Program-made: the position numbers and the translations under genes
Origin: Bdellovibrio sp. 22V
GTDB taxonomy: Bacteria; Bdellovibrionota; Bdellovibrionia; Bdellovibrionales; Bdellovibrionaceae
Assembly: GCF_030169785.1 (NCBI RefSeq)
Contig: NZ_CP125854.1
Location: forward strand, 2,604,001 to 2,668,000
DNA: 64,000 bases
Direction of reading: 5' to 3'
The notes under the pieces: model-generated
Database searches by the model: none
What the model was told of the DNA's origin: nothing
The model's input: the letters and a program-made list of their open reading frames with translations, nothing else
Shown here: positions 1 to 64,000 of the stretch, one piece after another
Position numbering within the stretch: the first letter of the stretch is position 1
How the letters are laid out: each line of letters starts with the position of its first letter

Positions 1-552
1 CCACTCATGGCCTTGCGCCTGCAGGACTTCGACGAGGTGCCAAAGGGCTAGTTTCGAAGCGTTGGCTTTTTTATAAAACATACTCTCGCCGCTGAATACG
101 CCTTGCACAAGCACGCCGTAAATTCCACCGATCAGAATATTGTTTTCCCGAACTTCCACAGACATACAAAATCCGGCATTGAAAAAATCCACATAAGAGC
201 GCTTCATCATCGGCGTGATCCACGTGCCTTCTTGGCCGGGACGAGGCTGCTTTGAACACTCTTCAATCACCTGATGGAAGTCTTTGTTAATCGTGAATTC
301 AATTTCTGGATGACGGCGGCGGTAGCGCTTAAGGCTTTCCGAAACGTGAAAGTCTTCGAACAGCAAAACGCCGCGCTTTTCAGGAGAAAACCACAACATC
401 GGAAGCCCCGGCTGTGGCCACGGAAAAATCCCGCGCGAGTACGCCGAATAAAGCGTGCCCACGTCAAGCTTGCCTCCGACAGCAATGATACCTTCGGCCA
501 AGGTGTCGCGCGGATCCGGGAATTCAACCGAAGAGCGAAGCTTCATCACCAT
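1..552 (-). CDS. aat: Leucyl/phenylalanyl-tRNA--protein transferase, 3' end cut by window edge
   Basis: Aat transfers Leu or Phe from charged tRNA to proteins with N-terminal Arg or Lys, marking them for ClpS/ClpAP degradation (N-end rule); it acts in the cytoplasm. The 184 visible codons begin MVMKLRSSVEFPDP and contain the family hallmark ARGIFPWPQPGLPMLWFSP followed by KRGVL, then the GTWITPMM and GIYGVFVQGVFSGESMF blocks of the acyltransferase core. The last roughly 40 residues lie outside the window. The ATG shares one base with the stop of the upstream sugar-dehydrogenase gene (TAATG), so translation is probably coupled. The conserved blocks make the identity secure. Confidence 0.92.
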   Translation of the reverse strand, partial: MVMKLRSSVEFPDPRDTLAEGIIAVGGKLDVGTLYSAYSRGIFPWPQPGLPMLWFSPEKRGVLLFEDFHVSESLKRYRRRHPEIEFTINKDFHQVIEECSKQPRPGQEGTWITPMMKRSYVDFFNAGFCMSVEVRENNILIGGIYGVLVQGVFSGESMFYKKANASKLALWHLVEVLQAQGHEW

Positions 553-1625
553 TATTTCCCCTGATACGTAATACGATAGATAACGCCGGCTCTGTCGTCG
601 GAAACCAGCAGGGAGCCGTCTTTAAGAACTTCAAGATCGACAGGTCTTCCCCAATGAGTGTCTCCTTGCAACCAACCGTCGACAAAAGTTTCGACTTTTT
701 CAGCCTGATTGCCATTGAGTTTTACGAACGTCAGACGATATCCCGAAGGTGTTGAGCGATTCCACGAGCCGTGCTCGGCGATAATCACAGCGTCTTTGTA
801 TTGGGCGGGAAACTGATTTCCCGTATAAAACCGCATTCCGAGCGGAGCCACATGTGGCTTCAGCTCAACGACAGGCGCAGTGAAGTCCTTGCAGGATTTC
901 CCCTTGCCAAATTCAGGATCTAAAGTGTCTTTGCCATGACATACGGGAAAACCAAAGTTCTCTCCCACTTTGGAAAGATGGTTGAGCTCGCAGGGCGGCC
1001 GATCATCTCCCATCCAGTCGCGACCGTTATCGGTGAACCACAGCTCTTTTGTCTGAGGATGAAAATCGAAACCCACCGTGTTGCGCACGCCGCGAGCCAC
1101 TTCTTCTTTCGCGGTTCCGTTGACGTCAATGCGAAAGATGCGAGCGAAATCCGTTCCTGGGTCACAGACGTTGCAGTTCGCCCCCACAGGGACATAAAGC
1201 TTGCCGTCAGGTCCAAAGCGAATGAACTTCCAGCCATGATGAGTATCGGAAGGAAACTTTTGTGGCAAAGTTCGCGCGGGTCTCAAAGGTTTGTTGGTCG
1301 GTTTACTGACGTCAAATTCGAGGATGCGGCTGATTTCTGCGACGTAAAGTTTTCCATCTTTATAAGCGACGCCATTCGGAGTATCGAGGCCTTCGGCAAG
1401 AACTTGAACTTTGCCATTATTCACAACATAAACTTTATCGCCGGAACGTGTGCCTACGAAAATACGCCCGTCTTCGGCCTGCGCTAACGAGCGCGCATTC
1501 GGAACTTGCGCCCACACGGAAATTTTAAATCCCATCGGCAGCTTTAATTTTTCTAGAGGAAGTTTTTGCGCCCAGCCGGACGATGCCAAAAATAAAACTG
1601 CTAACTGCAAAGCTATTCCACGCAC
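552..1625 (-). CDS. Secreted PQQ-dependent glucose/sorbosone dehydrogenase-like protein
   Basis: Predicted periplasmic beta-propeller of the glucose/sorbosone dehydrogenase (GSDH) family, which oxidises sugars with PQQ. I start at GTG 1625 because GGAGGTGA lies just upstream and the following residues VRGIALQLAVLFLASSGWA form a clean signal peptide; a longer reading to 1661 runs into recQ and has no such site. Family features are GFKISVWAQVPNARSL near the N-terminus, the repeated DG-x-LYV/LWF strands, FDFHPQTKELWFTDNGRDW, and a late AEHGSWNR block. Length of 357 residues fits the family. It follows recQ by 17 bp and is coupled to aat. Cofactor and substrate are inferred from the family; no PQQ synthesis genes are nearby. 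Confidence 0.8.
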   Translation of the reverse strand: MRGIALQLAVLFLASSGWAQKLPLEKLKLPMGFKISVWAQVPNARSLAQAEDGRIFVGTRSGDKVYVVNNGKVQVLAEGLDTPNGVAYKDGKLYVAEISRILEFDVSKPTNKPLRPARTLPQKFPSDTHHGWKFIRFGPDGKLYVPVGANCNVCDPGTDFARIFRIDVNGTAKEEVARGVRNTVGFDFHPQTKELWFTDNGRDWMGDDRPPCELNHLSKVGENFGFPVCHGKDTLDPEFGKGKSCKDFTAPVVELKPHVAPLGMRFYTGNQFPAQYKDAVIIAEHGSWNRSTPSGYRLTFVKLNGNQAEKVETFVDGWLQGDTHWGRPVDLEVLKDGSLLVSDDRAGVIYRITYQGK

Positions 1626-1642
1626 ATTCACCTCCGCCGAAT

Positions 1643-3085
1643 TCAATTTCTGTTCACACACACATCACATTTTCCGCAGGGAGCTTCGTGCTCGTGACCG
1701 AAATAGTGATAGATTCTATTCAGTCGGCACTCTTCTTCCTGCGTCGCCCATTGCACCATTTTTAAAAGCTTCGTGTTCTGAGCTTTCAAAATCTCCACGC
1801 CGTTTTCCGTTGCGAACTGCTCCTCTGTGGGCGCGTGCACTGTCATGTACGGAAACGGATCTTCCGATTTCTCCAGGCAACCCCAGCGTTCTAAAATACT
1901 CACGGCGGCTTCCGCTCTGAAGTCGCGGCGATTTTTAAAATTCATTTGCTCGCGCAAAAAATCAAATCCGCCCTGATCCACCTGCGTGCGTTTGTCCTCT
2001 ATCAGTTGATAGATTTTACGAATGAAGTCGGGCTCGGGATGCGACCATTTTAAAAACTCCATTTGAATACTGACATCATCCTGATCATAGAGCAAATGGC
2101 AGAACGACTCTTTGCCATCTCTCCCCGCCCGTCCGACCTCTTGGAAATAGGATTCCAAAGCATTGGGCGTTTCGGCGTGAATCAGAACGCGGACATTGTC
2201 TTTGTCAATGCCGAGGCCAAATGCCGGTGTCGCAATCATCAAAGGCGCCTCTTCGTTGATAAATCTTTTTTGATTTCGCTTGCGGTCCTGAGGCGGTAAA
2301 TCACCGTGATAAATAATGTGATCAACGTTCAGACGATTCAGAGCCGCCGAGATTTTTTTCAGCGTCTGAATCAATGAGCAATAGACGATCGCCGCCCCGG
2401 AGTGCTGATGGCGAAGCCCCACGATGGCGCGAATTTTTTCGTCGATACCGTAAATGTCATGAACGTTCAGCGCGAGGTTGGGTCGTTCGATGCCCGCAGA
2501 AATAATTTCTGCCTGAGGCATATTGAGTTTTGCCAAAATATCTTTTTGCACTTCAGGCGTTGCCGTCGCCGTCAAAGCCAGCGTCGGCGGGTTTCCTAGA
2601 AGAGCGCGAAACTCCCCGACGCGCGAATAATCCGGGCGGAAATCATGACCCCACTGGGAAATACAATGAGCTTCGTCAACCGCCAGCAATTGAATTTCTC
2701 TCCCCTGGATGGCTTCGAGAAATTCGGCTTTGCGAAAACGCTCAGGCGTCACATAGAGGAGCTTAAAGTCCCCTGCCGCTAAACGAGCTTGCCTTGACAA
2801 ACGCTCATCACGACTCAATGTTGAACTAAGAAAAGTGGCAGGAATTCCAAGGTCTTGCGCTTTATAGACCTGGTCCTGCATCAAAGCGATTAAGGGAGAA
2901 ATGACGACCACAAGGCCGTCACGGATCTTGGCCGGGAACTGAAAGCAGAGACTTTTTCCCATTCCGGTAGGCATTAATGCGAGGAGATTTTCATTTGCCC
3001 AAACTTTGCGCAAAATGGCTTCTTGCTCTCCCCGGAAAGAGGTAAACTTGAAATTCGTTGTCAGCAATTCATGGAGGTTCTTCAT
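1643..3085 (-). CDS. recQ: ATP-dependent DNA helicase RecQ, short form
   Basis: 3'-5' superfamily-2 DNA helicase for recombination and replication-fork repair. Walker A PTGMGKS is at about residues 39-45, DEAH at 137-140 followed by CISQWGHDFRPDY, then TATAT motif III and the QEVGRAGRDG motif VI. The C-terminus has a four-cysteine zinc site (EEEC, then CGKCDVC) typical of RecQ. At 480 residues it stops soon after the zinc site, so the HRDC domain and most of the winged helix of E. coli RecQ (about 610 residues) are missing. The motif-V segment reads TPAFGLGIDK where N or V and M are more usual. It is divergent from fusA. Confidence 0.93.
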   Translation of the reverse strand: MKNLHELLTTNFKFTSFRGEQEAILRKVWANENLLALMPTGMGKSLCFQFPAKIRDGLVVVISPLIALMQDQVYKAQDLGIPATFLSSTLSRDERLSRQARLAAGDFKLLYVTPERFRKAEFLEAIQGREIQLLAVDEAHCISQWGHDFRPDYSRVGEFRALLGNPPTLALTATATPEVQKDILAKLNMPQAEIISAGIERPNLALNVHDIYGIDEKIRAIVGLRHQHSGAAIVYCSLIQTLKKISAALNRLNVDHIIYHGDLPPQDRKRNQKRFINEEAPLMIATPAFGLGIDKDNVRVLIHAETPNALESYFQEVGRAGRDGKESFCHLLYDQDDVSIQMEFLKWSHPEPDFIRKIYQLIEDKRTQVDQGGFDFLREQMNFKNRRDFRAEAAVSILERWGCLEKSEDPFPYMTVHAPTEEQFATENGVEILKAQNTKLLKMVQWATQEEECRLNRIYHYFGHEHEAPCGKCDVCVNRN

Positions 3086-3265
3086 GGTTCCAGTCTACGC
3101 CATGCTCGGAAGAGAGGCTAGCTGGCGCATTGCGTTGCAAATCTAGTCTTTTGCACTTAAATGTAATTGATGATACTTCGAGTACTTTCATAAAAGTAAC
3201 TAAATTAAGTAATGAAAAACAGTGGCTAAAAATCACTCAGTTAACAGCTAACGAAGGGTATGAAT

Positions 3266-5374
3266 ATGTCCAAAAAATGGAATATTGATATGGTCAGAAA
3301 TATCGGTATCTCGGCTCACATCGACTCGGGAAAAACGACGACTTCTGAGCGTATTTTGTTCTATGGAGGAAGAATCCACGCCATCCACGAAGTTCGTGGT
3401 AAAGACGGCGTCGGTGCGACAATGGACTCCATGGATCTAGAGAGAGAAAAAGGTATCACTATCCAGTCTGCGGCGACGCAAGTTCACTGGAAGGACTACA
3501 CTATCAATTTGATCGATACACCGGGCCACGTGGATTTCACAGTGGAAGTGGAACGCTCACTTCGCGTTCTTGACGGTGCCATCCTTCTTCTTTGCGGTGT
3601 TGCCGGCGTTCAATCTCAATCCATCACTGTTGACCGTCAAATGAAACGCTATAGCGTTCCTCGTTTGGCATTCGTTAACAAATTGGACCGCCAAGGTGCG
3701 AACCCATACCGTGTTACTGACGCTTTGATCGAAAAATTGCGTTTGAACGCTGTGATGATCCAAATTCCAATCGGTTTGGAAGATCAACACAGAGGTCACG
3801 TAGATTTGACTGATATGAAGTCTTACATCAACGAAGGTGAAAACGGTGAAAACGTCACTGTTGGCGAAATTCCACCAGACCTTGTTGAAACGGCTCAAAA
3901 ATACCGTCAAATCATGATCGGTAAATTGGCTGACATCGACTCTGCTATCGAAGAGAAATTCTTGATGGAAGAGGAACCAACGACTGAAGAAATCCGCGCG
4001 GCTATCCGTAAGGGTACTATCAGCTTGAAGTTCGTTCCGGTTCTTTGCGGGTCTGCGTTTAAGAACAAAGGTGTTCAACGTTTGATGGATGCGGTTACAT
4101 ACTACCTTCCGTCTCCTGCTGAGAAAAAAGAGCAAGCTCTTGATCTTAACAAGAACGAAGAGAAGTTTGACTTGTTCCCAGACAACTCAAAACCATTGGT
4201 TTCTTTGGCGTTTAAACTTCAAGAGACTCCATTTGGTCAGTTGACTTACATGCGTATCTACCAAGGTAAGATGGGCAAAGGTGATTTCATCATCAACCAA
4301 TCAAACAAGAAATCTGTTAAGATTCCTCGTTTGGTTCGTATGCACTCTGACAAAATGGAAGATATCGACACAGCTTACGCTGGTGACATCGTAGCATTGT
4401 TCGGTATCGACTGTGCGTCTGGTGATACTTTCTGTGACGAAAACATCAATGCTTCTATGCAATCAATGCACGTTCCTGATTCAGTTATCAGCTTGGCTGT
4501 TGCTCCTAAAGACAAAGCCGGTGCTAATAACTTCTCTAAAGCGTTGCAAAAGTTCCGTAAGGAAGACCCTACATTCCGCGTTCACCGTGACGAGGAATCC
4601 AACGAGACTATCATCTCTGGTATGGGTGAGCTTCACTTGGAGATCTACATTGAGCGTATGAAGCGTGAGTTCAACTGTGAAGTGATCGTGGGTCAACCAC
4701 AGGTTGCTTACCGTGAGACGATCTCTCAAGAGGCTGCTTACGATTACACTCATAAAAAACAAACGGGTGGTTCGGGTCAGTACGCGAAGTGTGTGGGTAA
4801 AATCCTTCCACTTGCGCCTCAAGAAGATGGCTCTACGTTCAAATTCGTTAACAACGTTGTTGGTGGTCGTATTCCTAAGGAATTCATCCCAGCGGTTGAA
4901 GAAGGTTTCAAAGAGCAAACTGTTAAAGGTCCACTCATTGGCTTCCCAATCGTAGGCGTTGAAGTTCACTTGGACGACGGTGCATACCATGACGTCGACT
5001 CTTCATACATGGCGTTCAAAATCGCTGGTATGGCGGCTCTTCGTGAAGTGTACCCGCAAGCGAAACCAACTGTTCTTGAGCCGATCATGAAGCTTGAGAC
5101 AACAGTTCCAGACGAATACCAAGGTGCAGCTGTTGGTCAAATCAACCAACGCCGCGGTACTATCGTTGCTACTACAGCATTCGAAGGTAACTGTGTGATC
5201 GAAGCAGAAGTACCACTAACAGAAATGTTCGGTTACTCAACTGATCTTCGTTCTGCAACTAAAGGTAAAGGTGAGTTCTCTATGGAATTCGCGAAGTACG
5301 CTGCAGTACCTCGCAACATCCAAGAAGAGCTTGTTAAGAAATACCAAGCTAAGCGCGCAGCTGAGCAGAAGTAA
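3266..5374 (+). CDS. fusA: Translation elongation factor G, mitochondrial EFG1-like
   Basis: GTPase that drives ribosomal translocation. G1 [10 protein letters not shown]3 DTPGH and G4 NKLD are intact, followed by domains II-V to a normal length of 702 residues. I choose ATG 3266 because GAAGGG sits 8 bases upstream, whereas the ATG at 3260 is only 2 bases from it. Stretches such as [27 protein letters not shown] and [17 protein letters not shown] match mitochondrial EFG1 and the bacterial spdEFG1 group better than classical FusA, as far as I recall those sequences. Codon use (GGT, CGT, AAC, GAA) differs sharply from the neighbours, which indicates very high expression. It stands alone, not in the str operon, with its own terminator. 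Confidence 0.95.
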
Positions 5375-5399
5375 TTCTTTAGTTCTTATTCAGAACTTC

Positions 5400-5433
5400 A
5401 AAGCCCCGGTGGAAACACCGGGGCTTTTTTTTT
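5400..5433 (+). terminator. Rho-independent terminator of fusA
   Basis: A perfect 11-bp stem AAGCCCCGGTG / CACCGGGGCTT closes a GAAA tetraloop and is followed by a run of T. It lies 26 bp after the fusA stop codon. Confidence 0.95.
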
Positions 5434-5461
5434 GCCTTCAACAGAACTCTCGGAGCGAAGT

Positions 5462-5545
5462 AAAAAGGTGCCTGCTTCTTTTTTCTGGCTATAGTGCGTC
5501 TAATGCCTGATGGACGTAGAAAATCACCGGGTGCCTTTGACTTCG
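5462..5545. repeat. Copy 1 of a dispersed GGTRCC-type inverted repeat
   Basis: AAAAAGGTGCCTGCTTC at 5462-5478 faces the inverted half GGGTGCCTTT at 5529-5538, ahead of crcB. The left half closely matches AAAGGTACCCGCTTC at 26852-26866. The two intergenic copies suggest a short dispersed repeat family; function unknown. Confidence 0.5.
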
Positions 5546-5571
5546 GATTCTTTGGTTGGTTCGATGGTTGT

Positions 5572-5940
5572 ATGCAAATTTTTTGGATTGGATTGTTTGG
5601 GCTGGGCGGGATTTTTTGTCGTTATGGTGTGGACCGATGGCTGGCGCCGACTTCGGCGGGGTTTCCGCTGAGTACGTTTTTGATCAATATTCTCGGATGC
5701 TCTGTTGCGGGCGTTATTTATGCCGTCGGTGAGCGTGGGTATTTGTCGCAGACGTTGCTGACGGGATTGATGGTCGGCTTTTGTGGAGGTTTTACGACCT
5801 TTTCGGCCTATGCTCTGCAGTCGTTTGATTTGCTTCAAAAAGGCAAATTGGGTATGAGCCTTGGATATCTTTTCGCAAGCCCCGCCCTAGGCCTCCTTGC
5901 CTGTTATGTGGCGGTTCTTGCTACTCGGAAACTGATTTAG
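5572..5940 (+). CDS. crcB: Fluoride ion channel CrcB/Fluc
   Basis: Small four-helix membrane protein that exports fluoride as an antiparallel dimer in the inner membrane. Family signatures are LGGIFCRYGVDRW near the N-terminus, STFLINILGCSVAG in helix 2 and GFCGGFTTFSAYALQS in helix 3, which carries the conserved TTFS and Phe residues lining the pore. At 122 residues it has the usual length. The reading frame stays open upstream to 5494, but that extension covers the GGTGCC repeat and has no membrane or family character, so I place the start at ATG 5572; no strong ribosome binding site supports any start. I found no convincing fluoride riboswitch. Confidence 0.88.
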   Translation: MQIFWIGLFGLGGIFCRYGVDRWLAPTSAGFPLSTFLINILGCSVAGVIYAVGERGYLSQTLLTGLMVGFCGGFTTFSAYALQSFDLLQKGKLGMSLGYLFASPALGLLACYVAVLATRKLI

Positions 5941-5973
5941 CGAACTCCTCCAGACCATGGACCTGGAGTTCGC
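5940..5973 (+). other. Inverted repeat at the crcB stop codon
   Basis: GCGAACTCC (5940-5948) pairs exactly with GGAGTTCGC (5965-5973) and begins on the last base of the crcB stop. There is no T tract, so it is more likely a processing or mRNA-stability hairpin than a strong terminator. Confidence 0.5.
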
Positions 5974-6041
5974 ATCGCATATTAAACTGAGATCCAAATC
6001 TGCCGAAATAGAGAGGTGTTTATTCAACCGAGGACGGCAGC

Positions 6042-6275
6042 ATGGATCGCAGTGAATTGATTGCGGAAATTAAAAAACAACTGCACGAGGAAATGAAGTA
6101 CTACAAGAAATCTCTTGAAGACAAAATTCCTGACGAACAAAAGAAACAAGCTAAAGAGGCCAAAGATGTCGCGACGGCCTTCGTAAAAGAAAATCCGTGG
6201 GCGTCTGTCGGCATGGCATTGCTTGCAGGTTTTGTGATTGCACGCATGATCTATAGAAGAAAGGATGAACAATGA
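6042..6275 (+). CDS. YqjD/ElaB-like (DUF883) C-tail-anchored membrane protein
   Basis: A 77-residue protein with a charged helical N-terminus rich in Glu and Lys (about residues 1-48) and one C-terminal hydrophobic segment ENPWASVGMALLAGFVIARM followed by basic residues. This is the DUF883 pattern of E. coli YqjD, ElaB and YgaM, which sit in the inner membrane and bind ribosomes in stationary phase. The downstream gene overlaps by ATGA and encodes a YqjE-like protein, which reproduces the E. coli yqjD-yqjE order and strengthens the call. Ribosome binding here is inferred from the family, not visible in the sequence. Confidence 0.72.
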   Translation: MDRSELIAEIKKQLHEEMKYYKKSLEDKIPDEQKKQAKEAKDVATAFVKENPWASVGMALLAGFVIARMIYRRKDEQ

Positions 6276-6724
6276 TGAAATTCATCCTCCCCCTGCTTTC
6301 ATTTTTCATGGGCAGCGCGAAAAACCTTTTTAAGGAACCAGGCGTCGCTTTGACTCAGCAGTTGGTTTTACACCTGCGCGCTTTGGGATTGATCGTAACT
6401 TCGTGCGTGGGCGCATTGGCTTTGTTTTGCGTGGGCCTTTCTCTGTTAATCTCTCGAATCGCGAGCCAGTTTGATAGCACTGAGGATTTTTACTTTTCAA
6501 CGAGCATGTGGATCTATTCTGGAATGACAGTGCTTGCTGCCGGCGTTTTAATTTACAGTCTTCGCCGCCAAACGTGGCTGAAGGCTATGGGTTTTGCGGA
6601 GAAACCGCAGACGGCACAAAATAAAAGCGGTGCTTTAGAAAGTGCTGTGGCTTTATTAGTCATGGACTTTATCGAGGAAAGACAAAGCCGAAGAAAAGAA
6701 CAACAAGATCACCAAGCCAGTTAA
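6272..6724 (+). CDS. YqjE/holin-like membrane protein
   Basis: A 150-residue protein with two hydrophobic hairpins (about residues 37-60 and 72-95) and a charged C-terminal tail RQSRRKEQQDHQAS. It overlaps the upstream DUF883 gene by 4 bases (ATGA), so the two are co-translated. This fits the putative holin-X/YqjE family found beside YqjD. The name holin reflects only family similarity: there is no endolysin or phage gene nearby. Function unknown, probably envelope stress or stationary-phase membrane organisation. Confidence 0.65.
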   Translation: MMKFILPLLSFFMGSAKNLFKEPGVALTQQLVLHLRALGLIVTSCVGALALFCVGLSLLISRIASQFDSTEDFYFSTSMWIYSGMTVLAAGVLIYSLRRQTWLKAMGFAEKPQTAQNKSGALESAVALLVMDFIEERQSRRKEQQDHQAS

Positions 6725-6726
6725 AT

Positions 6727-6757
6727 AAAAAAGGGAGTCGGTGAAGACTCCCTTTTT
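6727..6757. terminator. Bidirectional terminator
   Basis: AAAAAAGGGAGTC / GACTCCCTTTTT with a GGTGAA loop. It lies between the convergent yqjE-like gene and the exported Gly-rich gene and has A and T tracts usable from both sides. Confidence 0.9.
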
Positions 6758-6786
6758 ACATTCTTCTCAGCTCTCGCCCCGCACTT

Positions 6787-7311
6787 TTAGAAGTTAAGGC
6801 AATAGGTATCTGTATTTGAAGATATGACTTTTTCTGTTGTTTTATGAACCGTTGTCACTGTCGTTGTTGTGCAAAGCTCTGTGGGGCTGACCGCTTGACG
6901 AGTGATGATTGTATACACGATCACGTCTCCGCGATCTTCTCTTGTGCTTGTTGTTGTTACCGGTTGGTGAGCGCTGCCTGGAACATAGAAGATCTCACCG
7001 ATCATTCCGCCGCCTCCGCCATCGCCTTCATAACCGCCGCCATCAAAAGATCCGCCACCGCGGTCGTTACCTTCGTAAGTTTCCTGGCGAGGATCTACTT
7101 CTTCGTTTCCGTTACCGCGCTCATCACGATCTTTGGGAGCGGGCTCGCCTTTGTCTTTTTTCTTAGAGATAACATCTGTCGTATCTTCGTCTGTGCAACC
7201 GAAAGCATCGCAAGTAGTTTTGTTATCGCGATCAGGCGTGCCTTTGATTTTAGGCTCAGCTTGGGCAGCAAATGAAAGTGTAAGCAACGCTGCTAAAATA
7301 AGAGATTTCAT
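6787..7311 (-). CDS. Exported Gly/Asp-rich hypothetical protein
   Basis: No family recognised. Residues 1-18 (MKSLILAALLTLSFAAQA) are a typical Sec signal peptide and AAGGAG precedes the ATG. The mature part opens with a polar region containing the pair CDAFGC, passes through a Lys/Asp/Glu-rich segment, then a flexible Gly-rich linker (about 84-102, with several GGG runs), and ends in a Thr-rich C-terminus with two more cysteines, which could form disulfides in the periplasm. The linker suggests two small modules. It is a single-gene unit with a terminator downstream. Confidence 0.7.
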   Translation of the reverse strand: MKSLILAALLTLSFAAQAEPKIKGTPDRDNKTTCDAFGCTDEDTTDVISKKKDKGEPAPKDRDERGNGNEEVDPRQETYEGNDRGGGSFDGGGYEGDGGGGGMIGEIFYVPGSAHQPVTTTSTREDRGDVIVYTIITRQAVSPTELCTTTTVTTVHKTTEKVISSNTDTYCLNF

Positions 7312-7351
7312 TCTGAACTCCTTCTAGTTTGGAAGAGATCTCTCTAGCACA

Positions 7352-7381
7352 AAGAAAAAGCCCCCGCTATCGGCGAGGGCT
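7352..7381 (-). terminator. Terminator between the Gly-rich gene and the dienelactone hydrolase gene
   Basis: On the minus strand AGCCCTCGC pairs with GCGGGGGCT (one U-G pair) and is followed by TTTTTC. It lies downstream of the minus-strand hydrolase gene. Confidence 0.85.
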
Positions 7382-7409
7382 GCTCTTACCGAAATTTCAT
7401 TATTGTCGT

Positions 7410-8201
7410 TTATTTAGACACCGGCGCCACTTCGCCCAGGAAGTCCATATAGGCCTGCCAAGACCGGCGGTCCGCCTTTTCATTATAGGCCACCCCTTTA
7501 GAAATGTCGTTACCAGCCTCTTTCTGGGTAAAGGCATGAACAGCCCCTGAGTAAGCGATGAACTGATAATCCACCTTCGCATCGTTCATTTCTTTTTGGA
7601 AAGCCTCCACCTCCGACATCGGTACGTTGGGATCAATCGCACCGTGAAGAACTAAGACTTTGCCTTTGATATTTTTCGCGTCTTGCGGAGTTTTCGTTTT
7701 CAAAGTTCCATGAAAACTTGTCACTCCGACGAACGGGAATCCAGCGCGTGCGGCCTCAAGAGCTCCCATTCCTCCGAAACAGTACCCCATCACCAGAAGT
7801 TTTTTTTGATCAACCCTTTGATCCGTTTTCACGGCGTCCAGCGCAGCCTTGATTCTTTGTCGAAAAAGTTTCGGATCGTTTTTATAAATTCCCGCCTGCT
7901 TCCCGGCATCGGCCGTAGAGGTCGGTCGAACGCCCTTTCCGTAAATATCGACGGCAAAAGCGACGTAACCTTTTTCTGCGAGTTGTTGCGCACGCATCTT
8001 TTCATAGTCGGTTAAACCCATCCACTGATGAACGATAAGAATCGTGGGACGAGGGTTCTTCAACGAATCATCATAGGCTATGAAACCCTCAAGAGCGGTT
8101 TTGCCGTCTTTGTATTCGATGTTTTCTGTTTTTAATCCTGCCGATGCCGACATCGTCCATTGCAAAGTAAGAATGCTCAAAAGGCCTGCAAACATTTTCA
8201 T
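7410..8201 (-). CDS. Exported dienelactone hydrolase family protein
   Basis: Alpha/beta hydrolase of the dienelactone hydrolase type, predicted to be secreted: residues 1-21 (ending MSASA) form a signal peptide, unlike cytoplasmic DLH. The catalytic triad is visible: Cys141 in the elbow GYCFGG, Asp190 in HGAIDP and His222 in AVHAFT. The oxyanion-loop region reads VHQWMGL at about 58-64. AAGGAG precedes the ATG. Length of 263 residues fits. The natural substrate is unknown; a periplasmic esterase or lactonase role is inferred. It is monocistronic. Confidence 0.87.
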   Translation of the reverse strand: MKMFAGLLSILTLQWTMSASAGLKTENIEYKDGKTALEGFIAYDDSLKNPRPTILIVHQWMGLTDYEKMRAQQLAEKGYVAFAVDIYGKGVRPTSTADAGKQAGIYKNDPKLFRQRIKAALDAVKTDQRVDQKKLLVMGYCFGGMGALEAARAGFPFVGVTSFHGTLKTKTPQDAKNIKGKVLVLHGAIDPNVPMSEVEAFQKEMNDAKVDYQFIAYSGAVHAFTQKEAGNDISKGVAYNEKADRRSWQAYMDFLGEVAPVSK

Positions 8202-8310
8202 CGAGAACTCCTTCTCCCTAAGAACAGGATATACAGGGCGAAGGTCGAGGTCAAAAACGGAAGGTTAGATCTGCCGCTTATCATTTTTTATTTTTATTGA
8301 GATATTCCAA

Positions 8311-8354
8311 GACTTCTTGCAAGTCGCGTTATAGACAGGGACCTTCCTGCCTAT
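8311..8354 (+). other. Tandem hairpins in the leader of the CNNM gene
   Basis: Two small hairpins occur in the 226-bp gap before the CNNM gene: GACTT-cttgc-AAGTC (8311-8325) and ATAGACAGG / CCTGCCTAT (8331-8354, one mismatch). Neither matches a riboswitch I know. The rest of the gap holds nothing recognisable. Confidence 0.3.
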
Positions 8355-8427
8355 GATACACTAATAAACGAATGGAATATTACAGGCTTAGGCCCTCTCT
8401 CATTAACATCTCAGATTCCCAACACGC

Positions 8428-9468
8428 ATGACAATCATAGCCATTTTATTTTTCACCACGATTGGTATCTCATTTTTATGTTCAATGCTGGAAGCAGTTC
8501 TGCTCAGTTCGACCTCGGCTTACATTGGAGTCCTGGTCAAAGAGAATAAAAGAAGCGCCAAGCTTCTTGAACATCTCAAAGAAAACATCGACCGCCCGAT
8601 TTCTGCCATCCTCACGTTGAACACTGTCTCTCACACTCTCGGTTCCGCTGCTATCGCCTACCAAATTCAAGTTCATTACGGAGAAGAAGCTGTCACGGCC
8701 GCGTCCTTCATCCTGACTTTCTTAATCTTGATCGTGTCAGAGATCATTCCGAAATCTATCGGAGCCGCTCACTGGAAGGCCCTCATTCCCTTTTCCGCTT
8801 ATACGATTCAACTTATGATCATTTTGCTTTATCCGCTGGTGATCATGTCAGAATGGCTGGGTCGTCTCTTCGCGAAAACTTCTGAAGATCCTGAAGTCAC
8901 TCGCGAAGAAATCCTGATGACCGCAGAGATCGGCGTTGAAGAAGGAACCTTGAAAGGCAAAGAGTCGAACATCATCAAAAATCTTTTGATGCTTGATAAG
9001 ATTTACGTGTCAGACATCATGACTCCGCGTTCAGTGTTCTTTGCCTTGGATAAAGATTTGACCGTCGAAGAAGTTTTTAACAAGTACAAGCCTTTGCGTT
9101 TTTCCCGCATCCCTATCTATTCAGGCAGCTTGGATAACATTGTCGGCATGACGTATCGTTATAAAATTCACGAAGCTCTTTCCAACGACCAACATGATAA
9201 AGTTGTCGGCGACATGGTAAGCCCCATCTCTAGCATTCCTGAGCGCATGACGGTGTCGCAGGTTCTTGATTTCTTCATCAAGGAAAAGGAGCATATCGCT
9301 TTGGCTGTTGACGAATACGGAATCGTTGCAGGTCTTGTCAGCTTGGAAGATGCCGTGGAAACACTGCTGGGTGTAGAAATCGTCGACGAACTTGATAACG
9401 TCGAAGACATGCGTAAGTTTGCGTTGGAGCAATGGCAGCTTCGCAAGCAGAAGCTCCGCCGCAGCTAA
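8428..9468 (+). CDS. CNNM/CorC-type membrane protein with paired CBS domains
   Basis: Residues 1-150 are a DUF21 (CNNM) transmembrane domain with about four helices, including the family blocks CSMLEAVLLSS and IVSEIIPKSIGA. It continues into a linker and two CBS domains (about 185-255 and 260-320), with VSDIMTPRSVFFALD and SRIPIYSG in the first and VDEYGIVAGLVSLEDAVETLLG in the second. Such proteins are linked to Mg2+/Co2+ transport or tolerance. The C-terminal CorC/HlyC domain of longer relatives is absent (346 residues). No clear Shine-Dalgarno precedes the ATG. cutA follows after only 3 bp, so two metal-related genes are coupled. Confidence 0.88.
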   Translation: MTIIAILFFTTIGISFLCSMLEAVLLSSTSAYIGVLVKENKRSAKLLEHLKENIDRPISAILTLNTVSHTLGSAAIAYQIQVHYGEEAVTAASFILTFLILIVSEIIPKSIGAAHWKALIPFSAYTIQLMIILLYPLVIMSEWLGRLFAKTSEDPEVTREEILMTAEIGVEEGTLKGKESNIIKNLLMLDKIYVSDIMTPRSVFFALDKDLTVEEVFNKYKPLRFSRIPIYSGSLDNIVGMTYRYKIHEALSNDQHDKVVGDMVSPISSIPERMTVSQVLDFFIKEKEHIALAVDEYGIVAGLVSLEDAVETLLGVEIVDELDNVEDMRKFALEQWQLRKQKLRRS

Positions 9469-9471
9469 TTT

Positions 9472-9786
9472 ATGATTCTGTTTTATATTCCCTGCCCCGA
9501 CAAAGCGTGCGCCGAGAAAATCGCCAAAGCTCTTTTGGAAGAAAAAATTATCGGCTGCGCGAATATCATTCCTGGAATGGAATCGATGTATTGGTGGGAA
9601 GGAAAAATAGAGACAAGCTCTGAATATATCCTGATCCTCAAAACCTTGAAAACCCCTGACGCAGAGAAAAGAATTCGCGAACGCGTGCAAGCTCTGCATC
9701 CTTATGAAGTCCCCTGTGTCATGACTCTTCCCGTCTTGGGAATCAATGACTCTTATAAGAAGTGGCTTGAAGAAAGCATGAAGTAA
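9472..9786 (+). CDS. cutA: Divalent-cation tolerance protein CutA
   Basis: Small trimeric cytoplasmic protein of the CutA1 family, classically linked to copper tolerance though its molecular role is unsettled. The family signature is clear: IPCPDKACAEKIAKALLEE, then GCANIIPGMESMYWWEGKIE, ILILKT and ALHPYEVPCV. At 104 residues it has normal length. It starts 3 bp after the stop of the CNNM/CBS gene, so the two are probably translationally coupled and share metal-related regulation. Confidence 0.93.
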   Translation: MILFYIPCPDKACAEKIAKALLEEKIIGCANIIPGMESMYWWEGKIETSSEYILILKTLKTPDAEKRIRERVQALHPYEVPCVMTLPVLGINDSYKKWLEESMK

Positions 9787-9818
9787 CCTCTATGATTTCC
9801 TAAAACTTCGGGGGAATC

Positions 9819-10334
9819 ATGACAAAGCAAGAGTTGGCAAAAAAGATTTACGATGTGGCTCACTTGACGGGCGAGTTTAAATTACGCTCGGGTCAGATTT
9901 CCAACGAGTACTTCGATAAGTATCGTTTTGAGGCACAGCCGGCTTTGCTGTGCGAGATTGCCAAACACATGGCTCCGCTAATTCCTCCGGGAACGGAAGT
10001 TTTAGCCGGCCTTGAAATGGGCGGCATCCCCATCGCGACGGCCTTGTCTTTAGAGACGGGCCTTCCATGCGTTTTCGTGCGCAAGGAAGCCAAAGAATAC
10101 GGGACCTGCCAGTTCGCTGAAGGCCTCGATATCAAAGGCAAGAAAGTCTGCGTGATCGAGGATGTTGTCACAACGGGCGGCCAAGTCGTTATCTCCACAA
10201 AGGATTTGCGTTCCTTAGGAGCCAATATCAGCCACGTCCTCTGCGTCATTCACCGCGGCCCCGTCTTCCCCGAACCCAAGCTCGAAGAAGTCGGCCTAGC
10301 CCTTAGTCCACTGTTCAAGAAATCTGATTTCTAG
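9819..10334 (+). CDS. pyrE: Orotate phosphoribosyltransferase
   Basis: Pyrimidine synthesis enzyme converting orotate and PRPP to OMP. The PRPP-binding motif VCVIEDVVTTGGQ spans residues 110-122, and the OPRTase core LRSGQISNEYFDKYRF, LEMGGIPIATALS and FVRKEAKEYG is present. At 171 residues it lacks part of the C-terminus seen in longer PyrE (about 200-215), but the catalytic core is complete. GGGGGAATC precedes the ATG. It lies 32 bp after cutA and may share its transcript. Confidence 0.9.
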   Translation: MTKQELAKKIYDVAHLTGEFKLRSGQISNEYFDKYRFEAQPALLCEIAKHMAPLIPPGTEVLAGLEMGGIPIATALSLETGLPCVFVRKEAKEYGTCQFAEGLDIKGKKVCVIEDVVTTGGQVVISTKDLRSLGANISHVLCVIHRGPVFPEPKLEEVGLALSPLFKKSDF

Positions 10335-10347
10335 CCGATAAAAAGGA

Positions 10348-10363
10348 CTGGTTTACTAACCAG
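10348..10363 (+). promoter_or_regulatory. Hairpin abutting the ribosome binding site of the next gene
   Basis: CTGGTT-tact-AACCAG is a perfect 6-bp stem whose last bases overlap the AGGAG (10362-10366) that serves the ATG at 10375. It could modulate initiation. Confidence 0.35.
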
Positions 10364-10374
10364 GAGAAATCCGG

Positions 10375-11238
10375 ATGAAACAGTATCTTTCAGTCCTTAC
10401 TCTTGCAGCAGCGCTACTTTCTGTAGTTCCGAGCTTTGCTGAATATGATCCTTTTGATTGTACGACAAATTCAAATCTAGAAGCTTCCGGCCTTCAATGT
10501 GTATCCTGCGGTATTACCAAATACTATGCAGACAGAGGAGAGGTGGTAGATCCTTCACACAAGTGGCTAGTATTACTTTCGTTAATGGTAAGAAAAGAAG
10601 GCTCAAGTAATGACAAGCAAAAGATGCAGATGGCTGTTATCAAAGCTATTCAATCGTATGGCTTCTGTAATCAATATTTGGGTGAGGAAACACTGAAGAA
10701 TGGCCGCTCAAAAGCGTCTCACGATATGAGTGCAAAAGATTGGGAATATTTTTTCAAGTTTCTGACTACTGAAGCTCTACCAGCAGAAAAATCATATAAC
10801 GACGCTGCAAAAAAACTCGGCTTCAAAAATGCGTGGATGTCGAATACAGCTGCACGTAAGAACATGGATTATCTCTTTGAAGGCATGTTTGACGGTATTT
10901 TTCTTGATGCAAAAAGAGATAAATTCGCGAGCAAACTAAATGAGCTCGATGATTTTTCGAATGATGGCAAAGACGATCAAGGCCTTCGATCATGCTTAAG
11001 GGAAATCCGCGAGAAGTTCTTTACTAAAAGAATGACTGATAGAGAAACATATAAAATGTGCGAAGTGGTTGCAGATGCTTGTGACATTCCACGTGTTCCT
11101 ATGGCTAAGGGACAAGACTTCTGTGTTCACAACGGAATGGGGTTGAGGCCAGCATCGGTAAAGCAACCTAATCCTATTAGTCCAATCGCTCCTCCCCCAT
11201 CTCCGGGGTCGTCAGGTAGTCGTAAAGGGACAAGGTAG
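10375..11238 (+). CDS. Exported hypothetical protein with Pro-rich C-terminus
   Basis: Not a family I recognise. Residues 1-22 are a signal peptide (ending VPSFA). The mature protein starts with Cys-containing LQCVSCG, continues as a mostly helical charged domain, has further cysteines (SCLREI, MCEVVADACD, FCVHNG), and ends in a Pro-rich tail NPISPIAPPPSPG followed by basic residues. Regular cysteine spacing suggests a disulfide-stabilised periplasmic or secreted protein. AGGAG precedes the ATG. Its stop lies 1 bp from the end of the convergent lipoprotein gene. Confidence 0.7.
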   Translation: MKQYLSVLTLAAALLSVVPSFAEYDPFDCTTNSNLEASGLQCVSCGITKYYADRGEVVDPSHKWLVLLSLMVRKEGSSNDKQKMQMAVIKAIQSYGFCNQYLGEETLKNGRSKASHDMSAKDWEYFFKFLTTEALPAEKSYNDAAKKLGFKNAWMSNTAARKNMDYLFEGMFDGIFLDAKRDKFASKLNELDDFSNDGKDDQGLRSCLREIREKFFTKRMTDRETYKMCEVVADACDIPRVPMAKGQDFCVHNGMGLRPASVKQPNPISPIAPPPSPGSSGSRKGTR

Positions 11239-11239
11239 T

Positions 11240-12397
11240 TTAATCTTCGAAATATCGAGTTCTGTTTTCGTCGTGTAAGAAGTCTCGATATATTTCCTCA
11301 GCGTCTCTTTCCGGGTTGGGAACTTTACCGCCCGGAAGGTCCCCATTATCGACGACATCTTCTTTGATTTGAAATTCTGCATTTTTGAATCTTTCATACA
11401 GATATTCATAAACCTCTGGATACGTCTCCATGGTAAACTCTAGAACAGATCGAAGTCGAAAAGCTTTCAGAATAGCGCTATCCTTCCTGTTCTTTAGAGA
11501 GTTAATGATATTCTTAGACACTTCACTTTTTTCTTCGTCACTAAAGCGTAAGACAGGCGTGATTTGTTTTAGCCAGAATAAGTTTGCATCTTGGAATTTC
11601 GAAATTAAATTTTTACGCTGATCTGCCTCAATGGTTCTTTTTCTCAAGAAAAACTCAAATGCACCCAAGTCTTCTACTTCAAAGAAAAAGTTTAAGAACT
11701 CATCAACTTTTTCTTTAATTTCTCCTTCCGCGCCTTCTATCAAATAAAGAAGCTTTAAATGGGAGTCATGCAAAAGCCCCTCGTTTCTAATTTCCTTAAG
11801 AGACTCTTTTTCATCAAAAAGAGTATACAATAAAGGTCGTTTTCCCTGAATGGATGCTTTCATAGGAAAGTGCGTAGACCAGTAGAACATTAAAGCAGAT
11901 GATCCATTGGACATACTATGCCTTCCTCTTTTATAGAGGTCCTCATCTGCCGCCAATAGAGCCGCTTTTGTAAATGGTAACTGATCTTTTTTCTCTTCTA
12001 ATAATTTTAAAATCGAATACTGTGTTCCTCTCCTTCTTTTGTACGGCGATGCTCCTTTTTGCAAAAGAGAAGCGGCCCATTGATCTTGCTCATGAAGGAT
12101 CATGAAATCCAACGCAGTAGTGCCGTCTTTTCCGTAGTCGTTAACTCTATATTCAGACACGTCATCCATTAGTTTATAAAAGAGAGACATATCTTCATTT
12201 TTGAGAGCAAAAGAAATTTGATCGGGAAAATTAATTCCGGCGTTACCTTCAATCTCCTCTTGGAGTTCTTCTTTGGTCATTCCGACTTTTATGACTTCGG
12301 GTTTGGGTGGAGTTTTGTCGGGGTTCTTTTGAAAAGAGCATGCCGTCACCATTAATGATGATGCTAAGACTAGTTTAAAAGAAAGAGATGGTTTCAT
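11240..12397 (-). CDS. Lipoprotein with an ankyrin-like segment
   Basis: Start at ATG 12397, 6 bases after GGAG; the frame opens 4 codons earlier at a GTG. The signal peptide ends in a lipobox with Cys at about residue 20 (VTAC). The mature part has an ankyrin-like repeat around DGTTALDFMILHEQDQWAA followed by LLQKGASP, and then a long helical, charged region with no recognised domain. The C-terminus is acidic. Base composition is more AT-rich than the neighbours. Predicted to be anchored in an envelope membrane; role unknown, possibly a scaffold. Confidence 0.68.
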   Translation of the reverse strand: MKPSLSFKLVLASSLMVTACSFQKNPDKTPPKPEVIKVGMTKEELQEEIEGNAGINFPDQISFALKNEDMSLFYKLMDDVSEYRVNDYGKDGTTALDFMILHEQDQWAASLLQKGASPYKRRRGTQYSILKLLEEKKDQLPFTKAALLAADEDLYKRGRHSMSNGSSALMFYWSTHFPMKASIQGKRPLLYTLFDEKESLKEIRNEGLLHDSHLKLLYLIEGAEGEIKEKVDEFLNFFFEVEDLGAFEFFLRKRTIEADQRKNLISKFQDANLFWLKQITPVLRFSDEEKSEVSKNIINSLKNRKDSAILKAFRLRSVLEFTMETYPEVYEYLYERFKNAEFQIKEDVVDNGDLPGGKVPNPERDAEEIYRDFLHDENRTRYFED

Positions 12398-12424
12398 CTT
12401 TCGCTCCACTTCAACCTTAGGAAA

Positions 12425-13219
12425 TTACTTCGAGCACTTTTCTTCGATGGCTTTTTGGATGGTCACAAGTTTTTCGGAAGGGTTTTTTAGTTCCCACTGC
12501 CACTTGAAGTCGCGGCAGTCCTGCCACCATGGGAAAACCATTTTTCCGAAGGTCTCGCCTTTCGCTTCATCGCGCTTCAAGCGTTTGTAAACTTCGCGCT
12601 CAATGATCGAGTAGGCTTTGTGAGGCAGAAGACCTTTTTGAATGAGGTCGATCGTAAGCTCGACGGATGTGACGAAACCAATTTGTCCCGGCATCGTTGG
12701 AAATTTCGACTCCCCTTTGGCAGAATATGCTTCGCGAATGTAGCTGACCGCCGGAATTTGCGGGAATTCTTTTTCCATTTGATTGTAAACCACAGCATCG
12801 AACTGACCGTTGTCACCGAAGTAAATAACGAGTTCAGGCTTTTTATCTTCTAAAAGTTTGCGGATGACTTTTTGTTTCAACTCCGGGTCTTGCTTAATGC
12901 CAGAGTTCATGTGCAACTTCGTCACCGGAAAATCATTTTCCTCCAAGAAATCACCGTGCTGTTCATTCATCAAGAGCTTCGGCGCCAAACTCACATAGTG
13001 AAACTCGATGTCGTTGTGGTAAAAATCCAAGAGGTTATAAAGCTCGGACATTCCGGCAAAACGACTGTCGTCGTCGAGGAAAGAAGTCGCAGCCCCTTTC
13101 TTTGAAAGAACGTGGCTCACCTTGATTGTGTCGTCGATATCGGAAACAACAAGAATCTTCGCCAACGCCGCCTGTGACAGCAAAGACAAAGATAAAACCA
13201 AAGTAGTAAGCTTCATCAT
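12425..13219 (-). CDS. Exported App1/LNS2-like HAD phosphatase (DUF2183 type)
   Basis: Start at ATG 13219, preceded by AAGGAG; the longer frame to 13309 has no ribosome site. A signal peptide (about 19 residues, ending AALA) is followed at once by VVSDIDDTIKVSHV, the DxDxT nucleophile motif of the HAD superfamily in App1-like phosphatidate phosphatases. HYVSLAPKLL resembles motif II (Ser), and VIYFGDNGQFDAVVY fits the distal Asp motif. App1-like enzymes act on phosphatidate; the exported location suggests phospholipid turnover in the envelope, but the substrate is inferred only. Confidence 0.75.
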   Translation of the reverse strand: MMKLTTLVLSLSLLSQAALAKILVVSDIDDTIKVSHVLSKKGAATSFLDDDSRFAGMSELYNLLDFYHNDIEFHYVSLAPKLLMNEQHGDFLEENDFPVTKLHMNSGIKQDPELKQKVIRKLLEDKKPELVIYFGDNGQFDAVVYNQMEKEFPQIPAVSYIREAYSAKGESKFPTMPGQIGFVTSVELTIDLIQKGLLPHKAYSIIEREVYKRLKRDEAKGETFGKMVFPWWQDCRDFKWQWELKNPSEKLVTIQKAIEEKCSK

Positions 13220-13363
13220 ACGACTTCTCCTTCTCTGAACCTCGAACCCAATGACTAAAAGATAGACAGCGAGCGCCAGCCCGCGGCCCTGCCAGGTTCC
13301 AAAATCCAATTAGAATGTTTTAAAAACACGCTCTAGATACAGAGCAAAGAAAAAGCCAAACAA

Positions 13364-13390
13364 AGACCCATCAAAGATGGGGCCTTTTTC
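13364..13390 (-). terminator. Terminator downstream of the methyltransferase operon
   Basis: GACCCATC-aaa-GATGGGGC with T tracts on both sides (GCCTTTTTC on the plus strand, CTTTGTTTGGCTTTTTC on the minus strand). It lies 8 bp past the stop of the three-gene operon; one mismatch in the stem. Confidence 0.55.
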
Positions 13391-13397
13391 ACCGATC

Positions 13398-14240
13398 TTA
13401 TTTTTCGCCGACGATGTAGGCGATCCAGCTTTGACAGGACTCCCCGTGATCTACACGCGTGAAATTGCCGTCGCCGGAGCCGTCTTTAGCAGTGCCTTCC
13501 CAATATACGTGCGTTTTACGGAAACCCACCTCTTGCATGATGTCGCGGATTTCTGAAATCGACCAAAGTCTCCAATCGTAAGTGAAAACCTGTTCGATCT
13601 TTTTACCGCCGACGCGGAAATGGATGTGGAAAAGAGCTTCGTTGGTTACTGGGTCAAAGTTCGTTTGATCCCAATAATACGTGAAACCCTCGTGACGAAT
13701 TGTATCTTCAATAGCGTCGTAACACTGACTGCCACCAAAAATATCCACAAGAAACATTCCGTCTTTGTTCAATGTCTTAAGAACGTTCGCGAAATATTTC
13801 TTAAGAACGTCTCTTTGTTTGAAGCAGAAATATGAAAAATTCATCGCGGCGACGATGTCAGCCTTATGAAGATTGGGATCAAGGACGTTGCCCTCGATCA
13901 ACTTCATACGACGTTGCTGTTCCGGCTTTAATTTGACCAGGTAATTTTGGCGTCCATACGCCATTGGCTCTGGATCGAGATCAATCCCAATAGCCTCGTG
14001 ACGAGGATTGAGTTTGATCCACTCTGTGGAAAGAGCGAACGTCCCGCAGAAATCTTCACGGAAAGTACGCGGGCTTTTACCTTTGAGTTCCTTGTAGGTG
14101 TCGCGGATAAAAACCACATCGTTTTCAGCTGATTGAACAGCTCTGCGGTAAAGATCGTATTTGTCGAAAAGAATCTTCGCGCTTTTTTTATTTACGCGAC
14201 GACGGACTTTTTTTCTGTGAGACGTTTCAGCTTTAGCCAT
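13398..14240 (-). CDS. Class I SAM-dependent methyltransferase
   Basis: The Rossmann methyltransferase core is visible: FREDFCGTFALSTEWIKLNP (motif I variant), then AIGIDLDPEPMAYGR with the acidic residue that binds the SAM ribose, LIEGNVLD, and ADIVAAMNFSYF. The N-terminus is strongly basic (HRKKVRRRVNKKSAK, residues 8-22). The substrate is not evident. It is the last gene of an operon with the E1 subunits, coupled by a TAATG overlap, so its substrate could be linked to that complex or the gene may simply share its transcript. Confidence 0.8.
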   Translation of the reverse strand: MAKAETSHRKKVRRRVNKKSAKILFDKYDLYRRAVQSAENDVVFIRDTYKELKGKSPRTFREDFCGTFALSTEWIKLNPRHEAIGIDLDPEPMAYGRQNYLVKLKPEQQRRMKLIEGNVLDPNLHKADIVAAMNFSYFCFKQRDVLKKYFANVLKTLNKDGMFLVDIFGGSQCYDAIEDTIRHEGFTYYWDQTNFDPVTNEALFHIHFRVGGKKIEQVFTYDWRLWSISEIRDIMQEVGFRKTHVYWEGTAKDGSGDGNFTRVDHGESCQSWIAYIVGEK

Positions 14241-15295
14241 TAAGGTACTTCCGCTACAACTTCGCGAATTGCGAGTTCAATGTCATGGACTTGAGGCACA
14301 GAGTTCTTCTCCAAATTAGGGTGAAGACCAATCCCCGGCAAGTTCTTACCAGCTAGAACACGTGGACGAGCCATCAATTGATAGAACAACTCTTGCGTTG
14401 CTCTATAAGCCAAGTGCTCACCAAAGTTCGTCACTTCCGTATCTTCATTCACGAAAAGAACACGGCCTGTTTTTTCGATAGAAGATTTAATCATTTGCCA
14501 ATCGTATGGGTAAATAGAGCGAAGATCGATCACTTCAACAGAGATGCCCTCTTGCGCCAATTTATCTGCAACCTCGTCACACAAATGAACCATGCGGCTG
14601 TAAGTAACAACCGTAATGTGTTCGCCGGAACGAGTGATTTTACCTTTACCGATTGGTACGATGTACTCTTCAAGACCCGGCCAACGCGGCTTCCAGCCTT
14701 CAGAGTTTTGCACCGGTTTATCGATCATCGCTTTCAATTCTTTCTCATCCGCCGGTTCGCCCGGAATGAGTTCGTCGCCTTTATGGCGCATCAAAGCTTT
14801 GGATTTCAAATACAAAACTGGATTCGGATCCTGAATCGCCGCAAGCATCAAACCATAAGCGTCCAAAGGATTCGACGGCATCACGATTTTCCAACCCGGC
14901 AAGCGAGATGCCCACGCATCGAACGAGTGTGAGTGATAAACGGAACCAAAGATTCCCGCACCCACTGGAGTCATCACAACCATTGGAAGTTGGATCTGTC
15001 CATTCGTACACCACAAAGTGTTTCCAGCGATTTTCAAAAGATCAATGGTATTAAAGATGTAATCGGCGAACTGAATCTCTGCTACGCAACGATCACCGCC
15101 CATAGCGATACCCATTGCCATAGAAATGATTCCGCGCTCATCCAGTGGAGAGTTCCAAGCTGTTTTCAGACCTTGAGTCGCCGTAAAAACACCACCCAGT
15201 GGCGCGCCCACGTCTTGTCCGAAAATATCTTTAACGCCCATGTTTGTTTCACCGTAGTGAAGGGCCATTCTGATAGCCTGTGCTACGCTTGCCAT
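14240..15295 (-). CDS. Branched-chain 2-oxoacid dehydrogenase E1 beta subunit
   Basis: Beta subunit of a ThDP-dependent 2-oxoacid dehydrogenase E1, pairing with the alpha subunit encoded upstream (1-base TAATG overlap). Motifs: FGQDVGAPLGGVF and MAMGIAMGG near the N-terminus, EIQFADYIFNTID, PMVVMTPVGAGIFGSVYHSHSFDAW, and the C-terminal transketolase domain with VEVIDLRSIYPYDWQMI and ETEVTNFG-type sequence. HSHSFDAW and DLRSIYPYD resemble the BCKDH beta subunit more than PDH. Length of 351 residues is normal. E2 and E3 are not in the window, so the complex is completed elsewhere. Confidence 0.9.
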   Translation of the reverse strand: MASVAQAIRMALHYGETNMGVKDIFGQDVGAPLGGVFTATQGLKTAWNSPLDERGIISMAMGIAMGGDRCVAEIQFADYIFNTIDLLKIAGNTLWCTNGQIQLPMVVMTPVGAGIFGSVYHSHSFDAWASRLPGWKIVMPSNPLDAYGLMLAAIQDPNPVLYLKSKALMRHKGDELIPGEPADEKELKAMIDKPVQNSEGWKPRWPGLEEYIVPIGKGKITRSGEHITVVTYSRMVHLCDEVADKLAQEGISVEVIDLRSIYPYDWQMIKSSIEKTGRVLFVNEDTEVTNFGEHLAYRATQELFYQLMARPRVLAGKNLPGIGLHPNLEKNSVPQVHDIELAIREVVAEVP

Positions 15296-16401
15296 TAGAA
15301 CTTCCTCCAGTCCGCATTTTCATTGCCAACAAAAACGTGATCCCAAACAGATTCACCTGTTGGCACCGGCTCTTGACGAGCTTGTTCTTGAGCCGCAATG
15401 CCTTCCGCTTCGTAAATTTCCCAAATTTTCTTGATCGCTTTTTCCGTCAAGATGCCAGCATCAAGAAGTCTGTTTTCAAATACCACCACAGGATCTACAA
15501 GATGCGCTTTTTTATTCGCACCATCGGCAGAGGAGTGACCATACAAACGGCTCACATGTGCTTCGATGAACGAAGGCTTGCCTGTTTTACGGATGTACTC
15601 CATCTCCTCTTGGATTGCTAAATATGTCTCTACAGGATCATTGCCATTGATCACGCGTGAACGAATATTGAATGCCTTCGCACGGTCCGCGATGTTGGTT
15701 TCACCATGCTGACCCTCAAACGGCGTCGAGATACCGAATTTATTATTTTGTACAGTAATGAGAACCGGAAGTTCCTGGCCTTTGCGAGAAGCCAAGATCA
15801 ACGCTGAAGCAAAATCGCCTTCTGCCGTTCCCGCGTCACCGCCTGTCACGATAGAAAGAGCTTTTTTACCCGCGCGCTTTTGCACATGAGCCGTACCGCA
15901 AGCGATCGGATATTGCACTTCAATCGGAGACGTCACCGGAGCCACGTTCCACTGTGGGAAGCAATAATGGTTCGCGAAGTTACGACCACCCGTTGACGGA
16001 TCCGTCGATCTGTTCATGATCAAACGGATGGAGTCGATCATGTTCATACCCAACGCCAACAACGTCGGAGTACAACGATAGTGAAGATGGAACCAGTCGT
16101 ACTCAGGCCCTTGCCCTTTACGCGCTAGCATTCCGAGTGGCACACCGAAAGCCTCTTCGCCCGGTCCACCGATCCAGAAATACGCTTCACCCGCTTTATA
16201 GATTTTAATTAAACGCTCTTCAAGAACGCGAGACTTCACCATCAAGTCGTGCATACGCAGCAAGATGTCTTCAGAGAGTCCGCCGAAATTATCTTTCCTG
16301 GCTGTTTTTTTCGAAGTCTTCACGGCTGTCTTTGCAGTGGGCTTCGCCGCTTTTTTCGCAGCGGGTTTGCTCCCTGCTTTTACAGTGGTCTTTTTAGACA
16401 T
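15295..16401 (-). CDS. Branched-chain 2-oxoacid dehydrogenase E1 alpha subunit with Ala/Lys-rich N-terminal tail
   Basis: E1 alpha carries the ThDP-binding motif GDAGTAEGDFASALILASRK and the downstream VQNNKFGISTP block, with YRCTPTLLALG and HGETNIADRA also typical of BCKDH E1 alpha. Residues 1-36 are an unusual Ala/Lys/Thr/Pro-rich tail (AGSKPAAKKAAKPTAK and similar) resembling histone H1 or bacterial nucleoid proteins and absent from most E1 alpha sequences I know. AAGGGG precedes the ATG. First gene of the alpha-beta-methyltransferase operon. The tail may bind the acidic E2 core or a nucleic acid; that is inference. Confidence 0.9.
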   Translation of the reverse strand: MSKKTTVKAGSKPAAKKAAKPTAKTAVKTSKKTARKDNFGGLSEDILLRMHDLMVKSRVLEERLIKIYKAGEAYFWIGGPGEEAFGVPLGMLARKGQGPEYDWFHLHYRCTPTLLALGMNMIDSIRLIMNRSTDPSTGGRNFANHYCFPQWNVAPVTSPIEVQYPIACGTAHVQKRAGKKALSIVTGGDAGTAEGDFASALILASRKGQELPVLITVQNNKFGISTPFEGQHGETNIADRAKAFNIRSRVINGNDPVETYLAIQEEMEYIRKTGKPSFIEAHVSRLYGHSSADGANKKAHLVDPVVVFENRLLDAGILTEKAIKKIWEIYEAEGIAAQEQARQEPVPTGESVWDHVFVGNENADWRKF

Positions 16402-16445
16402 TCTTCTTCCCCTTAAGTAGGCTCATCTTTTTGCGTCTATGTAAG

Positions 16446-16489
16446 CGAAAAGAGGGGCTTTTGTCACTACAATTAGCCCCCTCTTTTCG
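16446..16489 (-). terminator. Long inverted repeat between the VOC gene and the E1 operon
   Basis: CGAAAAGAGGGGCT (16446-16459) pairs with AGCCCCCTCTTTTCG (16475-16489) apart from one bulged base. It lies after the VOC gene and 45 bp before the E1 alpha start on the minus strand. It could terminate the VOC transcript or attenuate the E1 operon; the T tract is weak. Confidence 0.5.
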
Positions 16490-16580
16490 GCGGTTCCAAG
16501 AGATTCCTGAATAAAGTGTTTCGGAGGCCCAGATCGAATAAAACGCACCCTCGCCCCCATTGCCTATCTTGCGGGCACAC

Positions 16581-17009
16581 TTACCACGTAATCTTCACGG
16601 ACTCTGCTGACTTTTTAGCCGGTCCATGGAAGACAGCCTCAATATTGTTTCCATCGGGATCAAGAACGAATGCCGCATAATAACCGGGATGATAAGGCCT
16701 CTCGCCTGGGGCTCCGTGGTCCTTTCCACCCGCTGCCAAAGCGGCTTTGTAAAATGCTTCCACCATAGCGCGGTCTTTGGCCTGAAACGCCAAGTGCACT
16801 CGACCCGTCAGTTCACCCGCCGCAGCTCTCGAATCTTTGGAGGAAATAAAAAGCTCATCCGTCCAAAAGAAATCCGGCCCCTCACCGCCCATGGGAATTC
16901 CCAAAGATTCAAAGACAGCTGCATAAAACTTTTTACTCGCGCCAAGATCACGCACGACAAGCTGGATATGATCAATCAATCGTCCGCGATGCATTTCATT
17001 TACTTCCAT
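16581..17009 (-). CDS. VOC-fold (glyoxalase/bleomycin-resistance-like) protein
   Basis: A 142-residue vicinal oxygen chelate protein built of two beta-alpha-beta-beta-beta units: LIDHIQLVVRDLGASKKFYAAVFESLG at the start, then HLAFQAKDRAMVEAFYKAALAAGG, and YYAAFVLDPDGNNIEAVFH at the end. The conserved His and Glu that bind the metal are in place (IDHIQL, NNIEAV). Substrate unknown. AAGGAG precedes the ATG. It is divergent from the GGT gene. Confidence 0.85.
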   Translation of the reverse strand: MEVNEMHRGRLIDHIQLVVRDLGASKKFYAAVFESLGIPMGGEGPDFFWTDELFISSKDSRAAAGELTGRVHLAFQAKDRAMVEAFYKAALAAGGKDHGAPGERPYHPGYYAAFVLDPDGNNIEAVFHGPAKKSAESVKITW

Positions 17010-17156
17010 AAAAACTCCTTTGCAGAGGAATTATGTCAAAAATTTCAGGCGCAGGTAAACAAACTTCACCGACAAATAGTAATTTAGCAAAAGCGCAATC
17101 GTGCTTTGATTTAAAACATCTCTGTGAAAGAATAGATAATAAAGGTGGAGCGTATG

Positions 17157-18887
17157 ATGCGAAGAATTTTATGTGTACCCGTTTTTATTTTTCTTCTCAG
17201 TTGCCAAACATCGCGAAGTATCGATGGCGTCATTCACACGAGCAAAGAGCGCAAAGACCGCGCTAGCGCGGAGGCGCTTGGCAAAGAGTATGCGATCTCC
17301 ACACAAGGCATTCACGCGAGCCACGCGGCTCAAAAGATTTTTGCCATGGGCGGAAATATTATCGATGCAACCGTTGCGGCGTCTTTCGCGGTCTCTGTGG
17401 AGCGACCTCAGTCAACAGGCATCGGCGGCGGCGGCTTTATGCTTTTCCATGAAGCGAAAACAGGATCAACGTACGCCATTGATTTCCGCGAAAGGGCCCC
17501 CCTTCGCGCGACCCGAAATATGTTCATCGGGAAAGATGGCAAGGCAGACCCGCATCTCTCTCAAGATGGAATTCTCGCCGTCGGCACACCAGGCTTAGTT
17601 GCGGGCCTTTTAGAAGTCCATCAAAAGTTTGGTTCCCTGCCTTTGCAAGATGTCATGCAACCGGCGATTGATCTGGCTGAAAACGGTTTTGAGATTTATC
17701 CCGAGTTTTTCAATGCTCTTGAAAACAGAGCCGCGGTCCTCAGTAAAGATCCTTCGGCGAAAAGTATTTTCCTGGATGCGAACGGGCAAGTTCCCACAGT
17801 CGGAACAAAGCTGGTGCAAAAAGACTTGGCAAACACCTTGCGCATTATTGCCGAAAAAGGCCGCGACGGATTTTACAAGGGCTCGGTTGCTAAGGCGATT
17901 CTCAAGTTTTCCAAAGAAAAAAAAGGACTTCTTACACAAAAAGATTTCGACACTTATAAAGTACATTGGCGTAAACCTGTCATGGGAAAATTCAAAGGTT
18001 ACGATGTCGCTTCCATGCCACCGCCAAGCTCCGGCGGAGTCCACGTCATTCAGTTCCTTGATTTCCTTGAAAAAGACCACTTGGCCGACGCGGGCATTCT
18101 TTCCACAAAATCCATCCATCTAGCGGCTTCCGCACTGCAATCCTCTTTTGCCGACAGAGCGACTTACCTTGGTGACCCCGATTTCGTGAAAGTGCCCGTG
18201 GACGGTCTTATTTCTCCAAAATACATTGAGAGCCGCCGTCAAGAAGTCCCGGCAGATCGTGCGCGCACGGCAAATCAAGTGAAGGCAGGACAACCTCTTC
18301 CTTATGAGTCAACCCAAACGACGCATATTTCTTTGATCGATGCGCAAGGCAATGCCATCAGCACAACCCAAACCATCAACGGCTGGATGGGTGCTGCCAT
18401 TGTGGCGCCAGGCACTGGCATTGTTTTGAACAATGAGATGGACGATTTCACTGCGCAAGTAGGTGCGCAAAATCTTTTCGGGGCCGTCGGCGGAAAACCA
18501 AATGCGATCGAGCCAAAGAAAACTCCGCTGAGCAGCATGTCGCCAACGATCTTACTGCAAAACAATAAACCTGTGATGAGTGTCGGAGCTCCCGGCGGGA
18601 CACGCATCATCAGCTGTGTAGCACAAACGATTCTAAATTACGTTGAATTCAAAACGTCGCTGTACGACGCGGTTACGACGGTTCGTTACCATCAACAATG
18701 GCAACCCGATGTGCTTTACATTGATCCACCAGGCCCTCGCAAAGAAGTACTCGAGCAGCTTAAACGCATGGGCTACAATATCAAAATTGAACCGGTGCCT
18801 TGTTACGTTATGGCCGTGGCCAAAGAGGGCGACAAACTTCACGGCGTCGCGGATCCCCGCGACATCGGAATCAGTCTTGCGAAGTAG
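17157..18887 (+). CDS. ggt: Gamma-glutamyltranspeptidase, lipoprotein form
   Basis: Envelope enzyme that cleaves the gamma-glutamyl bond of glutathione and related peptides. The signal peptide ends in a lipobox (FLLSC), so the protein should be lipid-anchored, whereas E. coli Ggt is soluble in the periplasm. The autocleavage/nucleophile Thr is in QTTHISL at about residue 388. DFRERAP carries the Arg that binds the gamma-carboxylate, and LSSMSPTI and GAPGGTRII form the rest of the site. I prefer ATG 17157 (GGAG six bases upstream); ATG 17154 and GTG 17145 are alternatives. Length of 576 residues is normal. Confidence 0.93.
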   Translation: MRRILCVPVFIFLLSCQTSRSIDGVIHTSKERKDRASAEALGKEYAISTQGIHASHAAQKIFAMGGNIIDATVAASFAVSVERPQSTGIGGGGFMLFHEAKTGSTYAIDFRERAPLRATRNMFIGKDGKADPHLSQDGILAVGTPGLVAGLLEVHQKFGSLPLQDVMQPAIDLAENGFEIYPEFFNALENRAAVLSKDPSAKSIFLDANGQVPTVGTKLVQKDLANTLRIIAEKGRDGFYKGSVAKAILKFSKEKKGLLTQKDFDTYKVHWRKPVMGKFKGYDVASMPPPSSGGVHVIQFLDFLEKDHLADAGILSTKSIHLAASALQSSFADRATYLGDPDFVKVPVDGLISPKYIESRRQEVPADRARTANQVKAGQPLPYESTQTTHISLIDAQGNAISTTQTINGWMGAAIVAPGTGIVLNNEMDDFTAQVGAQNLFGAVGGKPNAIEPKKTPLSSMSPTILLQNNKPVMSVGAPGGTRIISCVAQTILNYVEFKTSLYDAVTTVRYHQQWQPDVLYIDPPGPRKEVLEQLKRMGYNIKIEPVPCYVMAVAKEGDKLHGVADPRDIGISLAK

Positions 18888-18902
18888 AATGAAAGTGAGT
18901 GC

Positions 18903-19529
18903 ATGAGTAACACGTATCCCACCCTGCTTTTCGGCTTTCAAAGCGTTTGGACCTTGATCAAAATTTCCGGAGGTGTGTTTGCCGCGGGTTTTTTGTTGCA
19001 TCACTTCTCAGGATTTTTACGTGTGCAAATATCCTCACTCCTGGGCGATAAAGGCTTTAACGTTCTTTTTGGAATCGGCATCGTCATGCATGAAATCAGT
19101 CACGCACTCATGGCGTTTCTATTTCTGCATGAGATTATCGACATCAAGTTTTTCGATCTTAAAGCTAAAGGCGGGACACACGGGCACGTCATCAGTCGCG
19201 CCAGAAATGTTCCGATGCTATTGCAGATATGGCAAAAGATGGGTGAACTGTTTATTGGAATCGCCCCGCTTATTATCGGGCCTCTTATTTGCGCCGCCGT
19301 TTTTTACTTTTTAATTCCTGGGGGAAAGACATTTGTTCACAATCCGCGATTCTTGAACTTCCCGGCCTTCACCTGGAAATTAGCTCTGTGGTTTTATGTC
19401 ACGCTTGCGATTTTCTCGCAAATGGAATTAAGCGACGCCGATCTTAAAGGAACTTGGAAAGGCTACGCATGGCTTGTCACTGTCACCTTCGGCTTGTCCC
19501 TTTTATATTATAAACTCAAACACTTCTAA
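18903..19529 (+). CDS. M50-like integral membrane metalloprotease candidate
   Basis: A 208-residue protein with about four to five hydrophobic segments. The motif VMHEISHALMAF (HExxH inside a membrane segment) at about residues 62-73 is the zinc-binding signature of site-2-protease/M50-type membrane proteases, and a late SQMELSDADLKG could supply the third ligand, as the Asp does in the family. It follows the GGT gene by 15 bp, so probably one transcript. I cannot name a subfamily; a pseudo-protease is possible. Confidence 0.6.
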   Translation: MSNTYPTLLFGFQSVWTLIKISGGVFAAGFLLHHFSGFLRVQISSLLGDKGFNVLFGIGIVMHEISHALMAFLFLHEIIDIKFFDLKAKGGTHGHVISRARNVPMLLQIWQKMGELFIGIAPLIIGPLICAAVFYFLIPGGKTFVHNPRFLNFPAFTWKLALWFYVTLAIFSQMELSDADLKGTWKGYAWLVTVTFGLSLLYYKLKHF

Positions 19530-19534
19530 AAATT

Positions 19535-20377
19535 TTAGTCCAAATCCGTCAACGATAACGGAAGTTCCATTTCTTGAACTTCTAACAACGGCAATGCATT
19601 TTTGTAGACGATGATTGAGAAAACCAACTGCGCACCCGAGTTAGAAGGACGTCCTGCAAAAAAGTTCTCGATACCGGCAGCCATTTGTTCGGCATCCGTT
19701 TTTTCATATTTTTTAGTGGGCACCAATAAGACAGGCATAATACTCCACTGATCTGGCAAGCCTATCGGAAACTCATAAGAAACGCGGAAGGAATACATAA
19801 GGTTGGGGCTGACACCTGCCGTTTTCGCTAGCAACAGCTCGAGCCACGCCTTCATCTCTTTCTTTTCCGGCGAATTGAGAACCGTCGTAAGTTTGATTTC
19901 CTCTTGATGTATGATCAGCGGCACAAGCGTATTCGGAAATTGCACCCATGGGCTCGCATCGTCACCATTGACGAAACGATACTGCGTGGTTACGTTTCCG
20001 TTTTTGAGAGCATGCCACTGCGGAACTTCAATAACGAGTTTGTCATTTTCGATTTTAGCAACAGGCTGTCCCAAATTTTTGGGATAGTTTTTATCAGTAA
20101 CGACAGTAAAAACACCCGCCTTCTTTGAAGTGACGTTCACTGTCGTGAAGCCGTTTACTTTCATCTCAAGGGTCCTACCGTCCCAATCGCTCACCGCCGC
20201 CAACGAATTCTTGAGAGTGATAACGTACAGATCATCGGCATTTGTAAGATGATTGTCGTAAGAATACGTTTGGCTCAGAAGAACCGGTGAAACTGTTTCT
20301 TTAGCTAAGCCTACCGATCCCAGAGAGACTACGACAGCCAAAGCGCATGCGATTTGTTTTGTAAGAAAGTGTGTCAT
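19535..20377 (-). CDS. Exported hypothetical protein
   Basis: Family not recognised. Residues 1-25 are a signal peptide (CALAVVVSLGSVGLA). The mature protein alternates short beta-prone stretches (TLEMKVNGFTTVNV, KLVIEVPQWHAL) and later has EFPIGLPDQWSIMPVLLVPTKKYE, consistent with a beta-rich periplasmic or surface domain. It has no mature cysteine. It converges on the M50-like gene with a 5-bp gap. No clear Shine-Dalgarno is present. Confidence 0.65.
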   Translation of the reverse strand: MTHFLTKQIACALAVVVSLGSVGLAKETVSPVLLSQTYSYDNHLTNADDLYVITLKNSLAAVSDWDGRTLEMKVNGFTTVNVTSKKAGVFTVVTDKNYPKNLGQPVAKIENDKLVIEVPQWHALKNGNVTTQYRFVNGDDASPWVQFPNTLVPLIIHQEEIKLTTVLNSPEKKEMKAWLELLLAKTAGVSPNLMYSFRVSYEFPIGLPDQWSIMPVLLVPTKKYEKTDAEQMAAGIENFFAGRPSNSGAQLVFSIIVYKNALPLLEVQEMELPLSLTDLD

Positions 20378-20414
20378 ATCTTTTCGTACCTGAAATCCCG
20401 GACCAAGACAAAAT

Positions 20415-20442
20415 AAAAAAGCCCGGTTTGTGGCCGGGCTTT
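20415..20442 (-). terminator. Terminator of prc
   Basis: On the minus strand AAAGCCCGGC / ACCGGGCTTTTTT with a CACAA loop and a T run, 31 bp after the prc stop codon. Confidence 0.93.
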
Positions 20443-20472
20443 AACAACAACGAACGTGGTAACTAAAACTGC

Positions 20473-22491
20473 TTATTTAGCATTTGCCTGCTTCGGTGGA
20501 ACAAGAGCTTTACCCTCTTGCAACTGAATCAGATCAAGAAGAACATTCTCTGCTTCCTGAACATCAGGACGCTTCAAGTACTCTTCGTTTTTCTTAGCCT
20601 TACTAGCGGTCTTTTTTGCCTTATCTTTTTTATCTTTTTCGTTTTTATCTTTAAGCACTTCGCTGACACGGATTACTTTTCCGCGCGCTTTGGCTTTGTT
20701 CAATTCATCCACGATCTTTTTGAATTCGTCGTTTTTAGCAACGCGCTCTGAAGATCTTTCTTTCAATGACTTGATCCACTCTGGTTTCAACTCTTTCCAC
20801 GTGCCCGGGCCTTCTTTGACATAAGCGTCTGGTGACAAGAAAGCTTCGATTGTTTTCGGAGGAAGGGAGTAATCCATGTACTTCTCACCGATATCGTCCG
20901 CGCTGAATGGGCCCGGAAGAACAACGTCCGCATCCACGCCGCGGTGTTGAGTCGATTTACCGCCTGGAATGAAGAACATCCCCACAGTCACCTTGATCGC
21001 GCCCAAGTTATTTGGAATCGGAAGAACTGACTGAACGCTGCCCTTACCGTACGTGTGGTCACCACCAACGATAACAGCACGTTTATAATCTTGAAGAGTT
21101 CCAGATACGATTTCAGATGCAGATGCGGAGATACGGCTTGTCAAAACAACAAGCGGACCCGCCCAATCAACCGCTGGATCTGTATCGCGAAGAGCGGACT
21201 CTGCACGACCTTCATTTTTAGAAGATTGTTTTACAACGTTTCCAGTTTGGAAGAACAAACCTGCGATTTTAACAGCGTCTTCCAAAGAGCCGCCGCCATT
21301 GTTCGACAAATCAAGAACAATCCCGTCAGCCTTTTTATCATTCGCTTCTTTCACAAGTTTTTTCATGTCAGCCGCAGAAGAGCGACCACCACGGCGAGAA
21401 TCCGCGTAGAATGAAGGGAAGTTGATGATACCCAACTTCTTTTTCTGACCGTTGATTTCTTTATCCACGAAAATGATGGAAGCCGCTTCGTCCTCAAGAT
21501 TTACTTTTTCACGAGTCAAAGCGACATCGAAACGTTTTTTACCTTCGCCCGATTTACGCAAGATCGTCAAACGAACTTTCGTACCTTTGTTACCGCGAAT
21601 CTTTTTAACGACATCTTTCAAATCCATGTCGATCACGTTTTCCATAGGCCCTTTTTCCTGACCTACAGCGATGATCTTATCTTGCGGCTCAATCAAGCCT
21701 GATTTTGCAGCGGCTCCGCCCGGTACAAGTTGTTCAACAACTGTGAAACCGTCTTGCGAAGAAAGTGTCGCGCCGATGCCTTCCAAAGAAAGGCGCATTT
21801 GAATTTCGAAATCTTCAAGAACATCACGAGAAAAGAAACTCGAGTGTGGATCCAAAGCACGGGCAAAAGAATCAAGATAGCCCGAGAACAAATCGTCTTG
21901 CGTCGTCTCTTGGGTTCTTTTCACGGCTCTTTCGTAGTTTTTTACTACGTTCTTTTTCGCTTCATCCAATTTCATGTCTGTCGCCAAGTAATTGCCGATT
22001 TGGAACTGGATGTATTTTTTCAAGTACTCATTCGCTTCATTCGCGTCTTTCGGCCAAGGTTTTTTCTCTGGATCGAAAGTGAATTCAGTTTGCGCGTCGA
22101 ATTTAAAATCCTTGCCCAGATATTTTTTAGCGAAGGCCGCACGGTCTTGCACTCTCTCTAACACAATCTTTTGTGTTTCATTAAGGAAGGCACAATCTCT
22201 GGCTTTTGTTTTATCAAACACATTGCCAGTGAGTTTCTTCACTTGGTCAACGTCTGCTTGAGTCAGGTAAATTTTGGAGGGATCTAATCTTTTAAGATAT
22301 TGTTCAACGACACGTGTTTGTAAATCTGTATCGCGATTGGAATACTTCACGTGATTTGCCAAGAAACCTTGCTCAATCACTGTAAGGTAACGGCACTCCA
22401 ACCCATCTTTGAGTTGCGCCGACGCTAGAGAAGAAACCGCTAGTGAACCAGCGACAATGAAACCTTTTACACCCTTCGAGATTAAACTCAT
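20473..22491 (-). CDS. prc: C-terminal (tail-specific) protease Prc/Tsp, S41
   Basis: Periplasmic serine protease that degrades or trims proteins from their C-terminus. A signal peptide (to about residue 25) is followed by an N-terminal helical region, a PDZ domain at about 228-330 (RLSLEGIGATLSSQDGF, GGAAAKSGLI) and the S41 catalytic domain. The catalytic dyad is Ser457 in SASASEI and Lys483 in YGKGSVQ. The end contains a Lys-rich segment (DKNEKDKKDKAKK, about 630-642). Length of 672 resembles E. coli Prc (682). GGAAGGAT precedes the ATG. In predatory bacteria Prc may also act on envelope remodelling; that is inference. Confidence 0.93.
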   Translation of the reverse strand: MSLISKGVKGFIVAGSLAVSSLASAQLKDGLECRYLTVIEQGFLANHVKYSNRDTDLQTRVVEQYLKRLDPSKIYLTQADVDQVKKLTGNVFDKTKARDCAFLNETQKIVLERVQDRAAFAKKYLGKDFKFDAQTEFTFDPEKKPWPKDANEANEYLKKYIQFQIGNYLATDMKLDEAKKNVVKNYERAVKRTQETTQDDLFSGYLDSFARALDPHSSFFSRDVLEDFEIQMRLSLEGIGATLSSQDGFTVVEQLVPGGAAAKSGLIEPQDKIIAVGQEKGPMENVIDMDLKDVVKKIRGNKGTKVRLTILRKSGEGKKRFDVALTREKVNLEDEAASIIFVDKEINGQKKKLGIINFPSFYADSRRGGRSSAADMKKLVKEANDKKADGIVLDLSNNGGGSLEDAVKIAGLFFQTGNVVKQSSKNEGRAESALRDTDPAVDWAGPLVVLTSRISASASEIVSGTLQDYKRAVIVGGDHTYGKGSVQSVLPIPNNLGAIKVTVGMFFIPGGKSTQHRGVDADVVLPGPFSADDIGEKYMDYSLPPKTIEAFLSPDAYVKEGPGTWKELKPEWIKSLKERSSERVAKNDEFKKIVDELNKAKARGKVIRVSEVLKDKNEKDKKDKAKKTASKAKKNEEYLKRPDVQEAENVLLDLIQLQEGKALVPPKQANAK

Positions 22492-22616
22492 GATGATCCT
22501 TCCGTGTCCAGCTTCCCTCGAGGAAAGCCCCTACTAATTTCCCTAGATTATCAAATAATCAGTAGAGAGCATTCTATTTATGAAGCTCGTCATAAATTAG
22601 GACGTGGTGAGGATCT

Positions 22617-23516
22617 TTAAGACTTTTGTCGATCTTCTTCGAAAAAAGAAAGTTGTGAGAGGTTCTCCACTTTATCGCCGCGAAGACCGCTGAGTTTTAC
22701 TTCGTGTTTAATAAAACTTCCGTGCTGCGTCTCGATCATAAAGAATGACATCTCAGGGAATCTCGCCTTTAGTCGAGTCATTTCTTCCACGATCAGTTGG
22801 ATGTTCTTCGGATCGTCGTCAGACATCCCGAAGCGGTGATGCGGATTGTAGCCATAAATATCAATCGCTTTTTCCACACTGGCGCGGATGGCTCTTTGCT
22901 TTAGTTCCGCTGTGCCTTCTTTGAATTCACTGTCGCCCAGTTCGATGCGTGTCTCTTTGTGACTCACAGGATAGACGCTGAGATAGTTGGGCTCCAATGG
23001 CAAAACTTTATTTTGCACGAAAACGCGAATGCCATCTTTCAAAGTTTCTGGATGATGACCACGTGCTGTGATCACCGAAAGAGGTCGCTGATTGAAGGAC
23101 GCGTGATAGAAACATTCCCAAGAAGGTCCCTTCCATTGGAAGTCGGCAAAACCTAAGGCCTCAGAAACGTCTTGAACGAAGACCTGCTTTTTGCCCTGGA
23201 GTTTTTGAAGCTCATCGATATGCACGTCGCGAAAATTGCGGAACGTTCCCGTAGAGTCGCAGTAATCGATCTGGTAATCGGCGTAGAGGCCCGACTTACC
23301 GATATTGGAATGATGTTGGGCAAAATCACCGCTCGAAATTTTAATTTCACTGCGATCGTTCTTGTTAAAAAGAATCAGGGGTGTCGTCAGAAAAGCAATA
23401 TTGTCGTCGAAATCAAAAAAATAAAAACTGCGCCCACCGAGATGAAAGTTTCTATCTTTCTCCGGTGCGCGATTGATTCCTAACTCCAACTGTCCCTTCA
23501 GGGGACTGTTGCTCAT
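22617..23516 (-). CDS. HAD-superfamily phosphatase-like protein with DxDxN nucleophile motif
   Basis: Start at ATG 23516, preceded by GGAG; the upstream extension has no support. HAD motifs are visible: motif I FFDFDDNIAF (Asp-x-Asp-Asp-Asn, where Thr or Val is usual at the last position), motif II SVITARGHHPE and motif IV GMSDDDPKNIQLI with the acidic pair. Between them lies a long cap-like insertion with DYCDSTGTFRNFRD. No signal peptide, so cytoplasmic. Substrate unknown. It lies between prc and a small exported protein, all minus strand. Confidence 0.62.
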   Translation of the reverse strand: MSNSPLKGQLELGINRAPEKDRNFHLGGRSFYFFDFDDNIAFLTTPLILFNKNDRSEIKISSGDFAQHHSNIGKSGLYADYQIDYCDSTGTFRNFRDVHIDELQKLQGKKQVFVQDVSEALGFADFQWKGPSWECFYHASFNQRPLSVITARGHHPETLKDGIRVFVQNKVLPLEPNYLSVYPVSHKETRIELGDSEFKEGTAELKQRAIRASVEKAIDIYGYNPHHRFGMSDDDPKNIQLIVEEMTRLKARFPEMSFFMIETQHGSFIKHEVKLSGLRGDKVENLSQLSFFEEDRQKS

Positions 23517-23629
23517 AAACACTCCACATCCTGCGCTGTTCGCGCGAAATTCGTGGAGCAAATTTAGCAAAGAATCCCCCCTCCGGAAAGAGGGCTGAAC
23601 AATTTTCCCGTCAAGATTGTGTTTGTCTA

Positions 23630-24007
23630 CTAGTTTGACACTTCGCCTTCGTCAGCTGCTTCAGAAGACTCTAATTCCTCTACTGGAACCTTTAAAACTG
23701 GTTCGGCGCCCTTCTTTACGGCAGGGCTTGGCGATGGAGTCGGCTCTGGGCGACGGCTTTTAACGTCCCACTGCTCTCGACATCCTTTCAGGGTATTTTC
23801 AGAGATGCTACCACCTTTAGACTGCATCGCAGAGATCGCGCAATCCACCACTTCCGGTGCATCATCTCCGCAGAGTTTTTCCGCCTGAGCAGAAGTGATT
23901 GAAAGAGAACGCGCACGCACCGTCGACATACATTGGCTCTTCGTTTGCTCTTGAGCCCACGAAGGCAACGGCAAAGACATCAGTAGAATAAAGTACAAGA
24001 ATCGCAT
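23630..24007 (-). CDS. Small exported Cys-containing hypothetical protein
   Basis: A 125-residue protein. Residues 1-18 (MRFLYFILLMSLPLPSWA) are a signal peptide. The mature N-terminal part holds four cysteines (SQCMST, EKLCGD, VDCAIS, KGCREQ), which suggests two disulfides, and is followed by a Pro/Ser linker (EPTPSPSPA) and an acidic C-terminal tail. The layout recalls the 95-residue exported protein at 37980. GAGGGG precedes the ATG. No homologue recognised. Confidence 0.65.
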   Translation of the reverse strand: MRFLYFILLMSLPLPSWAQEQTKSQCMSTVRARSLSITSAQAEKLCGDDAPEVVDCAISAMQSKGGSISENTLKGCREQWDVKSRRPEPTPSPSPAVKKGAEPVLKVPVEELESSEAADEGEVSN

Positions 24008-24019
24008 AGTCCCCTCACG

Positions 24020-24047
24020 AAAAAGCCCCCGTTTTCAGGAGGCTTTG
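24020..24047 (-). terminator. Terminator of topA
   Basis: Minus strand: AAGCCTCC-tgaaaac-GGGGGCTT followed by TTTC. It starts 3 bp past the topA stop codon and also precedes the small exported gene. Confidence 0.88.
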
Positions 24048-24049
24048 TT

Positions 24050-26737
24050 TTATTTTTTAGACTTACGAGTAACCACTTTCTTGACACCCAGAGCGGCAGC
24101 TTTTTCTTTCGCTGTCTCGGCTTTCTTTAAGGATTTTTTCGGAGCCGCCGCTTTCGGCGCGCCCTTCGCTTTTCCTTTGGCTTTCGTGCCACCTTTTTCA
24201 TTAATCAAAGCGACCGCTTGTTCCAAAGTCACTGTATCCGGCGTTGTGCCTTCAGGAAGCGATACATTCACCTTACCGCTCTTGATATAAGGACCGTAAG
24301 GTCCATTATAAACCTGAATGGCATCGCCCGAATCAGGATGAGTCCCCAACTCCTTCAGAGGAGCCGCGCGACCGCGTCCCTTCTTCGGCTGACTGAGCAT
24401 TTCCAAAGCTCTTTCAAGAGTGATCGTAAAGATACTCTCACCCTTTGGAATAGAACGATAATCGCCATCGTGAACAATGAACGGTCCGAAGCGCCCCAAA
24501 CCCGCTTTGATTTCTTTGCCCGTGCCCGGATGCTTACCCAACGTCTTCGGCAAAGCCAAAAGATCCAAAGCCATTTTCAAATCGACCTGCTCTGGCTGAG
24601 TGCCCGGAGGCAATGAAGCTCGTTTCGGTTTGTCATCTTCCGGAGTCACATCACCCAACTGCACGTAAGGCCCATAACGACCGTTCAAAACATACACTGG
24701 AAGATCTGTCGTCGGATCCACGCCCAAAGCATCAGCACCATTGATCTTTTGATCGATCAGTTTTTCAGCGATCTCCGGAGTGATATCCGCCGGAGATTCA
24801 TTGTCTGGCAAAGAAGCACTGACATCCGCGCCGTCTCTTGTCGTTGTGACGTAAGCGCCATAACGACCGACGTGGAATTTATATTTATCCATTCCTTCCA
24901 AAGTCATCGTACGAGCTTCATCAGGATTGATTTTTTCACCTTGATCATCCACGCGCGCTTTTAAACCTTTCGGTCCTTTGTAAATCGACGCGAGATATTT
25001 TTCCCAATCCAAATCACCGTCCGCGATGTTATCGAGGCTTTGCTCCATCTCGGAAGTGAAACCCAAATCGACATACTCGGAAAGATATTGGCTAAGAAGT
25101 TTTGAAACAATCATCGCCGTAAACGTCGGCACCAAGGCCGTCCCATTTTTACGAACGTAACCACGATCGATAATTGTACCGATAACGGAAGCGTACGTTG
25201 ACGGACGACCGATACCTTCTTTTTCCATCGTTTGCACAAGACTCGCCTCTGTATAACGAGCTGGTGGTTTTGTTTCGTGAGACGTTGGATCTAGTTTTCC
25301 GCACTTCACGGCGTCTTTCACTTTCAACGCCGGCAAACGCACTTCACGTTCTGCCAAATCAGCTTCTGGATCATCACTGCCTTCGACATAGGCGCGCAAG
25401 AAACCCGGGAACTCAATTGTCATCCCCGAAGCACCGAACAACGCCTCACCCACTGTGATCTTTGCACTGACTTGTTTCTGACGAGCATCCACCATTTGTG
25501 AGGCAATTGTGCGCTTCCAAATCAAATCGTAAAGACGGAATTGCGTGCCTGTCAGACCCGTTTCATCCGGATCCATGAACTGATTTCCCGCAGGACGAAT
25601 CGCCTCATGGGCCTCTTGAGCCCCTTTTACTTTTTTCGCAGCGTAATTGCGCGGCTGCGGAGTCAAATACTCTTTACCGTACTTGCTCTGAATACAATCG
25701 CGAGACGCATTGATCGCTTCGTTAGAAAGGAAGGTCGAGTCCGTACGCATATAGGTGATGAAACCTTGCTCGTACAACTTCTGAGCGACTTGCATTGTCT
25801 CTCGCGAACTCAAACCCAATTTACGGTTGGCTTCCTGTTGCAATGTCGAAGTGATAAAGGGAGGTGCTGGTTTTCTAAATGTCGGTTTTTCTTCAACATC
25901 AGAAACAGTCCATGCGCCCGATTTCAAATCGGCTGCAAGTTTTGCCGCCGTTTTTTCATCAAGGACAAGAACATCCTTACCTGCTGTAAGCTGCCCCGTC
26001 AGACCATCGAAGTCTTTACCCGTCGCGACTCTTTGATTTTTGTACTGCTGTAAACGTGATTCAAAGTTAACGCCGTCTTTGGAAAGCTCCGCAAGAACTC
26101 CCCAATAAGAAGACTTTTTGAAACGAATACGCTCGAGTTCTCTTTCTACAATCAAACGCACAGCTACGGACTGCACGCGGCCTGCTGAAAGGCCGTAAGC
26201 GACTTTCTTCCACAACAAGGGAGAAATCGTATAACCCACCAAACGATCGAGGATACGACGCGCCTCTTGCGCACGCACAAGATTCAAATCAATTTCACGC
26301 GTGTCTTTCAACGCTTTTTGAATCGCGTCTTTCGTGATCTCGTGGAAAACCATTCGCTTTGTCGGCACTTTTGGTTTTAGAACTTCAAGCAAATGCCAGC
26401 TGATAGACTCCCCTTCGCGGTCTTCATCGGTCGCGAGGTATAGCTCTGAGGCTTCATCGAGTTTATCTTTCAGATTTTTTACAACTTTGGTTTTGTCTTT
26501 TGGAACGCAGTAAAGAGGCTCGAAGTTTTTATCAACATTCACGCCCAATTGCGCCCATTTCTCTTTTTTTACTTTTTCAGGAATATCTTTCGCGGATTGC
26601 GGAAGATCGCGGATGTGTCCCATGCAGGACTCCACCACATAATCTTTTCCGAGGAACTTACGAATCGTCTTGGCCTTTGTGGGAGACTCCACAACGACAA
26701 GCTTGATTCCCTCTGATGCGTCACTTTTTTTGGCCAT
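24050..26737 (-). CDS. topA: DNA topoisomerase I, type IA
   Basis: Relaxes negative supercoils. The TOPRIM domain is at the N-terminus (VVVESPTKAKTI at 14-25, acidic triad LATDEDREGE at 101-110). The catalytic Tyr329 is in FITYMRTDST, and SAGRVQSVAVRLIVERE is typical of the family. Beyond residue 600 there are no four-cysteine zinc fingers; instead several Topo_C repeats with RYGAYV, RYGPYVQLG, RFGPFI and PYGPYIKSG follow, and the protein ends in an Ala/Lys-rich basic tail (KGKAKGAPKAAAPKK and onward, about residues 850-895). AAGGAACG precedes the ATG. Confidence 0.96.
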   Translation of the reverse strand: MAKKSDASEGIKLVVVESPTKAKTIRKFLGKDYVVESCMGHIRDLPQSAKDIPEKVKKEKWAQLGVNVDKNFEPLYCVPKDKTKVVKNLKDKLDEASELYLATDEDREGESISWHLLEVLKPKVPTKRMVFHEITKDAIQKALKDTREIDLNLVRAQEARRILDRLVGYTISPLLWKKVAYGLSAGRVQSVAVRLIVERELERIRFKKSSYWGVLAELSKDGVNFESRLQQYKNQRVATGKDFDGLTGQLTAGKDVLVLDEKTAAKLAADLKSGAWTVSDVEEKPTFRKPAPPFITSTLQQEANRKLGLSSRETMQVAQKLYEQGFITYMRTDSTFLSNEAINASRDCIQSKYGKEYLTPQPRNYAAKKVKGAQEAHEAIRPAGNQFMDPDETGLTGTQFRLYDLIWKRTIASQMVDARQKQVSAKITVGEALFGASGMTIEFPGFLRAYVEGSDDPEADLAEREVRLPALKVKDAVKCGKLDPTSHETKPPARYTEASLVQTMEKEGIGRPSTYASVIGTIIDRGYVRKNGTALVPTFTAMIVSKLLSQYLSEYVDLGFTSEMEQSLDNIADGDLDWEKYLASIYKGPKGLKARVDDQGEKINPDEARTMTLEGMDKYKFHVGRYGAYVTTTRDGADVSASLPDNESPADITPEIAEKLIDQKINGADALGVDPTTDLPVYVLNGRYGPYVQLGDVTPEDDKPKRASLPPGTQPEQVDLKMALDLLALPKTLGKHPGTGKEIKAGLGRFGPFIVHDGDYRSIPKGESIFTITLERALEMLSQPKKGRGRAAPLKELGTHPDSGDAIQVYNGPYGPYIKSGKVNVSLPEGTTPDTVTLEQAVALINEKGGTKAKGKAKGAPKAAAPKKSLKKAETAKEKAAALGVKKVVTRKSKK

Positions 26738-26851
26738 GATCGTTCCTTGACTAAAGACCAGCGCGTAGCCAGTACTATATATATAGACAAAAAATGAAGG
26801 TACTTACGCAAAGGTGCAAGTCTAATTTTTGACAACCCACACCAAAGGTAC

Positions 26852-26894
26852 CCGCTTCCCTCCGTGGGAAAAAGGTACCAGGTACCTTTTTCCC
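26852..26894. repeat. Copy 2 of the GGTRCC-type repeat with a perfect 29-bp palindrome
   Basis: AAAGGTACCCGCTTC starts at 26852. GGGAAAAAGGTACC at 26866-26879 is an exact inverted copy of GGTACCTTTTTCCC at 26881-26894 around one central A. It sits between divergent topA and the HAD gene. A similar GGTGCC half occurs before crcB. Confidence 0.65.
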
Positions 26895-26909
26895 TTGGTA
26901 CTTTGAGGT

Positions 26910-27683
26910 ATGCAAGACGTTACTAAGTTTTCTCAACGCTTAAGTTTTCTTCTGACTGACATCGACGACACACTCACGGATGAAGGCCATTTAGGTCCTG
27001 AAGCTTATGAAGCTCTGTGGAGTTTGCACCGCGCCGGAGTCCACGTGATTCCAGTAACAGGTCGTCCCGCAGGATGGTGCGAAATGATCGCACGCATGTG
27101 GCCCGTCAGCGGCATCGTTGGAGAAAACGGCGGATTTTATTTCCGCTATCACAATCGCAAGATGCACCGTCATTTCTTTTTTGACGAAAAAACCCAAAAA
27201 GAAAACCGCGCAAAACTTCAGCAACTGGAAAAAGAAATCCTGCAGAAAGTTCCCGGTTGTGATTTGGCAAGCGATCAGTTTTGCCGCTTGATGGATCTCG
27301 CGATTGATTTTTGTGAAGACGTCCCTGCTTTACCCCGCAGTGAAGTGCAAAAGATTGTCGACATCTTTCAATCGCACGGTGCTCAAGCAAAGGTCAGTTC
27401 AATTCATGTGAACGGATGGTTCGGCAGTTACGACAAACTCACAATGTCTTTGCGTTTTTTAGAAAAAGAATTCGGCGTGAATGCCGAAGATGCAAAAAAG
27501 GTGTGCGGCTTTAGTGGAGATTCTCCAAATGATGAGCCGATGTTTGCTTACTTCCCTCACAGTTTTGCTGTTGCGAATATTCAAAACTTTATCGATCAGA
27601 TTAAAAACAAACCTACATATGTGACAAAGGCCCGTGGCGGTTTAGGGTTTACCGAAATTGCCGCTGCGATTTTGAAAAAATAG
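26910..27683 (+). CDS. HAD-IIB family phosphatase
   Basis: Cytoplasmic HAD hydrolase of the Cof/sugar-phosphatase branch. Motif I is LTDIDDTLTDEG at about 15-26, motif II VIPVTGRPAGWC at 46-57, the Lys of motif III lies in FGSYDKLTMSL, and motif IV is FSGDSPNDEPMFAYF. A C2-type cap separates motifs II and III. Length of 257 fits. The ATG is only one base from GAGGT, so initiation may be weak or leaderless; no better start exists. The substrate, probably a sugar phosphate, is inferred. Confidence 0.85.
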   Translation: MQDVTKFSQRLSFLLTDIDDTLTDEGHLGPEAYEALWSLHRAGVHVIPVTGRPAGWCEMIARMWPVSGIVGENGGFYFRYHNRKMHRHFFFDEKTQKENRAKLQQLEKEILQKVPGCDLASDQFCRLMDLAIDFCEDVPALPRSEVQKIVDIFQSHGAQAKVSSIHVNGWFGSYDKLTMSLRFLEKEFGVNAEDAKKVCGFSGDSPNDEPMFAYFPHSFAVANIQNFIDQIKNKPTYVTKARGGLGFTEIAAAILKK

Positions 27684-27990
27684 CAATTGTTCGCACAAGT
27701 CTTTGTAGCGAACATTCTACTCTCAGAAGAAAAGCAGCATCGTTGCTCGCAGCTTCGTATTGAGACTGCGGATATTTACATAATAAACGAAAAACACGCT
27801 GTAAGTTTATTGAACCGAACAATGATCAGTCATTCTTATGTTATCTCGAATCTAGTGAAAACCTTTTGAACACTTAGTTTTTCAAAACTGTCGGAAGCGT
27901 GAACAGGGCGAAATTTATTTTTTCCACCCGGTTTTTATTTTGAAAATTTAGAACTAACCTGAATTTGGATCTCAATGAGGAGGGAACCAC
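27684..27990. other. 307-bp intergenic region, nothing recognised
   Basis: AT-rich stretch between the HAD gene and a lipoprotein gene. A 60-codon frame in it (27687-27869) has no ribosome binding site and no protein-like character. No tRNA, riboswitch or strong terminator is visible. The last 20 bp hold the GAGGAGG that serves the lipoprotein gene. Confidence 0.6.
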
Positions 27991-29007
27991 ATGAACAAAC
28001 AGGTTATCGTTTCAGCATTGTTAGCGATTGGGTTTCTTGCAGGATGCAATAATAACTTAACTCCACTAAGCGCAACGAACGACAGTTCTTCGCAAGAAGC
28101 CGCTTCAACAGCTCCGGCAGTGAATAACTCTGAAGCGCAAAAAATGCTTCATAATATCGAAGCCGCATTGAAAGAACATTCCGTTGATAATAACGTCGCT
28201 GCCAAAATCACAAATCAAAAGCTGCCTTCCGGATTGATGCTAGATAGTTCTCAGATCAATATGATCCTTGGGATGGCGGGTTCCGCTTTAAATGGAGCCG
28301 GTCTTGGCAACAGCAATGATCTGAGCGCCATTATTCCTGTTCTTATTGGTGGTGCCACCCAAGGCGCGGGGAATATCGGACTACCAAGTTCACAGCTTAG
28401 TGACTTGCTAGGAGTTATTGGCAATGGATCTCTAAGTTCGATTCTCAATTCAGCATCAGGCACAGGTAGCGGTCTTCCGACAGGTTTAATTCAAACTTTG
28501 ACGGGATCATTGTTTCAGAACCTTCCTCTTGCAGGAGTGACCTCCGGAAACATTTCACAAGTTGCTGGTTCGCTGATGAGTTCATTGACTGGCAACCTTG
28601 GCAATACGGGGCTGGGTGGAGCAGATCTTTCAAGTATCATTCAAAGTATTTCATCGGGTGCAACACTGGGGATCGGCAAATCAGGCTTTAATTCCTCACT
28701 CCTGAGTAGTATTCTTGGACAAATTGGCATAGGTTCTGTGACTGGAATTTCGGGAATCAATCTTCCTGGCGGTATGAATACCTCAATGCTGCAAACATTG
28801 TTGAGTGCCTTCACTTCAGGGTCTAACTTCGGTTTAGGGCAGCTCGCAGGCTCACAAGTTATCAACAACTCCATGATCTCAACCCTTCTTGGCAGTTTGA
28901 CTCAAGGTCAATCGGCAGCTCTTCCTTCCACGGGAATGAATTCGTCACAACAACAAATGATGATGATGTTCATGCAAATGCTTCTAGCGAATTTAGGTAA
29001 ACGCTAA
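27991..29007 (+). CDS. Gly/Ser/Leu-rich repeat lipoprotein
   Basis: Signal peptide with lipobox (FLAGC, Cys at about 19), then an Asn/Ser/Ala-rich spacer (20-45) and a short helix. From about residue 80 to the end the sequence is built of degenerate repeats in which an SSxLSxLL- or STLLGSLTQG-type helix is followed by a Gly-rich turn (SSGATLGIG, TSGSNFGLG, TGNLGNTGLG). It finishes with Met-rich QQQMMMMFMQMLLANLGKR. Repeats of about 30-40 residues with amphipathic helices suggest an elongated surface or envelope protein. GAGGAGGG precedes the ATG. Family unknown. Confidence 0.7.
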   Translation: MNKQVIVSALLAIGFLAGCNNNLTPLSATNDSSSQEAASTAPAVNNSEAQKMLHNIEAALKEHSVDNNVAAKITNQKLPSGLMLDSSQINMILGMAGSALNGAGLGNSNDLSAIIPVLIGGATQGAGNIGLPSSQLSDLLGVIGNGSLSSILNSASGTGSGLPTGLIQTLTGSLFQNLPLAGVTSGNISQVAGSLMSSLTGNLGNTGLGGADLSSIIQSISSGATLGIGKSGFNSSLLSSILGQIGIGSVTGISGINLPGGMNTSMLQTLLSAFTSGSNFGLGQLAGSQVINNSMISTLLGSLTQGQSAALPSTGMNSSQQQMMMMFMQMLLANLGKR

Positions 29008-29011
29008 GATG

Positions 29012-29051
29012 AAAAAAAAGCACTGACCACAATCGCAGTCAGTGCTTTTTT
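29012..29051. terminator. Bidirectional terminator
   Basis: AAAAAAAAGCACTGAC / GTCAGTGCTTTTTT around a 10-base loop, between the convergent lipoprotein gene and pmbA. Confidence 0.95.
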
Positions 29052-29072
29052 AGCAAATCTCCAGAAAAACTT

Positions 29073-30416
29073 TTAAGCTCCCGCGAAACTCAAAGACTTC
29101 ACAAGAACATCCGGGCAGATCATCGAGCTGCCTGGCTTGTTGTACTCATTGCCGAGGTCTTCAATATCGCGAAGGAGATCAAGGACATTCCCGGACATAA
29201 CAAATTGATCAATAGCTCCAACAAGTTTTCCATTTTCGTAAAGGAAACCTTCTGCCGGCATTGAAAAATCACCTGTGGATTCCTTAAAACCCGCATGCAA
29301 ACCGCCCGAGAACTCCGTCAAAAACACAACCTTCGGGTGCGACTGCAAAAGATCCTGCAAAGATTTTGTACCTTTCGCCACCACCAAGTTCGTCGCGGCA
29401 ATAGCCTGTTGAGAAGCCGGGCTGCGACGCGCATGAGAAGTATGCGGCAAATTCATTTTTTGCGCGTATTCCAAATTGGTCAGGAAGTTTTTCAAAACGC
29501 CATTCTCAAACAGAACCGTTTTTTGTGAGGCAGCTCCCTCGTCATCAAACGGACGAACCGCAGTCCCACGAAGCTCGAAAGGATCATCGAGAAGTTGAAA
29601 CTTCTGACTTGCAATTTTTTGTCCTAATTTTCCTTTGAACAAGGACTTACCCTCATCCACTTCCTTGGCAGAAAAGTAAGAGTGAATCATCTGAAGAATC
29701 ATAGGAAACTGATCACGGTCGATCACCACAGCATAGTTCCCCGTCGCGAGCTTTTGTGCTCCTAAGCGGGACACGGCTTTGCGCACACCTTCTGTTGTCA
29801 CTTCTTCAGGATTGATCTCTTTGAAGTTGCGGGCGAAGAAACCTTCACCGCCCATCTTCGAAGATTCACCTTCTTTCGCCAATGGATAAGCGTAACCGGA
29901 AAAATAACTTTGTTTAAATTCTTGATCCAATCCTTCCGAGTTCAACACACGTTTAAAACTGGTTGTTTCGCTAAAGCCGGAATAAGGCACGGCCTGAATG
30001 CGCGCGTCTTTTTCCAGACATTGTTCCTCAAGAAGGCGTGCAACTTCCAATTTCTTATCCATCGCAATATCTTCAGGATTGAAAAGATTCCGCATCGCTT
30101 GCACGGTTTGTGGTTTCTGCAAAGGCACATTATGACTGCCCTCTTTTTGCACCGTCTTCGCATTATTCAGAGCCTCACGATAAGTGCGCAATAAAGACTC
30201 ATCAGAAAGATTCTCGGTGTAAGCGTAACCTTGGTTCGCTCCCAAAATCACGCGAAGGCCCGCCATTTGTGATTGCGTAGACTCGAAGGATTCCAATTTT
30301 TTCTTAGAGTAACCGATGCTCAAGCTTTCCCCACCGGAAAGAAGCATTTCGACTTTGGCACCGTCTTTACGAGCTTGCTCTGCGATTTTTTCAAAATTGT
30401 TTTTGATCGAATCCAT
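29073..30416 (-). CDS. pmbA: Metalloprotease subunit TldE/PmbA
   Basis: Partner of TldD in a heterodimeric cytoplasmic metalloprotease that degrades unfolded peptides and, in enterobacteria, matures microcin B17 and the antitoxin CcdA. Start at ATG 30416 (GGGAG upstream), overlapping the tldD stop as TAATG; the frame stays open further upstream inside tldD. Family features: SIGYSKKKLESFE near the N-terminus, GVLKNFLTNLEYA and FSGGLHAGFKESTGDFSMPAEG near the C-terminus, which is the U62 (PmbA) pattern. It has no HExxxH motif, as expected for this subunit. 447 residues, normal. Confidence 0.92.
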   Translation of the reverse strand: MDSIKNNFEKIAEQARKDGAKVEMLLSGGESLSIGYSKKKLESFESTQSQMAGLRVILGANQGYAYTENLSDESLLRTYREALNNAKTVQKEGSHNVPLQKPQTVQAMRNLFNPEDIAMDKKLEVARLLEEQCLEKDARIQAVPYSGFSETTSFKRVLNSEGLDQEFKQSYFSGYAYPLAKEGESSKMGGEGFFARNFKEINPEEVTTEGVRKAVSRLGAQKLATGNYAVVIDRDQFPMILQMIHSYFSAKEVDEGKSLFKGKLGQKIASQKFQLLDDPFELRGTAVRPFDDEGAASQKTVLFENGVLKNFLTNLEYAQKMNLPHTSHARRSPASQQAIAATNLVVAKGTKSLQDLLQSHPKVVFLTEFSGGLHAGFKESTGDFSMPAEGFLYENGKLVGAIDQFVMSGNVLDLLRDIEDLGNEYNKPGSSMICPDVLVKSLSFAGA

Positions 30417-31804
30417 TATTTTGCTCTCCCGCCGACCATAAGACTTGAAACAAGAATTTGCGGCTGCCCTACGGCTGCAGGAATGCTGCCGCTGACGGAG
30501 CCGCACATGCCGCGCGCCAACTTCAAATCGTTAGACACTTTCGTGATTTTTCCGAGCGTATCGATACCGCGACCGATAAGGCAGGCGCCTTTCACAGCCT
30601 CTTCAATACGACCTTTGCGAATAATGTAGGCTTCGCCAACTTGGAAGTTATAGTCGCCAGTACCTGGATTCACAGAACCACCGCCCATTTTTTTCGCGTA
30701 AAGACCGTAATCCACATCACGAATCATTTCTTCAAATGTGTCTTTTCCTGCCGCGATGTAAGTGTTTCTCATACGCGATGCCGGAGCATATTTGTAAGAC
30801 TGACGACGACCGCTGCCCGTCGCTTCATATCCTGTCTGGCGCGATCCCATTTCATCCACGATGTAAGATTTCAAAACGCCGTTTTCGATCAATGTCGTTT
30901 TCTTTGTTCTGTTTCCTTCGTCGTCGATATTGAGAGAACCCCACCCGTTTTCAATTGTTCCGTCATCAATTGCCGTCACACTTTCGTGGGCGATCTTCTG
31001 GCCCATCTTGCCACAGAAGACGGAAGCGTCTTTTGCCACGCTTGTTGTTTCTAAACCGTGACCACAAGCTTCGTGGAAGATAACTCCACCGAAAGCATTA
31101 TCAATCACCACAGGCATTTCTCCCGCCGGAGCATATGCCGCTGTCGTCAACATCACCGCACGGTCGACAGCTTGTTCCGCTAATGATTTCAGATCGATTT
31201 GATCATAAACCTCGGAAGTTCCCATGTGGCCTTCATCCTCACTCGCACTTTCTTTAACTCCGTCTTTTTCTACGAAGGTTTGCATCCGAATGCGTGAATA
31301 CGCGCGTTCGTCATAAGCCATAAGGCCGCGAGAGTTCGCAATTTGCACTCTCTGGAATTTTTCATTCAGTCCCGCCTCAACTTGGGTCACCGAAGAGTGA
31401 CGAGCGCGCGAGTGCTGATCAATAGCGTTCAACCATTGAAACTTGCGGTTACGATCCATCTCCCATGGCTTTTCACCATAAGTATGAATCGTATCGAACG
31501 GAACCTGCATCAAAGGCATAGATTTTTTTGAAGCACCCGTACCGCGACTTTGTGCTGCATTAAGAGCCGCTTTCACCAAGCCTGTTTCGGTTAGGTCATT
31601 CGTCGTCACATAAACAATCTCGTGCCCGAAAAACAAACGAATGCCCGCGCCATAAAGTTGGCCGACAATAGCTTGTTCTGGTTTGGAGTTGAGAACTGAA
31701 AGTTGAGAAGAATAAGTGTCCTCGAGAAAGATATCAGCGAAGTCAGCCCCGGTGCTCAAAGCCGCATCGAGTGCCTTCGTCAAAATATGAGGTTGAACGA
31801 TCAT
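30416..31804 (-). CDS. tldD: Metalloprotease subunit TldD
   Basis: Catalytic subunit of the TldD/TldE protease. The zinc motif HEACGHGLE (HExxxH) is intact, with GSGRRQSYKYAPASRMRNTY and GSVNPGTGDYNF later in the chain. Start at ATG 31804: AAGGAGGTCTT is directly upstream; the open frame to 31858 has a hydrophobic non-family N-terminus and should be dropped. 462 residues. One-base overlap with pmbA implies balanced synthesis of the two subunits. Confidence 0.93.
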   Translation of the reverse strand: MIVQPHILTKALDAALSTGADFADIFLEDTYSSQLSVLNSKPEQAIVGQLYGAGIRLFFGHEIVYVTTNDLTETGLVKAALNAAQSRGTGASKKSMPLMQVPFDTIHTYGEKPWEMDRNRKFQWLNAIDQHSRARHSSVTQVEAGLNEKFQRVQIANSRGLMAYDERAYSRIRMQTFVEKDGVKESASEDEGHMGTSEVYDQIDLKSLAEQAVDRAVMLTTAAYAPAGEMPVVIDNAFGGVIFHEACGHGLETTSVAKDASVFCGKMGQKIAHESVTAIDDGTIENGWGSLNIDDEGNRTKKTTLIENGVLKSYIVDEMGSRQTGYEATGSGRRQSYKYAPASRMRNTYIAAGKDTFEEMIRDVDYGLYAKKMGGGSVNPGTGDYNFQVGEAYIIRKGRIEEAVKGACLIGRGIDTLGKITKVSNDLKLARGMCGSVSGSIPAAVGQPQILVSSLMVGGRAK

Positions 31805-32052
31805 AAGACCTCCTTGATCCAAAAAGAATATCGCGAAAGCCAAGACCCCTAAAAGCAAATTCGACAGGAGCTACGCCGAAGACCACAAGTATTACCATTT
31901 GATCCCTGGTCCCGAAAGCACCACATTCCTGGACCTACCCCTTGGGAAAAATCCTTGGGAATCCTTTCGTCACCCAACAAAAAGCAAACAAATTATAATT
32001 GATTTACAAAACCAGACTTAAACATGAATTTTTCCTTCCGATTTAAACGATC

Positions 32053-32832
32053 ATGAAAACAACGGCACGTTTATTAATTTTTATAGGATTGTTATCACTT
32101 TTCACCGCCTGCGGTGAAGAGCCTGGAGTGGTAGCCCTGCCTTCCACTGATGAACCTCTAAATGATGGCGTGGTCGATGGAACTCCATTATATCTCAAAC
32201 TTGGTTTGAGCTGGGAAGGCACAGACGGAAAAACAATTGAGCGAATCGGCAATTGCTCAATTCCCAATCTTGCCCCCATTGGACATCTGGAAGAATGCAC
32301 AATTAGTATACCCGAACTAAAATTATACTATAGTGATGTTCATTTTAACGTGGGCACGCTCGCTGACAACTCCTGTGCTCACATAAACTTTTCGCCTTAT
32401 TATTATCTTCGCTCTACTGATGCCGCTTATCTGCCTCCGGGAGAGACTAGTACAGTAGATTGTTCGCCAACTCAAAAACCTGCGAAATGTTATGGAGGAG
32501 CCGCAACCAATATTGCGCCAGACTTTCCTAAAAATGTGGGGGTCTATTTTCTTCCGTCATTGAATCCGAGTGCGATCTTTACTTTGAAGTCGGAGAACGC
32601 TACTCGACTGTACGGTGGAGCAAGAGTGAATTATTTAGCTTCAAATAGTTTAACCAAGGCATCGCAATCGGTTGCCGAACCCCCTGGCCTTAAAGAAAGA
32701 GCGGGAGGGGCTTTTAACTGGGTTAACTATACGTTTACATGCAGAGATATTTGGGCAAAACCACTTTATACGATTGAGCTGACGATAACTGAAGAAAATA
32801 AAGAACTGGATGAATTCGACGACTGGGATTAG
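32053..32832 (+). CDS. Lipoprotein of unknown function
   Basis: Signal peptide with lipobox FTAC (Cys at about residue 20). The mature protein contains several cysteines (GNCSIP, EECTIS, NSCAHI, VDCSPT, AKCYGG, FTCRDI), likely in disulfides, and is otherwise polar and beta-rich, ending in an acidic tail (ELDEFDDWD). Family not recognised. No clear ribosome binding site, and composition is AT-rich. Divergent from tldD across 248 bp in which I see no other element. Confidence 0.65.
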   Translation: MKTTARLLIFIGLLSLFTACGEEPGVVALPSTDEPLNDGVVDGTPLYLKLGLSWEGTDGKTIERIGNCSIPNLAPIGHLEECTISIPELKLYYSDVHFNVGTLADNSCAHINFSPYYYLRSTDAAYLPPGETSTVDCSPTQKPAKCYGGAATNIAPDFPKNVGVYFLPSLNPSAIFTLKSENATRLYGGARVNYLASNSLTKASQSVAEPPGLKERAGGAFNWVNYTFTCRDIWAKPLYTIELTITEENKELDEFDDWD

Positions 32833-32854
32833 AAACTAAAAAAGCGCATAAAAC

Positions 32855-32886
32855 AAAAAACCCACACTCTCGTGTGGGTTTTTTTT
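32855..32886. terminator. Bidirectional terminator
   Basis: AAAAAACCCACAC-tctc-GTGTGGGTTTTTTTT, perfect 7-bp GC core with A and T tracts, between the lipoprotein gene and the convergent small basic gene. Confidence 0.95.
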
Positions 32887-32907
32887 ATTTCTGCTTTCAG
32901 AAAAATC

Positions 32908-33003
32908 TTACTTGCGGATTTTTGCTTTGATCATGCGTTTTTTAGTCGCGATTCTTTTTTTCTTGTGGCGGATGCCTTTTCTAGATTTGCCTTTTGCTGC
33001 CAT
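32908..33003 (-). CDS. 31-residue highly basic protein (possible ribosome-associated, AURKAIP1/COX24-like)
   Basis: A short gene: ATG at 33003 follows AAGGAGATTAAC, an ideal ribosome binding site, and the frame ends at TAA 32908. The product begins MAAKGKSRKGIRHKKKRIATK and continues KRMIKAKIRK, so about half of its residues are Lys or Arg. Its size and charge recall the tiny AURKAIP1/COX24-domain proteins and bTHX-type ribosomal peptides, but the similarity is too short to be sure. It lies 26 bp downstream of tex, likely co-transcribed, and ends at the terminator above. Confidence 0.75.
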   Translation of the reverse strand: MAAKGKSRKGIRHKKKRIATKKRMIKAKIRK

Positions 33004-33029
33004 GTTAATCTCCTTCTAAAAATCTTAGT

Positions 33030-35387
33030 TTACTTCTTATTAGTTGGAACGTTCATCAAAGCCGCAAACGGATTGTTAAACGGATTTGCAGGTTTCGCTG
33101 GAGGACCTGAAGGACGTTGATCACGTCCGCCACCGCCGTGAGGACGGTTGCCGCCAGAAGGTCTTGGACCACCACCACGTTGATCAGCGCGCTTCTCACC
33201 ACGAGGAGCCGACGCTTCGGGAGCGTCATCCATCTTCATAGTCAAAGAGATCTGATTTTTCACTGTGTCTACTTTAAGAACTTTCACAGTGACGTGATCG
33301 CCCGGGTTAACAACTTTACGAGGATCATCCACGAACTTGTGAGACAAAGCGGAAATGTGCACAAGACCGTCTTGGTGAACGCCGATATCCACGAACGCAC
33401 CGAAATTAGTGACGTTCGTAACGATACCAGGGCAGATCATACCTTCTTGAAGGTCTTTGACTTCCATGATGTCATCGCGGAATTGGAAAACCTTGAACGG
33501 ATCACGCGGATCGCGACCTGGTTTTTCAAGTTCTTTCACGATGTCGTCGAATGTAAATTCACCGACAAGTTGAGCCCACTTCGTTCTTTGCGCCAAAAGT
33601 TTCTTCGCGCCTTCACCGATGATTTCAGAAACGGACGCGTTGATATCTTTCGCCATATCCAAAACTGCTTGGTAGCGCTCTGGATGGATGCCCGTTGAAT
33701 CCAAAACTTGTTTCCCGTTTGGAATTCTCAAGAAACCCGCTGCCTGTTCGAAAACTTTGGCAGAGAACTTAGGAACTTTCAAAAGCTCCGCGCGATCTGT
33801 GAACAAGGCTTTCTTACGAGCTTCCACGATCCCTTTCGCAAGGGCAGGACCGATACCAGCTACGTGTGACAACAACGCCGCAGAAGCTGTATTCACGTCA
33901 ACACCCACGTTATTCACGCAAGATTCAACCACTGCTTCCAAGGATTTTTTCAATTGAGACTGGTTCACGTCGTGTTGGTATTGTCCAACGCCGATAGATT
34001 TAGGATCGACCTTCACAAGCTCCGCCAATGGGTCTTGCAAACGACGCGCGATCGAGATCGCACCTTTCACAGTCACATCAAGATCCGGGAACTCTTCACG
34101 AGCCACTTCAGACGCCGAGTAAACGGAAGCGCCGGACTCAGAAACCATCACAACTGGAATGTTCTTGCCAAGATCTTTCAAAACTTTACGCAAGAAAGAC
34201 TCAGTCTCGCGGCCCGCAGTTCCATTACCGACAGCGATCGCTTCGATCTGGATTTGTTTCAAAACGTCACCGAACAAAGCTTTCGCTTTTTTCTCGGCAT
34301 CGTCACCCAAAGTGTAAAGAACTGTGTGGGAAATGAAAGCGCCTGATTTATCGATCAAAGCGACTTTACAACCCGTTCGCAAACCAGGGTCGACACCCAA
34401 AACGCATTTTGGTCCGTAAGGAGAAGCCAACAAAAGCTTACGCACGTTCTCAGCAAAAACTGTGATCGCGTCTTGATCAGCTTTTTCCTTCAATACACGG
34501 TGCACTTCGTTCACAACAGACGGAAGAACGTAAACGTTCAAAGCCAAACGAGCACATTGTTTCAAGTAATCGCCAATCGCATTGTCTGGAGTCGAAGTTG
34601 CGAATTTTTCGTAAGACTTCAAGATGTCTTCATCGTCGCCTTTAACGTCAACAGACAATTCTTCTTCTTGCCAGCCACGTCGCATCGCCAAGTAGCGGTG
34701 ATTGTTTTTCGCGTCCATGAGATTTTTAACAGGCTCTTCAAACTCTTTGTACATGTCGTACTTGGAATTTGGTTTAAAGCCCTTGGCTGCCTTCGCAATC
34801 ACGCGACCTTTTTCATTGTAGTTTTTCGCAACCATCGCACGAAGATCGGCATCATTGGCGATTTTCTCGACGATGATGTCTTGAGCGCCTTTAAGCGCTT
34901 CTTCGTATGTTTGGATTTTCGCTGCAGGGTTGAGGAAGTTTTTCGCCTTCATCTCCATTGTCTGATCGTCTTTGATCAAACCATGGCCCATTTCCCAAAT
35001 CCAATTTGCCAAAGGTTCGAGACCCGCTTCGCGCGCAATCGTCGCTTTGGTTTTTTTCTTTTTCTTGAATGGCTTGTAGATTTCTTCCAACTCGCCCAAA
35101 TCCCAAGAAAGCTCAATACGCTTTTGGATTTCGGCCGTGAGGTTGTTTTGCTCCCCGATCTCTTTGATCAAGAAAGCTTTACGCTTCACGATTTCGTTGT
35201 AAGTTTCGAAACCTTCGATAACGCCGCGAATTTGAACTTCGTCCAAATTGCCGGTTTTCTCTTTACGGTAACGAGCGATGAAAGGAACTGTCGCACCTTC
35301 GGCCGCAAGTTCAATCACAGCTTGTGCTGATTTTGCGGGAACTGTTGGGACAATACGAGCCAAATAACTCTGAAGAGCCTGATCCAT
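33030..35387 (-). CDS. tex: Tex-type RNA-binding transcription accessory protein
   Basis: 785-residue Tex protein. It has the N-terminal helical region with PFIARYRKEKTGNLDEVQIR, a YqgF/RNase H-like domain around GVDPGLRTGCKVALID, helix-hairpin-helix motifs (LLSHVAGIGPALAKGIVEAR) and a C-terminal S1 domain (EGMICPGIVTNVTNFGAFVDIG, residues about 650-720). An unusual Arg/Gly-rich tail after the S1 domain (EKRADQRGGGPRPSGGNRP and onward) could add RNA affinity. AGAGG precedes the ATG. Conserved and broadly linked to transcription and stress or virulence gene expression. Confidence 0.95.
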   Translation of the reverse strand: MDQALQSYLARIVPTVPAKSAQAVIELAAEGATVPFIARYRKEKTGNLDEVQIRGVIEGFETYNEIVKRKAFLIKEIGEQNNLTAEIQKRIELSWDLGELEEIYKPFKKKKKTKATIAREAGLEPLANWIWEMGHGLIKDDQTMEMKAKNFLNPAAKIQTYEEALKGAQDIIVEKIANDADLRAMVAKNYNEKGRVIAKAAKGFKPNSKYDMYKEFEEPVKNLMDAKNNHRYLAMRRGWQEEELSVDVKGDDEDILKSYEKFATSTPDNAIGDYLKQCARLALNVYVLPSVVNEVHRVLKEKADQDAITVFAENVRKLLLASPYGPKCVLGVDPGLRTGCKVALIDKSGAFISHTVLYTLGDDAEKKAKALFGDVLKQIQIEAIAVGNGTAGRETESFLRKVLKDLGKNIPVVMVSESGASVYSASEVAREEFPDLDVTVKGAISIARRLQDPLAELVKVDPKSIGVGQYQHDVNQSQLKKSLEAVVESCVNNVGVDVNTASAALLSHVAGIGPALAKGIVEARKKALFTDRAELLKVPKFSAKVFEQAAGFLRIPNGKQVLDSTGIHPERYQAVLDMAKDINASVSEIIGEGAKKLLAQRTKWAQLVGEFTFDDIVKELEKPGRDPRDPFKVFQFRDDIMEVKDLQEGMICPGIVTNVTNFGAFVDIGVHQDGLVHISALSHKFVDDPRKVVNPGDHVTVKVLKVDTVKNQISLTMKMDDAPEASAPRGEKRADQRGGGPRPSGGNRPHGGGGRDQRPSGPPAKPANPFNNPFAALMNVPTNKK

Positions 35388-35427
35388 AGAACCTCTAGAT
35401 TTATTGGAATTATTAGAAATTAAATCT

Positions 35428-35646
35428 TTATTTGTGACGGAACATGATCAGACCATGAGTAGGATCGTAAGGAGAAACCCCTACGCTCACACGGTCGCCC
35501 ACAACCACACGAATATTAAAACGTCTCATTTTTCCGCAAAGTTTTGCGTTAATGATCGCCTTATTTTCGAGTTCGATCTTGTAAAGACCCCCAGCAAGGG
35601 CGTCGATCACTTTTCCGTCAATTTGTACTAAATCGTCTTTTGCCAT
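35428..35646 (-). CDS. infA: Translation initiation factor IF-1
   Basis: 72-residue S1/OB-fold protein that binds the ribosomal A site during initiation. It reads MAKDDLVQIDGKVIDALAGG and later KMRRFNIRVVVGDRV and SPYDPTHGLI, matching the IF-1 pattern (GKMRK-IRI-GDRV and SPYDL-RGRI) with moderate divergence: ENKAIINAKLCG replaces the usual NGH-hVLAHISG. It stands alone between the Ala/Lys-rich protein and tex rather than beside rpmJ or secY. The ribosome binding site is weak. Confidence 0.9.
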   Translation of the reverse strand: MAKDDLVQIDGKVIDALAGGLYKIELENKAIINAKLCGKMRRFNIRVVVGDRVSVGVSPYDPTHGLIMFRHK

Positions 35647-35704
35647 GCAGGTAAATTAGTAGGTCAGATTGCAGCGCCTTGCAATAACTTTCTGCGCTAC
35701 CAGT

Positions 35705-36256
35705 TTATGACAACTTTCTGTTGCTGATCAGCATTCGCTTTCCATCTTCAAAAAGCACTTCCAAGCGATCGTATTCATTCGAGAGAATGAAACCCCATCC
35801 AAAGATCTTGTGCTGGATCGGAGTTTTCGCCTCAAACTGCCCAGAAATTGAGTAAGGCTGAGCTTTCATCGCTTTATACTTCTCATGAAGATCGTGCCAT
35901 TTTGCCTGGTCTTCAGACATGCTGGACTTATCAACTTTAGCTTTTTTCTCTTTTTTCGGAGCCTCAGACACCACTTCAAGAGCTGGAGCTGCTTGAGCTG
36001 ATTTGGCTTTTTTCTCGACCTTTTCAGCTTTCGGTGGAGGAGCTGCTTTTTTCTCAGGAGCTTTTGCCGCTGGTTTTTCAGCTTTAACCGGTTTTTCAAC
36101 CTTCGCCGCTTTTGCTGGTTTTACTTCCTTTGCAGGAGGCGCTTTCACAGCTTTTGCCGCAGGCTTCGCTGTTTTCGCTGATGATTTTGCGGGAGCAGCT
36201 TTCGCTGCCTTCGCTTTTGCCGCAGGTGCTTCCTTTTTTGCAGCCTTTTTTGCCAT
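35705..36256 (-). CDS. Histone-H1-like Ala/Lys/Pro-rich protein with a C-terminal Tudor/KOW-like domain
   Basis: Residues 1-112 are almost entirely Ala, Lys, Pro, Glu and Val in H1-like patterns (PAKAAK, KPAAKA, EKKA). After a short helix (about 114-132) comes a compact 45-residue domain, IQHKIFGWGFILSNEYDRL followed by EVLFEDGKRMLI, whose FGxGFI and VLFEDGKR pattern resembles the Tudor-like C-terminal domain of UvrD/PcrA. That domain contacts RNA polymerase or nucleic acid, so a nucleoid- or transcription-associated role is plausible. GAGGAACTGAG precedes the ATG. It lies 59 bp upstream of infA on the minus strand. Confidence 0.72.
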   Translation of the reverse strand: MAKKAAKKEAPAAKAKAAKAAPAKSSAKTAKPAAKAVKAPPAKEVKPAKAAKVEKPVKAEKPAAKAPEKKAAPPPKAEKVEKKAKSAQAAPALEVVSEAPKKEKKAKVDKSSMSEDQAKWHDLHEKYKAMKAQPYSISGQFEAKTPIQHKIFGWGFILSNEYDRLEVLFEDGKRMLISNRKLS

Positions 36257-36382
36257 CTCAGTTCCTCTCTGAAATTACAAGGTGAGAAAGAATCAAAAAG
36301 TGTTTATTAAGCAGACTTATACTATCACCCAGTGTCTTGACATCAAAAAAATAATAGGAAAGTGTTAGCGCGAGGCATCACT

Positions 36383-37429
36383 ATGATTACAGCTGAAGTT
36401 ATTAAAGATCTTAACTCGTCCGATCTCTCTTTCGTGTCCGGTGCTCTGCAATCTGTGGCGACGAAGGTTCTGCCGCCCGATTCCTGCGACAAAGAAAGTT
36501 TGGTTTTTGTCTCAAAGCCCGAGCAATTGGAACAAGCCCTCAAGGCGCAAGCTCCTATTATTGTCGCGCATAAGGCACTGCAAACTCCCTCCGACAGCAG
36601 ATCGACTTTCTTTAGCACAGGCTCAATCCAACTGAGCATGGCCGCCATCCTGCCACTTTTTGACGGCAAGATGAATCGCTTCAATCAAGAAACAAAGATT
36701 CACCCGTCTGCCTTCATCCATGAAAGCGCGCACCTTGGCAAGAATGTCAGCGTAGGACCTTTCGTCGTGATTGGTGAGCACGCAAAAATCGGCGAGGGCG
36801 CGACCATCGGAGCCCACACCGTCATCGAATGTTACGCGGAAGTAGGCGATCATTCGATCCTGCACCCGCAAGTTTTCATCGGAGCTCATTGCACTTTAGG
36901 CTCTCACTGTGAAATTCACCCGCACACGACTATCGGCGCGGACGGTTTTTCTTTTGCGATGACTCGTGAGGGAACTCACAAAAAGATTCCGCAAATCGGT
37001 CGCGTGGTGATTGGCAACAACGTCGAGCTTGGCGCTAACTGCGCCGTCGACAGAGCCGCCTTGACGGAAACTAAAATCGGCAACGGAACGAAGATGGACA
37101 ACTTCTGCCACATCGCTCACAACGTTGTTATCGGCGAAAACTGCGTGATGGCGGCCGGATTTAAAATCGCGGGCTCAAGCACGATTGGCAACAATTGTAT
37201 GTTCGGTGGAGATGCCGCAGTTTCAGACCACGTTCACATCACAGATCGCGTTGTTGTTGCGGGACGCTCCGGTGTCACCAACGACATCCTACAATCGGGC
37301 CAATACGGCGGCTATCCATTGGAGCCTCTGCGCGACGCCCTCAAAACTTTAGCTAATAAAACACAACTCACTCGCATGAGAAAAGACCTGGCTCGCGTCA
37401 TTAAGCACTTGGGCCTTAAAGAAGAATAG
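36383..37429 (+). CDS. lpxD: UDP-3-O-acylglucosamine N-acyltransferase LpxD
   Basis: Lipid A synthesis: transfers a hydroxyacyl chain to UDP-3-O-acylglucosamine. The N-terminal uridine-binding domain (about 1-100) is followed by a left-handed parallel beta-helix of hexapeptide repeats (IHPSAFIHESAHLG and onward). The catalytic His246 is in NFCHIAHNV, and GADGFSFA and GGYPLEP are further family marks. Start at ATG 36383 with GCGAGG upstream. lpxA, fabZ and bamA are not adjacent, so this copy stands apart from a standard lpx cluster and may be a second or sole LpxD. Confidence 0.9.
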   Translation: MITAEVIKDLNSSDLSFVSGALQSVATKVLPPDSCDKESLVFVSKPEQLEQALKAQAPIIVAHKALQTPSDSRSTFFSTGSIQLSMAAILPLFDGKMNRFNQETKIHPSAFIHESAHLGKNVSVGPFVVIGEHAKIGEGATIGAHTVIECYAEVGDHSILHPQVFIGAHCTLGSHCEIHPHTTIGADGFSFAMTREGTHKKIPQIGRVVIGNNVELGANCAVDRAALTETKIGNGTKMDNFCHIAHNVVIGENCVMAAGFKIAGSSTIGNNCMFGGDAAVSDHVHITDRVVVAGRSGVTNDILQSGQYGGYPLEPLRDALKTLANKTQLTRMRKDLARVIKHLGLKEE

Positions 37430-37440
37430 GGAGAAACAGC

Positions 37441-37806
37441 ATGTCTTATCAATTTTATAAAGTCCTACATCTTATCGGCTTTATGCTTTTGTTCTTTGGA
37501 TTCGGCGGCATCCTTTTGTCAGCTTATTCCAAAACAGAGCTTAAAAAACCAGCGCGCATCATGGGCATGGTCACTCATGGACTGGGTCTCTTGATCATTC
37601 TTGTGAGTGGTTTTGGTATGGCTGCTCGCTTGGGTCTTGTGTCAGGTCTACCTGCTTGGGTTCAAGCAAAGATCGGTATCTGGGTTCTTTTGGGAGTTGC
37701 AATTTCTTTGGTGAAAAGAAAAGGATACATCGGTTGGCCCGTGGCAATCCTTCTTTGGGGTCTCGGCACATCGGCTGCGTTCATTGCGGTAAATAAACCT
37801 TTCTAG
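37441..37806 (+). CDS. Small four-helix membrane protein
   Basis: 121 residues with four predicted membrane helices: residues about 6-29, 42-62, 70-92 and 97-117. It has short loops and a His in the first helix (KVLHLIGF). No conserved family recognised; the four-helix size and the His recall small membrane proteins with possible haem or redox roles, but no motif proves it. GGGAGAAACAGC precedes the ATG. It starts 11 bp after lpxD, so the two are probably an operon. Confidence 0.68.
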   Translation: MSYQFYKVLHLIGFMLLFFGFGGILLSAYSKTELKKPARIMGMVTHGLGLLIILVSGFGMAARLGLVSGLPAWVQAKIGIWVLLGVAISLVKRKGYIGWPVAILLWGLGTSAAFIAVNKPF

Positions 37807-37837
37807 TCCTCACGAAAAATTCTGGCTTATATTCGAG

Positions 37838-37869
37838 ATGGCGGCAGAAATGTCGCCATTCGTATTTTA
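37838..37869 (+). terminator. Terminator after the lpxD operon
   Basis: ATGGCGGCA-gaaa-TGTCGCCAT (9 bp with one G-T pair and a GAAA tetraloop) followed by TCGTATTTTAC, 31 bp past the membrane-protein stop. Confidence 0.6.
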
Positions 37870-37979
37870 CCGGAACAGTATTGCTCATCGGATTTCCCGC
37901 CTTCATTGACTGTTTCATGAAGTTTTAAGATTCATAGCGCGAAACTTAAATGAACCACTGAAACCGAAAGGAAATCTTT

Positions 37980-38267
37980 ATGAAATCTCTTCTTGTATCT
38001 ATGTCTTTGTTGCTTGCTGCTCCAGCTTTCGCAAACTGCGTAAGCGAAATGATGGCAGGTGCAGCTCAAGGTAACCGCGAAGAAGCTGTTCGCATGTGCC
38101 GCAAAGCTCAATCTACTTGCAACGTTTCTGAAATCATCAAAAACAACCACGGCATCAACTACGCTGACGCTATGGCATTGTGCTCTCGTAAATTGGAATC
38201 AAATGCAAAATTGATCGAGTGCATGGCTCGCGGTTACAACTACTCTACTTGCCAACAACAAAACTAA
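37980..38267 (+). CDS. Small exported Cys-rich protein
   Basis: 95 residues: a signal peptide of about 18 residues (MKSLLVSMSLLLAAPAFA) and a mature domain of 77 residues with six cysteines (NCVSEM, VRMCRKAQSTC, LCSRKL, IECMARG, TCQQQN), enough for three disulfides. AAAGGAAATC precedes the ATG. Codon use is strongly biased to the preferred set (GCT, CGC, AAC, GAA), like fusA, which suggests high expression. Function unknown; compare the 125-residue exported protein at 23630. Confidence 0.75.
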   Translation: MKSLLVSMSLLLAAPAFANCVSEMMAGAAQGNREEAVRMCRKAQSTCNVSEIIKNNHGINYADAMALCSRKLESNAKLIECMARGYNYSTCQQQN

Positions 38268-38289
38268 TCCGTTGCGCTCGTAAGAATGA

Positions 38290-38322
38290 AAAAGCCTTGG
38301 CATTTAACCAGGGCTTTTTTTT
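38290..38322. terminator. Bidirectional terminator
   Basis: AAAAGCCTTGG-catttaa-CCAGGGCTTTTTTTT between the Cys-rich gene and the convergent outer-membrane gene; its T run overlaps the other gene's stop codon. Confidence 0.88.
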
Positions 38323-39052
38323 AGAAGCGCGCTAGAAGAGTCGTTTGAAAAGTCTTTTCCATCCGCTCGACAGTTTCGGCGGGCGAGTCTTGAAACATGG
38401 CTAAATAAGAAATCTTCAGCGCAAAAACCTGATTGAACATCATCGTGACAAAGGCTTCTCCGTTCGCCTGCCAATTCGTGTCTGAACTTACAATCGGTAG
38501 ATACTCAAGCCAGATTCCCCACGCGACATTCCGATTTTCAGTATTTTGCAAATACGCCGTGTACAAGCGAACAAGACTGTCATAACTCGACGGCTCCAAA
38601 ATATAAAACACGTGAGAATACCGATACCCCACTTCACCGGCCCAGCTTGTGTCGTCATTTCTGATAAAATAATATCGCAAGCCTATATCGGTCGAGTCTC
38701 TCTGAAAGAAGCCGGCAAACCGATCGCCTTCATATTTGTATCCTGCGAAAATACCCCAGCGATTTGTCAGTTCGAAGTCATACCTGAGTCCCGTCGACCA
38801 ATTTCTGGAACTCTCCACTCCGTCATCTTGAGACTGAATGTAGCGACCATAGAGCGAGTAGCGATTTTTTTCCTGAAGATACGAGGCGACTCCCCGCACG
38901 GAGTAGTTTTCAACTTCGGCATTGCCACGAATATGAATGATCCCGCCCTCGAGTTCCGCCGCGAAAGGACGGGTTTCCGTCGGAATAATTTCTTGAGCAA
39001 AAGCGGAACTCGACAACAACAATCCAAGAATGAATGCAGCTCTCTTTTTCAT
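38321..39052 (-). CDS. Outer-membrane beta-barrel protein candidate
   Basis: 243 residues with a signal peptide (to about 19, SSSAFA). The mature chain is a series of alternating amphipathic strands rich in Tyr and Trp (GIFAGYKYEGDRFAGFF, DIGLRYYFIR, GEVGYRYSHVFYI, WGIWLEYLPIV) and ends in Phe (TTLLARF), the terminal aromatic expected for BAM-inserted barrels. The pattern is similar to DUF481-type proteins. AAGAGG precedes the ATG. Function unknown. Confidence 0.75.
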   Translation of the reverse strand: MKKRAAFILGLLLSSSAFAQEIIPTETRPFAAELEGGIIHIRGNAEVENYSVRGVASYLQEKNRYSLYGRYIQSQDDGVESSRNWSTGLRYDFELTNRWGIFAGYKYEGDRFAGFFQRDSTDIGLRYYFIRNDDTSWAGEVGYRYSHVFYILEPSSYDSLVRLYTAYLQNTENRNVAWGIWLEYLPIVSSDTNWQANGEAFVTMMFNQVFALKISYLAMFQDSPAETVERMEKTFQTTLLARF

Positions 39053-39116
39053 ACAACCTCTTAAGAGGCCATGTTGCTACGAAACGAAAGGGAACTTGAT
39101 ATGTCTTTTGTCTTAA

Positions 39117-39584
39117 TCACAAATGGCGAGCGGCATTGATATTCGCCACTTCTTTGCGAAGTTTGTCATAGTGCGAGCCTTCCCAATATATCTTGTGGCA
39201 AGAGGAACACTCGTAAAACGTGTCAAACAAACGAAACGTATTTTCGTCGACAATGTTTTTAACGGCGGTTTTTTCAATCAGTCGAAGCACTCCATTGCAC
39301 TCTAAACATCGTGTCAGAGGATTTTTTCCCGCCAGCGGAAATGCCTTGAGCACTTCGACCAACTGACTCTTCGGAATATCCGAGCGCACCAGAAATGCTT
39401 TTCCTTCCGGTATACTCTGATAAAACAATCGGTCTTGAGTTAATATGATGCGACCCTCTTGAGTCGCATATAGAAGAATTTCCTGGTCGCTCGATGACAT
39501 GAGCGAGACGGAATCAACTCCCATGATCCTTAGACGCCTCAACAAGCCTAATAGATTTTCATCGACCAGAAATCGCGGCTCCAT
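39117..39584 (-). CDS. Mut7-C RNase (PIN-like) domain protein with zinc ribbon
   Basis: 155 residues. The N-terminal half is PIN-like: FLVDENLLGLLRRLRIMGVDS with the first Asp, EILLYATQEGRIILTQDRLF with further acidic residues. The C-terminal half has a zinc ribbon with two CxxC knuckles (TRCLECNG and YECSSCHKIYWEGSHY). This is the Mut7-C architecture, linked to RNA cleavage in relatives of the nematode Mut-7 exonuclease; the bacterial role is unknown. I use ATG 39584 rather than the TTG before it. Confidence 0.85.
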   Translation of the reverse strand: MEPRFLVDENLLGLLRRLRIMGVDSVSLMSSSDQEILLYATQEGRIILTQDRLFYQSIPEGKAFLVRSDIPKSQLVEVLKAFPLAGKNPLTRCLECNGVLRLIEKTAVKNIVDENTFRLFDTFYECSSCHKIYWEGSHYDKLRKEVANINAARHL

Positions 39585-39612
39585 CAAATTGAGGATAGCC
39601 GCTTTTCTAAGT

Positions 39613-40017
39613 TTATTGGACTTTTTGTTCCGGAACTTTATCCGTCACATCACAGGAAACACTATGTGTCCCTTGTCTGATTCGCACCCAGGTGGCGTCT
39701 TTGGCGGAAAACTCCGCAGAACTTTCAACAGAGCCCACCATGAGGTTTTGCAAAACCAAAACAGAGCCCGGCACCTTCAGATCATCTTCAAACAAAAGCT
39801 GATATTGAATTTTCAGATTTTCATCACCAAACTGAATTTGCGCAAAACGCCCGATGCTGTCTTCAATAATCAATGTCATCAGCGGCTGAGAAACTTCTTT
39901 TACTTGTTTCTCTTCCACATACAAACGACAAGAAACATGTTTATAAGAAAGTACCGGCATTGCCGCAAAACTCACCCCAGGAATTGCAAAAAATAAAGCT
40001 ACAATAAGAGTTTTCAC
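39613..40017 (-). CDS. Exported hypothetical protein
   Basis: The start is probably GTG 40017: AGGAG lies 5 bases upstream, and the sequence VKTLIVALFFAIPGVSFA makes a good signal peptide; an alternative GTG at 40032 overlaps the rlmL stop. The mature part of about 115 residues has two cysteines (VSCRLY, SVSCDV), probably a disulfide joining the first and last strands, and beta-strand-like repeats (LMTLIIED, QIQFGDENLKIQYQLLFED). Family not recognised. It follows rlmL by 14 bp. Confidence 0.6.
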   Translation of the reverse strand: MKTLIVALFFAIPGVSFAAMPVLSYKHVSCRLYVEEKQVKEVSQPLMTLIIEDSIGRFAQIQFGDENLKIQYQLLFEDDLKVPGSVLVLQNLMVGSVESSAEFSAKDATWVRIRQGTHSVSCDVTDKVPEQKVQ

Positions 40018-40031
40018 AATCACTCCTGTCA

Positions 40032-41156
40032 CTAAAACATACTATACTTTAGGAAACGACATTCGATATTGCCGTTGAACACAAAGTGCTTACGAGTCGA
40101 TTTCAATTTCAAATCCGCGATCAGCTCTTTGTTGCCGGAAAGAATCCATGCATCCCAACCTTTGAATCTGTGCTTCAAAGTGAAACCAAGATCGCGATAC
40201 ACGTCACGGAGATTATCTTCATCACCGATACGCGCTCCGTAAGGAGGATTCACGATGATAAGGCCTTTTTCCACAGGAGGCTCTACAGTCGATACGGCTT
40301 CTTTTCTGAATTCAATGACGTCGTCCACGCCGGCACGTTTCGCATTTTCTTTGGCGTTGATAAGAACGCGGCGGTCGATATCGTAGCCATAGAACTTAAA
40401 TGGAAGCTCTTCTTTTTCCGCATCCATCGCTTCTTGAACGACTTTTTCCCAAGTATCTTCCTCGTAAGTCAGCCAGTTTTGGAAACCGAATTTCTTTCTG
40501 TTGATACCAGGAGCGATATTCATCGCCATCATCGCGGCTTCAATCAAGAACGTTCCAGAACCACACATAAAATCCACGATCGGCGTTTGCTGATCCCACT
40601 CAGAAAGCTTGATCAAACCCGCTGCCAAGTTTTCTTTCAACGGAGCTTCGCCCACTTCTTTACGATAACCGCGCTTAAACAAGCTATCGCCAGAAGTATC
40701 CACGGCAACATTGAATTGATTTTTGATCGCGCGAACATGGATGCGCAAAGAAGGATTTTCGTTATCAACGTCAGGACGTACACCAAATTTTTCGCGGAAT
40801 TGATCGACGATAGCGTCTTTCACTTTCATCGCAACAAAACGTTGATCACGCATTTTTGAATCCGTGATGCTCGCATCAATCGAAATCGTTTGAGTCGGTT
40901 TAATATATTTAGTGAAGTCGTGACGAAGAATTTGATTGTACAGCTCTTCAGGCTGATACGCCGTGAAATCCAAAACAGGTTTCAAAATACGGCTGGCCAA
41001 GCGCGAGTGAAGATTGGCTTTATAACAACCTTCCCAATTGCTCTCAAAGAATACTCCACCGATATAACGATCGGTTACTTTGAGTCCGAGATCTTTGATT
41101 TCTTGTTCTAGGGCTTCGACGAGGCCGCGAGGCGCGGAGGCAAAAAACTGAGGCAT
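40032..41156 (-). CDS. rlmL: 23S rRNA m2G methyltransferase RlmL-like (THUMP plus MTase)
   Basis: Class I RNA methyltransferase with an N-terminal THUMP domain (about 45-155), SAM-binding motif PIVDFMCGSGTFLIEAAMMA and catalytic IIVNPPYGARIG. This is the YcbY/RlmL N-terminal half that makes m2G2445 in 23S rRNA. At 374 residues it lacks the fused RlmK half of the gammaproteobacterial enzyme. The ribosome binding site AAAGGA lies inside a strong hairpin directly before the ATG (see 41159-41193), so translation may be controlled. Downstream of the ETF-QO gene. Confidence 0.9.
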   Translation of the reverse strand: MPQFFASAPRGLVEALEQEIKDLGLKVTDRYIGGVFFESNWEGCYKANLHSRLASRILKPVLDFTAYQPEELYNQILRHDFTKYIKPTQTISIDASITDSKMRDQRFVAMKVKDAIVDQFREKFGVRPDVDNENPSLRIHVRAIKNQFNVAVDTSGDSLFKRGYRKEVGEAPLKENLAAGLIKLSEWDQQTPIVDFMCGSGTFLIEAAMMAMNIAPGINRKKFGFQNWLTYEEDTWEKVVQEAMDAEKEELPFKFYGYDIDRRVLINAKENAKRAGVDDVIEFRKEAVSTVEPPVEKGLIIVNPPYGARIGDEDNLRDVYRDLGFTLKHRFKGWDAWILSGNKELIADLKLKSTRKHFVFNGNIECRFLKYSMF

Positions 41157-41158
41157 GA

Positions 41159-41193
41159 GACTGGGTCCTTTCTGTGGTTCAGAAAGCCCAGTC
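41159..41193 (-). promoter_or_regulatory. Hairpin enclosing the rlmL ribosome binding site
   Basis: Minus strand: GACTGGG + CTTTCTG pairs with CAGAAAG + ga + CCCAGTC (14 base pairs, a two-base bulge, AACCA loop). The AAAGGA Shine-Dalgarno of rlmL is in the 3' arm and bulge, 9 bases before the ATG. It also fills the 51-bp gap after ETF-QO and may slow read-through. Confidence 0.65.
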
Positions 41194-41207
41194 CCTCGCT
41201 GAGCTTT

Positions 41208-42944
41208 CTATGTTTCGCGATACTGTGGTCCACCGCCCCCTTCAGGAACGGTCCACTCGATGTTTTCGAATGGGCACTTAATATCACAAGTTTTACAGTG
41301 AATACAGTTCGTATAATTGATTTGTAAGTCCTTCTTACCTGGTTCTTTTGTAGACGGTACCATCTCGTATACGTTGGCCGGGCAGAAATGATTACATGGT
41401 GATTTGTACTGAGGCTCACATACCGTACGGCAGATATCCCCGTCCTTTAGGATCAAATGGTTCGGAGAATCCTCGTCATGCATTGTCCCGGTCAAATACA
41501 CGCTGGAAAGCTTATCAAAGAAGAGCTCCCCGTCAGGTTTCGGCAATTTGTTGTCTTCATGGTCCAAACCATAAGGCCCCCAAACGTCGACCACCTTTTC
41601 CGTTGTATCGGCGTCGATATGTTCGATTTTCATGAAATCATGAAGACCGCGACCGCCAGTGATCTCTTGCAAAGCGATCAACGGCATAGAGGCAAACATA
41701 CCTTTGCTCAAAGTTTGGTGGAAGTTACGAACGCGGTACAAGTCATCCTTGATGTAAGAGCCATGAACCTTTTGCTCATAAGACTTCGTTGTCGCCTCTG
41801 TGAAGTCCCCGCCTTTCATAAGGCCTTCCATCACAGTTTCAGCAGCTTGCATGCCTGACTTCATCGCCAAGTGGATACCCTTAAGTTTTTGCACGTCGAC
41901 CATGCTGGCAGAGTCACCACAAACCATGAAACCATCGCCGTAAAGCTTCGGCATAGAATACCAACCGCCGGCAGGAAGAGTTTTTCCTCCATAAGCGACA
42001 ACTTTTCCGCCCTTCAACATGCTTTGCAAGAACGGATGAGTTTTCAACTTCTGCAATTCACGGTGTGGATCCAACAAGGGATCGTTCGTATCAAGGTAAG
42101 CCACAAGACCCACGATGATTTTGTCACCCGGAAGAGTATAGATGAAAGTTCCACCGATAGACTTAGAAAGAGGGAAACCCAAAGTGTGAATCACTTGGCC
42201 CGCTTCCACGGTGCCCGGAGGCATTTGGATCACTTCCTTCACGCCTTCTTCAAAAACCTCAGGGTTTTTGCCCGCGCGAAGATCTAATTTCTTTTCTACT
42301 TGTCGGAAAAGAGAGCCGCGTGTTCCTTCCGCAAAGATCACCACTTTTGATTTCAAAATCAAACCAGGCTCAAAGTTCGCCTTAGGCTTTCCGTTTTTAT
42401 CACGGCCCTTATCGCCCGTGCGTACGCCAACAATTTTGTCGCCTTCATACAAGGCTTCGACAGCGGCAAAACCCGGGAAGATATTGATTCCCTTCTCTTC
42501 ACACTTCGTCGCCAACCAGCGGTTAAACTTGCTCAAAGAGATGATATAGTTGCCTTCGTTGTGAAACGGAGGAGGCGTAATAGGAAGTTTGAAAGAGAAA
42601 TCAGAACCCAAATAGTAAACGGCGTCTTTCTTCACTTCAGAATCCAGAGGGCAGCCCTCTTCTTTGAAGTTAGGGATAAGCTCGCCCAATGCTTTTGGAT
42701 TTAACACGGCTCCTGAAAAGCTGTGCGCGCCGATCTCAGAAGCTTTTTCCAGAACAACGATCATTTGATCAGGAATTTGTTCGCCCTGCTTGCGACCTGC
42801 AGAAACGTCTTCGTTGTGTTTTTGAATTTGATTTTGCAAATGAAGAGCTGCGGAAAGACCGGCAGCACCACCGCCCACGATAAGAACGTCTACGTCCATC
42901 GTTTCGCGTGTTACACCTTCTGGTAGTTCGTTATAAACTGACAT
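41208..42944 (-). CDS. Electron transfer flavoprotein-ubiquinone oxidoreductase
   Basis: ETF-QO passes electrons from ETF (fed by acyl-CoA dehydrogenases) to the quinone pool at the inner membrane. It has an N-terminal FAD motif VLIVGGGAAGLSAALHL, the GSDFSFKLPITPPPFHNEGN block, GLVAYLDTNDPLLDP, GDSASMVDVQKLKGIH and the C-terminal 4Fe-4S motif NCIHCKTCDIKCP. Start at ATG 42944, since GGAG lies 6 bases upstream within the open frame. 578 residues, normal. Together with the 2-oxoacid dehydrogenase E1 genes it suggests active amino-acid and fatty-acid oxidation. Confidence 0.95.
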   Translation of the reverse strand: MSVYNELPEGVTRETMDVDVLIVGGGAAGLSAALHLQNQIQKHNEDVSAGRKQGEQIPDQMIVVLEKASEIGAHSFSGAVLNPKALGELIPNFKEEGCPLDSEVKKDAVYYLGSDFSFKLPITPPPFHNEGNYIISLSKFNRWLATKCEEKGINIFPGFAAVEALYEGDKIVGVRTGDKGRDKNGKPKANFEPGLILKSKVVIFAEGTRGSLFRQVEKKLDLRAGKNPEVFEEGVKEVIQMPPGTVEAGQVIHTLGFPLSKSIGGTFIYTLPGDKIIVGLVAYLDTNDPLLDPHRELQKLKTHPFLQSMLKGGKVVAYGGKTLPAGGWYSMPKLYGDGFMVCGDSASMVDVQKLKGIHLAMKSGMQAAETVMEGLMKGGDFTEATTKSYEQKVHGSYIKDDLYRVRNFHQTLSKGMFASMPLIALQEITGGRGLHDFMKIEHIDADTTEKVVDVWGPYGLDHEDNKLPKPDGELFFDKLSSVYLTGTMHDEDSPNHLILKDGDICRTVCEPQYKSPCNHFCPANVYEMVPSTKEPGKKDLQINYTNCIHCKTCDIKCPFENIEWTVPEGGGGPQYRET

Positions 42945-42961
42945 GTTGTTCTCCAAAAAAC

Positions 42962-43210
42962 TTATTCTTCAACCGGCTCGTCTTTGATTTCAGCTTGAGG
43001 TGCCACTTTGCGAACAGGTGTCGTCACCTGCGCTTGCACTTTCAAGTCTTCCTCATCGCGTCCGCCAGGATAAAGGCGCTTCTTCGCCTTCTGTGCGATT
43101 TCGGCTTCTTTGGCTTCATCGTACTGCGGATTTGCCGCAGACTCTTGCGCCAAGGCTTTAAAACCACTGACAGAGAATAGCAGAATAAAAACAAAGAATA
43201 CTCGGATCAT
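42962..43210 (-). CDS. Small exported hypothetical protein upstream of ETF-QO
   Basis: Start at ATG 43210 with AAGGAGCTGGAT upstream. 82 residues: a signal peptide (MIRVFFVFILLFSVSGFKALA, 21 residues) and a charged, probably disordered mature part rich in Ala, Glu, Lys and Pro (PQYDEAKEAEIAQKAKKRLYPGG). No cysteine. It precedes the ETF-QO start by 17 bp, so the two genes are likely one transcript, though a functional link is not evident. No family recognised. Confidence 0.62.
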   Translation of the reverse strand: MIRVFFVFILLFSVSGFKALAQESAANPQYDEAKEAEIAQKAKKRLYPGGRDEEDLKVQAQVTTPVRKVAPQAEIKDEPVEE

Positions 43211-43363
43211 ATCCAGCTCCTTGGTTTTGCGCTTTGAGCGCATAATAAAAGCTAATTGAGAAAATTGTCATTGAAATAGTGCAGGATTTCTAGACTTTTG
43301 AGAACTCATTTTCGGAGGAGGAATGCATTTTTAAGCGCTCTTACTTGCGAAAGAAAATGATTC

Positions 43364-44194
43364 TCAAAGAACCGGCAGACGACGATGAAATTTCATAGGA
43401 ATCTGGCGACGCACGCCTTCGATCCGTTCGCGCGTGAGTTTCGTGATAGCCACACCCGGATCACGCTTCTCGACCTGGCCAACAACAGTGCCCCAAGGGT
43501 CGATAATCAGGGAATGGCCGTAGGTTTCTCGCGTGCCGCCACGCGCTCCCAGATGCGTGCCACCTTGGGCTGCCGCAATAAGATAAGCCTGACTTTCAAT
43601 AGCACGGGCTCTTAATAAAATTTCCCAGTGCGCCTCCCCTGTTTTCACAAGGAAAGCCGCGGGAAGAAGAATAAGATCCACTTCTTTGCGCGCATATTGC
43701 GAAAAGAGCTCTGCAAAACGCACGTCATAACAGATCGCCTCGCCGATCTTCCAACCATCAATGTCGATGATGCTGGGTTTCTGACCGTGACGGAAAACAT
43801 CGGATTCACGAATAGGCTTTTGGCCTTCAAGCTGAATGTCGAAAAGGTGCAGCTTTTGATACGTCGGCTTCACCTCCCCTTTGGGAGTCACAAGCACCGA
43901 CGAATTATACAAATGTCCTTCGAGCAACAAGGGAACCGAACCCAAGTGCAAATATGTGTCATACTGCTGAGCGAGTTTTGCTAAATGAGAAAAAGCAGAA
44001 TGCTCGAGAGAAAATCCTTGGATTTTTTCACCCTCGACAAGACGTAGATACAAACAATTTTCCGGAAAACTTACGAAGCGAGGCTTCGCATTTTGGAAAG
44101 CTCTTTCGAGCAGACTTTCAATCTGCATCAAGTTGGCGTCAACATCATCAATAGATGTCATTTGCACTGCTGCGACCACCAACTCCGTGCTCAT
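43364..44194 (-). CDS. Nitrilase-superfamily amidohydrolase (Nit1-like)
   Basis: Cytoplasmic C-N hydrolase of about 276 residues with the Glu-Lys-Cys triad: Glu45 in SFPENCLY, Lys114 in QKLHLFDI and Cys155 in GEAICYDVRF. The KLHLFDI and CYDVRFAELF segments are those of the Nit1/Nit2 branch, which hydrolyse deaminated glutathione or omega-amides; a similar role is probable here. GGAG precedes the ATG, formed partly by the end of the upstream gene (5-bp gap), so the two are coupled. Confidence 0.88.
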   Translation of the reverse strand: MSTELVVAAVQMTSIDDVDANLMQIESLLERAFQNAKPRFVSFPENCLYLRLVEGEKIQGFSLEHSAFSHLAKLAQQYDTYLHLGSVPLLLEGHLYNSSVLVTPKGEVKPTYQKLHLFDIQLEGQKPIRESDVFRHGQKPSIIDIDGWKIGEAICYDVRFAELFSQYARKEVDLILLPAAFLVKTGEAHWEILLRARAIESQAYLIAAAQGGTHLGARGGTRETYGHSLIIDPWGTVVGQVEKRDPGVAITKLTRERIEGVRRQIPMKFHRRLPVL

Positions 44195-44199
44195 CGAAA

Positions 44200-44550
44200 T
44201 TACTCCGCGCTATCAAGGTTGATTGTGGATGTTCTTGCCTCTTTCACTTCACGGCAATTCCACTTTGCTTCCTCAAGATTTTTTCTGACGTTGGAAACAA
44301 ACTCAACACAAGAATTTGGATTTAAACCTGAACCGATCGTCTCATCCACACCTTGCTTAGTGTAAATCGCACGGCATTTTTGATCGGAACCCATTTCAAC
44401 ACGCAGAGTACGCACGGTTTTGTTGTGTTTACACAGAACCAGGGAGTCCCCCAGATCAGCGTACGACAACGACGAAAAAAAAAGCACTGCCATCGTTGCC
44501 GAGAACAGTGCTTTTTTGTTTTTTACTGCAGAGATTTGGTCTCTTTTCAA
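44200..44550 (-). CDS. Small exported Cys-containing hypothetical protein with TTG start
   Basis: I start at TTG 44550: GAGGAG ends 6 bases upstream, and the product begins with a basic stretch (KRDQISAVKNKK) and hydrophobic core (ALFSATMAVLFFSSLSYA), a good signal peptide. The only ATG in this stretch (44493) would remove its basic end. The mature part of about 85 residues has four cysteines (VLCKHN, QKCRAI, NSCVEF, WNCREV). Oddly, the DNA encoding the signal peptide forms a terminator-like hairpin (44475-44517). It is coupled to the nitrilase gene. Family unknown. Confidence 0.58.
   Translation of the reverse strand: MKRDQISAVKNKKALFSATMAVLFFSSLSYADLGDSLVLCKHNKTVRTLRVEMGSDQKCRAIYTKQGVDETIGSGLNPNSCVEFVSNVRKNLEEAKWNCREVKEARTSTINLDSAE
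44475..44517. other. Terminator-like hairpin inside the signal-peptide codons
   Basis: AAAAAAAAAGCACTG (44475-44489) and CAGTGCTTTTTT (44506-44517) pair around a 16-base loop, giving A and T tracts on both strands inside the reading frame of the 44200 gene. It could attenuate that operon or be a by-product of Lys and Phe codons. Confidence 0.55.
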
Positions 44551-44693
44551 GCTGCTCTCCTCTTTGTCAAAGTTGCGGAATGTACTTCCTAAACTCAACT
44601 TTGATTTTACGCAGCTAAGTATGAGACTAAAACGAAGAGATCGCCTTAAGGACCAAATTTAGACTTTGTCTTAGGCAAACTTTGCCCATCAAC

Positions 44694-44714
44694 AACTCCG
44701 GCTAGGCCGGAGTT
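44694..44714 (-). terminator. Terminator of the rpmB-rplX transcript
   Basis: AACTCCGGC-tag-GCCGGAGTT, a perfect 9-bp stem 7 bp after the rplX stop. The T tract on the minus strand is short (GTTGTTG). Confidence 0.6.
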
Positions 44715-44720
44715 TTGTGA

Positions 44721-44981
44721 CTACGCAGACTTAGACTTAGTCGCTTTTTTAGAAGTCTTTTTCTCTTTAGAAGCAGCTTCAACCAACTTCACGTTAGAGT
44801 AGTCAATGAAGCCTTCTTTTTTCAAAAGACCGTCTTTTTTGTCGTAGTGTGTTTGAACTTTCACACCTTGAACTTGGATTTTCATGTTTTTAGCGTCTAC
44901 AGCCAAAACTGAACCCTTTTTACCTTTGTCAGAGCCAGTGATAACTTGAACAGTTGCGCCTTTTTTAATTTTCAATTTCAT
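44721..44981 (-). CDS. rplX: Ribosomal protein L24 (uL24), standalone copy
   Basis: 86 residues with the KOW motif (VQVITGSDKGKKGSVLAVD) and the L24 C-terminal block with EGFIDYSNVKLVE. The middle is shorter than standard L24, and a Lys/Ser/Thr-rich tail (KEKKTSKKATKSKSA) ends the chain. It follows rpmB by 14 bp instead of lying in the spc operon beside rplN and rplE, so it may be a second, alternative L24. GAGG precedes the ATG. Role: early 50S assembly. Confidence 0.85.
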   Translation of the reverse strand: MKLKIKKGATVQVITGSDKGKKGSVLAVDAKNMKIQVQGVKVQTHYDKKDGLLKKEGFIDYSNVKLVEAASKEKKTSKKATKSKSA

Positions 44982-44995
44982 GGATGGCCTCGTAA

Positions 44996-45283
44996 TTAGT
45001 TCTTAGAAGAGATTTTCTTTTTGATTCTCATCTTAACGGCCATAGCTCTTTTAGAAAGCTTGGAGTCGTCAGAGTTAAGGATGTAGTTATCGAAACCGCC
45101 CATATGCTCCATGTCACGGATAGCGCTGGTCGCGATTTGCAATCTCACCATTTGGTTCAAAACGCGGCTAAAGATGCGTTTTTTCTGAACATTTGGTTGA
45201 GCTGTTGATTTTGTTTTAATGTTGGAGTGAGACACCAAGTTTTTTACAACAGGGCCTTTTCCAGTAATTTCACATCTGCTCAT
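44996..45283 (-). CDS. rpmB: Ribosomal protein L28 (bL28)
   Basis: 95 residues beginning MSRCEITGKGPVVKNLVSHS then NIKTKSTAQPNVQKKRIF, the L28 N-terminal signature, followed by a helical extension. ATG 45283 is preceded by GAGGAG; the longer frame to 45331 is not needed. It has only one Cys, so the zinc-ribbon (four-Cys) form is absent. Coupled to rplX, an unusual partner: rpmB is more often beside rpmG. Confidence 0.9.
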   Translation of the reverse strand: MSRCEITGKGPVVKNLVSHSNIKTKSTAQPNVQKKRIFSRVLNQMVRLQIATSAIRDMEHMGGFDNYILNSDDSKLSKRAMAVKMRIKKKISSKN

Positions 45284-45460
45284 ACTAAGCTCCTCTAATT
45301 CAATCTGGATACAAGTCTGGGTCAACGCCATCCTTCAAATTAAATAGGGGCGCCGCAAACAAGAAGTAACCATATAAAGTAAAAAGACACTTGATGGCAA
45401 CTCTTTTTTCTTGTACACACATTAACTCGCTAACCAATAGGAAATCGAAAGAGGATAGTA

Positions 45461-45730
45461 ATGAAAAAGACAACTCGTAGCAAATACCGTCAGGAATTCT
45501 CAGGCGACCACGTATTCGATTACAAAGATCCAGCATCTTTGACTCGTTTTATCGGTGACGGTGGTAAAATCACTCCATCTAGAATCTCTAAACTTAGCGT
45601 AGCTCAACAAAAACGCGTTGCTGCTGCTGTTAAGAAAGCTCGTAACCTTGGCCTATTGCCATCTGGTTCTGACGCTTACGACACTTTCTCTAGAGCGGAA
45701 GCTATTTCCCCTGCTCCATTCGAGATCTAA
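45461..45730 (+). CDS. rpsR: Ribosomal protein S18 (bS18)
   Basis: 89 residues with the S18 signature FDYKDPASLTRFIGDGGKITP followed by SRISKLS and then KKARNLGLLP. It has no cysteine, the zinc-free form. It is divergent from rpmB-rplX, not between rpsF and rplI, so it may be a second copy or an unusual location. GAGG precedes the ATG. Codon use is highly biased to the preferred set, so it should be strongly expressed. Confidence 0.92.
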   Translation: MKKTTRSKYRQEFSGDHVFDYKDPASLTRFIGDGGKITPSRISKLSVAQQKRVAAAVKKARNLGLLPSGSDAYDTFSRAEAISPAPFEI

Positions 45731-45770
45731 TTAGATTTCGTTGAAAAATTGAGATTTCCTTATTGGAAAA

Positions 45771-45800
45771 CGAAAAAAGGGTCACTACGGCCCTTTTTTC
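45771..45800 (+). terminator. Terminator of rpsR
   Basis: CGAAAAAAGGG-tcactacggC-CCTTTTTTC: A and T tracts bracket a short GC core 40 bp past the rpsR stop. Confidence 0.8.
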
Positions 45801-45841
45801 ATTTTTACCCCGAAGGGGTTGAGGGCAGGATGCCCGAAATC

Positions 45842-45866
45842 AAAAGCCGGTGAAAACCGGCTTTTT
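45842..45866 (+). terminator. Second hairpin terminator after rpsR
   Basis: AAAAGCCGGT-gaa-AACCGGCTTTTT: 10-bp stem and T run, downstream of the first terminator and just before the palindromic element. Confidence 0.8.
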
Positions 45867-45890
45867 GCGTTTCTACCCTTTCGCAAAACA

Positions 45891-46012
45891 GAAACGTCAC
45901 AGACAGGGTTCAGCCGAGGCGCGACCGAGGAAGGCGCAGAGGCGTACTTTTAAGTACGCCGCACAAGCCGCCCGACCGAGCAACGAAGGATCAACCCTGT
46001 ATGGGACGTTTC
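45891..46012. repeat. 122-bp element with nested inverted repeats (MITE-like or structured RNA)
   Basis: Outer arms GAAACGTC (45891-45898) / GACGTTTC (46005-46012), next arms ACAGGGTT (45903-45910) / AACCCTGT (45993-46000), and a central palindrome GGCGTACTTTTAAGTACGCC at 45941-45960. CGACCGAG occurs directly repeated on both sides (near 45922 and 45973). The right end supplies the last codons and stop of the minus-strand membrane protein. Nested arms around a central hairpin suggest a folded RNA or a small non-autonomous element. Confidence 0.6.
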
Positions 46013-46392
46013 CGGCGGAGCTTCCACCAAACATAGGCCGTGAAAGCCATCATAATCGTGTAACTTTTACTCGACCACTGATGCAAAATCGGCCCGGGAA
46101 TCCCGATAAAGGAAAGCTGATCAAAAGGCACTCCCCAGTTAGCGAGGCGAATTCCCAAAATCGGGAGCGCAAAAAGAGTCCAAAACTGCAGAACAGCCAC
46201 GAACCAGAAAAACTCAGTGAGTTCGGCCCTCTTATATTCCAACGCCATCAGCACCGCCGGCAGAACGACAAAAAGCACTCCAGCCACGGTCGCGGCGATC
46301 TGGCGATCCGGAATGACCTTAAAAATCGCCATCACAAGAACAATCACAATAAACTGGGCAAGCAAATATCCAAGAAAAGCATTTCGTCTCAT
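45991..46392 (-). CDS. Four-helix membrane protein of unknown family
   Basis: Start at ATG 46392 (MRRNAFLGYLLAQFIVIVLV), the only ATG in the region; a TTG at 46428 is possible. About 133 residues with four hydrophobic segments: NAFLGYLLAQFIVIVLVMAIF, AATVAGVLFVVLPAVLMALE, FFWFVAVLQFWTLFALPIL and SYTIMMAFTAYVWWKLRRK. The C-terminus ends inside the 122-bp element, so the last dozen codons may be recent. No Shine-Dalgarno is strong. Function unknown. Confidence 0.55.
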   Translation of the reverse strand: MRRNAFLGYLLAQFIVIVLVMAIFKVIPDRQIAATVAGVLFVVLPAVLMALEYKRAELTEFFWFVAVLQFWTLFALPILGIRLANWGVPFDQLSFIGIPGPILHQWSSKSYTIMMAFTAYVWWKLRRKRPIQG

Positions 46393-46529
46393 GTCCAAGA
46401 AGCTAGTCCACCACTTAGGACAACTCAAGCCCGGCCGCAGCTAAGATGCAAATAAATGCACAACCGCAACAATTTGTTCCGGTTCCCGCTTTGCAAAAAG
46501 GGTCTGCGAACACTTTCGGAGGACCTTTT

Positions 46530-46733
46530 ATGAATAATGAAATGACGCTTTTGACTCTGCAATCCCAACTGCAAAACTTCGGTTTGAATCCACGCGAGTG
46601 GACCTTGCAACGAATCCGCTCTCTCACATGTTTGATTCAGAATAATGAAGACAAGAATTTCGCCCTGTACGGAAAGCTCGAGTTCCGCAACCAGAAATGG
46701 CGCTGGAAATCGCTCGAGCTAGTTTCTCTTTAG
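46530..46733 (+). CDS. Small hypothetical protein (67 residues)
   Basis: ATG 46530 follows GGAGG by 7 bases, which decides the start; the open frame extends to 46446 without a ribosome site. The product is soluble, with SQLQNFGLNPREWTLQRIRS and a C-terminal KLEFRNQKWRWKSLELVSL block rich in aromatic and basic residues. Function unknown. Its stop overlaps the convergent gene by 4 bp. Confidence 0.55.
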   Translation: MNNEMTLLTLQSQLQNFGLNPREWTLQRIRSLTCLIQNNEDKNFALYGKLEFRNQKWRWKSLELVSL

Positions 46734-47392
46734 AAGGATTCACAGCGGACGGAGAATAAGCTGCGGTTCCAAATATCTTGCTCTGACATCACCGCCGTTG
46801 CGGGACGTGGCTCAACAGCCACTTGAGCAGGGTCTGAAGGAGGCGGAATTTCCTCCCCAGGAAGTTTCGCAACGACTCTTTGACGGAAGGCAAGCCAGCC
46901 TTCCTCCCCGTTCGCACGAATGAAAATACTTTTTAAGCGACAGAAGTTCGCGATCTCCGCCTCTTGCATCCAGCCGAATCGCTCGAGTCCCGGCTCAGGA
47001 GGTTTAATTCCCCATGCTAAACGCACCATCAACTCGAGGCCGTCATTCAAGGCGGCCTTCACTTCATTGATATTAAAAAGCTGAGTCGTACATTCGCTCG
47101 AAGCTTTGCCAACATCGTCTGCCACTTTTTTAAGCGCCAAGAAATACTCATAACAAGACCCCGGACTGTTGCCCAGCTGACAAGCCTCTTTAGCGCGTGT
47201 GATCGCCGGAGGAATCTTGTTCTTCTTCACTTCCGTAGGAAAGATGTTCCCGGCCTGCAATTCCCGCAAAGTCGTAGCCTGCGTGTCACAAACAGTGTGC
47301 GGCGGGCTCATAATCATGAAGACGACAATGCCTACTAATATGGCTAAAAATGCGAGAACGGGTTTAGGAAGCGAGTTTATGAAGTTTTCCAT
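46730..47392 (-). CDS. Membrane-anchored periplasmic hypothetical protein
   Basis: 220 residues. An N-terminal helix at about 11-28 (VLAFLAILVGIVVFMIMS) with no obvious cleavage site serves as anchor or signal; the rest is predicted periplasmic and helical, with cysteines (HTVCDT, KEACQL, GSCYEY, SECTTQ, NFCRLK, VRCESF) suggesting three disulfides. PPSDPAQVAVEPRPATA is a Pro/Ala linker. No ribosome binding site precedes the ATG. Family unknown. Confidence 0.6.
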   Translation of the reverse strand: MENFINSLPKPVLAFLAILVGIVVFMIMSPPHTVCDTQATTLRELQAGNIFPTEVKKNKIPPAITRAKEACQLGNSPGSCYEYFLALKKVADDVGKASSECTTQLFNINEVKAALNDGLELMVRLAWGIKPPEPGLERFGWMQEAEIANFCRLKSIFIRANGEEGWLAFRQRVVAKLPGEEIPPPSDPAQVAVEPRPATAVMSEQDIWNRSLFSVRCESF

Positions 47393-47474
47393 GAAAAAAA
47401 GAATAGCAATGTCGTGCGTTAGGATCTAGTGATTTGACAACAGGCCCATTAATTATTTATTGTCCTGTCCTCGT

Positions 47475-47551
<77 letters not shown>

Positions 47552-47558
47552 ATTTTAC

Positions 47559-47600
47559 AAAAAAGCCGAGTGGCATTGCAGATGCCAGTCGGCTTTTTTG
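47559..47600 (+). terminator. Terminator of tRNA-Pro
   Basis: AAAAAAGCCGA / TCGGCTTTTTT with an inner GGCAT/ATGCC stem, 8 bp after the tRNA CCA end. Confidence 0.93.
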
Positions 47601-47647
47601 TTTTTATGATCTGGAAGCGATAGGCTTCGAATTTATCGGTCAAGCTT

Positions 47648-47750
47648 GGGTCGTAGGTTCGCTCGCCCTAGCAGGATGCTAGCGCGAGGGTGCCGAAGGC
47701 AGGGCGAAGCCCCGAGCGCCACGATGGCGCGAGCCCCATCCCTCCCAAGA
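47648..47750. repeat. Structured GC-rich tail starting with a copy of the tRNA-Pro T-arm
   Basis: GGGTCGTAGGTTCG at 47648-47661 exactly repeats 47519-47532 of the tRNA. It continues into a hairpin CTCGC-c-CTAGCA-gga-TGCTAG-c-GCGAG (47662-47688), a GGGC-gaa-GCCC hairpin and GCGCC-acgat-GGCGC. It resembles an integration scar or a small structured RNA next to the tRNA. No open reading frame covers it. Confidence 0.55.
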
Positions 47751-47763
47751 GTCCCGCAGCCCA

Positions 47764-48213
47764 TCAAGTCCCATTTATTTTCCTTACAAATGTATCCCGA
47801 GGTTTAACAAGGCGACCGCTTTGCGCACGCACCTCAATTCGACGCAAAGGTTGAGCGTTTTTTGTATCCAGCAAAACAGAATGCTTTTCTTTGTTTTTGA
47901 AAAAATAGTCTTCACCCCACTGACGGAGAGCAACGATAACCGTAAACAAGCTCTCCCCTTTTTCAGTCAAATGATACTCTTGGTAAGCACTGCCGTCTGC
48001 CGCAGGACGGATTTCTAAGACTCCTTCGTCAACCAGATGTTTCAACCGTTCGGCGAGGATATTTTTTGCTATGTCGAGGCTTTTTTGAAATTCCCCAAAT
48101 CGAGAAACTTTATCAAAGGCGTCTCGTATAATGAGGAGCGACCACCAATCTCCAATGGAATCCAAAGCTCTTGCGACGGGACAAGGGGCTTGTTTTAAGC
48201 TTTTCCTCTTCAT
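47764..48213 (-). CDS. HxlR-family transcriptional regulator
   Basis: 149-residue winged-helix regulator of the HxlR (MarR-like) family: CPVARALDSIGDWWSLLIIRDAFD at residues 11-34, then FGEFQKSLDIAKNILAERLKHLVDEGVLE, the recognition helix region. A Cys in the N-terminal CPVARAL block is the conserved residue that can act as a redox sensor. GAGGTGAGAA precedes the ATG. Divergent from an MFS gene, with two similar palindromes in the shared gap; it likely represses that transporter and itself. Confidence 0.9.
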   Translation of the reverse strand: MKRKSLKQAPCPVARALDSIGDWWSLLIIRDAFDKVSRFGEFQKSLDIAKNILAERLKHLVDEGVLEIRPAADGSAYQEYHLTEKGESLFTVIVALRQWGEDYFFKNKEKHSVLLDTKNAQPLRRIEVRAQSGRLVKPRDTFVRKINGT

Positions 48214-48227
48214 TTCTCACCTCTTCG

Positions 48228-48252
48228 AAGTAGTTGCATTATAAAACTACTT
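48228..48252. promoter_or_regulatory. Operator 1 for HxlR
   Basis: AAGTAGTT-gcattataa-AACTACTT, perfect 8-bp arms. It shares GTTKCATTATWAAACTAS with operator 2 (48271 region). It lies 15 bp before the HxlR start on its own strand and may cover the MFS -35 (TTGCAT). Confidence 0.75.
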
Positions 48253-48262
48253 TATCTATACC

Positions 48263-48291
48263 ACAACTGGTTTCATTATTAAACTAGTTGT
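48263..48291. promoter_or_regulatory. Operator 2 for HxlR
   Basis: ACAACTGGTTT-cattatt-AAACTAGTTGT, 11-bp arms with one mismatch; same core as operator 1, 38 bp away. It ends 14 bp before the MFS start, overlapping the likely 5' untranslated region. Confidence 0.75.
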
Positions 48292-48305
48292 CTAAGGAGT
48301 TTTCT

Positions 48306-49472
48306 ATGCGAGGCCTGTTTGTCTTATTCTCTGTTGCGGCAGGTTTGAGTGTTGCCAACATCTATTATGCTCAGCCTTTGCTGGATCAAATATCTCTCAG
48401 TCTTGGAATTTCTCATGCTGCGATAGGTGTCGCGATCACTCTGACTCAAATAGGATATGCGTTTGGTTTGTTTTTTCTCGTTCCATTGGGAGATATCCTT
48501 AACCGACGTTGGCTGATCTCTTCCCACCTTGGTCTTTCAAGTGTGATGTTGCTCTTTGTTGCTACTTCTTCCAATTCTTGGGTTTTGCTGGGTGCACTCA
48601 TCGGCGTAGGACTTTTAGCCGTGGTAATTCAAACGCTGGTGGCCTATGCGACGACTCTTTCCTCTCCAGAGCACGCGGGTCGCGCCGTTGGCACCGTCAC
48701 AAGCGGAGTGATTTTGGGAATTCTTCTTTCAAGGACTGTTGCAGGAGTTATCTCCGACGCTCTAGGCTGGAGAGCCGTTTATTTATTCTCTGCTGCGTGC
48801 ACTTTTCTAATGAGTCTTTTGCTTTTTAAGCTCCTCCCTCAAAGAGATGAAAAAACCGTCCTGCCCTATTTTGATTTATTAAAATCCACAGTCATGATTT
48901 TTCTGGATGAACCACTTTTGAGGCTTCGTGCTTCGTTTTGTTTTTTAATTTTTGCAACCTTTAGCTGCTTCTGGACTCCGCTTGTACTGCCACTGAGTGC
49001 TCCGCCATTTATGTTTTCACATACCCAAATAGGTCTATTTGGTTTAGCCGGGGCTGTCGGAGCCTTGATTGCAACAAAGGCGGGTCGATTGACTGACAAA
49101 GGCTTAGGAAATGAAGCCACAGGAGTTAGCTTTTTCCTTCTCACTTTGTCGTGGCTATTGATCAGTCGTCTTTATTCATCCATCGCTGTCTTAGTGGTCG
49201 GCGTGATTCTGATGGATCTCGCGATTCAGGCGATTCATGTCACGAATCAAGGTATGATTCTTAAACTAAGACCAGGATCACAAAGTCGAATCGTCGCGAC
49301 CTATATGATTTTTTACTCTCTTGGTAGCGGCGTTGGAGCAATTACCTCGACGATGATTTACTCTGCTTTTGGCTGGATGGGCGTGTGCATCCTCGGTAGT
49401 GTTTTTAGCAGCTTTGGTTTTTTGCTCTGGCTCGCCCACGCAGGCCTCAGACTTACCAAAGCCTCGGAATAA
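48306..49472 (+). CDS. MFS transporter under HxlR control
   Basis: 388-residue major facilitator with about 12 helices. Family marks: GLSVANIYYAQPLLDQI at the N-terminus, and the A-motif region LFFLVPLGDILNRRW. Start at ATG 48306, preceded by AAGGAG; the frame opens 6 codons earlier at TTG. It resembles YgaY/arabinose-efflux-type exporters of drugs or metabolites. Divergent from the hxlR gene, so the substrate is probably an inducer of the regulator. Confidence 0.9.
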   Translation: MRGLFVLFSVAAGLSVANIYYAQPLLDQISLSLGISHAAIGVAITLTQIGYAFGLFFLVPLGDILNRRWLISSHLGLSSVMLLFVATSSNSWVLLGALIGVGLLAVVIQTLVAYATTLSSPEHAGRAVGTVTSGVILGILLSRTVAGVISDALGWRAVYLFSAACTFLMSLLLFKLLPQRDEKTVLPYFDLLKSTVMIFLDEPLLRLRASFCFLIFATFSCFWTPLVLPLSAPPFMFSHTQIGLFGLAGAVGALIATKAGRLTDKGLGNEATGVSFFLLTLSWLLISRLYSSIAVLVVGVILMDLAIQAIHVTNQGMILKLRPGSQSRIVATYMIFYSLGSGVGAITSTMIYSAFGWMGVCILGSVFSSFGFLLWLAHAGLRLTKASE

Positions 49473-49532
49473 TCTGTTCGATCTTTCAGTGCGAAAACTT
49501 GAATACCGCGAGGAAAAGCCGAAAAGTTCCTA

Positions 49533-50837
49533 ATGCAGTGTTGGAACTTTTCCAGATCCCAAAAACAGGTGATGTTGATTCTTTTTTTTACGGTGCTCGC
49601 ACCTTTCTGTGCGCATGCCGAGAAATGCCAGGTCACGCGTTCCATCCTTCGTTCGATTAAAGAACGATCGCAACACTATGACGTCACAAATCTAGTGAAC
49701 GAAGTTCGTAAGTGCCGCTCTGAATATTCTGCGGCAGAGATGGCTCAACTAGATCAGTACTATAAACAGGGAAAAATGGCTGAAGCCAATCATCAACTCG
49801 GACGACTGGAATCCGCGGCTCAGTATCGCGACGTCAGCGAAGATGTCGCGCGCATAGAACAGCTTCTACGGGAAGGCGGCGGTCAAGCCGATAAAAAACG
49901 CCTGCACGCGGCTCTTGCAACGGGAAAGAAAAATCACGGAGCCGCTGCGAAAAACTGTGCGCCCGTCGATTTAAGAAAACATTTTGGTCCGCCACGCAAT
50001 CAAGACTCGATTGGCTGGTGTTACGCCTTTGTTGCCGCAGATCTCGTGTCATTCAAAAGTGGTTTCCGCGTTTCTGCGATGGATATGGCCGTGAACTTTT
50101 CACCGGAAAGATCCTCCGCAACGGAAAGATTCTTGCTGAAGAAGGGCGAGACTCACACTGATGTCATGGGTGGTATTCCCGCAAAGGCCATTGAACAGCT
50201 TCGCAACAAAGGATTCTGCCGGGAAAAAGATTCTCCTTCAGAATTTTACGGCAACCGCGACCTTAAGGGCTTCGTGGATCTGCTGGAGAAAGCTTCCGAC
50301 AAGTCGAAGGTGGATTATCTTTACACCAAATTCACCGAGCCTTCTTTGCGAGAGGACTGCGACCAGAAGCCCCACACGACTCGAAAAGAAATGTATCAGA
50401 TTATTCAGAAAAGTTATCCTAGTAACGTCGTTTACAATTACAATGAACAACGCTGTCAGAATCGCGTGGCCGTCAATTTGCCGAAGGTCGAAAGGATCAC
50501 AGATAAAGCAAAGTTCGCGACACCGTCGCATGAAAAGCGGAAAGAGATCGTAGATTTCATCGATAACAAGCTAAATAAAAAACTACCGTCGGCCATTGCT
50601 TACGAAGTGGAAGACTTGCTGGACATCCGGCCCGCGCAAATGGCACATGCCTCTATCATCGTAGGCCGCAGAGTGAATCAGCAAACCGGACAGTGCGAAT
50701 ACCTGCTGCGCAACAGTTGGGGCAAAGCCTGTGTCTATATGGATAAATACCAGTGCAACAGCGCCGATGGTTCGGTGTGGATTCCGCGGGAAGATCTTCA
50801 TAACACCACCTACGAAGCGACATCTTATGAAAAATAA
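49533..50837 (+). CDS. Secreted papain-like cysteine protease
   Basis: 434 residues. Signal peptide in the first 29 (MLILFFTVLAPFCAHA after a polar start), a helical charged prodomain-like segment (about 30-140), then a peptidase C1-like domain: Gln157 and Cys163 in PRNQDSIGWCYAFVAADL, His372 in QMAHASIIVGRR and Asn394 in LLRNSWGKAC. The Q-C-H-N order and NSWG motif are the papain hallmark. Several cysteines suggest disulfides. The start is uncertain: ATG 49533 or 49572. It overlaps the next exported gene by 11 bp. A digestive role against protein prey is inferred. Confidence 0.83.
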   Translation: MQCWNFSRSQKQVMLILFFTVLAPFCAHAEKCQVTRSILRSIKERSQHYDVTNLVNEVRKCRSEYSAAEMAQLDQYYKQGKMAEANHQLGRLESAAQYRDVSEDVARIEQLLREGGGQADKKRLHAALATGKKNHGAAAKNCAPVDLRKHFGPPRNQDSIGWCYAFVAADLVSFKSGFRVSAMDMAVNFSPERSSATERFLLKKGETHTDVMGGIPAKAIEQLRNKGFCREKDSPSEFYGNRDLKGFVDLLEKASDKSKVDYLYTKFTEPSLREDCDQKPHTTRKEMYQIIQKSYPSNVVYNYNEQRCQNRVAVNLPKVERITDKAKFATPSHEKRKEIVDFIDNKLNKKLPSAIAYEVEDLLDIRPAQMAHASIIVGRRVNQQTGQCEYLLRNSWGKACVYMDKYQCNSADGSVWIPREDLHNTTYEATSYEK

Positions 50838-51267
50838 ATTTGGCGGATTTCTTATTCTGATTTCTTTAATGCCTCTGTCTGCCCTTGCGCATTCTTTCAA
50901 GTGTCGTTCTGGAAATGTCGAGATTCCTTTCGGTCCCGACCAAAAAGAATCGAAAGAAGAAATTATCTGCATGACGACGGAACCTTTGCGTATTCTTTCG
51001 AAAAATTGCCTGGAAGGTTCGTGCGAGGCAATGACAAAACCTTATCCTCTTTCACAGGATCAACATAAGATATCCGCCATCGGAACACCCGGCGCCAATC
51101 TATGCACACGCTTAGGCGGTCATGCGCAAGTTGTGAACTTCCTAGTTGACGGCAAAACCACTGAACTGGATCGATGCTTGTTTAAAGACGGATCTTTTAT
51201 GGATCTAGGATCTTTCTGGAAGTTCATGACGGCTGAACCAGATAAGCGCGCTGAGTTTTTGAGGTAA
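50827..51267 (+). CDS. Exported protein overlapping the papain-like protease gene
   Basis: Start at ATG 50827, 11 bp before the protease stop; the frame is open much further upstream but that lies inside the protease. 146 residues with a signal peptide (GGFLILISLMPLSALA) and a mature part with six cysteines (FKCRSG, IICMTT, KNCLEGSC, NLCTRL, DRCLFK). Translational overlap with a secreted protease suggests co-secretion; a propeptide-like chaperone or inhibitor is possible, as for staphostatins downstream of staphopains. Family not recognised. Confidence 0.65.
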   Translation: MKNKFGGFLILISLMPLSALAHSFKCRSGNVEIPFGPDQKESKEEIICMTTEPLRILSKNCLEGSCEAMTKPYPLSQDQHKISAIGTPGANLCTRLGGHAQVVNFLVDGKTTELDRCLFKDGSFMDLGSFWKFMTAEPDKRAEFLR

Positions 51268-51291
51268 TCGCAATATCTTATCGCAAAAAAA

Positions 51292-52668
51292 CTAGCGAAC
51301 GCCCGCGCGCGGAGCCGTCGCTTTGTTTGCATCAACAAGTTCCGCCATGCGCTCGCGCAAATGAGAGCATGTCGATCCCAAATCTTTTACAGCGTTACTG
51401 ATTTGTCTTTGTCCATAGCCACGCTTGTTAAAGTGCTCGCGCAAAGCTGTTTCATCTTGCTGGCAAAGCGTATCCACACGGCGAACCAAGGCACGGTATT
51501 CCTGCGGATTGTTGCGCGCAAAATCCAAAGTATCTTTCGCGGATCCCGCAAGCTTGGTGCAATCTTCCGTCGCGGTTTTTGAACGCTTGATACAAAGAGG
51601 TTTATTATTTTTGATTCCAAAGATAACAGGATTGCAGAGAACCACAGCGTCGCCCCCGTCATTTCCAGAAATGGATCCATCGGAAGGAGGATGTTTACAC
51701 GAATAGGTGACTCTTTTTCCGCTGGCATCCATCACTTCTCTTTCAGACACCGGCAGGCAGCGTCCCTTGCCATCTCGACCGGAACCTTGCAAAGCCCACC
51801 CTGCGTATATGCAAGCCAGACGTCCTTTAGAAGTGACTTCATCCACATCCAAGTTGTCGTTGCCCTTAAGGTTTCCAACGTCACTGAGATTACGTAAGCG
51901 GAAGTCCTCCACTCTGCGATCATTGCTCACGCGCTCTAACACCGCGCCACTGGCATCACGGCTCTCGACAGTCGTTATCGGATCCGCTGTGGATGGTCTT
52001 TCCACTTTCGCGTCCGGGCCCAATTCAATGACAACCGGTTGCGAAGATGCTGGAGTCACCACTGTTTTTACGACAGTGTTTTTTCTTTCCACAGGAGCCG
52101 AGAAAGCCGCAGAGCCTTCGTCTTGCGCGATTTCCACATGGCGAGCCAGCGTCGCGGCATCAATATTCACACGCGCACCGGAGTAATCTTTTTTCTCAAA
52201 TTCTTTTAAAAGATTACGAGATACCTCATCAGAGCTGCCCCACGGAGACGTACAGACGTTTACTCCGCTGTGAGCGTCGCCAGGGCATTTCACGCATAAA
52301 TACTGCGATCCACCTTGCACACGTTTTTCGACTTGGCATCTTTCATCAGCCGCATAAGACGCCGCAGGTTTGAGCAGCTCCCACGTAGCGCACACTTTGG
52401 GCGAGAACGTCATTTCCTCCAGCCATGGAAAGATGGAAAAGAGTTTGGAACGCTTTTCACTGATACGCTGACCACTTTCAATCAACTCGATATTATGGTT
52501 AAAAGCTCTCAGCTCTTTGATCCACAGTTCTTGTTTTTCAGGCGTCAAAGCGCGGAACTCGTCGTAACTCAGTGTGATTTTGTCTGTCGCTTTATAAAAT
52601 GCATTTTGGGCCCCCGCTGCGAGAGCAAAGAAGCAAACCAGAGTGAATAAAAAAGTTCCAGTCTTCAT
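51292..52668 (-). CDS. Large exported Cys-rich hypothetical protein
   Basis: 458 residues with a signal peptide (ending ALAAGA). N-terminal helical domain, then Cys pairs (KVCATW, ERCQVE, YLCVKCPG, NVCTSP), a Val/Thr/Pro linker (NTVVKTVVTPASSQPVVIEL), and a C-terminal Cys-rich region (RLACIYAG, GRCLPV, YSCKHPP, LCNPVI, LCIKRS, EDCTKL, LCQQDE, STCSHL). It converges on the protease/partner operon with a 24-bp gap. AAGGAACTCGGG precedes the ATG. It could be a large secreted substrate, inhibitor or adhesin; unknown. Confidence 0.7.
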   Translation of the reverse strand: MKTGTFLFTLVCFFALAAGAQNAFYKATDKITLSYDEFRALTPEKQELWIKELRAFNHNIELIESGQRISEKRSKLFSIFPWLEEMTFSPKVCATWELLKPAASYAADERCQVEKRVQGGSQYLCVKCPGDAHSGVNVCTSPWGSSDEVSRNLLKEFEKKDYSGARVNIDAATLARHVEIAQDEGSAAFSAPVERKNTVVKTVVTPASSQPVVIELGPDAKVERPSTADPITTVESRDASGAVLERVSNDRRVEDFRLRNLSDVGNLKGNDNLDVDEVTSKGRLACIYAGWALQGSGRDGKGRCLPVSEREVMDASGKRVTYSCKHPPSDGSISGNDGGDAVVLCNPVIFGIKNNKPLCIKRSKTATEDCTKLAGSAKDTLDFARNNPQEYRALVRRVDTLCQQDETALREHFNKRGYGQRQISNAVKDLGSTCSHLRERMAELVDANKATAPRAGVR

Positions 52669-52758
52669 CCCGAGTTCCTTTGGAATTGAACAAATATGGA
52701 TTTTTATCGGAATAATTCTGGATGATCTTGAGACTTCTGGATCAAGGCCCAGAACGAG

Positions 52759-53712
52759 TCATCGCTGATACTTTCTGCGATATTCTGTCGGCGTCATACC
52801 GACGCAGTTCTTGAAGCCCTTACGGAAGCTAGCCTCGTCGTCAAAACCAAGAGCGTCGCAGATCTGTGCGACCGAATCCTCTGTTGTTATAAGAAAAGCG
52901 CCAGCTTGTTTGAATTTAACCATTCGGAAAAAAACGGCCGGAGTCCACTTTAAGTCCTCTCGCATTTTTCGTGACAGGGTTTTCACGGAGACTCCCAAGA
53001 AATCCGCCGCTGCGACTAAGCTTAAATCTCTTGCCGGAGTTTTCTCGACAAACTTGCGAAGTTTCAAAACTCTTTCTTTCGAGGTCAAAGTTTCCAGCTC
53101 ATAAAACGGATCGTTGGCGTTGAACTGTGTCGGAGTCATCAGATATTTCTGAACCTCAGTCAAAATCTTTTTTCCTGCAAACTCTGCAAGGACACGAGTC
53201 ATTAGAGGGTAAAAGCCGTTGGCTCCCGAGGCTGTCATATCATGAAGGTCGCCAGCTGAAATTTTGTTCACCTGCCAACGCACTTTTGGAAATTCATTTT
53301 TCAAATCGCGAGCCAGCCACCAGGTCGCTGTAGCCGTTCGATTGTGCAGCCGTGAAGTCCTTGCATGGAAAACACTCCCGACACAGTAACTTCCGATCAT
53401 CTTTTCTTTGGAAATTCGGTTCAGATATTTTTGTACATCCGCATTAGCGTCACAGATCTTCTTCACACTCTCCGCGGAGTAGGCCCAAAACCCGGGTATA
53501 ATCAGCATGTCGAAATCGAACTCGCGCACGGAAGTTTCAGGCACAACCGTTTGCCCATGAGCGCATAGAACCGGCCCACGGCTTAATGCCACTATTTTAC
53601 CTTCAAACAGCTTCTTGGCACTCACCGTATTCGCTGTCTTAAGAAGATCTAATCCCGCGAAAAGACCTGCAGGCATGCAGTCAGGATAAACAAGAAACCC
53701 CACCTTCAGCAT
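52759..53712 (-). CDS. GlxA-type AraC-family transcriptional regulator
   Basis: 317 residues: an N-terminal DJ-1/PfpI-like domain (MLKVGFLVYPDCMPAGLFAG, IIPGFWAYS, GSYCVGSVFHA with a Cys at the elbow) and a C-terminal AraC double helix-turn-helix (SLVAAADFLGVSVKTLSRKM and ICDALGFDDEASFRKGFKNC, then TPTEYRRK). Start at ATG 53712 with AAGGGAG upstream. Divergent from the UlaG-like hydrolase gene, with the GACCTAAA palindrome between, so it likely controls that gene. Confidence 0.9.
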   Translation of the reverse strand: MLKVGFLVYPDCMPAGLFAGLDLLKTANTVSAKKLFEGKIVALSRGPVLCAHGQTVVPETSVREFDFDMLIIPGFWAYSAESVKKICDANADVQKYLNRISKEKMIGSYCVGSVFHARTSRLHNRTATATWWLARDLKNEFPKVRWQVNKISAGDLHDMTASGANGFYPLMTRVLAEFAGKKILTEVQKYLMTPTQFNANDPFYELETLTSKERVLKLRKFVEKTPARDLSLVAAADFLGVSVKTLSRKMREDLKWTPAVFFRMVKFKQAGAFLITTEDSVAQICDALGFDDEASFRKGFKNCVGMTPTEYRRKYQR

Positions 53713-53742
53713 TGTGGCTCCCTTACAAGAAAGTCCCAAAAA

Positions 53743-53766
53743 GACCTAAATATGTCCTTTTAGGTC
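53743..53766. promoter_or_regulatory. Palindromic operator between the GlxA-type regulator and UlaG-like gene
   Basis: GACCTAAA-tatgtcct-TTTAGGTC, perfect 8-bp arms. It sits in the 109-bp divergent gap, 31 bp upstream of the regulator start and 56 bp before the hydrolase start. Confidence 0.6.
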
Positions 53767-53821
53767 ATATTACCTTAAAGCCGTACCAGCGACAATATCC
53801 TTATAGCGGAAGGGAGTCCTT

Positions 53822-54592
53822 ATGAAAATCCGTCAAATTCGCAACGCCACTCTATTGCTTGACTATGGCTTCACCAAAATTCTTATCGACCCGATGCTTG
53901 CAAAGAAAGGGCGCATCCCGAGTCTTAAATGGCTTACAAAAAGCCGACAAAGAAATCCCTTGGTGGAACTCCCCGAAGGAACATCCGAAGTTCTGAATTC
54001 CGTCACTCATGTTTTAATCACGCATTGTCAGAAAGGCCATTTCGATCATCTCGATCGCGCGGGAACTCATTGGCTTCGCCAGAATCAGATTCCTGTCTTG
54101 TGTCCCGAGTCAGATCGCAACTATCTTGCCAAGCAGGGCTTGAAAGTCCAAGGCTTGAATACCGAAAAAGAAAATCTATTTTTGAACGGCTCTATCACTC
54201 TCATCCCCTGCCTGCATGGCAAAGGCATTGTTGGATCTTTCATGGCTCATGGTTATGGTTACATTCTTAAGTTCCCGGATCAGCCGACTGTCTATGTCGT
54301 TGGCGACTCTATTCTAAGTACTGAAGTTCAAGCCGCGGTTCGCAACCATGAACCCGACGTGGTGATTATGCCCGGTGGAGGGGCGCGCTTTGATATCGGA
54401 AGCGAAGTCATCATGGGAGCCGCAGACGTCCCATCTATGGCGCATCTCTTTAAGGGAAAACTTATCGTCAACCACCTCGAAGCCTTGGATCACTGCCCAA
54501 CAACCCGTAAAGAAGTGCGCGAAATCGCACGCGGCCTCGACATGCAAAATCGCATCTTAGTTCCCGAAGATGGCGAGAACATAGAGGTTTAG
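53822..54592 (+). CDS. UlaG-like metallo-beta-lactamase-fold hydrolase
   Basis: 256 residues of the MBL-fold hydrolase superfamily (UlaG-like, lactonase or metal-dependent hydrolase). The metal motif reads ITHCQKGHFDHLDRAG: compared with the usual THxHxDH there are three extra residues between the first two His, so the metal site may be rearranged. CLHGKG, VVGDSILS and VIMPGGG are the later metal and phosphate-binding segments. GGAAGGGAG precedes the ATG. Divergently paired with a GlxA-type regulator. Substrate unknown. Confidence 0.78.
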   Translation: MKIRQIRNATLLLDYGFTKILIDPMLAKKGRIPSLKWLTKSRQRNPLVELPEGTSEVLNSVTHVLITHCQKGHFDHLDRAGTHWLRQNQIPVLCPESDRNYLAKQGLKVQGLNTEKENLFLNGSITLIPCLHGKGIVGSFMAHGYGYILKFPDQPTVYVVGDSILSTEVQAAVRNHEPDVVIMPGGGARFDIGSEVIMGAADVPSMAHLFKGKLIVNHLEALDHCPTTRKEVREIARGLDMQNRILVPEDGENIEV

Positions 54593-54738
54593 GGCCTCGG
54601 GCGCCAGTTTTGCTATGTACTCTTGCTGAAGGCCAAGCTTCAATGGGGCTCTCCTCAGACTCTTCACGAAGCCGATCCTGGTTACTCCGTCTTATTCTTA
54701 GACAGAGGGGCCGTGTATTTATTTAGCATGAGGTTGAT

Positions 54739-55608
54739 GTGGTTTTCCGCTCGATTTTAACTCTTATTTACGTCTTCATGGGCTGTTCTGCCGGAGCGAC
54801 GACTTCAAGCCTTAATGATGGACCGAACTGTTTCAATACAACTTTGCATGCTAAAGGGTTCACCAAGGACATTGTTTATTCCTCTGTTGAAGAAATGAGT
54901 TTCTATCTTGAGACTTTTTGTCGCGAGAAAGGCCCTCTGCCACAGAAAGAAACCTTGGCTGGAGACGTCATTATATTTCAAGAAAACGATGGCGAAATCT
55001 CTCATTCTGCTGTCGCCTTAGCAGACGGAAAAATTCTGGAAAAGAACAGTTTGTATGGCGGACGCACAGAAGCGTTTGAGGGAGATCCCTCGCCGGGAGT
55101 TTATCTTGTTCATGCTCTAAAGAACTCACTGTACTTCAAAAAAATCTTCGCGGGCTCGAAGGAGCACACAGCTAAAATATATTCCTGTGATGAAACCTCG
55201 ACACACCGAAAGCGACTCGAGTCACTCAACAACCTTCCTCATATCAAAACCCTTCTGCAATTTCGGAAAGTTCTCGCAGAAGTCGTCGTGCTTTCCGAAC
55301 CAAAAGACGTCGAAACGGCAATTATAAATAAAATCCTTCCGCACTTCGAGAGCAACGGGCTTCTCAAAGTTTTAGATGCACCTGTCACTGACAACGCGGA
55401 AGGACAGTATCGTTATGCTCTCGCCAGATCCGCGGCTTATCAGTGGTATCTTTTAAATTGTTCGGAAAGCTTAAAGAAGTACGACGAATGCTATGCTCCA
55501 CATCTTAAAAAATCCGTGGAGCTTGTCGATACTTTGTTTGAAAAAATAGACTCTTTTAATTCGAAAGCTGTGCCTGTGACGTCTGCGATCTCATCACAGA
55601 ACGATTAA
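54739..55608 (+). CDS. Exported NlpC/P60-like peptidase candidate
   Basis: GTG start at 54739 with GAGG five bases upstream. 289 residues with a signal peptide (about 20 residues; a Cys at 16 in MGCSAG could also be a lipobox). A papain-like Cys/His fold is suggested by Cys31 in DGPNCFNTTL, the GDVIIFQEN strand at 75-83, His89 in EISHSAVALADG and the following Asn in EKNSLYGG, the order in NlpC/P60 and related cell-wall amidases. The C-terminal half is helical. Assignment is moderate. Its 3' end overlaps the convergent MFS gene by 53 bp. Confidence 0.55.
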   Translation: MVFRSILTLIYVFMGCSAGATTSSLNDGPNCFNTTLHAKGFTKDIVYSSVEEMSFYLETFCREKGPLPQKETLAGDVIIFQENDGEISHSAVALADGKILEKNSLYGGRTEAFEGDPSPGVYLVHALKNSLYFKKIFAGSKEHTAKIYSCDETSTHRKRLESLNNLPHIKTLLQFRKVLAEVVVLSEPKDVETAIINKILPHFESNGLLKVLDAPVTDNAEGQYRYALARSAAYQWYLLNCSESLKKYDECYAPHLKKSVELVDTLFEKIDSFNSKAVPVTSAISSQND

Positions 55609-56809
55609 TATAGTACATCATCACCATACACACGATGGCGATCACACACATGATGTAGCCGATAATGTCAAAGTGCTGAATCTCACCCGTGCTTGCTTGC
55701 ACGACAATCGCCCCAGCGACGATGGAGCCGATGCCTCCCGCCAAAGACTGCAACGAGGAACTCACGGACATGAACGCGCCCCGATTCGCCGGTGTTGGAA
55801 TCGCTGACATCAATGCCTGCGAAGGGATCATGCGAGAGAATATTCCAATGAACATCGCTGTATTCACAAGCATCACCATATAAAGAGGTGTTGCGCCCAA
55901 ATGCGTATATATAAGAACCATCACGATACTTACGAAAGAGCCAAAAACGAAAACTTTGTATTTCCCGAAAGTATCCGTCATCTTACCTACAAACGGACCG
56001 ATGAGAATAGAAGCAATCCCGGTCACAAAATAAATAAGCGGTAGCTCATCGGCATGGATGCCAAGGTTGTTCACCGTGAAAGCACTTGCAAAAGGCATAA
56101 TCATGAATCCACCCAGCGACAGCAGGCCCGTGGCAAGAAAAGCAAATAGGTAAGAAGGAACCTGAACCGTATGCAAAAGATGCTGATAGGCCTTTTTATC
56201 CGTCTGCAAAGCCAGATGACCACGCAAAGGCTTCATGTAAAATACAATCGCGATCCCCGCTAACAAACTGACAACGACAATCATCATAAACGGCATATGC
56301 CATCCCCAATGATTTGTCAGAAAAAGTCCCGCCGGAAGACCCAAAACCTGGCTTGCTGCAAAGGCCGTCTGCAAAAATCCCATCACTCGTCCTCTTTGTT
56401 CAAGAGGAAAAAGATCCGTCATGATCGCAAAAACAATAGAACCGATCACTCCGCCAAACAGGCCCGTTACAATGCGCGCGCCTAAAAGGAACTCGAATGT
56501 CGGTGCAATTCCGCACAGGAATGTTCCAATAATAAATCCACCGTAGAAAAAGAGCAGCAAACGCTTGCGATCGAATTTATCTGCAAAGCCTGCCGTCAAA
56601 AACCCTGAAATCGCCGAGCTGATCGCATATGCCGAAACCACCGTTCCGAATTGGGAGGTATTGATCTTTAGGGCTGGCATCAGAAACGCACCCAGCGGCG
56701 ACAAAATCATGAAATCAAGAATGATGGTGAATTGAAGAAACGCCAACAAAGCGATGATAAACTTTTGATAACCTGTAAAGGCCATATTCGGGCGAGCGGC
56801 TTGCTGCAT
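55556..56809 (-). CDS. MFS transporter (drug/sugar efflux type)
   Basis: 417 residues, 12 predicted helices; family marks are GFADKFDRKRLL (A-motif), FPLEQRGRVMGF and a C-terminal VGKMTDTFGKYKVF repeat of the A-motif. GAGGAG precedes the ATG. Its promoter region has two TTACCCGG-type operators (56833-56846 and 56869-56880). The 3' end overlaps the convergent peptidase-like gene. The substrate is unknown; the operators suggest repression by a TetR- or MarR-type protein that is not encoded next door. Confidence 0.88.
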   Translation of the reverse strand: MQQAARPNMAFTGYQKFIIALLAFLQFTIILDFMILSPLGAFLMPALKINTSQFGTVVSAYAISSAISGFLTAGFADKFDRKRLLLFFYGGFIIGTFLCGIAPTFEFLLGARIVTGLFGGVIGSIVFAIMTDLFPLEQRGRVMGFLQTAFAASQVLGLPAGLFLTNHWGWHMPFMMIVVVSLLAGIAIVFYMKPLRGHLALQTDKKAYQHLLHTVQVPSYLFAFLATGLLSLGGFMIMPFASAFTVNNLGIHADELPLIYFVTGIASILIGPFVGKMTDTFGKYKVFVFGSFVSIVMVLIYTHLGATPLYMVMLVNTAMFIGIFSRMIPSQALMSAIPTPANRGAFMSVSSSLQSLAGGIGSIVAGAIVVQASTGEIQHFDIIGYIMCVIAIVCMVMMYYINRSVMRSQTSQAQLSN

Positions 56810-56832
56810 AGGAAACTCCTCTGCCGGTGATT

Positions 56833-56880
56833 ATTACCCGGGTAATATTAAAATAGCAAGACTTCTTTTTACCCGGATAA
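56833..56880. promoter_or_regulatory. Twin TTACCCGG operators
   Basis: ATTACCCGGGTAAT at 56833-56846 is a perfect 14-bp palindrome. TTACCCGGATAA at 56869-56880 is a degenerate copy. They lie just upstream of the MFS start and on the divergent side of the VOC gene, so both may be controlled. Confidence 0.72.
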
Positions 56881-56986
56881 TAATAAGTCTAGCAAATCAT
56901 CTGTGGGCCGCAAAAAAACAGCTACCCTTCACGATCCCTTTCAATTTTTAATAACCTTTTTAGACCCATTGAAAGGAACCCAGCGT

Positions 56987-57412
56987 ATGCTAAATGGCGT
57001 TCTGATAAATATAGATGTCAATAATACCGAAGAAGCCGTCAAATTCTATACGGAAGCTTTTGGTCTTCATGTGGGTCGACGTTTCGATACGCAGTTCATA
57101 GAACTCTTAGGACTGCCTGTCCCGATTTATCTTCTTGGCAATGAGGAAGGAACGCGGCCTTTCCCCGGGGCCCGGCTGGGTCGCACTTACTTGCGGCACT
57201 GGAGTCCGATTCATTTGGATTTTGTGGTGGACTCTATTGAAGACGCCAAGGCCAAAGCTCTCGCTGCCGGCGCCAAAACCGAATACGATATCAGCGAACA
57301 CAGCTATGGAAAGCTGGCGACGTTTTCAGATCCCTTTGGACATGGATTCTGTCTGATTGAATTCAAAGGCCAAGGTTACGGCGAGATCGCCGACTTCCGC
57401 AAAGACAAGTAG
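56987..57412 (+). CDS. VOC-fold (glyoxalase/bleomycin-resistance-like) protein
   Basis: 141 residues starting at ATG 56987 with AAAGGA nine bases upstream; the open frame reaches 56903. Vicinal oxygen chelate pattern: GVLINIDVNNTEEAVKFYTEAFG, then HLDFVVDSIEDAKAKALAAGA and FSDPFGHGFCLIEF with the metal-binding His and Glu near the ends. Likely dioxygenase, glyoxalase or binding protein; substrate unknown. Divergent from the MFS gene across the TTACCCGG operators, so perhaps co-regulated. The 3' end overlaps the convergent gene by 37 bp. Confidence 0.8.
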   Translation: MLNGVLINIDVNNTEEAVKFYTEAFGLHVGRRFDTQFIELLGLPVPIYLLGNEEGTRPFPGARLGRTYLRHWSPIHLDFVVDSIEDAKAKALAAGAKTEYDISEHSYGKLATFSDPFGHGFCLIEFKGQGYGEIADFRKDK

Positions 57413-58455
57413 TCATTCACGAATTGGTAAGACTCTTTCAAAGACCTCTGTAAAACAGCCTCAATCGCCGCCACGGATTCTCGGGATTCAAGATAGGCTG
57501 CCTGACCGCTCACGACATAGGTCATCCACTTAAAGCGTGAGGGAAAGTGGCTGAGATTTGGATAAAGTCCGTGGTTCAGCGAGTACTCTGTAAAAGACTC
57601 TAGCGGCTTCCCGTCGGCACCTGCTAAATCCGCCTTGGCCATACTATTAAAAAGCAAGAAGGCATTCGCGGTCTTCGCATCGATTCCGTTATACATATAT
57701 CGCTGCAAAATATTATGCTGCTCGATCCACACCAGCTTGAGGTTCGCCGCGAGATATCGTCCCTCTTCCATGTCCTGCCACACAGAAATAAATTTTTCGT
57801 AGTGACGGGCCTCATCGAATTTCTTTTGCGTCGTCTTTTCCGCAACCAGTGTTTTGTTCAACAAGACTATCTTGTCAAAACCACACGTCATATAAGCCAA
57901 ATGCTGCCAATAAATATCCGAATACACTCGCCAGTTGTTTTCAGCTGTCTTCGCTTTTACTTTGCCAATATTTTTCAGCAAAAGCGCCGGCACGCCAGGA
58001 ACATCTGGATAAAGAGATTCGAGTCGACGAAAGATCTTTCTTTGTCTCGAGCCTAACGGATATTTATCCGCAAGACCCACTTGTAGCGCATGCCCCACAG
58101 TCACTGAAGCCTGTGATCCCGCCGCAATCCAAAAGAACTTCATGACCGGGATTTCCGTTTTTTGCACGCGAAGAGAGTGCACGAAAAGGCGGTTGTACGC
58201 CTGACTAATCAGAAGATTCCTGAGCACCATCACTTCGTCGTCATTCAGTGCAAAACGCTGCTTGAGCGGTTCCACGGAAATCATGCGCTCGGCCTTACCC
58301 ATCCAAAAATGAGGATCATGATTTTGACATTCTTGGCTTGGATCTAAATTCAAAGGCCAATGACGATTCAGAAGTTCCGCATATTCGGAATAGTCCGAAG
58401 CCAGCGCACCCGCGACGAAGAAAAAGACTGCAATGAAAGATAAGAATCGGTTCAT
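57376..58455 (-). CDS. Exported hypothetical protein
   Basis: 359 residues with a signal peptide (FIAVFFFVAGALA). The mature part is largely helical, with HWPLNLDPSQECQNHDP near the start, and GSQASVTVGHALQVGLADKY and WQDMEEGRYLAANLKLVW further on; only two cysteines. Similar to long helical periplasmic proteins of unknown role. Its 3' end overlaps the convergent VOC gene. No good Shine-Dalgarno. No family assigned. Confidence 0.65.
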   Translation of the reverse strand: MNRFLSFIAVFFFVAGALASDYSEYAELLNRHWPLNLDPSQECQNHDPHFWMGKAERMISVEPLKQRFALNDDEVMVLRNLLISQAYNRLFVHSLRVQKTEIPVMKFFWIAAGSQASVTVGHALQVGLADKYPLGSRQRKIFRRLESLYPDVPGVPALLLKNIGKVKAKTAENNWRVYSDIYWQHLAYMTCGFDKIVLLNKTLVAEKTTQKKFDEARHYEKFISVWQDMEEGRYLAANLKLVWIEQHNILQRYMYNGIDAKTANAFLLFNSMAKADLAGADGKPLESFTEYSLNHGLYPNLSHFPSRFKWMTYVVSGQAAYLESRESVAAIEAVLQRSLKESYQFVNDYLSLRKSAISP

Positions 58456-58534
58456 GCAGATCTGTCTCTCACGGGATTTTGCCTATGAATAAAGCTAAAT
58501 CAAAACTCTATAATGCTTTCAGGTTGGCCGTTAG

Positions 58535-58546
58535 ATTACCGGTAAT
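58535..58546. other. ATTACCGGTAAT palindrome
   Basis: A perfect 12-bp palindrome in the gap before the small Cys-rich gene. It resembles the TTACCCGG operators but lacks one CG step. It could be an operator for the gene at 58646. Confidence 0.35.
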
Positions 58547-58645
58547 AATCCGGAATCTCGTGGAGCTCTTTTTCCATGAATGAATACATATTGCCGGGTC
58601 CTTATGGAGTTTAAAAAATAGAGAAATTCTTTAAAGGAGGAATCT

Positions 58646-58933
58646 ATGAAACTGTTTGCACTTGTCCTGTTCTTCACTTTCGGTGTTACTTTAGCGGCAC
58701 ACGCCAGCATCGACTTCGACAATGAGTCGTCTTTTTTTCCAGTGCAGATTGAAACTTCGGTGCCAATGACTTCGGAAACGCGCGATTCCGAATTCGCCAC
58801 CGAGTCGACCTCACGCTATTGCTGCATTCGTCGCGGAGGAACTTATTGCGATATGGGTTATTACGATCGCTTTGGTCAACCGTGTAAATGCACCTTAGGT
58901 AACAACGTTTATCCAGGACATGTTTGCCGTTAA
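58646..58933 (+). CDS. Small secreted Cys-rich protein
   Basis: 95 residues: a signal peptide (to about 20, VTLAAHA), an acidic spacer (DFDNESSFFP and onward), and a C-terminal knot of six cysteines in about 35 residues (SRYCCIRRGGTYCDMGYYD, then QPCKCT and HVCR). AAAGGAGGAATCT precedes the ATG, the best site in the region. The compact Cys arrangement suggests a stable secreted peptide such as a toxin, inhibitor or adhesion module. No homologue recognised. Confidence 0.72.
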   Translation: MKLFALVLFFTFGVTLAAHASIDFDNESSFFPVQIETSVPMTSETRDSEFATESTSRYCCIRRGGTYCDMGYYDRFGQPCKCTLGNNVYPGHVCR

Positions 58934-59055
58934 TCCAGGGGACTGGTCTGTCAGTGACCGGTCCTGACCCCTACGATCTGTAAACCCACACGACGTAGAC
59001 AAAACACAGTACTCTCTAAAGTGTCGTCGGAACTGTCTCACAGTAAACTTGCCCA

Positions 59056-59922
59056 ATGAATTCGTGGATTGTGATCCTCATTGTCCTCTTGCCCGCTTTG
59101 TGTTTTGGCGATCTCGGTCTTCCGAATCCTCCAAGCACGGCTATCGGTGATACGGGAACTCTCTATTTAAACGATCCAGGATTATTCTTCGACGTTCACA
59201 ATAATGACTGGCTTGGGCAAACGGACAAACTCGTTACATTTTCCTCTGCGCTGGCATACTTTAGAGGCCTGCAAACAAAGAAAGAAATGGGAGCTTTTTC
59301 TCCCACACCAGAGGCCCTAAAGCTTGCGCTCAATACGCGTTTACTGACTCCGATCACCAGCACACGTTTCGACCATAAAGATCTTGATCAGAAAGTCGGT
59401 ATCTTCGCTGAATGGCTCGAATTGCAAATCGCCTACAGTCGGCTTTTTGGCCGAGTCAAATTGGAACTCAGTTTCGCAGGAGATTTTTTCGGCAACTTTG
59501 CGGGTGACAACGTTTATCGTTATATTCACGAAGTCTTTGCCTCGGACGATCTTTGGGAGGATTTCGGGCGCCGCTATGAAGGGACCTATGGAGCTGGAAC
59601 TGTCGGCATCGGATATCTGTGGAGCGACTATTTACTTTCGATGATTTACTACGGAAGAAGTCAGATCATGGAAGAAGAAACAATCGCAACGTCGCTGATT
59701 TTTCCTCTGTCAGCCAACTTTTCCATTGCCGGAGAGAATCGTTTCGTAAATCAGAAGACCAGTAAGGTTTACGCGAACCCTCGTCCCTACCGCTATGAAT
59801 GGGCCTGGGGTTTTAAGTGGAATTTCTGGCAGGTGCAGTTCAAGTATGTCTCCCCTTACTTGGAGGAAGACCGCTGGGGGCAGTACTACATCAGTCCGCT
59901 CATATTGAATTGGAAGTTCTAA
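59056..59922 (+). CDS. Outer-membrane protein candidate
   Basis: 288 residues with a signal peptide (ILIVLLPALCFG). The mature chain has amphipathic aromatic strands (IAYSRLFGRVKLELSFAGDF, GTVGIGYLWSDYLLSMIYYG, WAWGFKWNFWQVQFKYVSPY) and ends in Phe (LILNWKF), as barrels inserted by BAM do. An early domain with NNDWLGQTDKL and DHKDLDQ resembles LpxR-type proteins, but this is not firm. No clear ribosome site. Role unknown. Confidence 0.65.
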   Translation: MNSWIVILIVLLPALCFGDLGLPNPPSTAIGDTGTLYLNDPGLFFDVHNNDWLGQTDKLVTFSSALAYFRGLQTKKEMGAFSPTPEALKLALNTRLLTPITSTRFDHKDLDQKVGIFAEWLELQIAYSRLFGRVKLELSFAGDFFGNFAGDNVYRYIHEVFASDDLWEDFGRRYEGTYGAGTVGIGYLWSDYLLSMIYYGRSQIMEEETIATSLIFPLSANFSIAGENRFVNQKTSKVYANPRPYRYEWAWGFKWNFWQVQFKYVSPYLEEDRWGQYYISPLILNWKF

Positions 59923-60071
59923 CCTTTCACATTCTTAAGCTTTGTTCTAGCAAGTTCCAAGATGTTCCAAGCTGCAAAACACTAAACAGATTTTTTCTTT
60001 TTCTTAATGAGGAGATTGCCAAATCACATGGCATAAAGACGCTCGTCAGCAAATTTCATAAGGAGCATTTT

Positions 60072-61430
60072 ATGCAAAAAGGGTTTTCATTATTAACTCA
60101 CCTGCCTGTAGCGGCATTTCTCGTTCTTTTCGGTGCATCCACGGCCTCAGCGGAAACTTTTGGCTGGGACTCAGAAACCTATCTTAAAAATCAAGACGGC
60201 ATAAATGATTGCTATATCCGTAACGGTGTCTATGTAAATGGCTACTGCGTCGAGACGTCCGCGGATGCACAAGTCGCGGCTCTTCTTAAAAATGATTTGC
60301 GCAGAAACGGCGGCAACGAGGCTTCCATGGGTGACGCTGTCGTGGAAGGAGAAGCAAAACTTTCGCGCACTTTCGAAGACAGAAAGTTTCGCCAGATATT
60401 TATCTCTGTCAGCGCTATCCCCAAAAATCAGGTTCTGAACTATAACGAAAAAGAAGAACAGAACTTTCACAACGCCAACAGACTTCGCGCCGATGGCTAT
60501 GTGGATCGTCCATGGTTGCTTGCCAACATCGGCGCGAATATCGCCTTAACGGATTCGCAAGAGGTGACCGTGCTCGCCGGAAGTTTTCCTGTAAACGGTC
60601 TTTATCCTCTTCAGGGAAAGCCGAGTCGTTATTATATGACTGCGCCCTACGGAATCATGGTTCGTTACGACAAAGGCATTCAATTCAATTATCAGCTCAA
60701 AGAAGAGTTGGACCGCGTCCTTCTAACTTCCTTCAGCGTGATTGATGGCGACGGTTTAAAAGGTGAATCCAATATTGATCCTGCCGACAGCCGCGCCAAT
60801 TCTTATCCCGCGTATGGTGGCACAATGGAATTGCGAATCACAAATGCTCTTCGCAAAGTATTCGCGGCTTCATCACCTTATTTGAAGAACCACGATATCT
60901 ATATCGGTGTGACAGGAAGCCACGGAGACACCGGCAGCTATCCAGGACAAAAAAGATCGCAAGATGATTTAACGACTTATTTGGGCTACATGTTTACTTC
61001 CAAATACGGAGAAGCCGAAGTTCGTGTTTTCCGCTCCGAGTTCAATCGCAACAAAGTCAATGACGGCAATGGACGTCACGGCGACCAAGTAAAATCCGAT
61101 GCTCACGGTGTTGAGGTGGCCTATCGCGGTTTGGAAACGACGCTTTGCTCTTGGGACTTTTACGTGAACAAACATCTTTTTGAAAATAACGGAAAATTCG
61201 CCGACGGAGAATTCACTTTTGAAAATGTTCGAGGCGTTGACGGCTGGGCCGTGGGAACGAACTGCCGCAACTTGCTTGGCATTCGCAATCTCGAAGTCGG
61301 TGTCGAATACGGAAAAACAAATCTAAAACATGCGGACGGCAAGAAAGCCTCTTTGAATTACCCAGAGACAGCAACACAGTTCAATCTGACTTTCCGTTAT
61401 CGTTTTGGTTTGAGTAAACACGTAAAATAG
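60072..61430 (+). CDS. Large outer-membrane porin-like protein
   Basis: 452 residues from ATG 60072 (AAGGAGCATTTT upstream). The open frame to 59817 runs through the previous gene and should be dropped. Signal peptide to about residue 27 (ending STASA), then amphipathic strand repeats (DIYIGVTGSHGDTG, TYLGYMFTSKYGEAEVRVFR, DAHGVEVAYRGLETTL, LEVGVEYGKTNL) ending in ATQFNLTFRYRFGLSKHVK. Four or five cysteines (DCYIRN, GYCVET, LCSWDF, NCRNLL) could be paired. Porin or adhesin; substrate unknown. Confidence 0.72.
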   Translation: MQKGFSLLTHLPVAAFLVLFGASTASAETFGWDSETYLKNQDGINDCYIRNGVYVNGYCVETSADAQVAALLKNDLRRNGGNEASMGDAVVEGEAKLSRTFEDRKFRQIFISVSAIPKNQVLNYNEKEEQNFHNANRLRADGYVDRPWLLANIGANIALTDSQEVTVLAGSFPVNGLYPLQGKPSRYYMTAPYGIMVRYDKGIQFNYQLKEELDRVLLTSFSVIDGDGLKGESNIDPADSRANSYPAYGGTMELRITNALRKVFAASSPYLKNHDIYIGVTGSHGDTGSYPGQKRSQDDLTTYLGYMFTSKYGEAEVRVFRSEFNRNKVNDGNGRHGDQVKSDAHGVEVAYRGLETTLCSWDFYVNKHLFENNGKFADGEFTFENVRGVDGWAVGTNCRNLLGIRNLEVGVEYGKTNLKHADGKKASLNYPETATQFNLTFRYRFGLSKHVK

Positions 61431-61601
61431 CAATTATCGACCCGCGGTGAGAAGCGGTGAAACATTACGATACACTGTGAATGAACTCCGGCTCACCTTG
61501 GAAGTTATTGTCGCGATTTAACACGATAAATATGAGATAAACTTTATTTGTTTATTAGGATCTAAAGAACTTTCCGCGAAATTCCGATATGGAACGCAGA
61601 A

Positions 61602-61628
61602 AGAGACCAGGGAGGTTCTCTGGTCTCT
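61602..61628 (+). terminator. Hairpin in the 237-bp gap after the porin-like gene
   Basis: AGAGACCAG-ggaggttct-CTGGTCTCT, a perfect 9-bp stem followed by ATTTACT. It may be the terminator of the porin-like gene or a leader structure for the gene at 61668. The rest of the gap holds nothing recognised. Confidence 0.5.
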
Positions 61629-61667
61629 ATTTACTCTCTATTTCGTACGTATATGTAAGAGGTAAAT

Positions 61668-62027
61668 ATGTCCAACCCAGGCGTCATTCAATATATTGCA
61701 ACAAAGCTTGAAGAGCAGGCTTCTAGTGCTTGGTCTTTTCGCCATCTTAAATTCCAGGGATTGATTTCCATACCGCAGAAGATAGCCCGCACATACGGTT
61801 TTAACGATATCCACGTAATAATTCACGAAAACGGCAGCATTGATATAGACGGTGTTATATACAAAAACACCATATCAAAGTCGGGCTACGCCTCCGCACA
61901 GGAAGCCGTCATACAGATCTATGAGCATCTCATTTATATAGACCAAAACTATCTGCGTTTATGCGAAGATCCGGAAAATTATGTTGAGCAGGGTTTCATG
62001 AATCGTTTGCGCCGGATTTTTGGATAA
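61668..62027 (+). CDS. Hypothetical cytoplasmic protein
   Basis: 119 residues without signal or membrane segment. AGAGG precedes the ATG. The sequence mixes strands and helices (GLISIPQKIARTYGFNDIHVIIHENGS, then a helix EAVIQIYEHLIYIDQNYL) and ends FMNRLRRIFG. Base composition is AT-rich, with rare-looking codons (ATA, AGG) unlike the neighbours, which may point to recent acquisition. Function unknown. Confidence 0.6.
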   Translation: MSNPGVIQYIATKLEEQASSAWSFRHLKFQGLISIPQKIARTYGFNDIHVIIHENGSIDIDGVIYKNTISKSGYASAQEAVIQIYEHLIYIDQNYLRLCEDPENYVEQGFMNRLRRIFG

Positions 62028-62139
62028 AAATTCGGGAACCCAAGTTTTACTCCCCAAGTCGAGTCCGCTCTTTTTTCTCCTACTCTCTTTGGTAATTTCT
62101 TATCTAAAATGGCACATGCGATTTTACAAAGGAGAAAAA

Positions 62140-62733
62140 ATGATGAAATCGGTTCTCGCAGCTTTGGTAGTTTTGTTTGGTGTACATGCTTTCGCCGCAG
62201 ACGTTTACAAAGTCGACGCAAAAGCCTCTACAGTTGCTTGGAAAGGCATGAAAAAAATGGGCAGCTCTCACAATGGTGGAATCGCTGTCAAAGAAGGCCA
62301 AGTTCAAGTAGATAAAAAAGGTCAGATCACGGGTGGTCTTATCACAATTGATATGGCATCAATCACAAATAACGATCTTAAAGACAGCCCTGATTATCAG
62401 AAAAAACTTATCGGTCACCTTTCCAATGAAGACTTCTTCAACGTCACAAAATTCCCTACATCTTCTTTCAAGCTTTTGAGCGTCACGCCAAAATCAAAAG
62501 ACGAAGTTTTGGTTAAAGGTGAATTCACAATGATCGGAAAAACAAATCCAATCGAATTCCCTGCAAAAGTAACTTTGGATAAAGGTGTTATGACCGGCGA
62601 AGCTTTGGTAAAAATCGACCGCACAAAATGGGGTCTTAAATACGGCTCTGGCAACTTCTTCAAAGAACTTGCGGCTGACAAAATCATCGCTGACGAATTC
62701 GAACTCAATTTGAAACTTGTTGCGAAAAAATAA
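62140..62733 (+). CDS. YceI-family periplasmic lipid-binding protein
   Basis: Start at ATG 62140 (AAGGAGAAAAA upstream); an upstream hydrophobic extension in the open frame is not used. 197 residues: signal peptide (LAALVVLFGVHAFA), then the YceI fold with YKVDAKASTVAWKGMKKMG, GGLITIDMASITNNDL, LIGHLSNEDFFNVTKFPTS and the TMIGKTNPIEF strand. YceI forms a lipocalin-like barrel that carries polyisoprenoid (quinone-type) lipids. The lipid is not known here. Confidence 0.92.
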   Translation: MMKSVLAALVVLFGVHAFAADVYKVDAKASTVAWKGMKKMGSSHNGGIAVKEGQVQVDKKGQITGGLITIDMASITNNDLKDSPDYQKKLIGHLSNEDFFNVTKFPTSSFKLLSVTPKSKDEVLVKGEFTMIGKTNPIEFPAKVTLDKGVMTGEALVKIDRTKWGLKYGSGNFFKELAADKIIADEFELNLKLVAKK

Positions 62734-62756
62734 TTTCATTCGTTAATGAAATTCAC

Positions 62757-62787
62757 AAAAGGCGTTGGTGCTTCCAGCGCCTTTTTT
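62757..62787 (+). terminator. Terminator of the yceI-like gene
   Basis: AAAAGGCGTTGG-tgctt-CCAGCGCCTTTTTT: an 8-bp GC stem (one G-T pair) and a T run, 24 bp past the stop codon. Confidence 0.88.
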
Positions 62788-62869
62788 GTTTTTACCGCGA
62801 ACAACAGGTAACATTCATCATTGCGAGTATAAAACTAGGCACCAGCATTTCGGCAGAGTATGAAAAAGT

Positions 62870-64000
62870 ATGGGCCGAATATTTGTTGTTCTTCTTAGCT
62901 TTCTTTTTGCAAAGTCACTATGGGCCTCAGATGTCTATAATACGTTCTATGGCGCTATCTCTGGCAAGAATACAGCTTACGACACTGAACTCTTCTTAGG
63001 TATTCCTTACGCTCAACCGCCCGTTGATAAACTCCGTTGGAAGGCGCCGCGCCTTCCGCGTCCGTGGAACCAGATCCTGAATGCGACGACACTTCCTCCA
63101 GCTTGCCCGCAACTTGGGAACTTTTTCGCGCGTGTGCCGAGTGATCAATTCGGTCTTCCTGTCGGTAATGAAGATTGTCTTTATTTGAATATCTGGAAGC
63201 CTCGGAAAATTTCCGAAAAACTCCCCGTCGTTTTTTGGATTCATGGAGGTTCGAACTTTAAAGGCACCGCGAAGGACCCGATGTACGATGGTGCATTTCT
63301 CGCAGCACATGCCAATGTGGTCTTCGTCAGTATTAATTATCGCATTGGATTATTGGGCGCATTTCAACACAAAATTCTTAGCGGAAATACTTTGGATCGC
63401 ACTGGCAATTATACGACATTGGATCTTATTGCGGGTTTAAAATGGGTCCGTCAAAACATCGCTGTCTTTGGCGGCGATCCCGAAAATATAACGATTATGG
63501 GTCAGTCGGCCGGCTGCATGAACGTGTGGGGTCTTCTGCAAAGTCCTCTCGCACTAGGTCTTTATGCTAAGGCTGTTTGTTCATCTGGAATGCCCAACGC
63601 TTATCCTCAAGCCATGGCGGAAAAGCGCTCCCAAAATTTTATTGAAAAATTAATTGTGAATGCCGGCTATGCCAAAGACAAAGAGACGGCAGCCCTGTTT
63701 TTAGAAAAGAAAAGTTCTGCTTGGCTTAAAAAATTTCTTTATTCGCTTTCAAGTGACGACCTCGCGCGAGCTTACACTTATACGGTCCCCCTTCAACACA
63801 TCATTGATGGCACCGTGTTTCCCCACGGCCTTGTCGGAACGACTTTAGGAGATTACAACAAAGTACCTATGATCGTGGGTTCAACTCTTGATGATGGAAG
63901 TTATCTTGTCGGCGGATTCTATTTTAAACCCGATGCTCAAACCCTTTGGCGCTGGATTCAATCTCCGCCCGATTCTCTTTCCACCGGGGACTTTGTAGAG
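62870..64000 (+). CDS. Secreted type-B carboxylesterase, 3' end cut by window edge
   Basis: 377 codons visible. ATG 62870 begins a signal peptide (MGRIFVVLLSFLFAKSLWAS). Type-B carboxylesterase signatures are clear: GIPYAQPPVDKLRWKAP, EDCLYLNIW, FWIHGGSNFKG (oxyanion hole), and catalytic Ser213 in TIMGQSAGCMNVWG. The catalytic Glu/Asp and His lie beyond the visible end or in the unread C-terminus. Predicted extracellular or periplasmic; it would hydrolyse esters such as lipids. No strong ribosome site. Confidence 0.9.
   Translation, partial: MGRIFVVLLSFLFAKSLWASDVYNTFYGAISGKNTAYDTELFLGIPYAQPPVDKLRWKAPRLPRPWNQILNATTLPPACPQLGNFFARVPSDQFGLPVGNEDCLYLNIWKPRKISEKLPVVFWIHGGSNFKGTAKDPMYDGAFLAAHANVVFVSINYRIGLLGAFQHKILSGNTLDRTGNYTTLDLIAGLKWVRQNIAVFGGDPENITIMGQSAGCMNVWGLLQSPLALGLYAKAVCSSGMPNAYPQAMAEKRSQNFIEKLIVNAGYAKDKETAALFLEKKSSAWLKKFLYSLSSDDLARAYTYTVPLQHIIDGTVFPHGLVGTTLGDYNKVPMIVGSTLDDGSYLVGGFYFKPDAQTLWRWIQSPPDSLSTGDFVE

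What the first reader, a model, noticed from the sequence alone, without database searches (positions are those of the whole stretch)
49533..52668. Secreted papain-like protease with an 11-bp overlapping exported partner, facing a third Cys-rich exported protein
Seen: a signal-bearing C1-like protease (Cys163, His372, Asn394) whose stop overlaps the start of a 146-residue exported six-Cys protein, and a 458-residue exported Cys-rich protein convergent 24 bp away. Known: in staphopain operons a small inhibitor gene follows the protease. Inference: the partner may be an inhibitor, chaperone or delivery factor for a predation protease; the trio may be an undescribed secreted system.
Basis: partly seen in the sequence, partly recalled or inferred. 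Interest (0 to 1): 0.68.

Follow-up and report, generated by a model that had tools for sequence, protein, structure and literature searches.

The report
Predator protease with obligate small partner
A papain-like digestive enzyme made for export by a Bdellovibrio-type predatory bacterium is encoded together with a small exported protein of a family without known function, and relatives of the two genes stay side by side across the whole predator phylum, which suggests that the small protein controls or tames the enzyme.

Summary
The pair is real; the trio is not. By profile search, 69 partner matches occur in 43 of 99 related genomes; 50 of 69 lie within 300 bp of a listed protease match, all on the same strand, and two more prove adjacent on closer look. 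All 43 partner-bearing genomes also carry the protease, while 26 of 69 protease-bearing genomes lack the partner. Elsewhere in the phylum 43 of 45 strong partner matches are adjacent. Both gene orders occur. The third protein's close relatives lie more than 20 kb from any listed protease. Structure prediction shows a papain fold with an intact Gln-Cys-His-Asn site and a confident, small Cys-rich partner without a close PDB match; profile comparison ties it to Pfam DUF333, for which I found no function in print. Best explanation (about 50%): a dedicated exported inhibitor that protects the predator's own periplasm until the protease leaves, working like staphostatin or Bd3460 but of another family. 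A folding chaperone or co-secreted subunit is not excluded. Binding and inhibition are untested.

The parts
49533..50837 (+). Exported papain-like (C1-type) cysteine protease, 434 aa; catalytic Gln157, Cys163, His372, Asn394
   Evidence: ORF; conservation; AlphaFold2 pLDDT 83.7, pTM 0.83; VIA-align Z 17.3, 3.0 A over 196 residues to dionain-1 5a24
49620..49952 (+). Helical N-terminal region (residues about 30-140) between signal peptide and catalytic domain, a possible pro-region
   Evidence: Secondary structure of the model; longer in partner-downstream proteases than in solo ones. That it is a propeptide is inference; no Pfam match
49953..50834 (+). Papain-fold catalytic domain (residues 141-434)
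50827..51267 (+). Exported six-Cys partner, 146 aa, divergent DUF333-related protein
   Evidence: AlphaFold2 pLDDT 86.5, pTM 0.76; profile match to DUF333-bearing relatives
50827..50837 (+). 11-bp overlap of protease stop and partner start (likely translational coupling)
   Evidence: Sequence; gap of -10 is the commonest spacing among 66 pairs, 12 of 66
51079..51204 (+). DUF333-like stretch of the partner (residues 85-126)
   Evidence: Pfam 13.2 bits, below the cut-off of 25; supported by hhalign 98.2%, E 3.7e-14 against relatives of which 13 of 13 match DUF333 at E 0.01 or better

Best explanation
The two genes form a secreted protease-regulator module. Shown: the papain-fold protease with an intact catalytic site and the small Cys-rich partner are encoded as an overlapping pair, each starts with a Sec-type signal sequence (by eye), and relatives of the pair stay together across Bdellovibrionota in either gene order. 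Inferred: they are made together through translational coupling, the partner folds in the predator's periplasm and binds the protease, blocking it (or holding it as an inactive complex) so that it does not digest the predator's own envelope proteins. The protease becomes active after export into the prey or medium, when the partner is left behind or removed. [quoted passage not shown]
For: Directly adjacent and same strand: 50 of 69 partner matches by coordinates in 99 genomes (36 protease upstream, 14 downstream, none opposite), plus G004:C28 and G085:C371; chance about 0.1% per partner. One-way dependence: 43 of 43 partner-bearing genomes have the protease, 26 of 69 protease-bearing genomes have no partner match (Fisher p 3e-10, not corrected for kinship). 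Phylum-wide: 43 of 45 strong matches outside the order adjacent. Named contigs: 37 of 59 protease loci have the partner next door, all same strand. The link survives reversal of gene order: 11 of 93 tree rows are partner-first, needing at least 3 changes on well-supported branches. All 63 paired proteases whose Cys region is present keep Q-C-H-N (3 of 66 are truncated there), so the partner goes with potentially active enzymes. Partner and protease diverge in step (Pearson 0.80 over 2145 pairings; confounded by descent). Precedents: small proteins encoded next to exported bacterial cysteine proteases act as inhibitors, and co-transcription gives the right stoichiometry (PMC3462683, passages); Bdellovibrio Bd3460, an exported protein encoded just downstream of its enzyme, inhibits it and protects the predator (PMC4686830, abstract and passages).
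Against: No binding or inhibition was measured or modelled. No listed fold match is a known protease inhibitor. 26 of 69 protease-bearing genomes have no partner match, among them G035 with a long-N-terminus protease close to the paired kind, so the partner is not needed for every such protease. Several genomes (G010, G011, G021, G022) have a second, close protease without an adjacent partner. Some partners sit beside an HExxH protein instead of directly beside a C1 protease. Adjacency and overlap would be the same for a chaperone.
Confidence: 0.5

Rival explanations
1. The partner is a periplasmic folding chaperone (foldase) that the protease needs to fold or mature, as lipase-specific foldases do for lipases (recalled) and as was suggested for staphostatin.
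For: The same adjacency data. PMC3462683 (passages) reports failed attempts to express related Bacteroides C10 enzymes in active form and cites a chaperone role proposed for a staphostatin. Part of the paired proteases have a short N-terminus and so no obvious pro-region to guide folding: under 100 residues before Cys in 18 of 52 partner-downstream and 8 of 11 partner-upstream proteases.
Against: Many related proteases of the same fold have no partner (30 of 101 distinct ones in the fetched loci, a set biased towards partner loci), and the partner-downstream ones more often carry a long N-terminal region of their own (median 162 residues before Cys, against 58.5 in solo ones), the reverse of what a replacement for a lost propeptide predicts.
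Confidence: 0.22
2. The partner is a co-secreted subunit that widens or directs substrate specificity or anchors the protease in the prey.
For: Both carry signal sequences; only 1 of 66 partners has a lipobox-like motif (crude pattern), so the partner is probably soluble and could leave with the protease.
Against: No additional binding domain is recognised in the small partner; no fused protease-partner ORF was found among 136 protease ORFs and 101 partner ORFs.
Confidence: 0.15
3. Passenger gene: the partner is merely co-transcribed with no direct contact to the protease.
For: Divergent, short, exported proteins can be carried along in operons; interaction was not tested.
Against: Conservation across the phylum, in both gene orders and in paralogous clusters within one genome (G000 has a second partner between two proteases, L081), is far beyond hitch-hiking.
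Confidence: 0.05
4. A three-gene secreted system including the 458-residue Cys-rich protein.
For: Convergent neighbour 24 bp away in the window.
Against: Five close relatives (G020, G018, G001, G008, G014) lie 23-34 kb from the nearest listed protease match, a sixth (G043) is in a genome with none. One weak exception: G090 has a C-terminal homologue (E 3.9e-5) next to a partner match without a listed protease beside it.
Confidence: 0.03

Closest known systems
Bd3459/Bd3460 endopeptidase and ankyrin self-protection protein of Bdellovibrio bacteriovorus (PMC4686830)
   Same: Exported enzyme of a predator with a small exported partner encoded just downstream; the synteny is kept in periplasmic predators; one protector can serve two enzymes, which fits genomes here with more proteases than partners.
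   Different: Enzyme is a DD-endopeptidase, protector is an ankyrin-repeat protein; here a papain-fold protease and a beta-rich six-Cys protein. Inhibition is shown there, not here.
Staphopain-staphostatin (C47 / I57-I58, family numbers recalled) and Bacteroides C10 protease-staphostatin-like pairs (PMC3462683)
   Same: Secreted papain-fold protease co-transcribed with a small, mainly beta protein, in either gene order in Bacteroides.
   Different: Staphostatins are described as acting in the cytoplasm; the partner here has a signal sequence, six Cys and belongs to a DUF333-related family.
SpeB-Spi of Streptococcus pyogenes (described in PMC3462683)
   Same: Small specific inhibitor encoded next to a secreted papain-fold protease.
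   Different: Spi resembles the propeptide of SpeB (recalled); the partner here shows no match to the protease's own N-terminal region (E 0.81).
Pfam DUF333 (PF03891)
   Same: Shared Cys-containing core with NP, a C-x-x-x-GG-like stretch and C-x-F-x-D-G-S; class-B relatives match DUF333 13 of 13.
   Different: The window protein itself is below the DUF333 cut-off and has an extra N-terminal beta region; DUF333 had no function in the passages read of three of the six papers found.

Membership tests
Papain-like cysteine peptidases (clan CA, family C1 type) | Papain fold | tested here: met
   AlphaFold2 model residues 141-434; VIA-align Z 17.3 to 5a24, rmsd 3.0, 196 aligned; Foldseek E 5.6e-8 to 5wdk
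Papain-like cysteine peptidases (clan CA, family C1 type) | Catalytic Gln, Cys, His, Asn in order | tested here: met
   Q157, C163, H372, N394; conserved in relatives
Pfam PF00112 Peptidase_C1 | The protein itself passes the curated cut-off | tested here: not met
   No C1 match for P0001 even at E up to 10; 23 of 47 relatives match at E 0.01 or better, best 6.3e-9
Pfam PF03891 DUF333 | The protein itself passes the curated cut-off of 25 bits | tested here: not met
   13.2 bits, E 0.11; 1 of 38 class-A rows matches at E 0.01 or better
Pfam PF03891 DUF333 | Homology to proteins that are members | tested here: met
   hhalign 98.2%, E 3.7e-14 between class-A partners (A4) and class-B partners (A6); 13 of 13 class-B rows match DUF333 at E 0.01 or better
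Staphostatin (I57/I58) | Lipocalin-like beta-barrel fold | tested here: inconclusive
   No staphostatin in the listed fold matches; absence from these lists excludes nothing
Staphostatin (I57/I58) | Acts in the cytoplasm, hence no signal peptide | tested here: not met
   Partner starts MKNKFGGFLILISLMPLSALA, a Sec-type signal by eye; a crude hydrophobic-core count finds one in 59 of 66 partners
Staphostatin or other protease inhibitor | Inhibits the cognate protease | not testable with these tools
   Needs purified proteins
Bd3460-type self-protection protein | Ankyrin repeats | tested here: not met
   Predicted structure is beta-rich with short helices, not a stack of helix pairs
Bd3460-type self-protection protein | Exported, encoded next to the enzyme it restrains | tested here: met
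   (restraint itself untested)
Spi-type propeptide-like inhibitor | Resembles the protease's own pro-region | tested here: not met
   BLASTP E 0.81; pro-region modelled helical, partner beta-rich
Known anti-phage defence system | Match to a PADLOC model | tested here: not met
   No match at E 0.01

The most novel reading that the evidence does not exclude
DUF333-type proteins are a new family of exported protease inhibitors, and in Bdellovibrionota they form a phylum-wide self-protection kit: many digestive papain-like proteases (and perhaps the linked HExxH proteins) are matched by their own periplasmic DUF333 partner, so that finding the partners maps the predator's arsenal of prey-digesting proteases.
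Probability: 0.3. Interest if true: 0.8.

Novelty: new variant of a known kind. Interest (0 to 1): 0.6.

Why it matters
How predatory bacteria keep their own digestive enzymes from harming themselves is known mechanistically for one enzyme group (Bd3459/Bd0816 with Bd3460; PMC4686830 calls it the first mechanistic examination). A near-obligate, phylum-wide protease-partner pair gives a second, independent and easily testable case. It also offers a first function for DUF333, a domain found beyond these bacteria (E. coli has one), and a genomic marker for finding predation proteases.

Tried and rejected
Trio with the 458-residue protein: rejected on synteny; neither it nor six homologues gave a Pfam match above the cut-off. 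Partner as replacement for a missing pro-region: rejected, since long N-termini go with the downstream partner rather than with its absence. Partner as Spi-like propeptide copy: no match. Hidden small Cys-rich neighbour beside the 30 solo proteases: none convincing. Natural protease-partner fusions: none. Solved homologues of the partner by sequence: none at E 10 for the single protein or E 1 for the profile. Fold of the partner: Foldseek best E 0.065 to SsgB with TM about 0.25, VIA-align best Z 4.5 to a PilZ domain over 66 residues, viral library nothing at E 0.001; all too weak to use, and they do not prove a new fold. No known protease-inhibitor fold stood in those lists. Promoter and terminator scans of the locus gave no more sites than shuffles. 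DUF333 sought in four genomes holding related solo proteases, whose records are labelled outside Bdellovibrionota: 0 of 4. First genome-contig scan with the single protein found nothing. Co-divergence is confounded by shared descent and is not used as proof of contact. Two papers that looked relevant in search listings (PMC12096733, PMC10318531) turned out, in the passages read, not to concern this protease or DUF333.
Full report
What is in the sequence. The 146-residue partner starts at 50827, 11 bp before the end of the protease stop codon, and holds exactly six Cys. The 458-residue ORF at 51292-52668(-) is convergent, 24 bp away. Signal peptides were judged by eye. Pfam and NCBIfam find no C1 domain in the protease and Pfam gives only a sub-threshold DUF333 hit (13.2 bits, cut-off 25) in the partner.

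The protease is a true papain-fold enzyme. Relatives match Peptidase_C1 in 24 of 34 and 23 of 47 cases at E 0.01 or better, and a profile of 34 relatives finds cathepsins and papain-like enzymes in the PDB by sequence (best E 2.2e-10). The AlphaFold2 model (pLDDT 83.7, pTM 0.83) aligns over residues 141-434 to dionain-1 and cathepsin S (Z about 17, rmsd about 3, 185-196 residues), and by Foldseek to a secreted Parabacteroides dipeptidyl aminopeptidase (E 5.6e-8). Residues 30-140 are modelled mainly as helices and may be a pro-region. Of 66 distinct paired proteases 63 keep Q-C-H-N and 3 are truncated before the Cys; of 30 solo ones 28 keep it and 2 have Asp for Asn.

The partner is a near-obligate companion. 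With a profile of 30 partners, 69 matches were found in 43 of 99 genomes from genus to order; a profile of 34 proteases matched 69 of 99 genomes, with 150 places typed in from a list that the tool cut. By coordinates, 50 of 69 partner matches lie within 300 bp of a listed protease, all 50 on the same strand, 36 with the protease upstream and 14 downstream. Of the remaining 19, G004:C28 is adjacent on inspection and G085:C371 by comparing, making 52. Five (G012, G017, G030, G047, G044) lie about 2 kb from a protease with an HExxH-bearing gene between. G034 has a protease 3.4 kb away. Two (G054, G008:C13) have an HExxH neighbour and no protease in the stretch fetched. Three (G090, G012:C1:70735, G004:C1:205111) show neither. 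The last six are weak matches with E above 1e-7; in the stretches fetched they are other DUF333-like proteins or no clear ORF. The chance of such adjacency is about 0.1% per partner. All 43 partner-bearing genomes have a protease match; 26 protease-bearing genomes have no partner match and 30 have neither (Fisher p 3e-10 without correction for kinship).

The link holds across the phylum. In 240 genomes drawn from the phylum, partners occur in 83 and proteases in 165; 82 of the 83 also have the protease by this profile, and the exception, G017, has one by the earlier profile. Among 45 partner matches with E up to 1e-10 in genomes outside the window's order, 34 were within 400 bp of a listed protease. 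Ten of the other 11 were fetched and nine of these are adjacent, so 43 of 45; G187 is not, and G257:C69 is at a contig end and was not fetched. A scan of named contigs gave 59 protease loci in Bdellovibrionaceae, Bacteriovoracaceae, Oligoflexia and a few others; 37 of 59 have the partner next door on the same strand.

Arrangement. Of 101 distinct proteases in the loci held, 66 have a partner within 300 bp (55 downstream, 11 upstream), 30 have none and 5 are at an edge; this set is biased because some loci were fetched for their partners. With longest-ORF starts, 57 of 66 pairs overlap, an upper bound since longest ORFs may start too early; a gap of -10, as in the window with its ATG start, is the commonest spacing (12 of 66), then -3 (8 of 66). 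A tree of 93 catalytic domains (quick method, many weak forks) needs at least three changes for the partner-first order on well-supported branches. The pairing therefore survived rearrangement, which speaks for contact between the products rather than shared promoters alone.

What the partner is. Its AlphaFold2 model is confident (pLDDT 86.5, pTM 0.76, 38 sequences): a beta-rich core with short helices. C61, C66, C93 and C117 are invariant in one alignment of 30; in another of 38, C48, C93 and C117 are invariant and C26, C61 and C66 are at least 90%. No solved structure matches well. Class-A partners, like the window's, align with class-B partners over 97 columns (hhalign 98.2%, E 3.7e-14), and 13 of 13 class-B rows match Pfam DUF333 at E 0.01 or better. 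The window protein is thus best called a divergent DUF333 relative with an N-terminal extension. A whole-word search for DUF333 returned six papers; in the three whose passages I read it is only a label in a table or list. The other three I saw as listings only.

A second kind of cluster. In the window's own genome a DUF333 partner sits between two other C1 proteases (L081, G000:C1:1733500-1743500), opposite a gene for a 703-residue HExxH protein and a gene for a cyclase-like membrane protein. Pfam recognises neither, so those two labels rest on motifs seen by eye. Class A and class B are my own working names: class A is the window-like pair, class B the partners of these clusters.

The third gene does not belong. 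Close relatives in G020, G018, G001, G008 and G014 lie 23-34 kb from the nearest listed protease, and G043 has a relative but no protease. One weak exception: G090 carries a 353-residue ORF with a C-terminal match (E 3.9e-5) close to a partner match.

Mechanism. The evidence supports a dedicated exported regulator. I favour an inhibitor that guards the predator's periplasm, because the described small neighbours of exported bacterial cysteine proteases are inhibitors (PMC3462683, passages) and because Bdellovibrio already uses this design with Bd3460 (PMC4686830, abstract and passages); that a partner is absent from many genomes with such proteases tells against a strict need. A foldase or co-secreted subunit would show the same genomic signature. 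Neither binding, inhibition, timing nor a role in predation was tested here. Searches for Bdellovibrio with cysteine protease, papain, C1 peptidase or protease inhibitor (listings) showed no paper on this pair in an open-licence library that lacks most subscription journals.

Verdict. Real, widely conserved, functionally suggestive; a new variant of the protease-plus-small-partner kind rather than a new category.

Noticed in passing
L081 (G000:C1:1733500-1743500), also L165, L173, L174: Second cluster type: gene for a 640-700-residue exported protein with an HExxH motif, gene for a membrane protein with a cyclase-like motif, C1 protease(s) and a DUF333 partner; Pfam recognises neither of the first two (tested on L081 and L174).
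   Followed up: partly
window 51292-52668 (-): 458-residue exported protein with 14 Cys, no Pfam match, 56-64% identical full-length relatives in four congeners and weak C-terminal homologues in other families; not linked to the pair elsewhere.
   Followed up: partly
window 54739-55608 (+): 289-residue exported protein with a sub-threshold NlpC/P60 match (E 0.0054, cut-off not reached), another possible papain-superfamily hydrolase.
   Followed up: no
L082 and L083 (G000:C1:1213000-1222000 and 2461000-2471000): The same genome holds two further 347-residue C1-like proteases with short N-termini and no partner.
   Followed up: partly
L168, L171, L172: Exported proteins with two DUF333-like repeats and no protease neighbour in the fetched stretch.
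   Followed up: no
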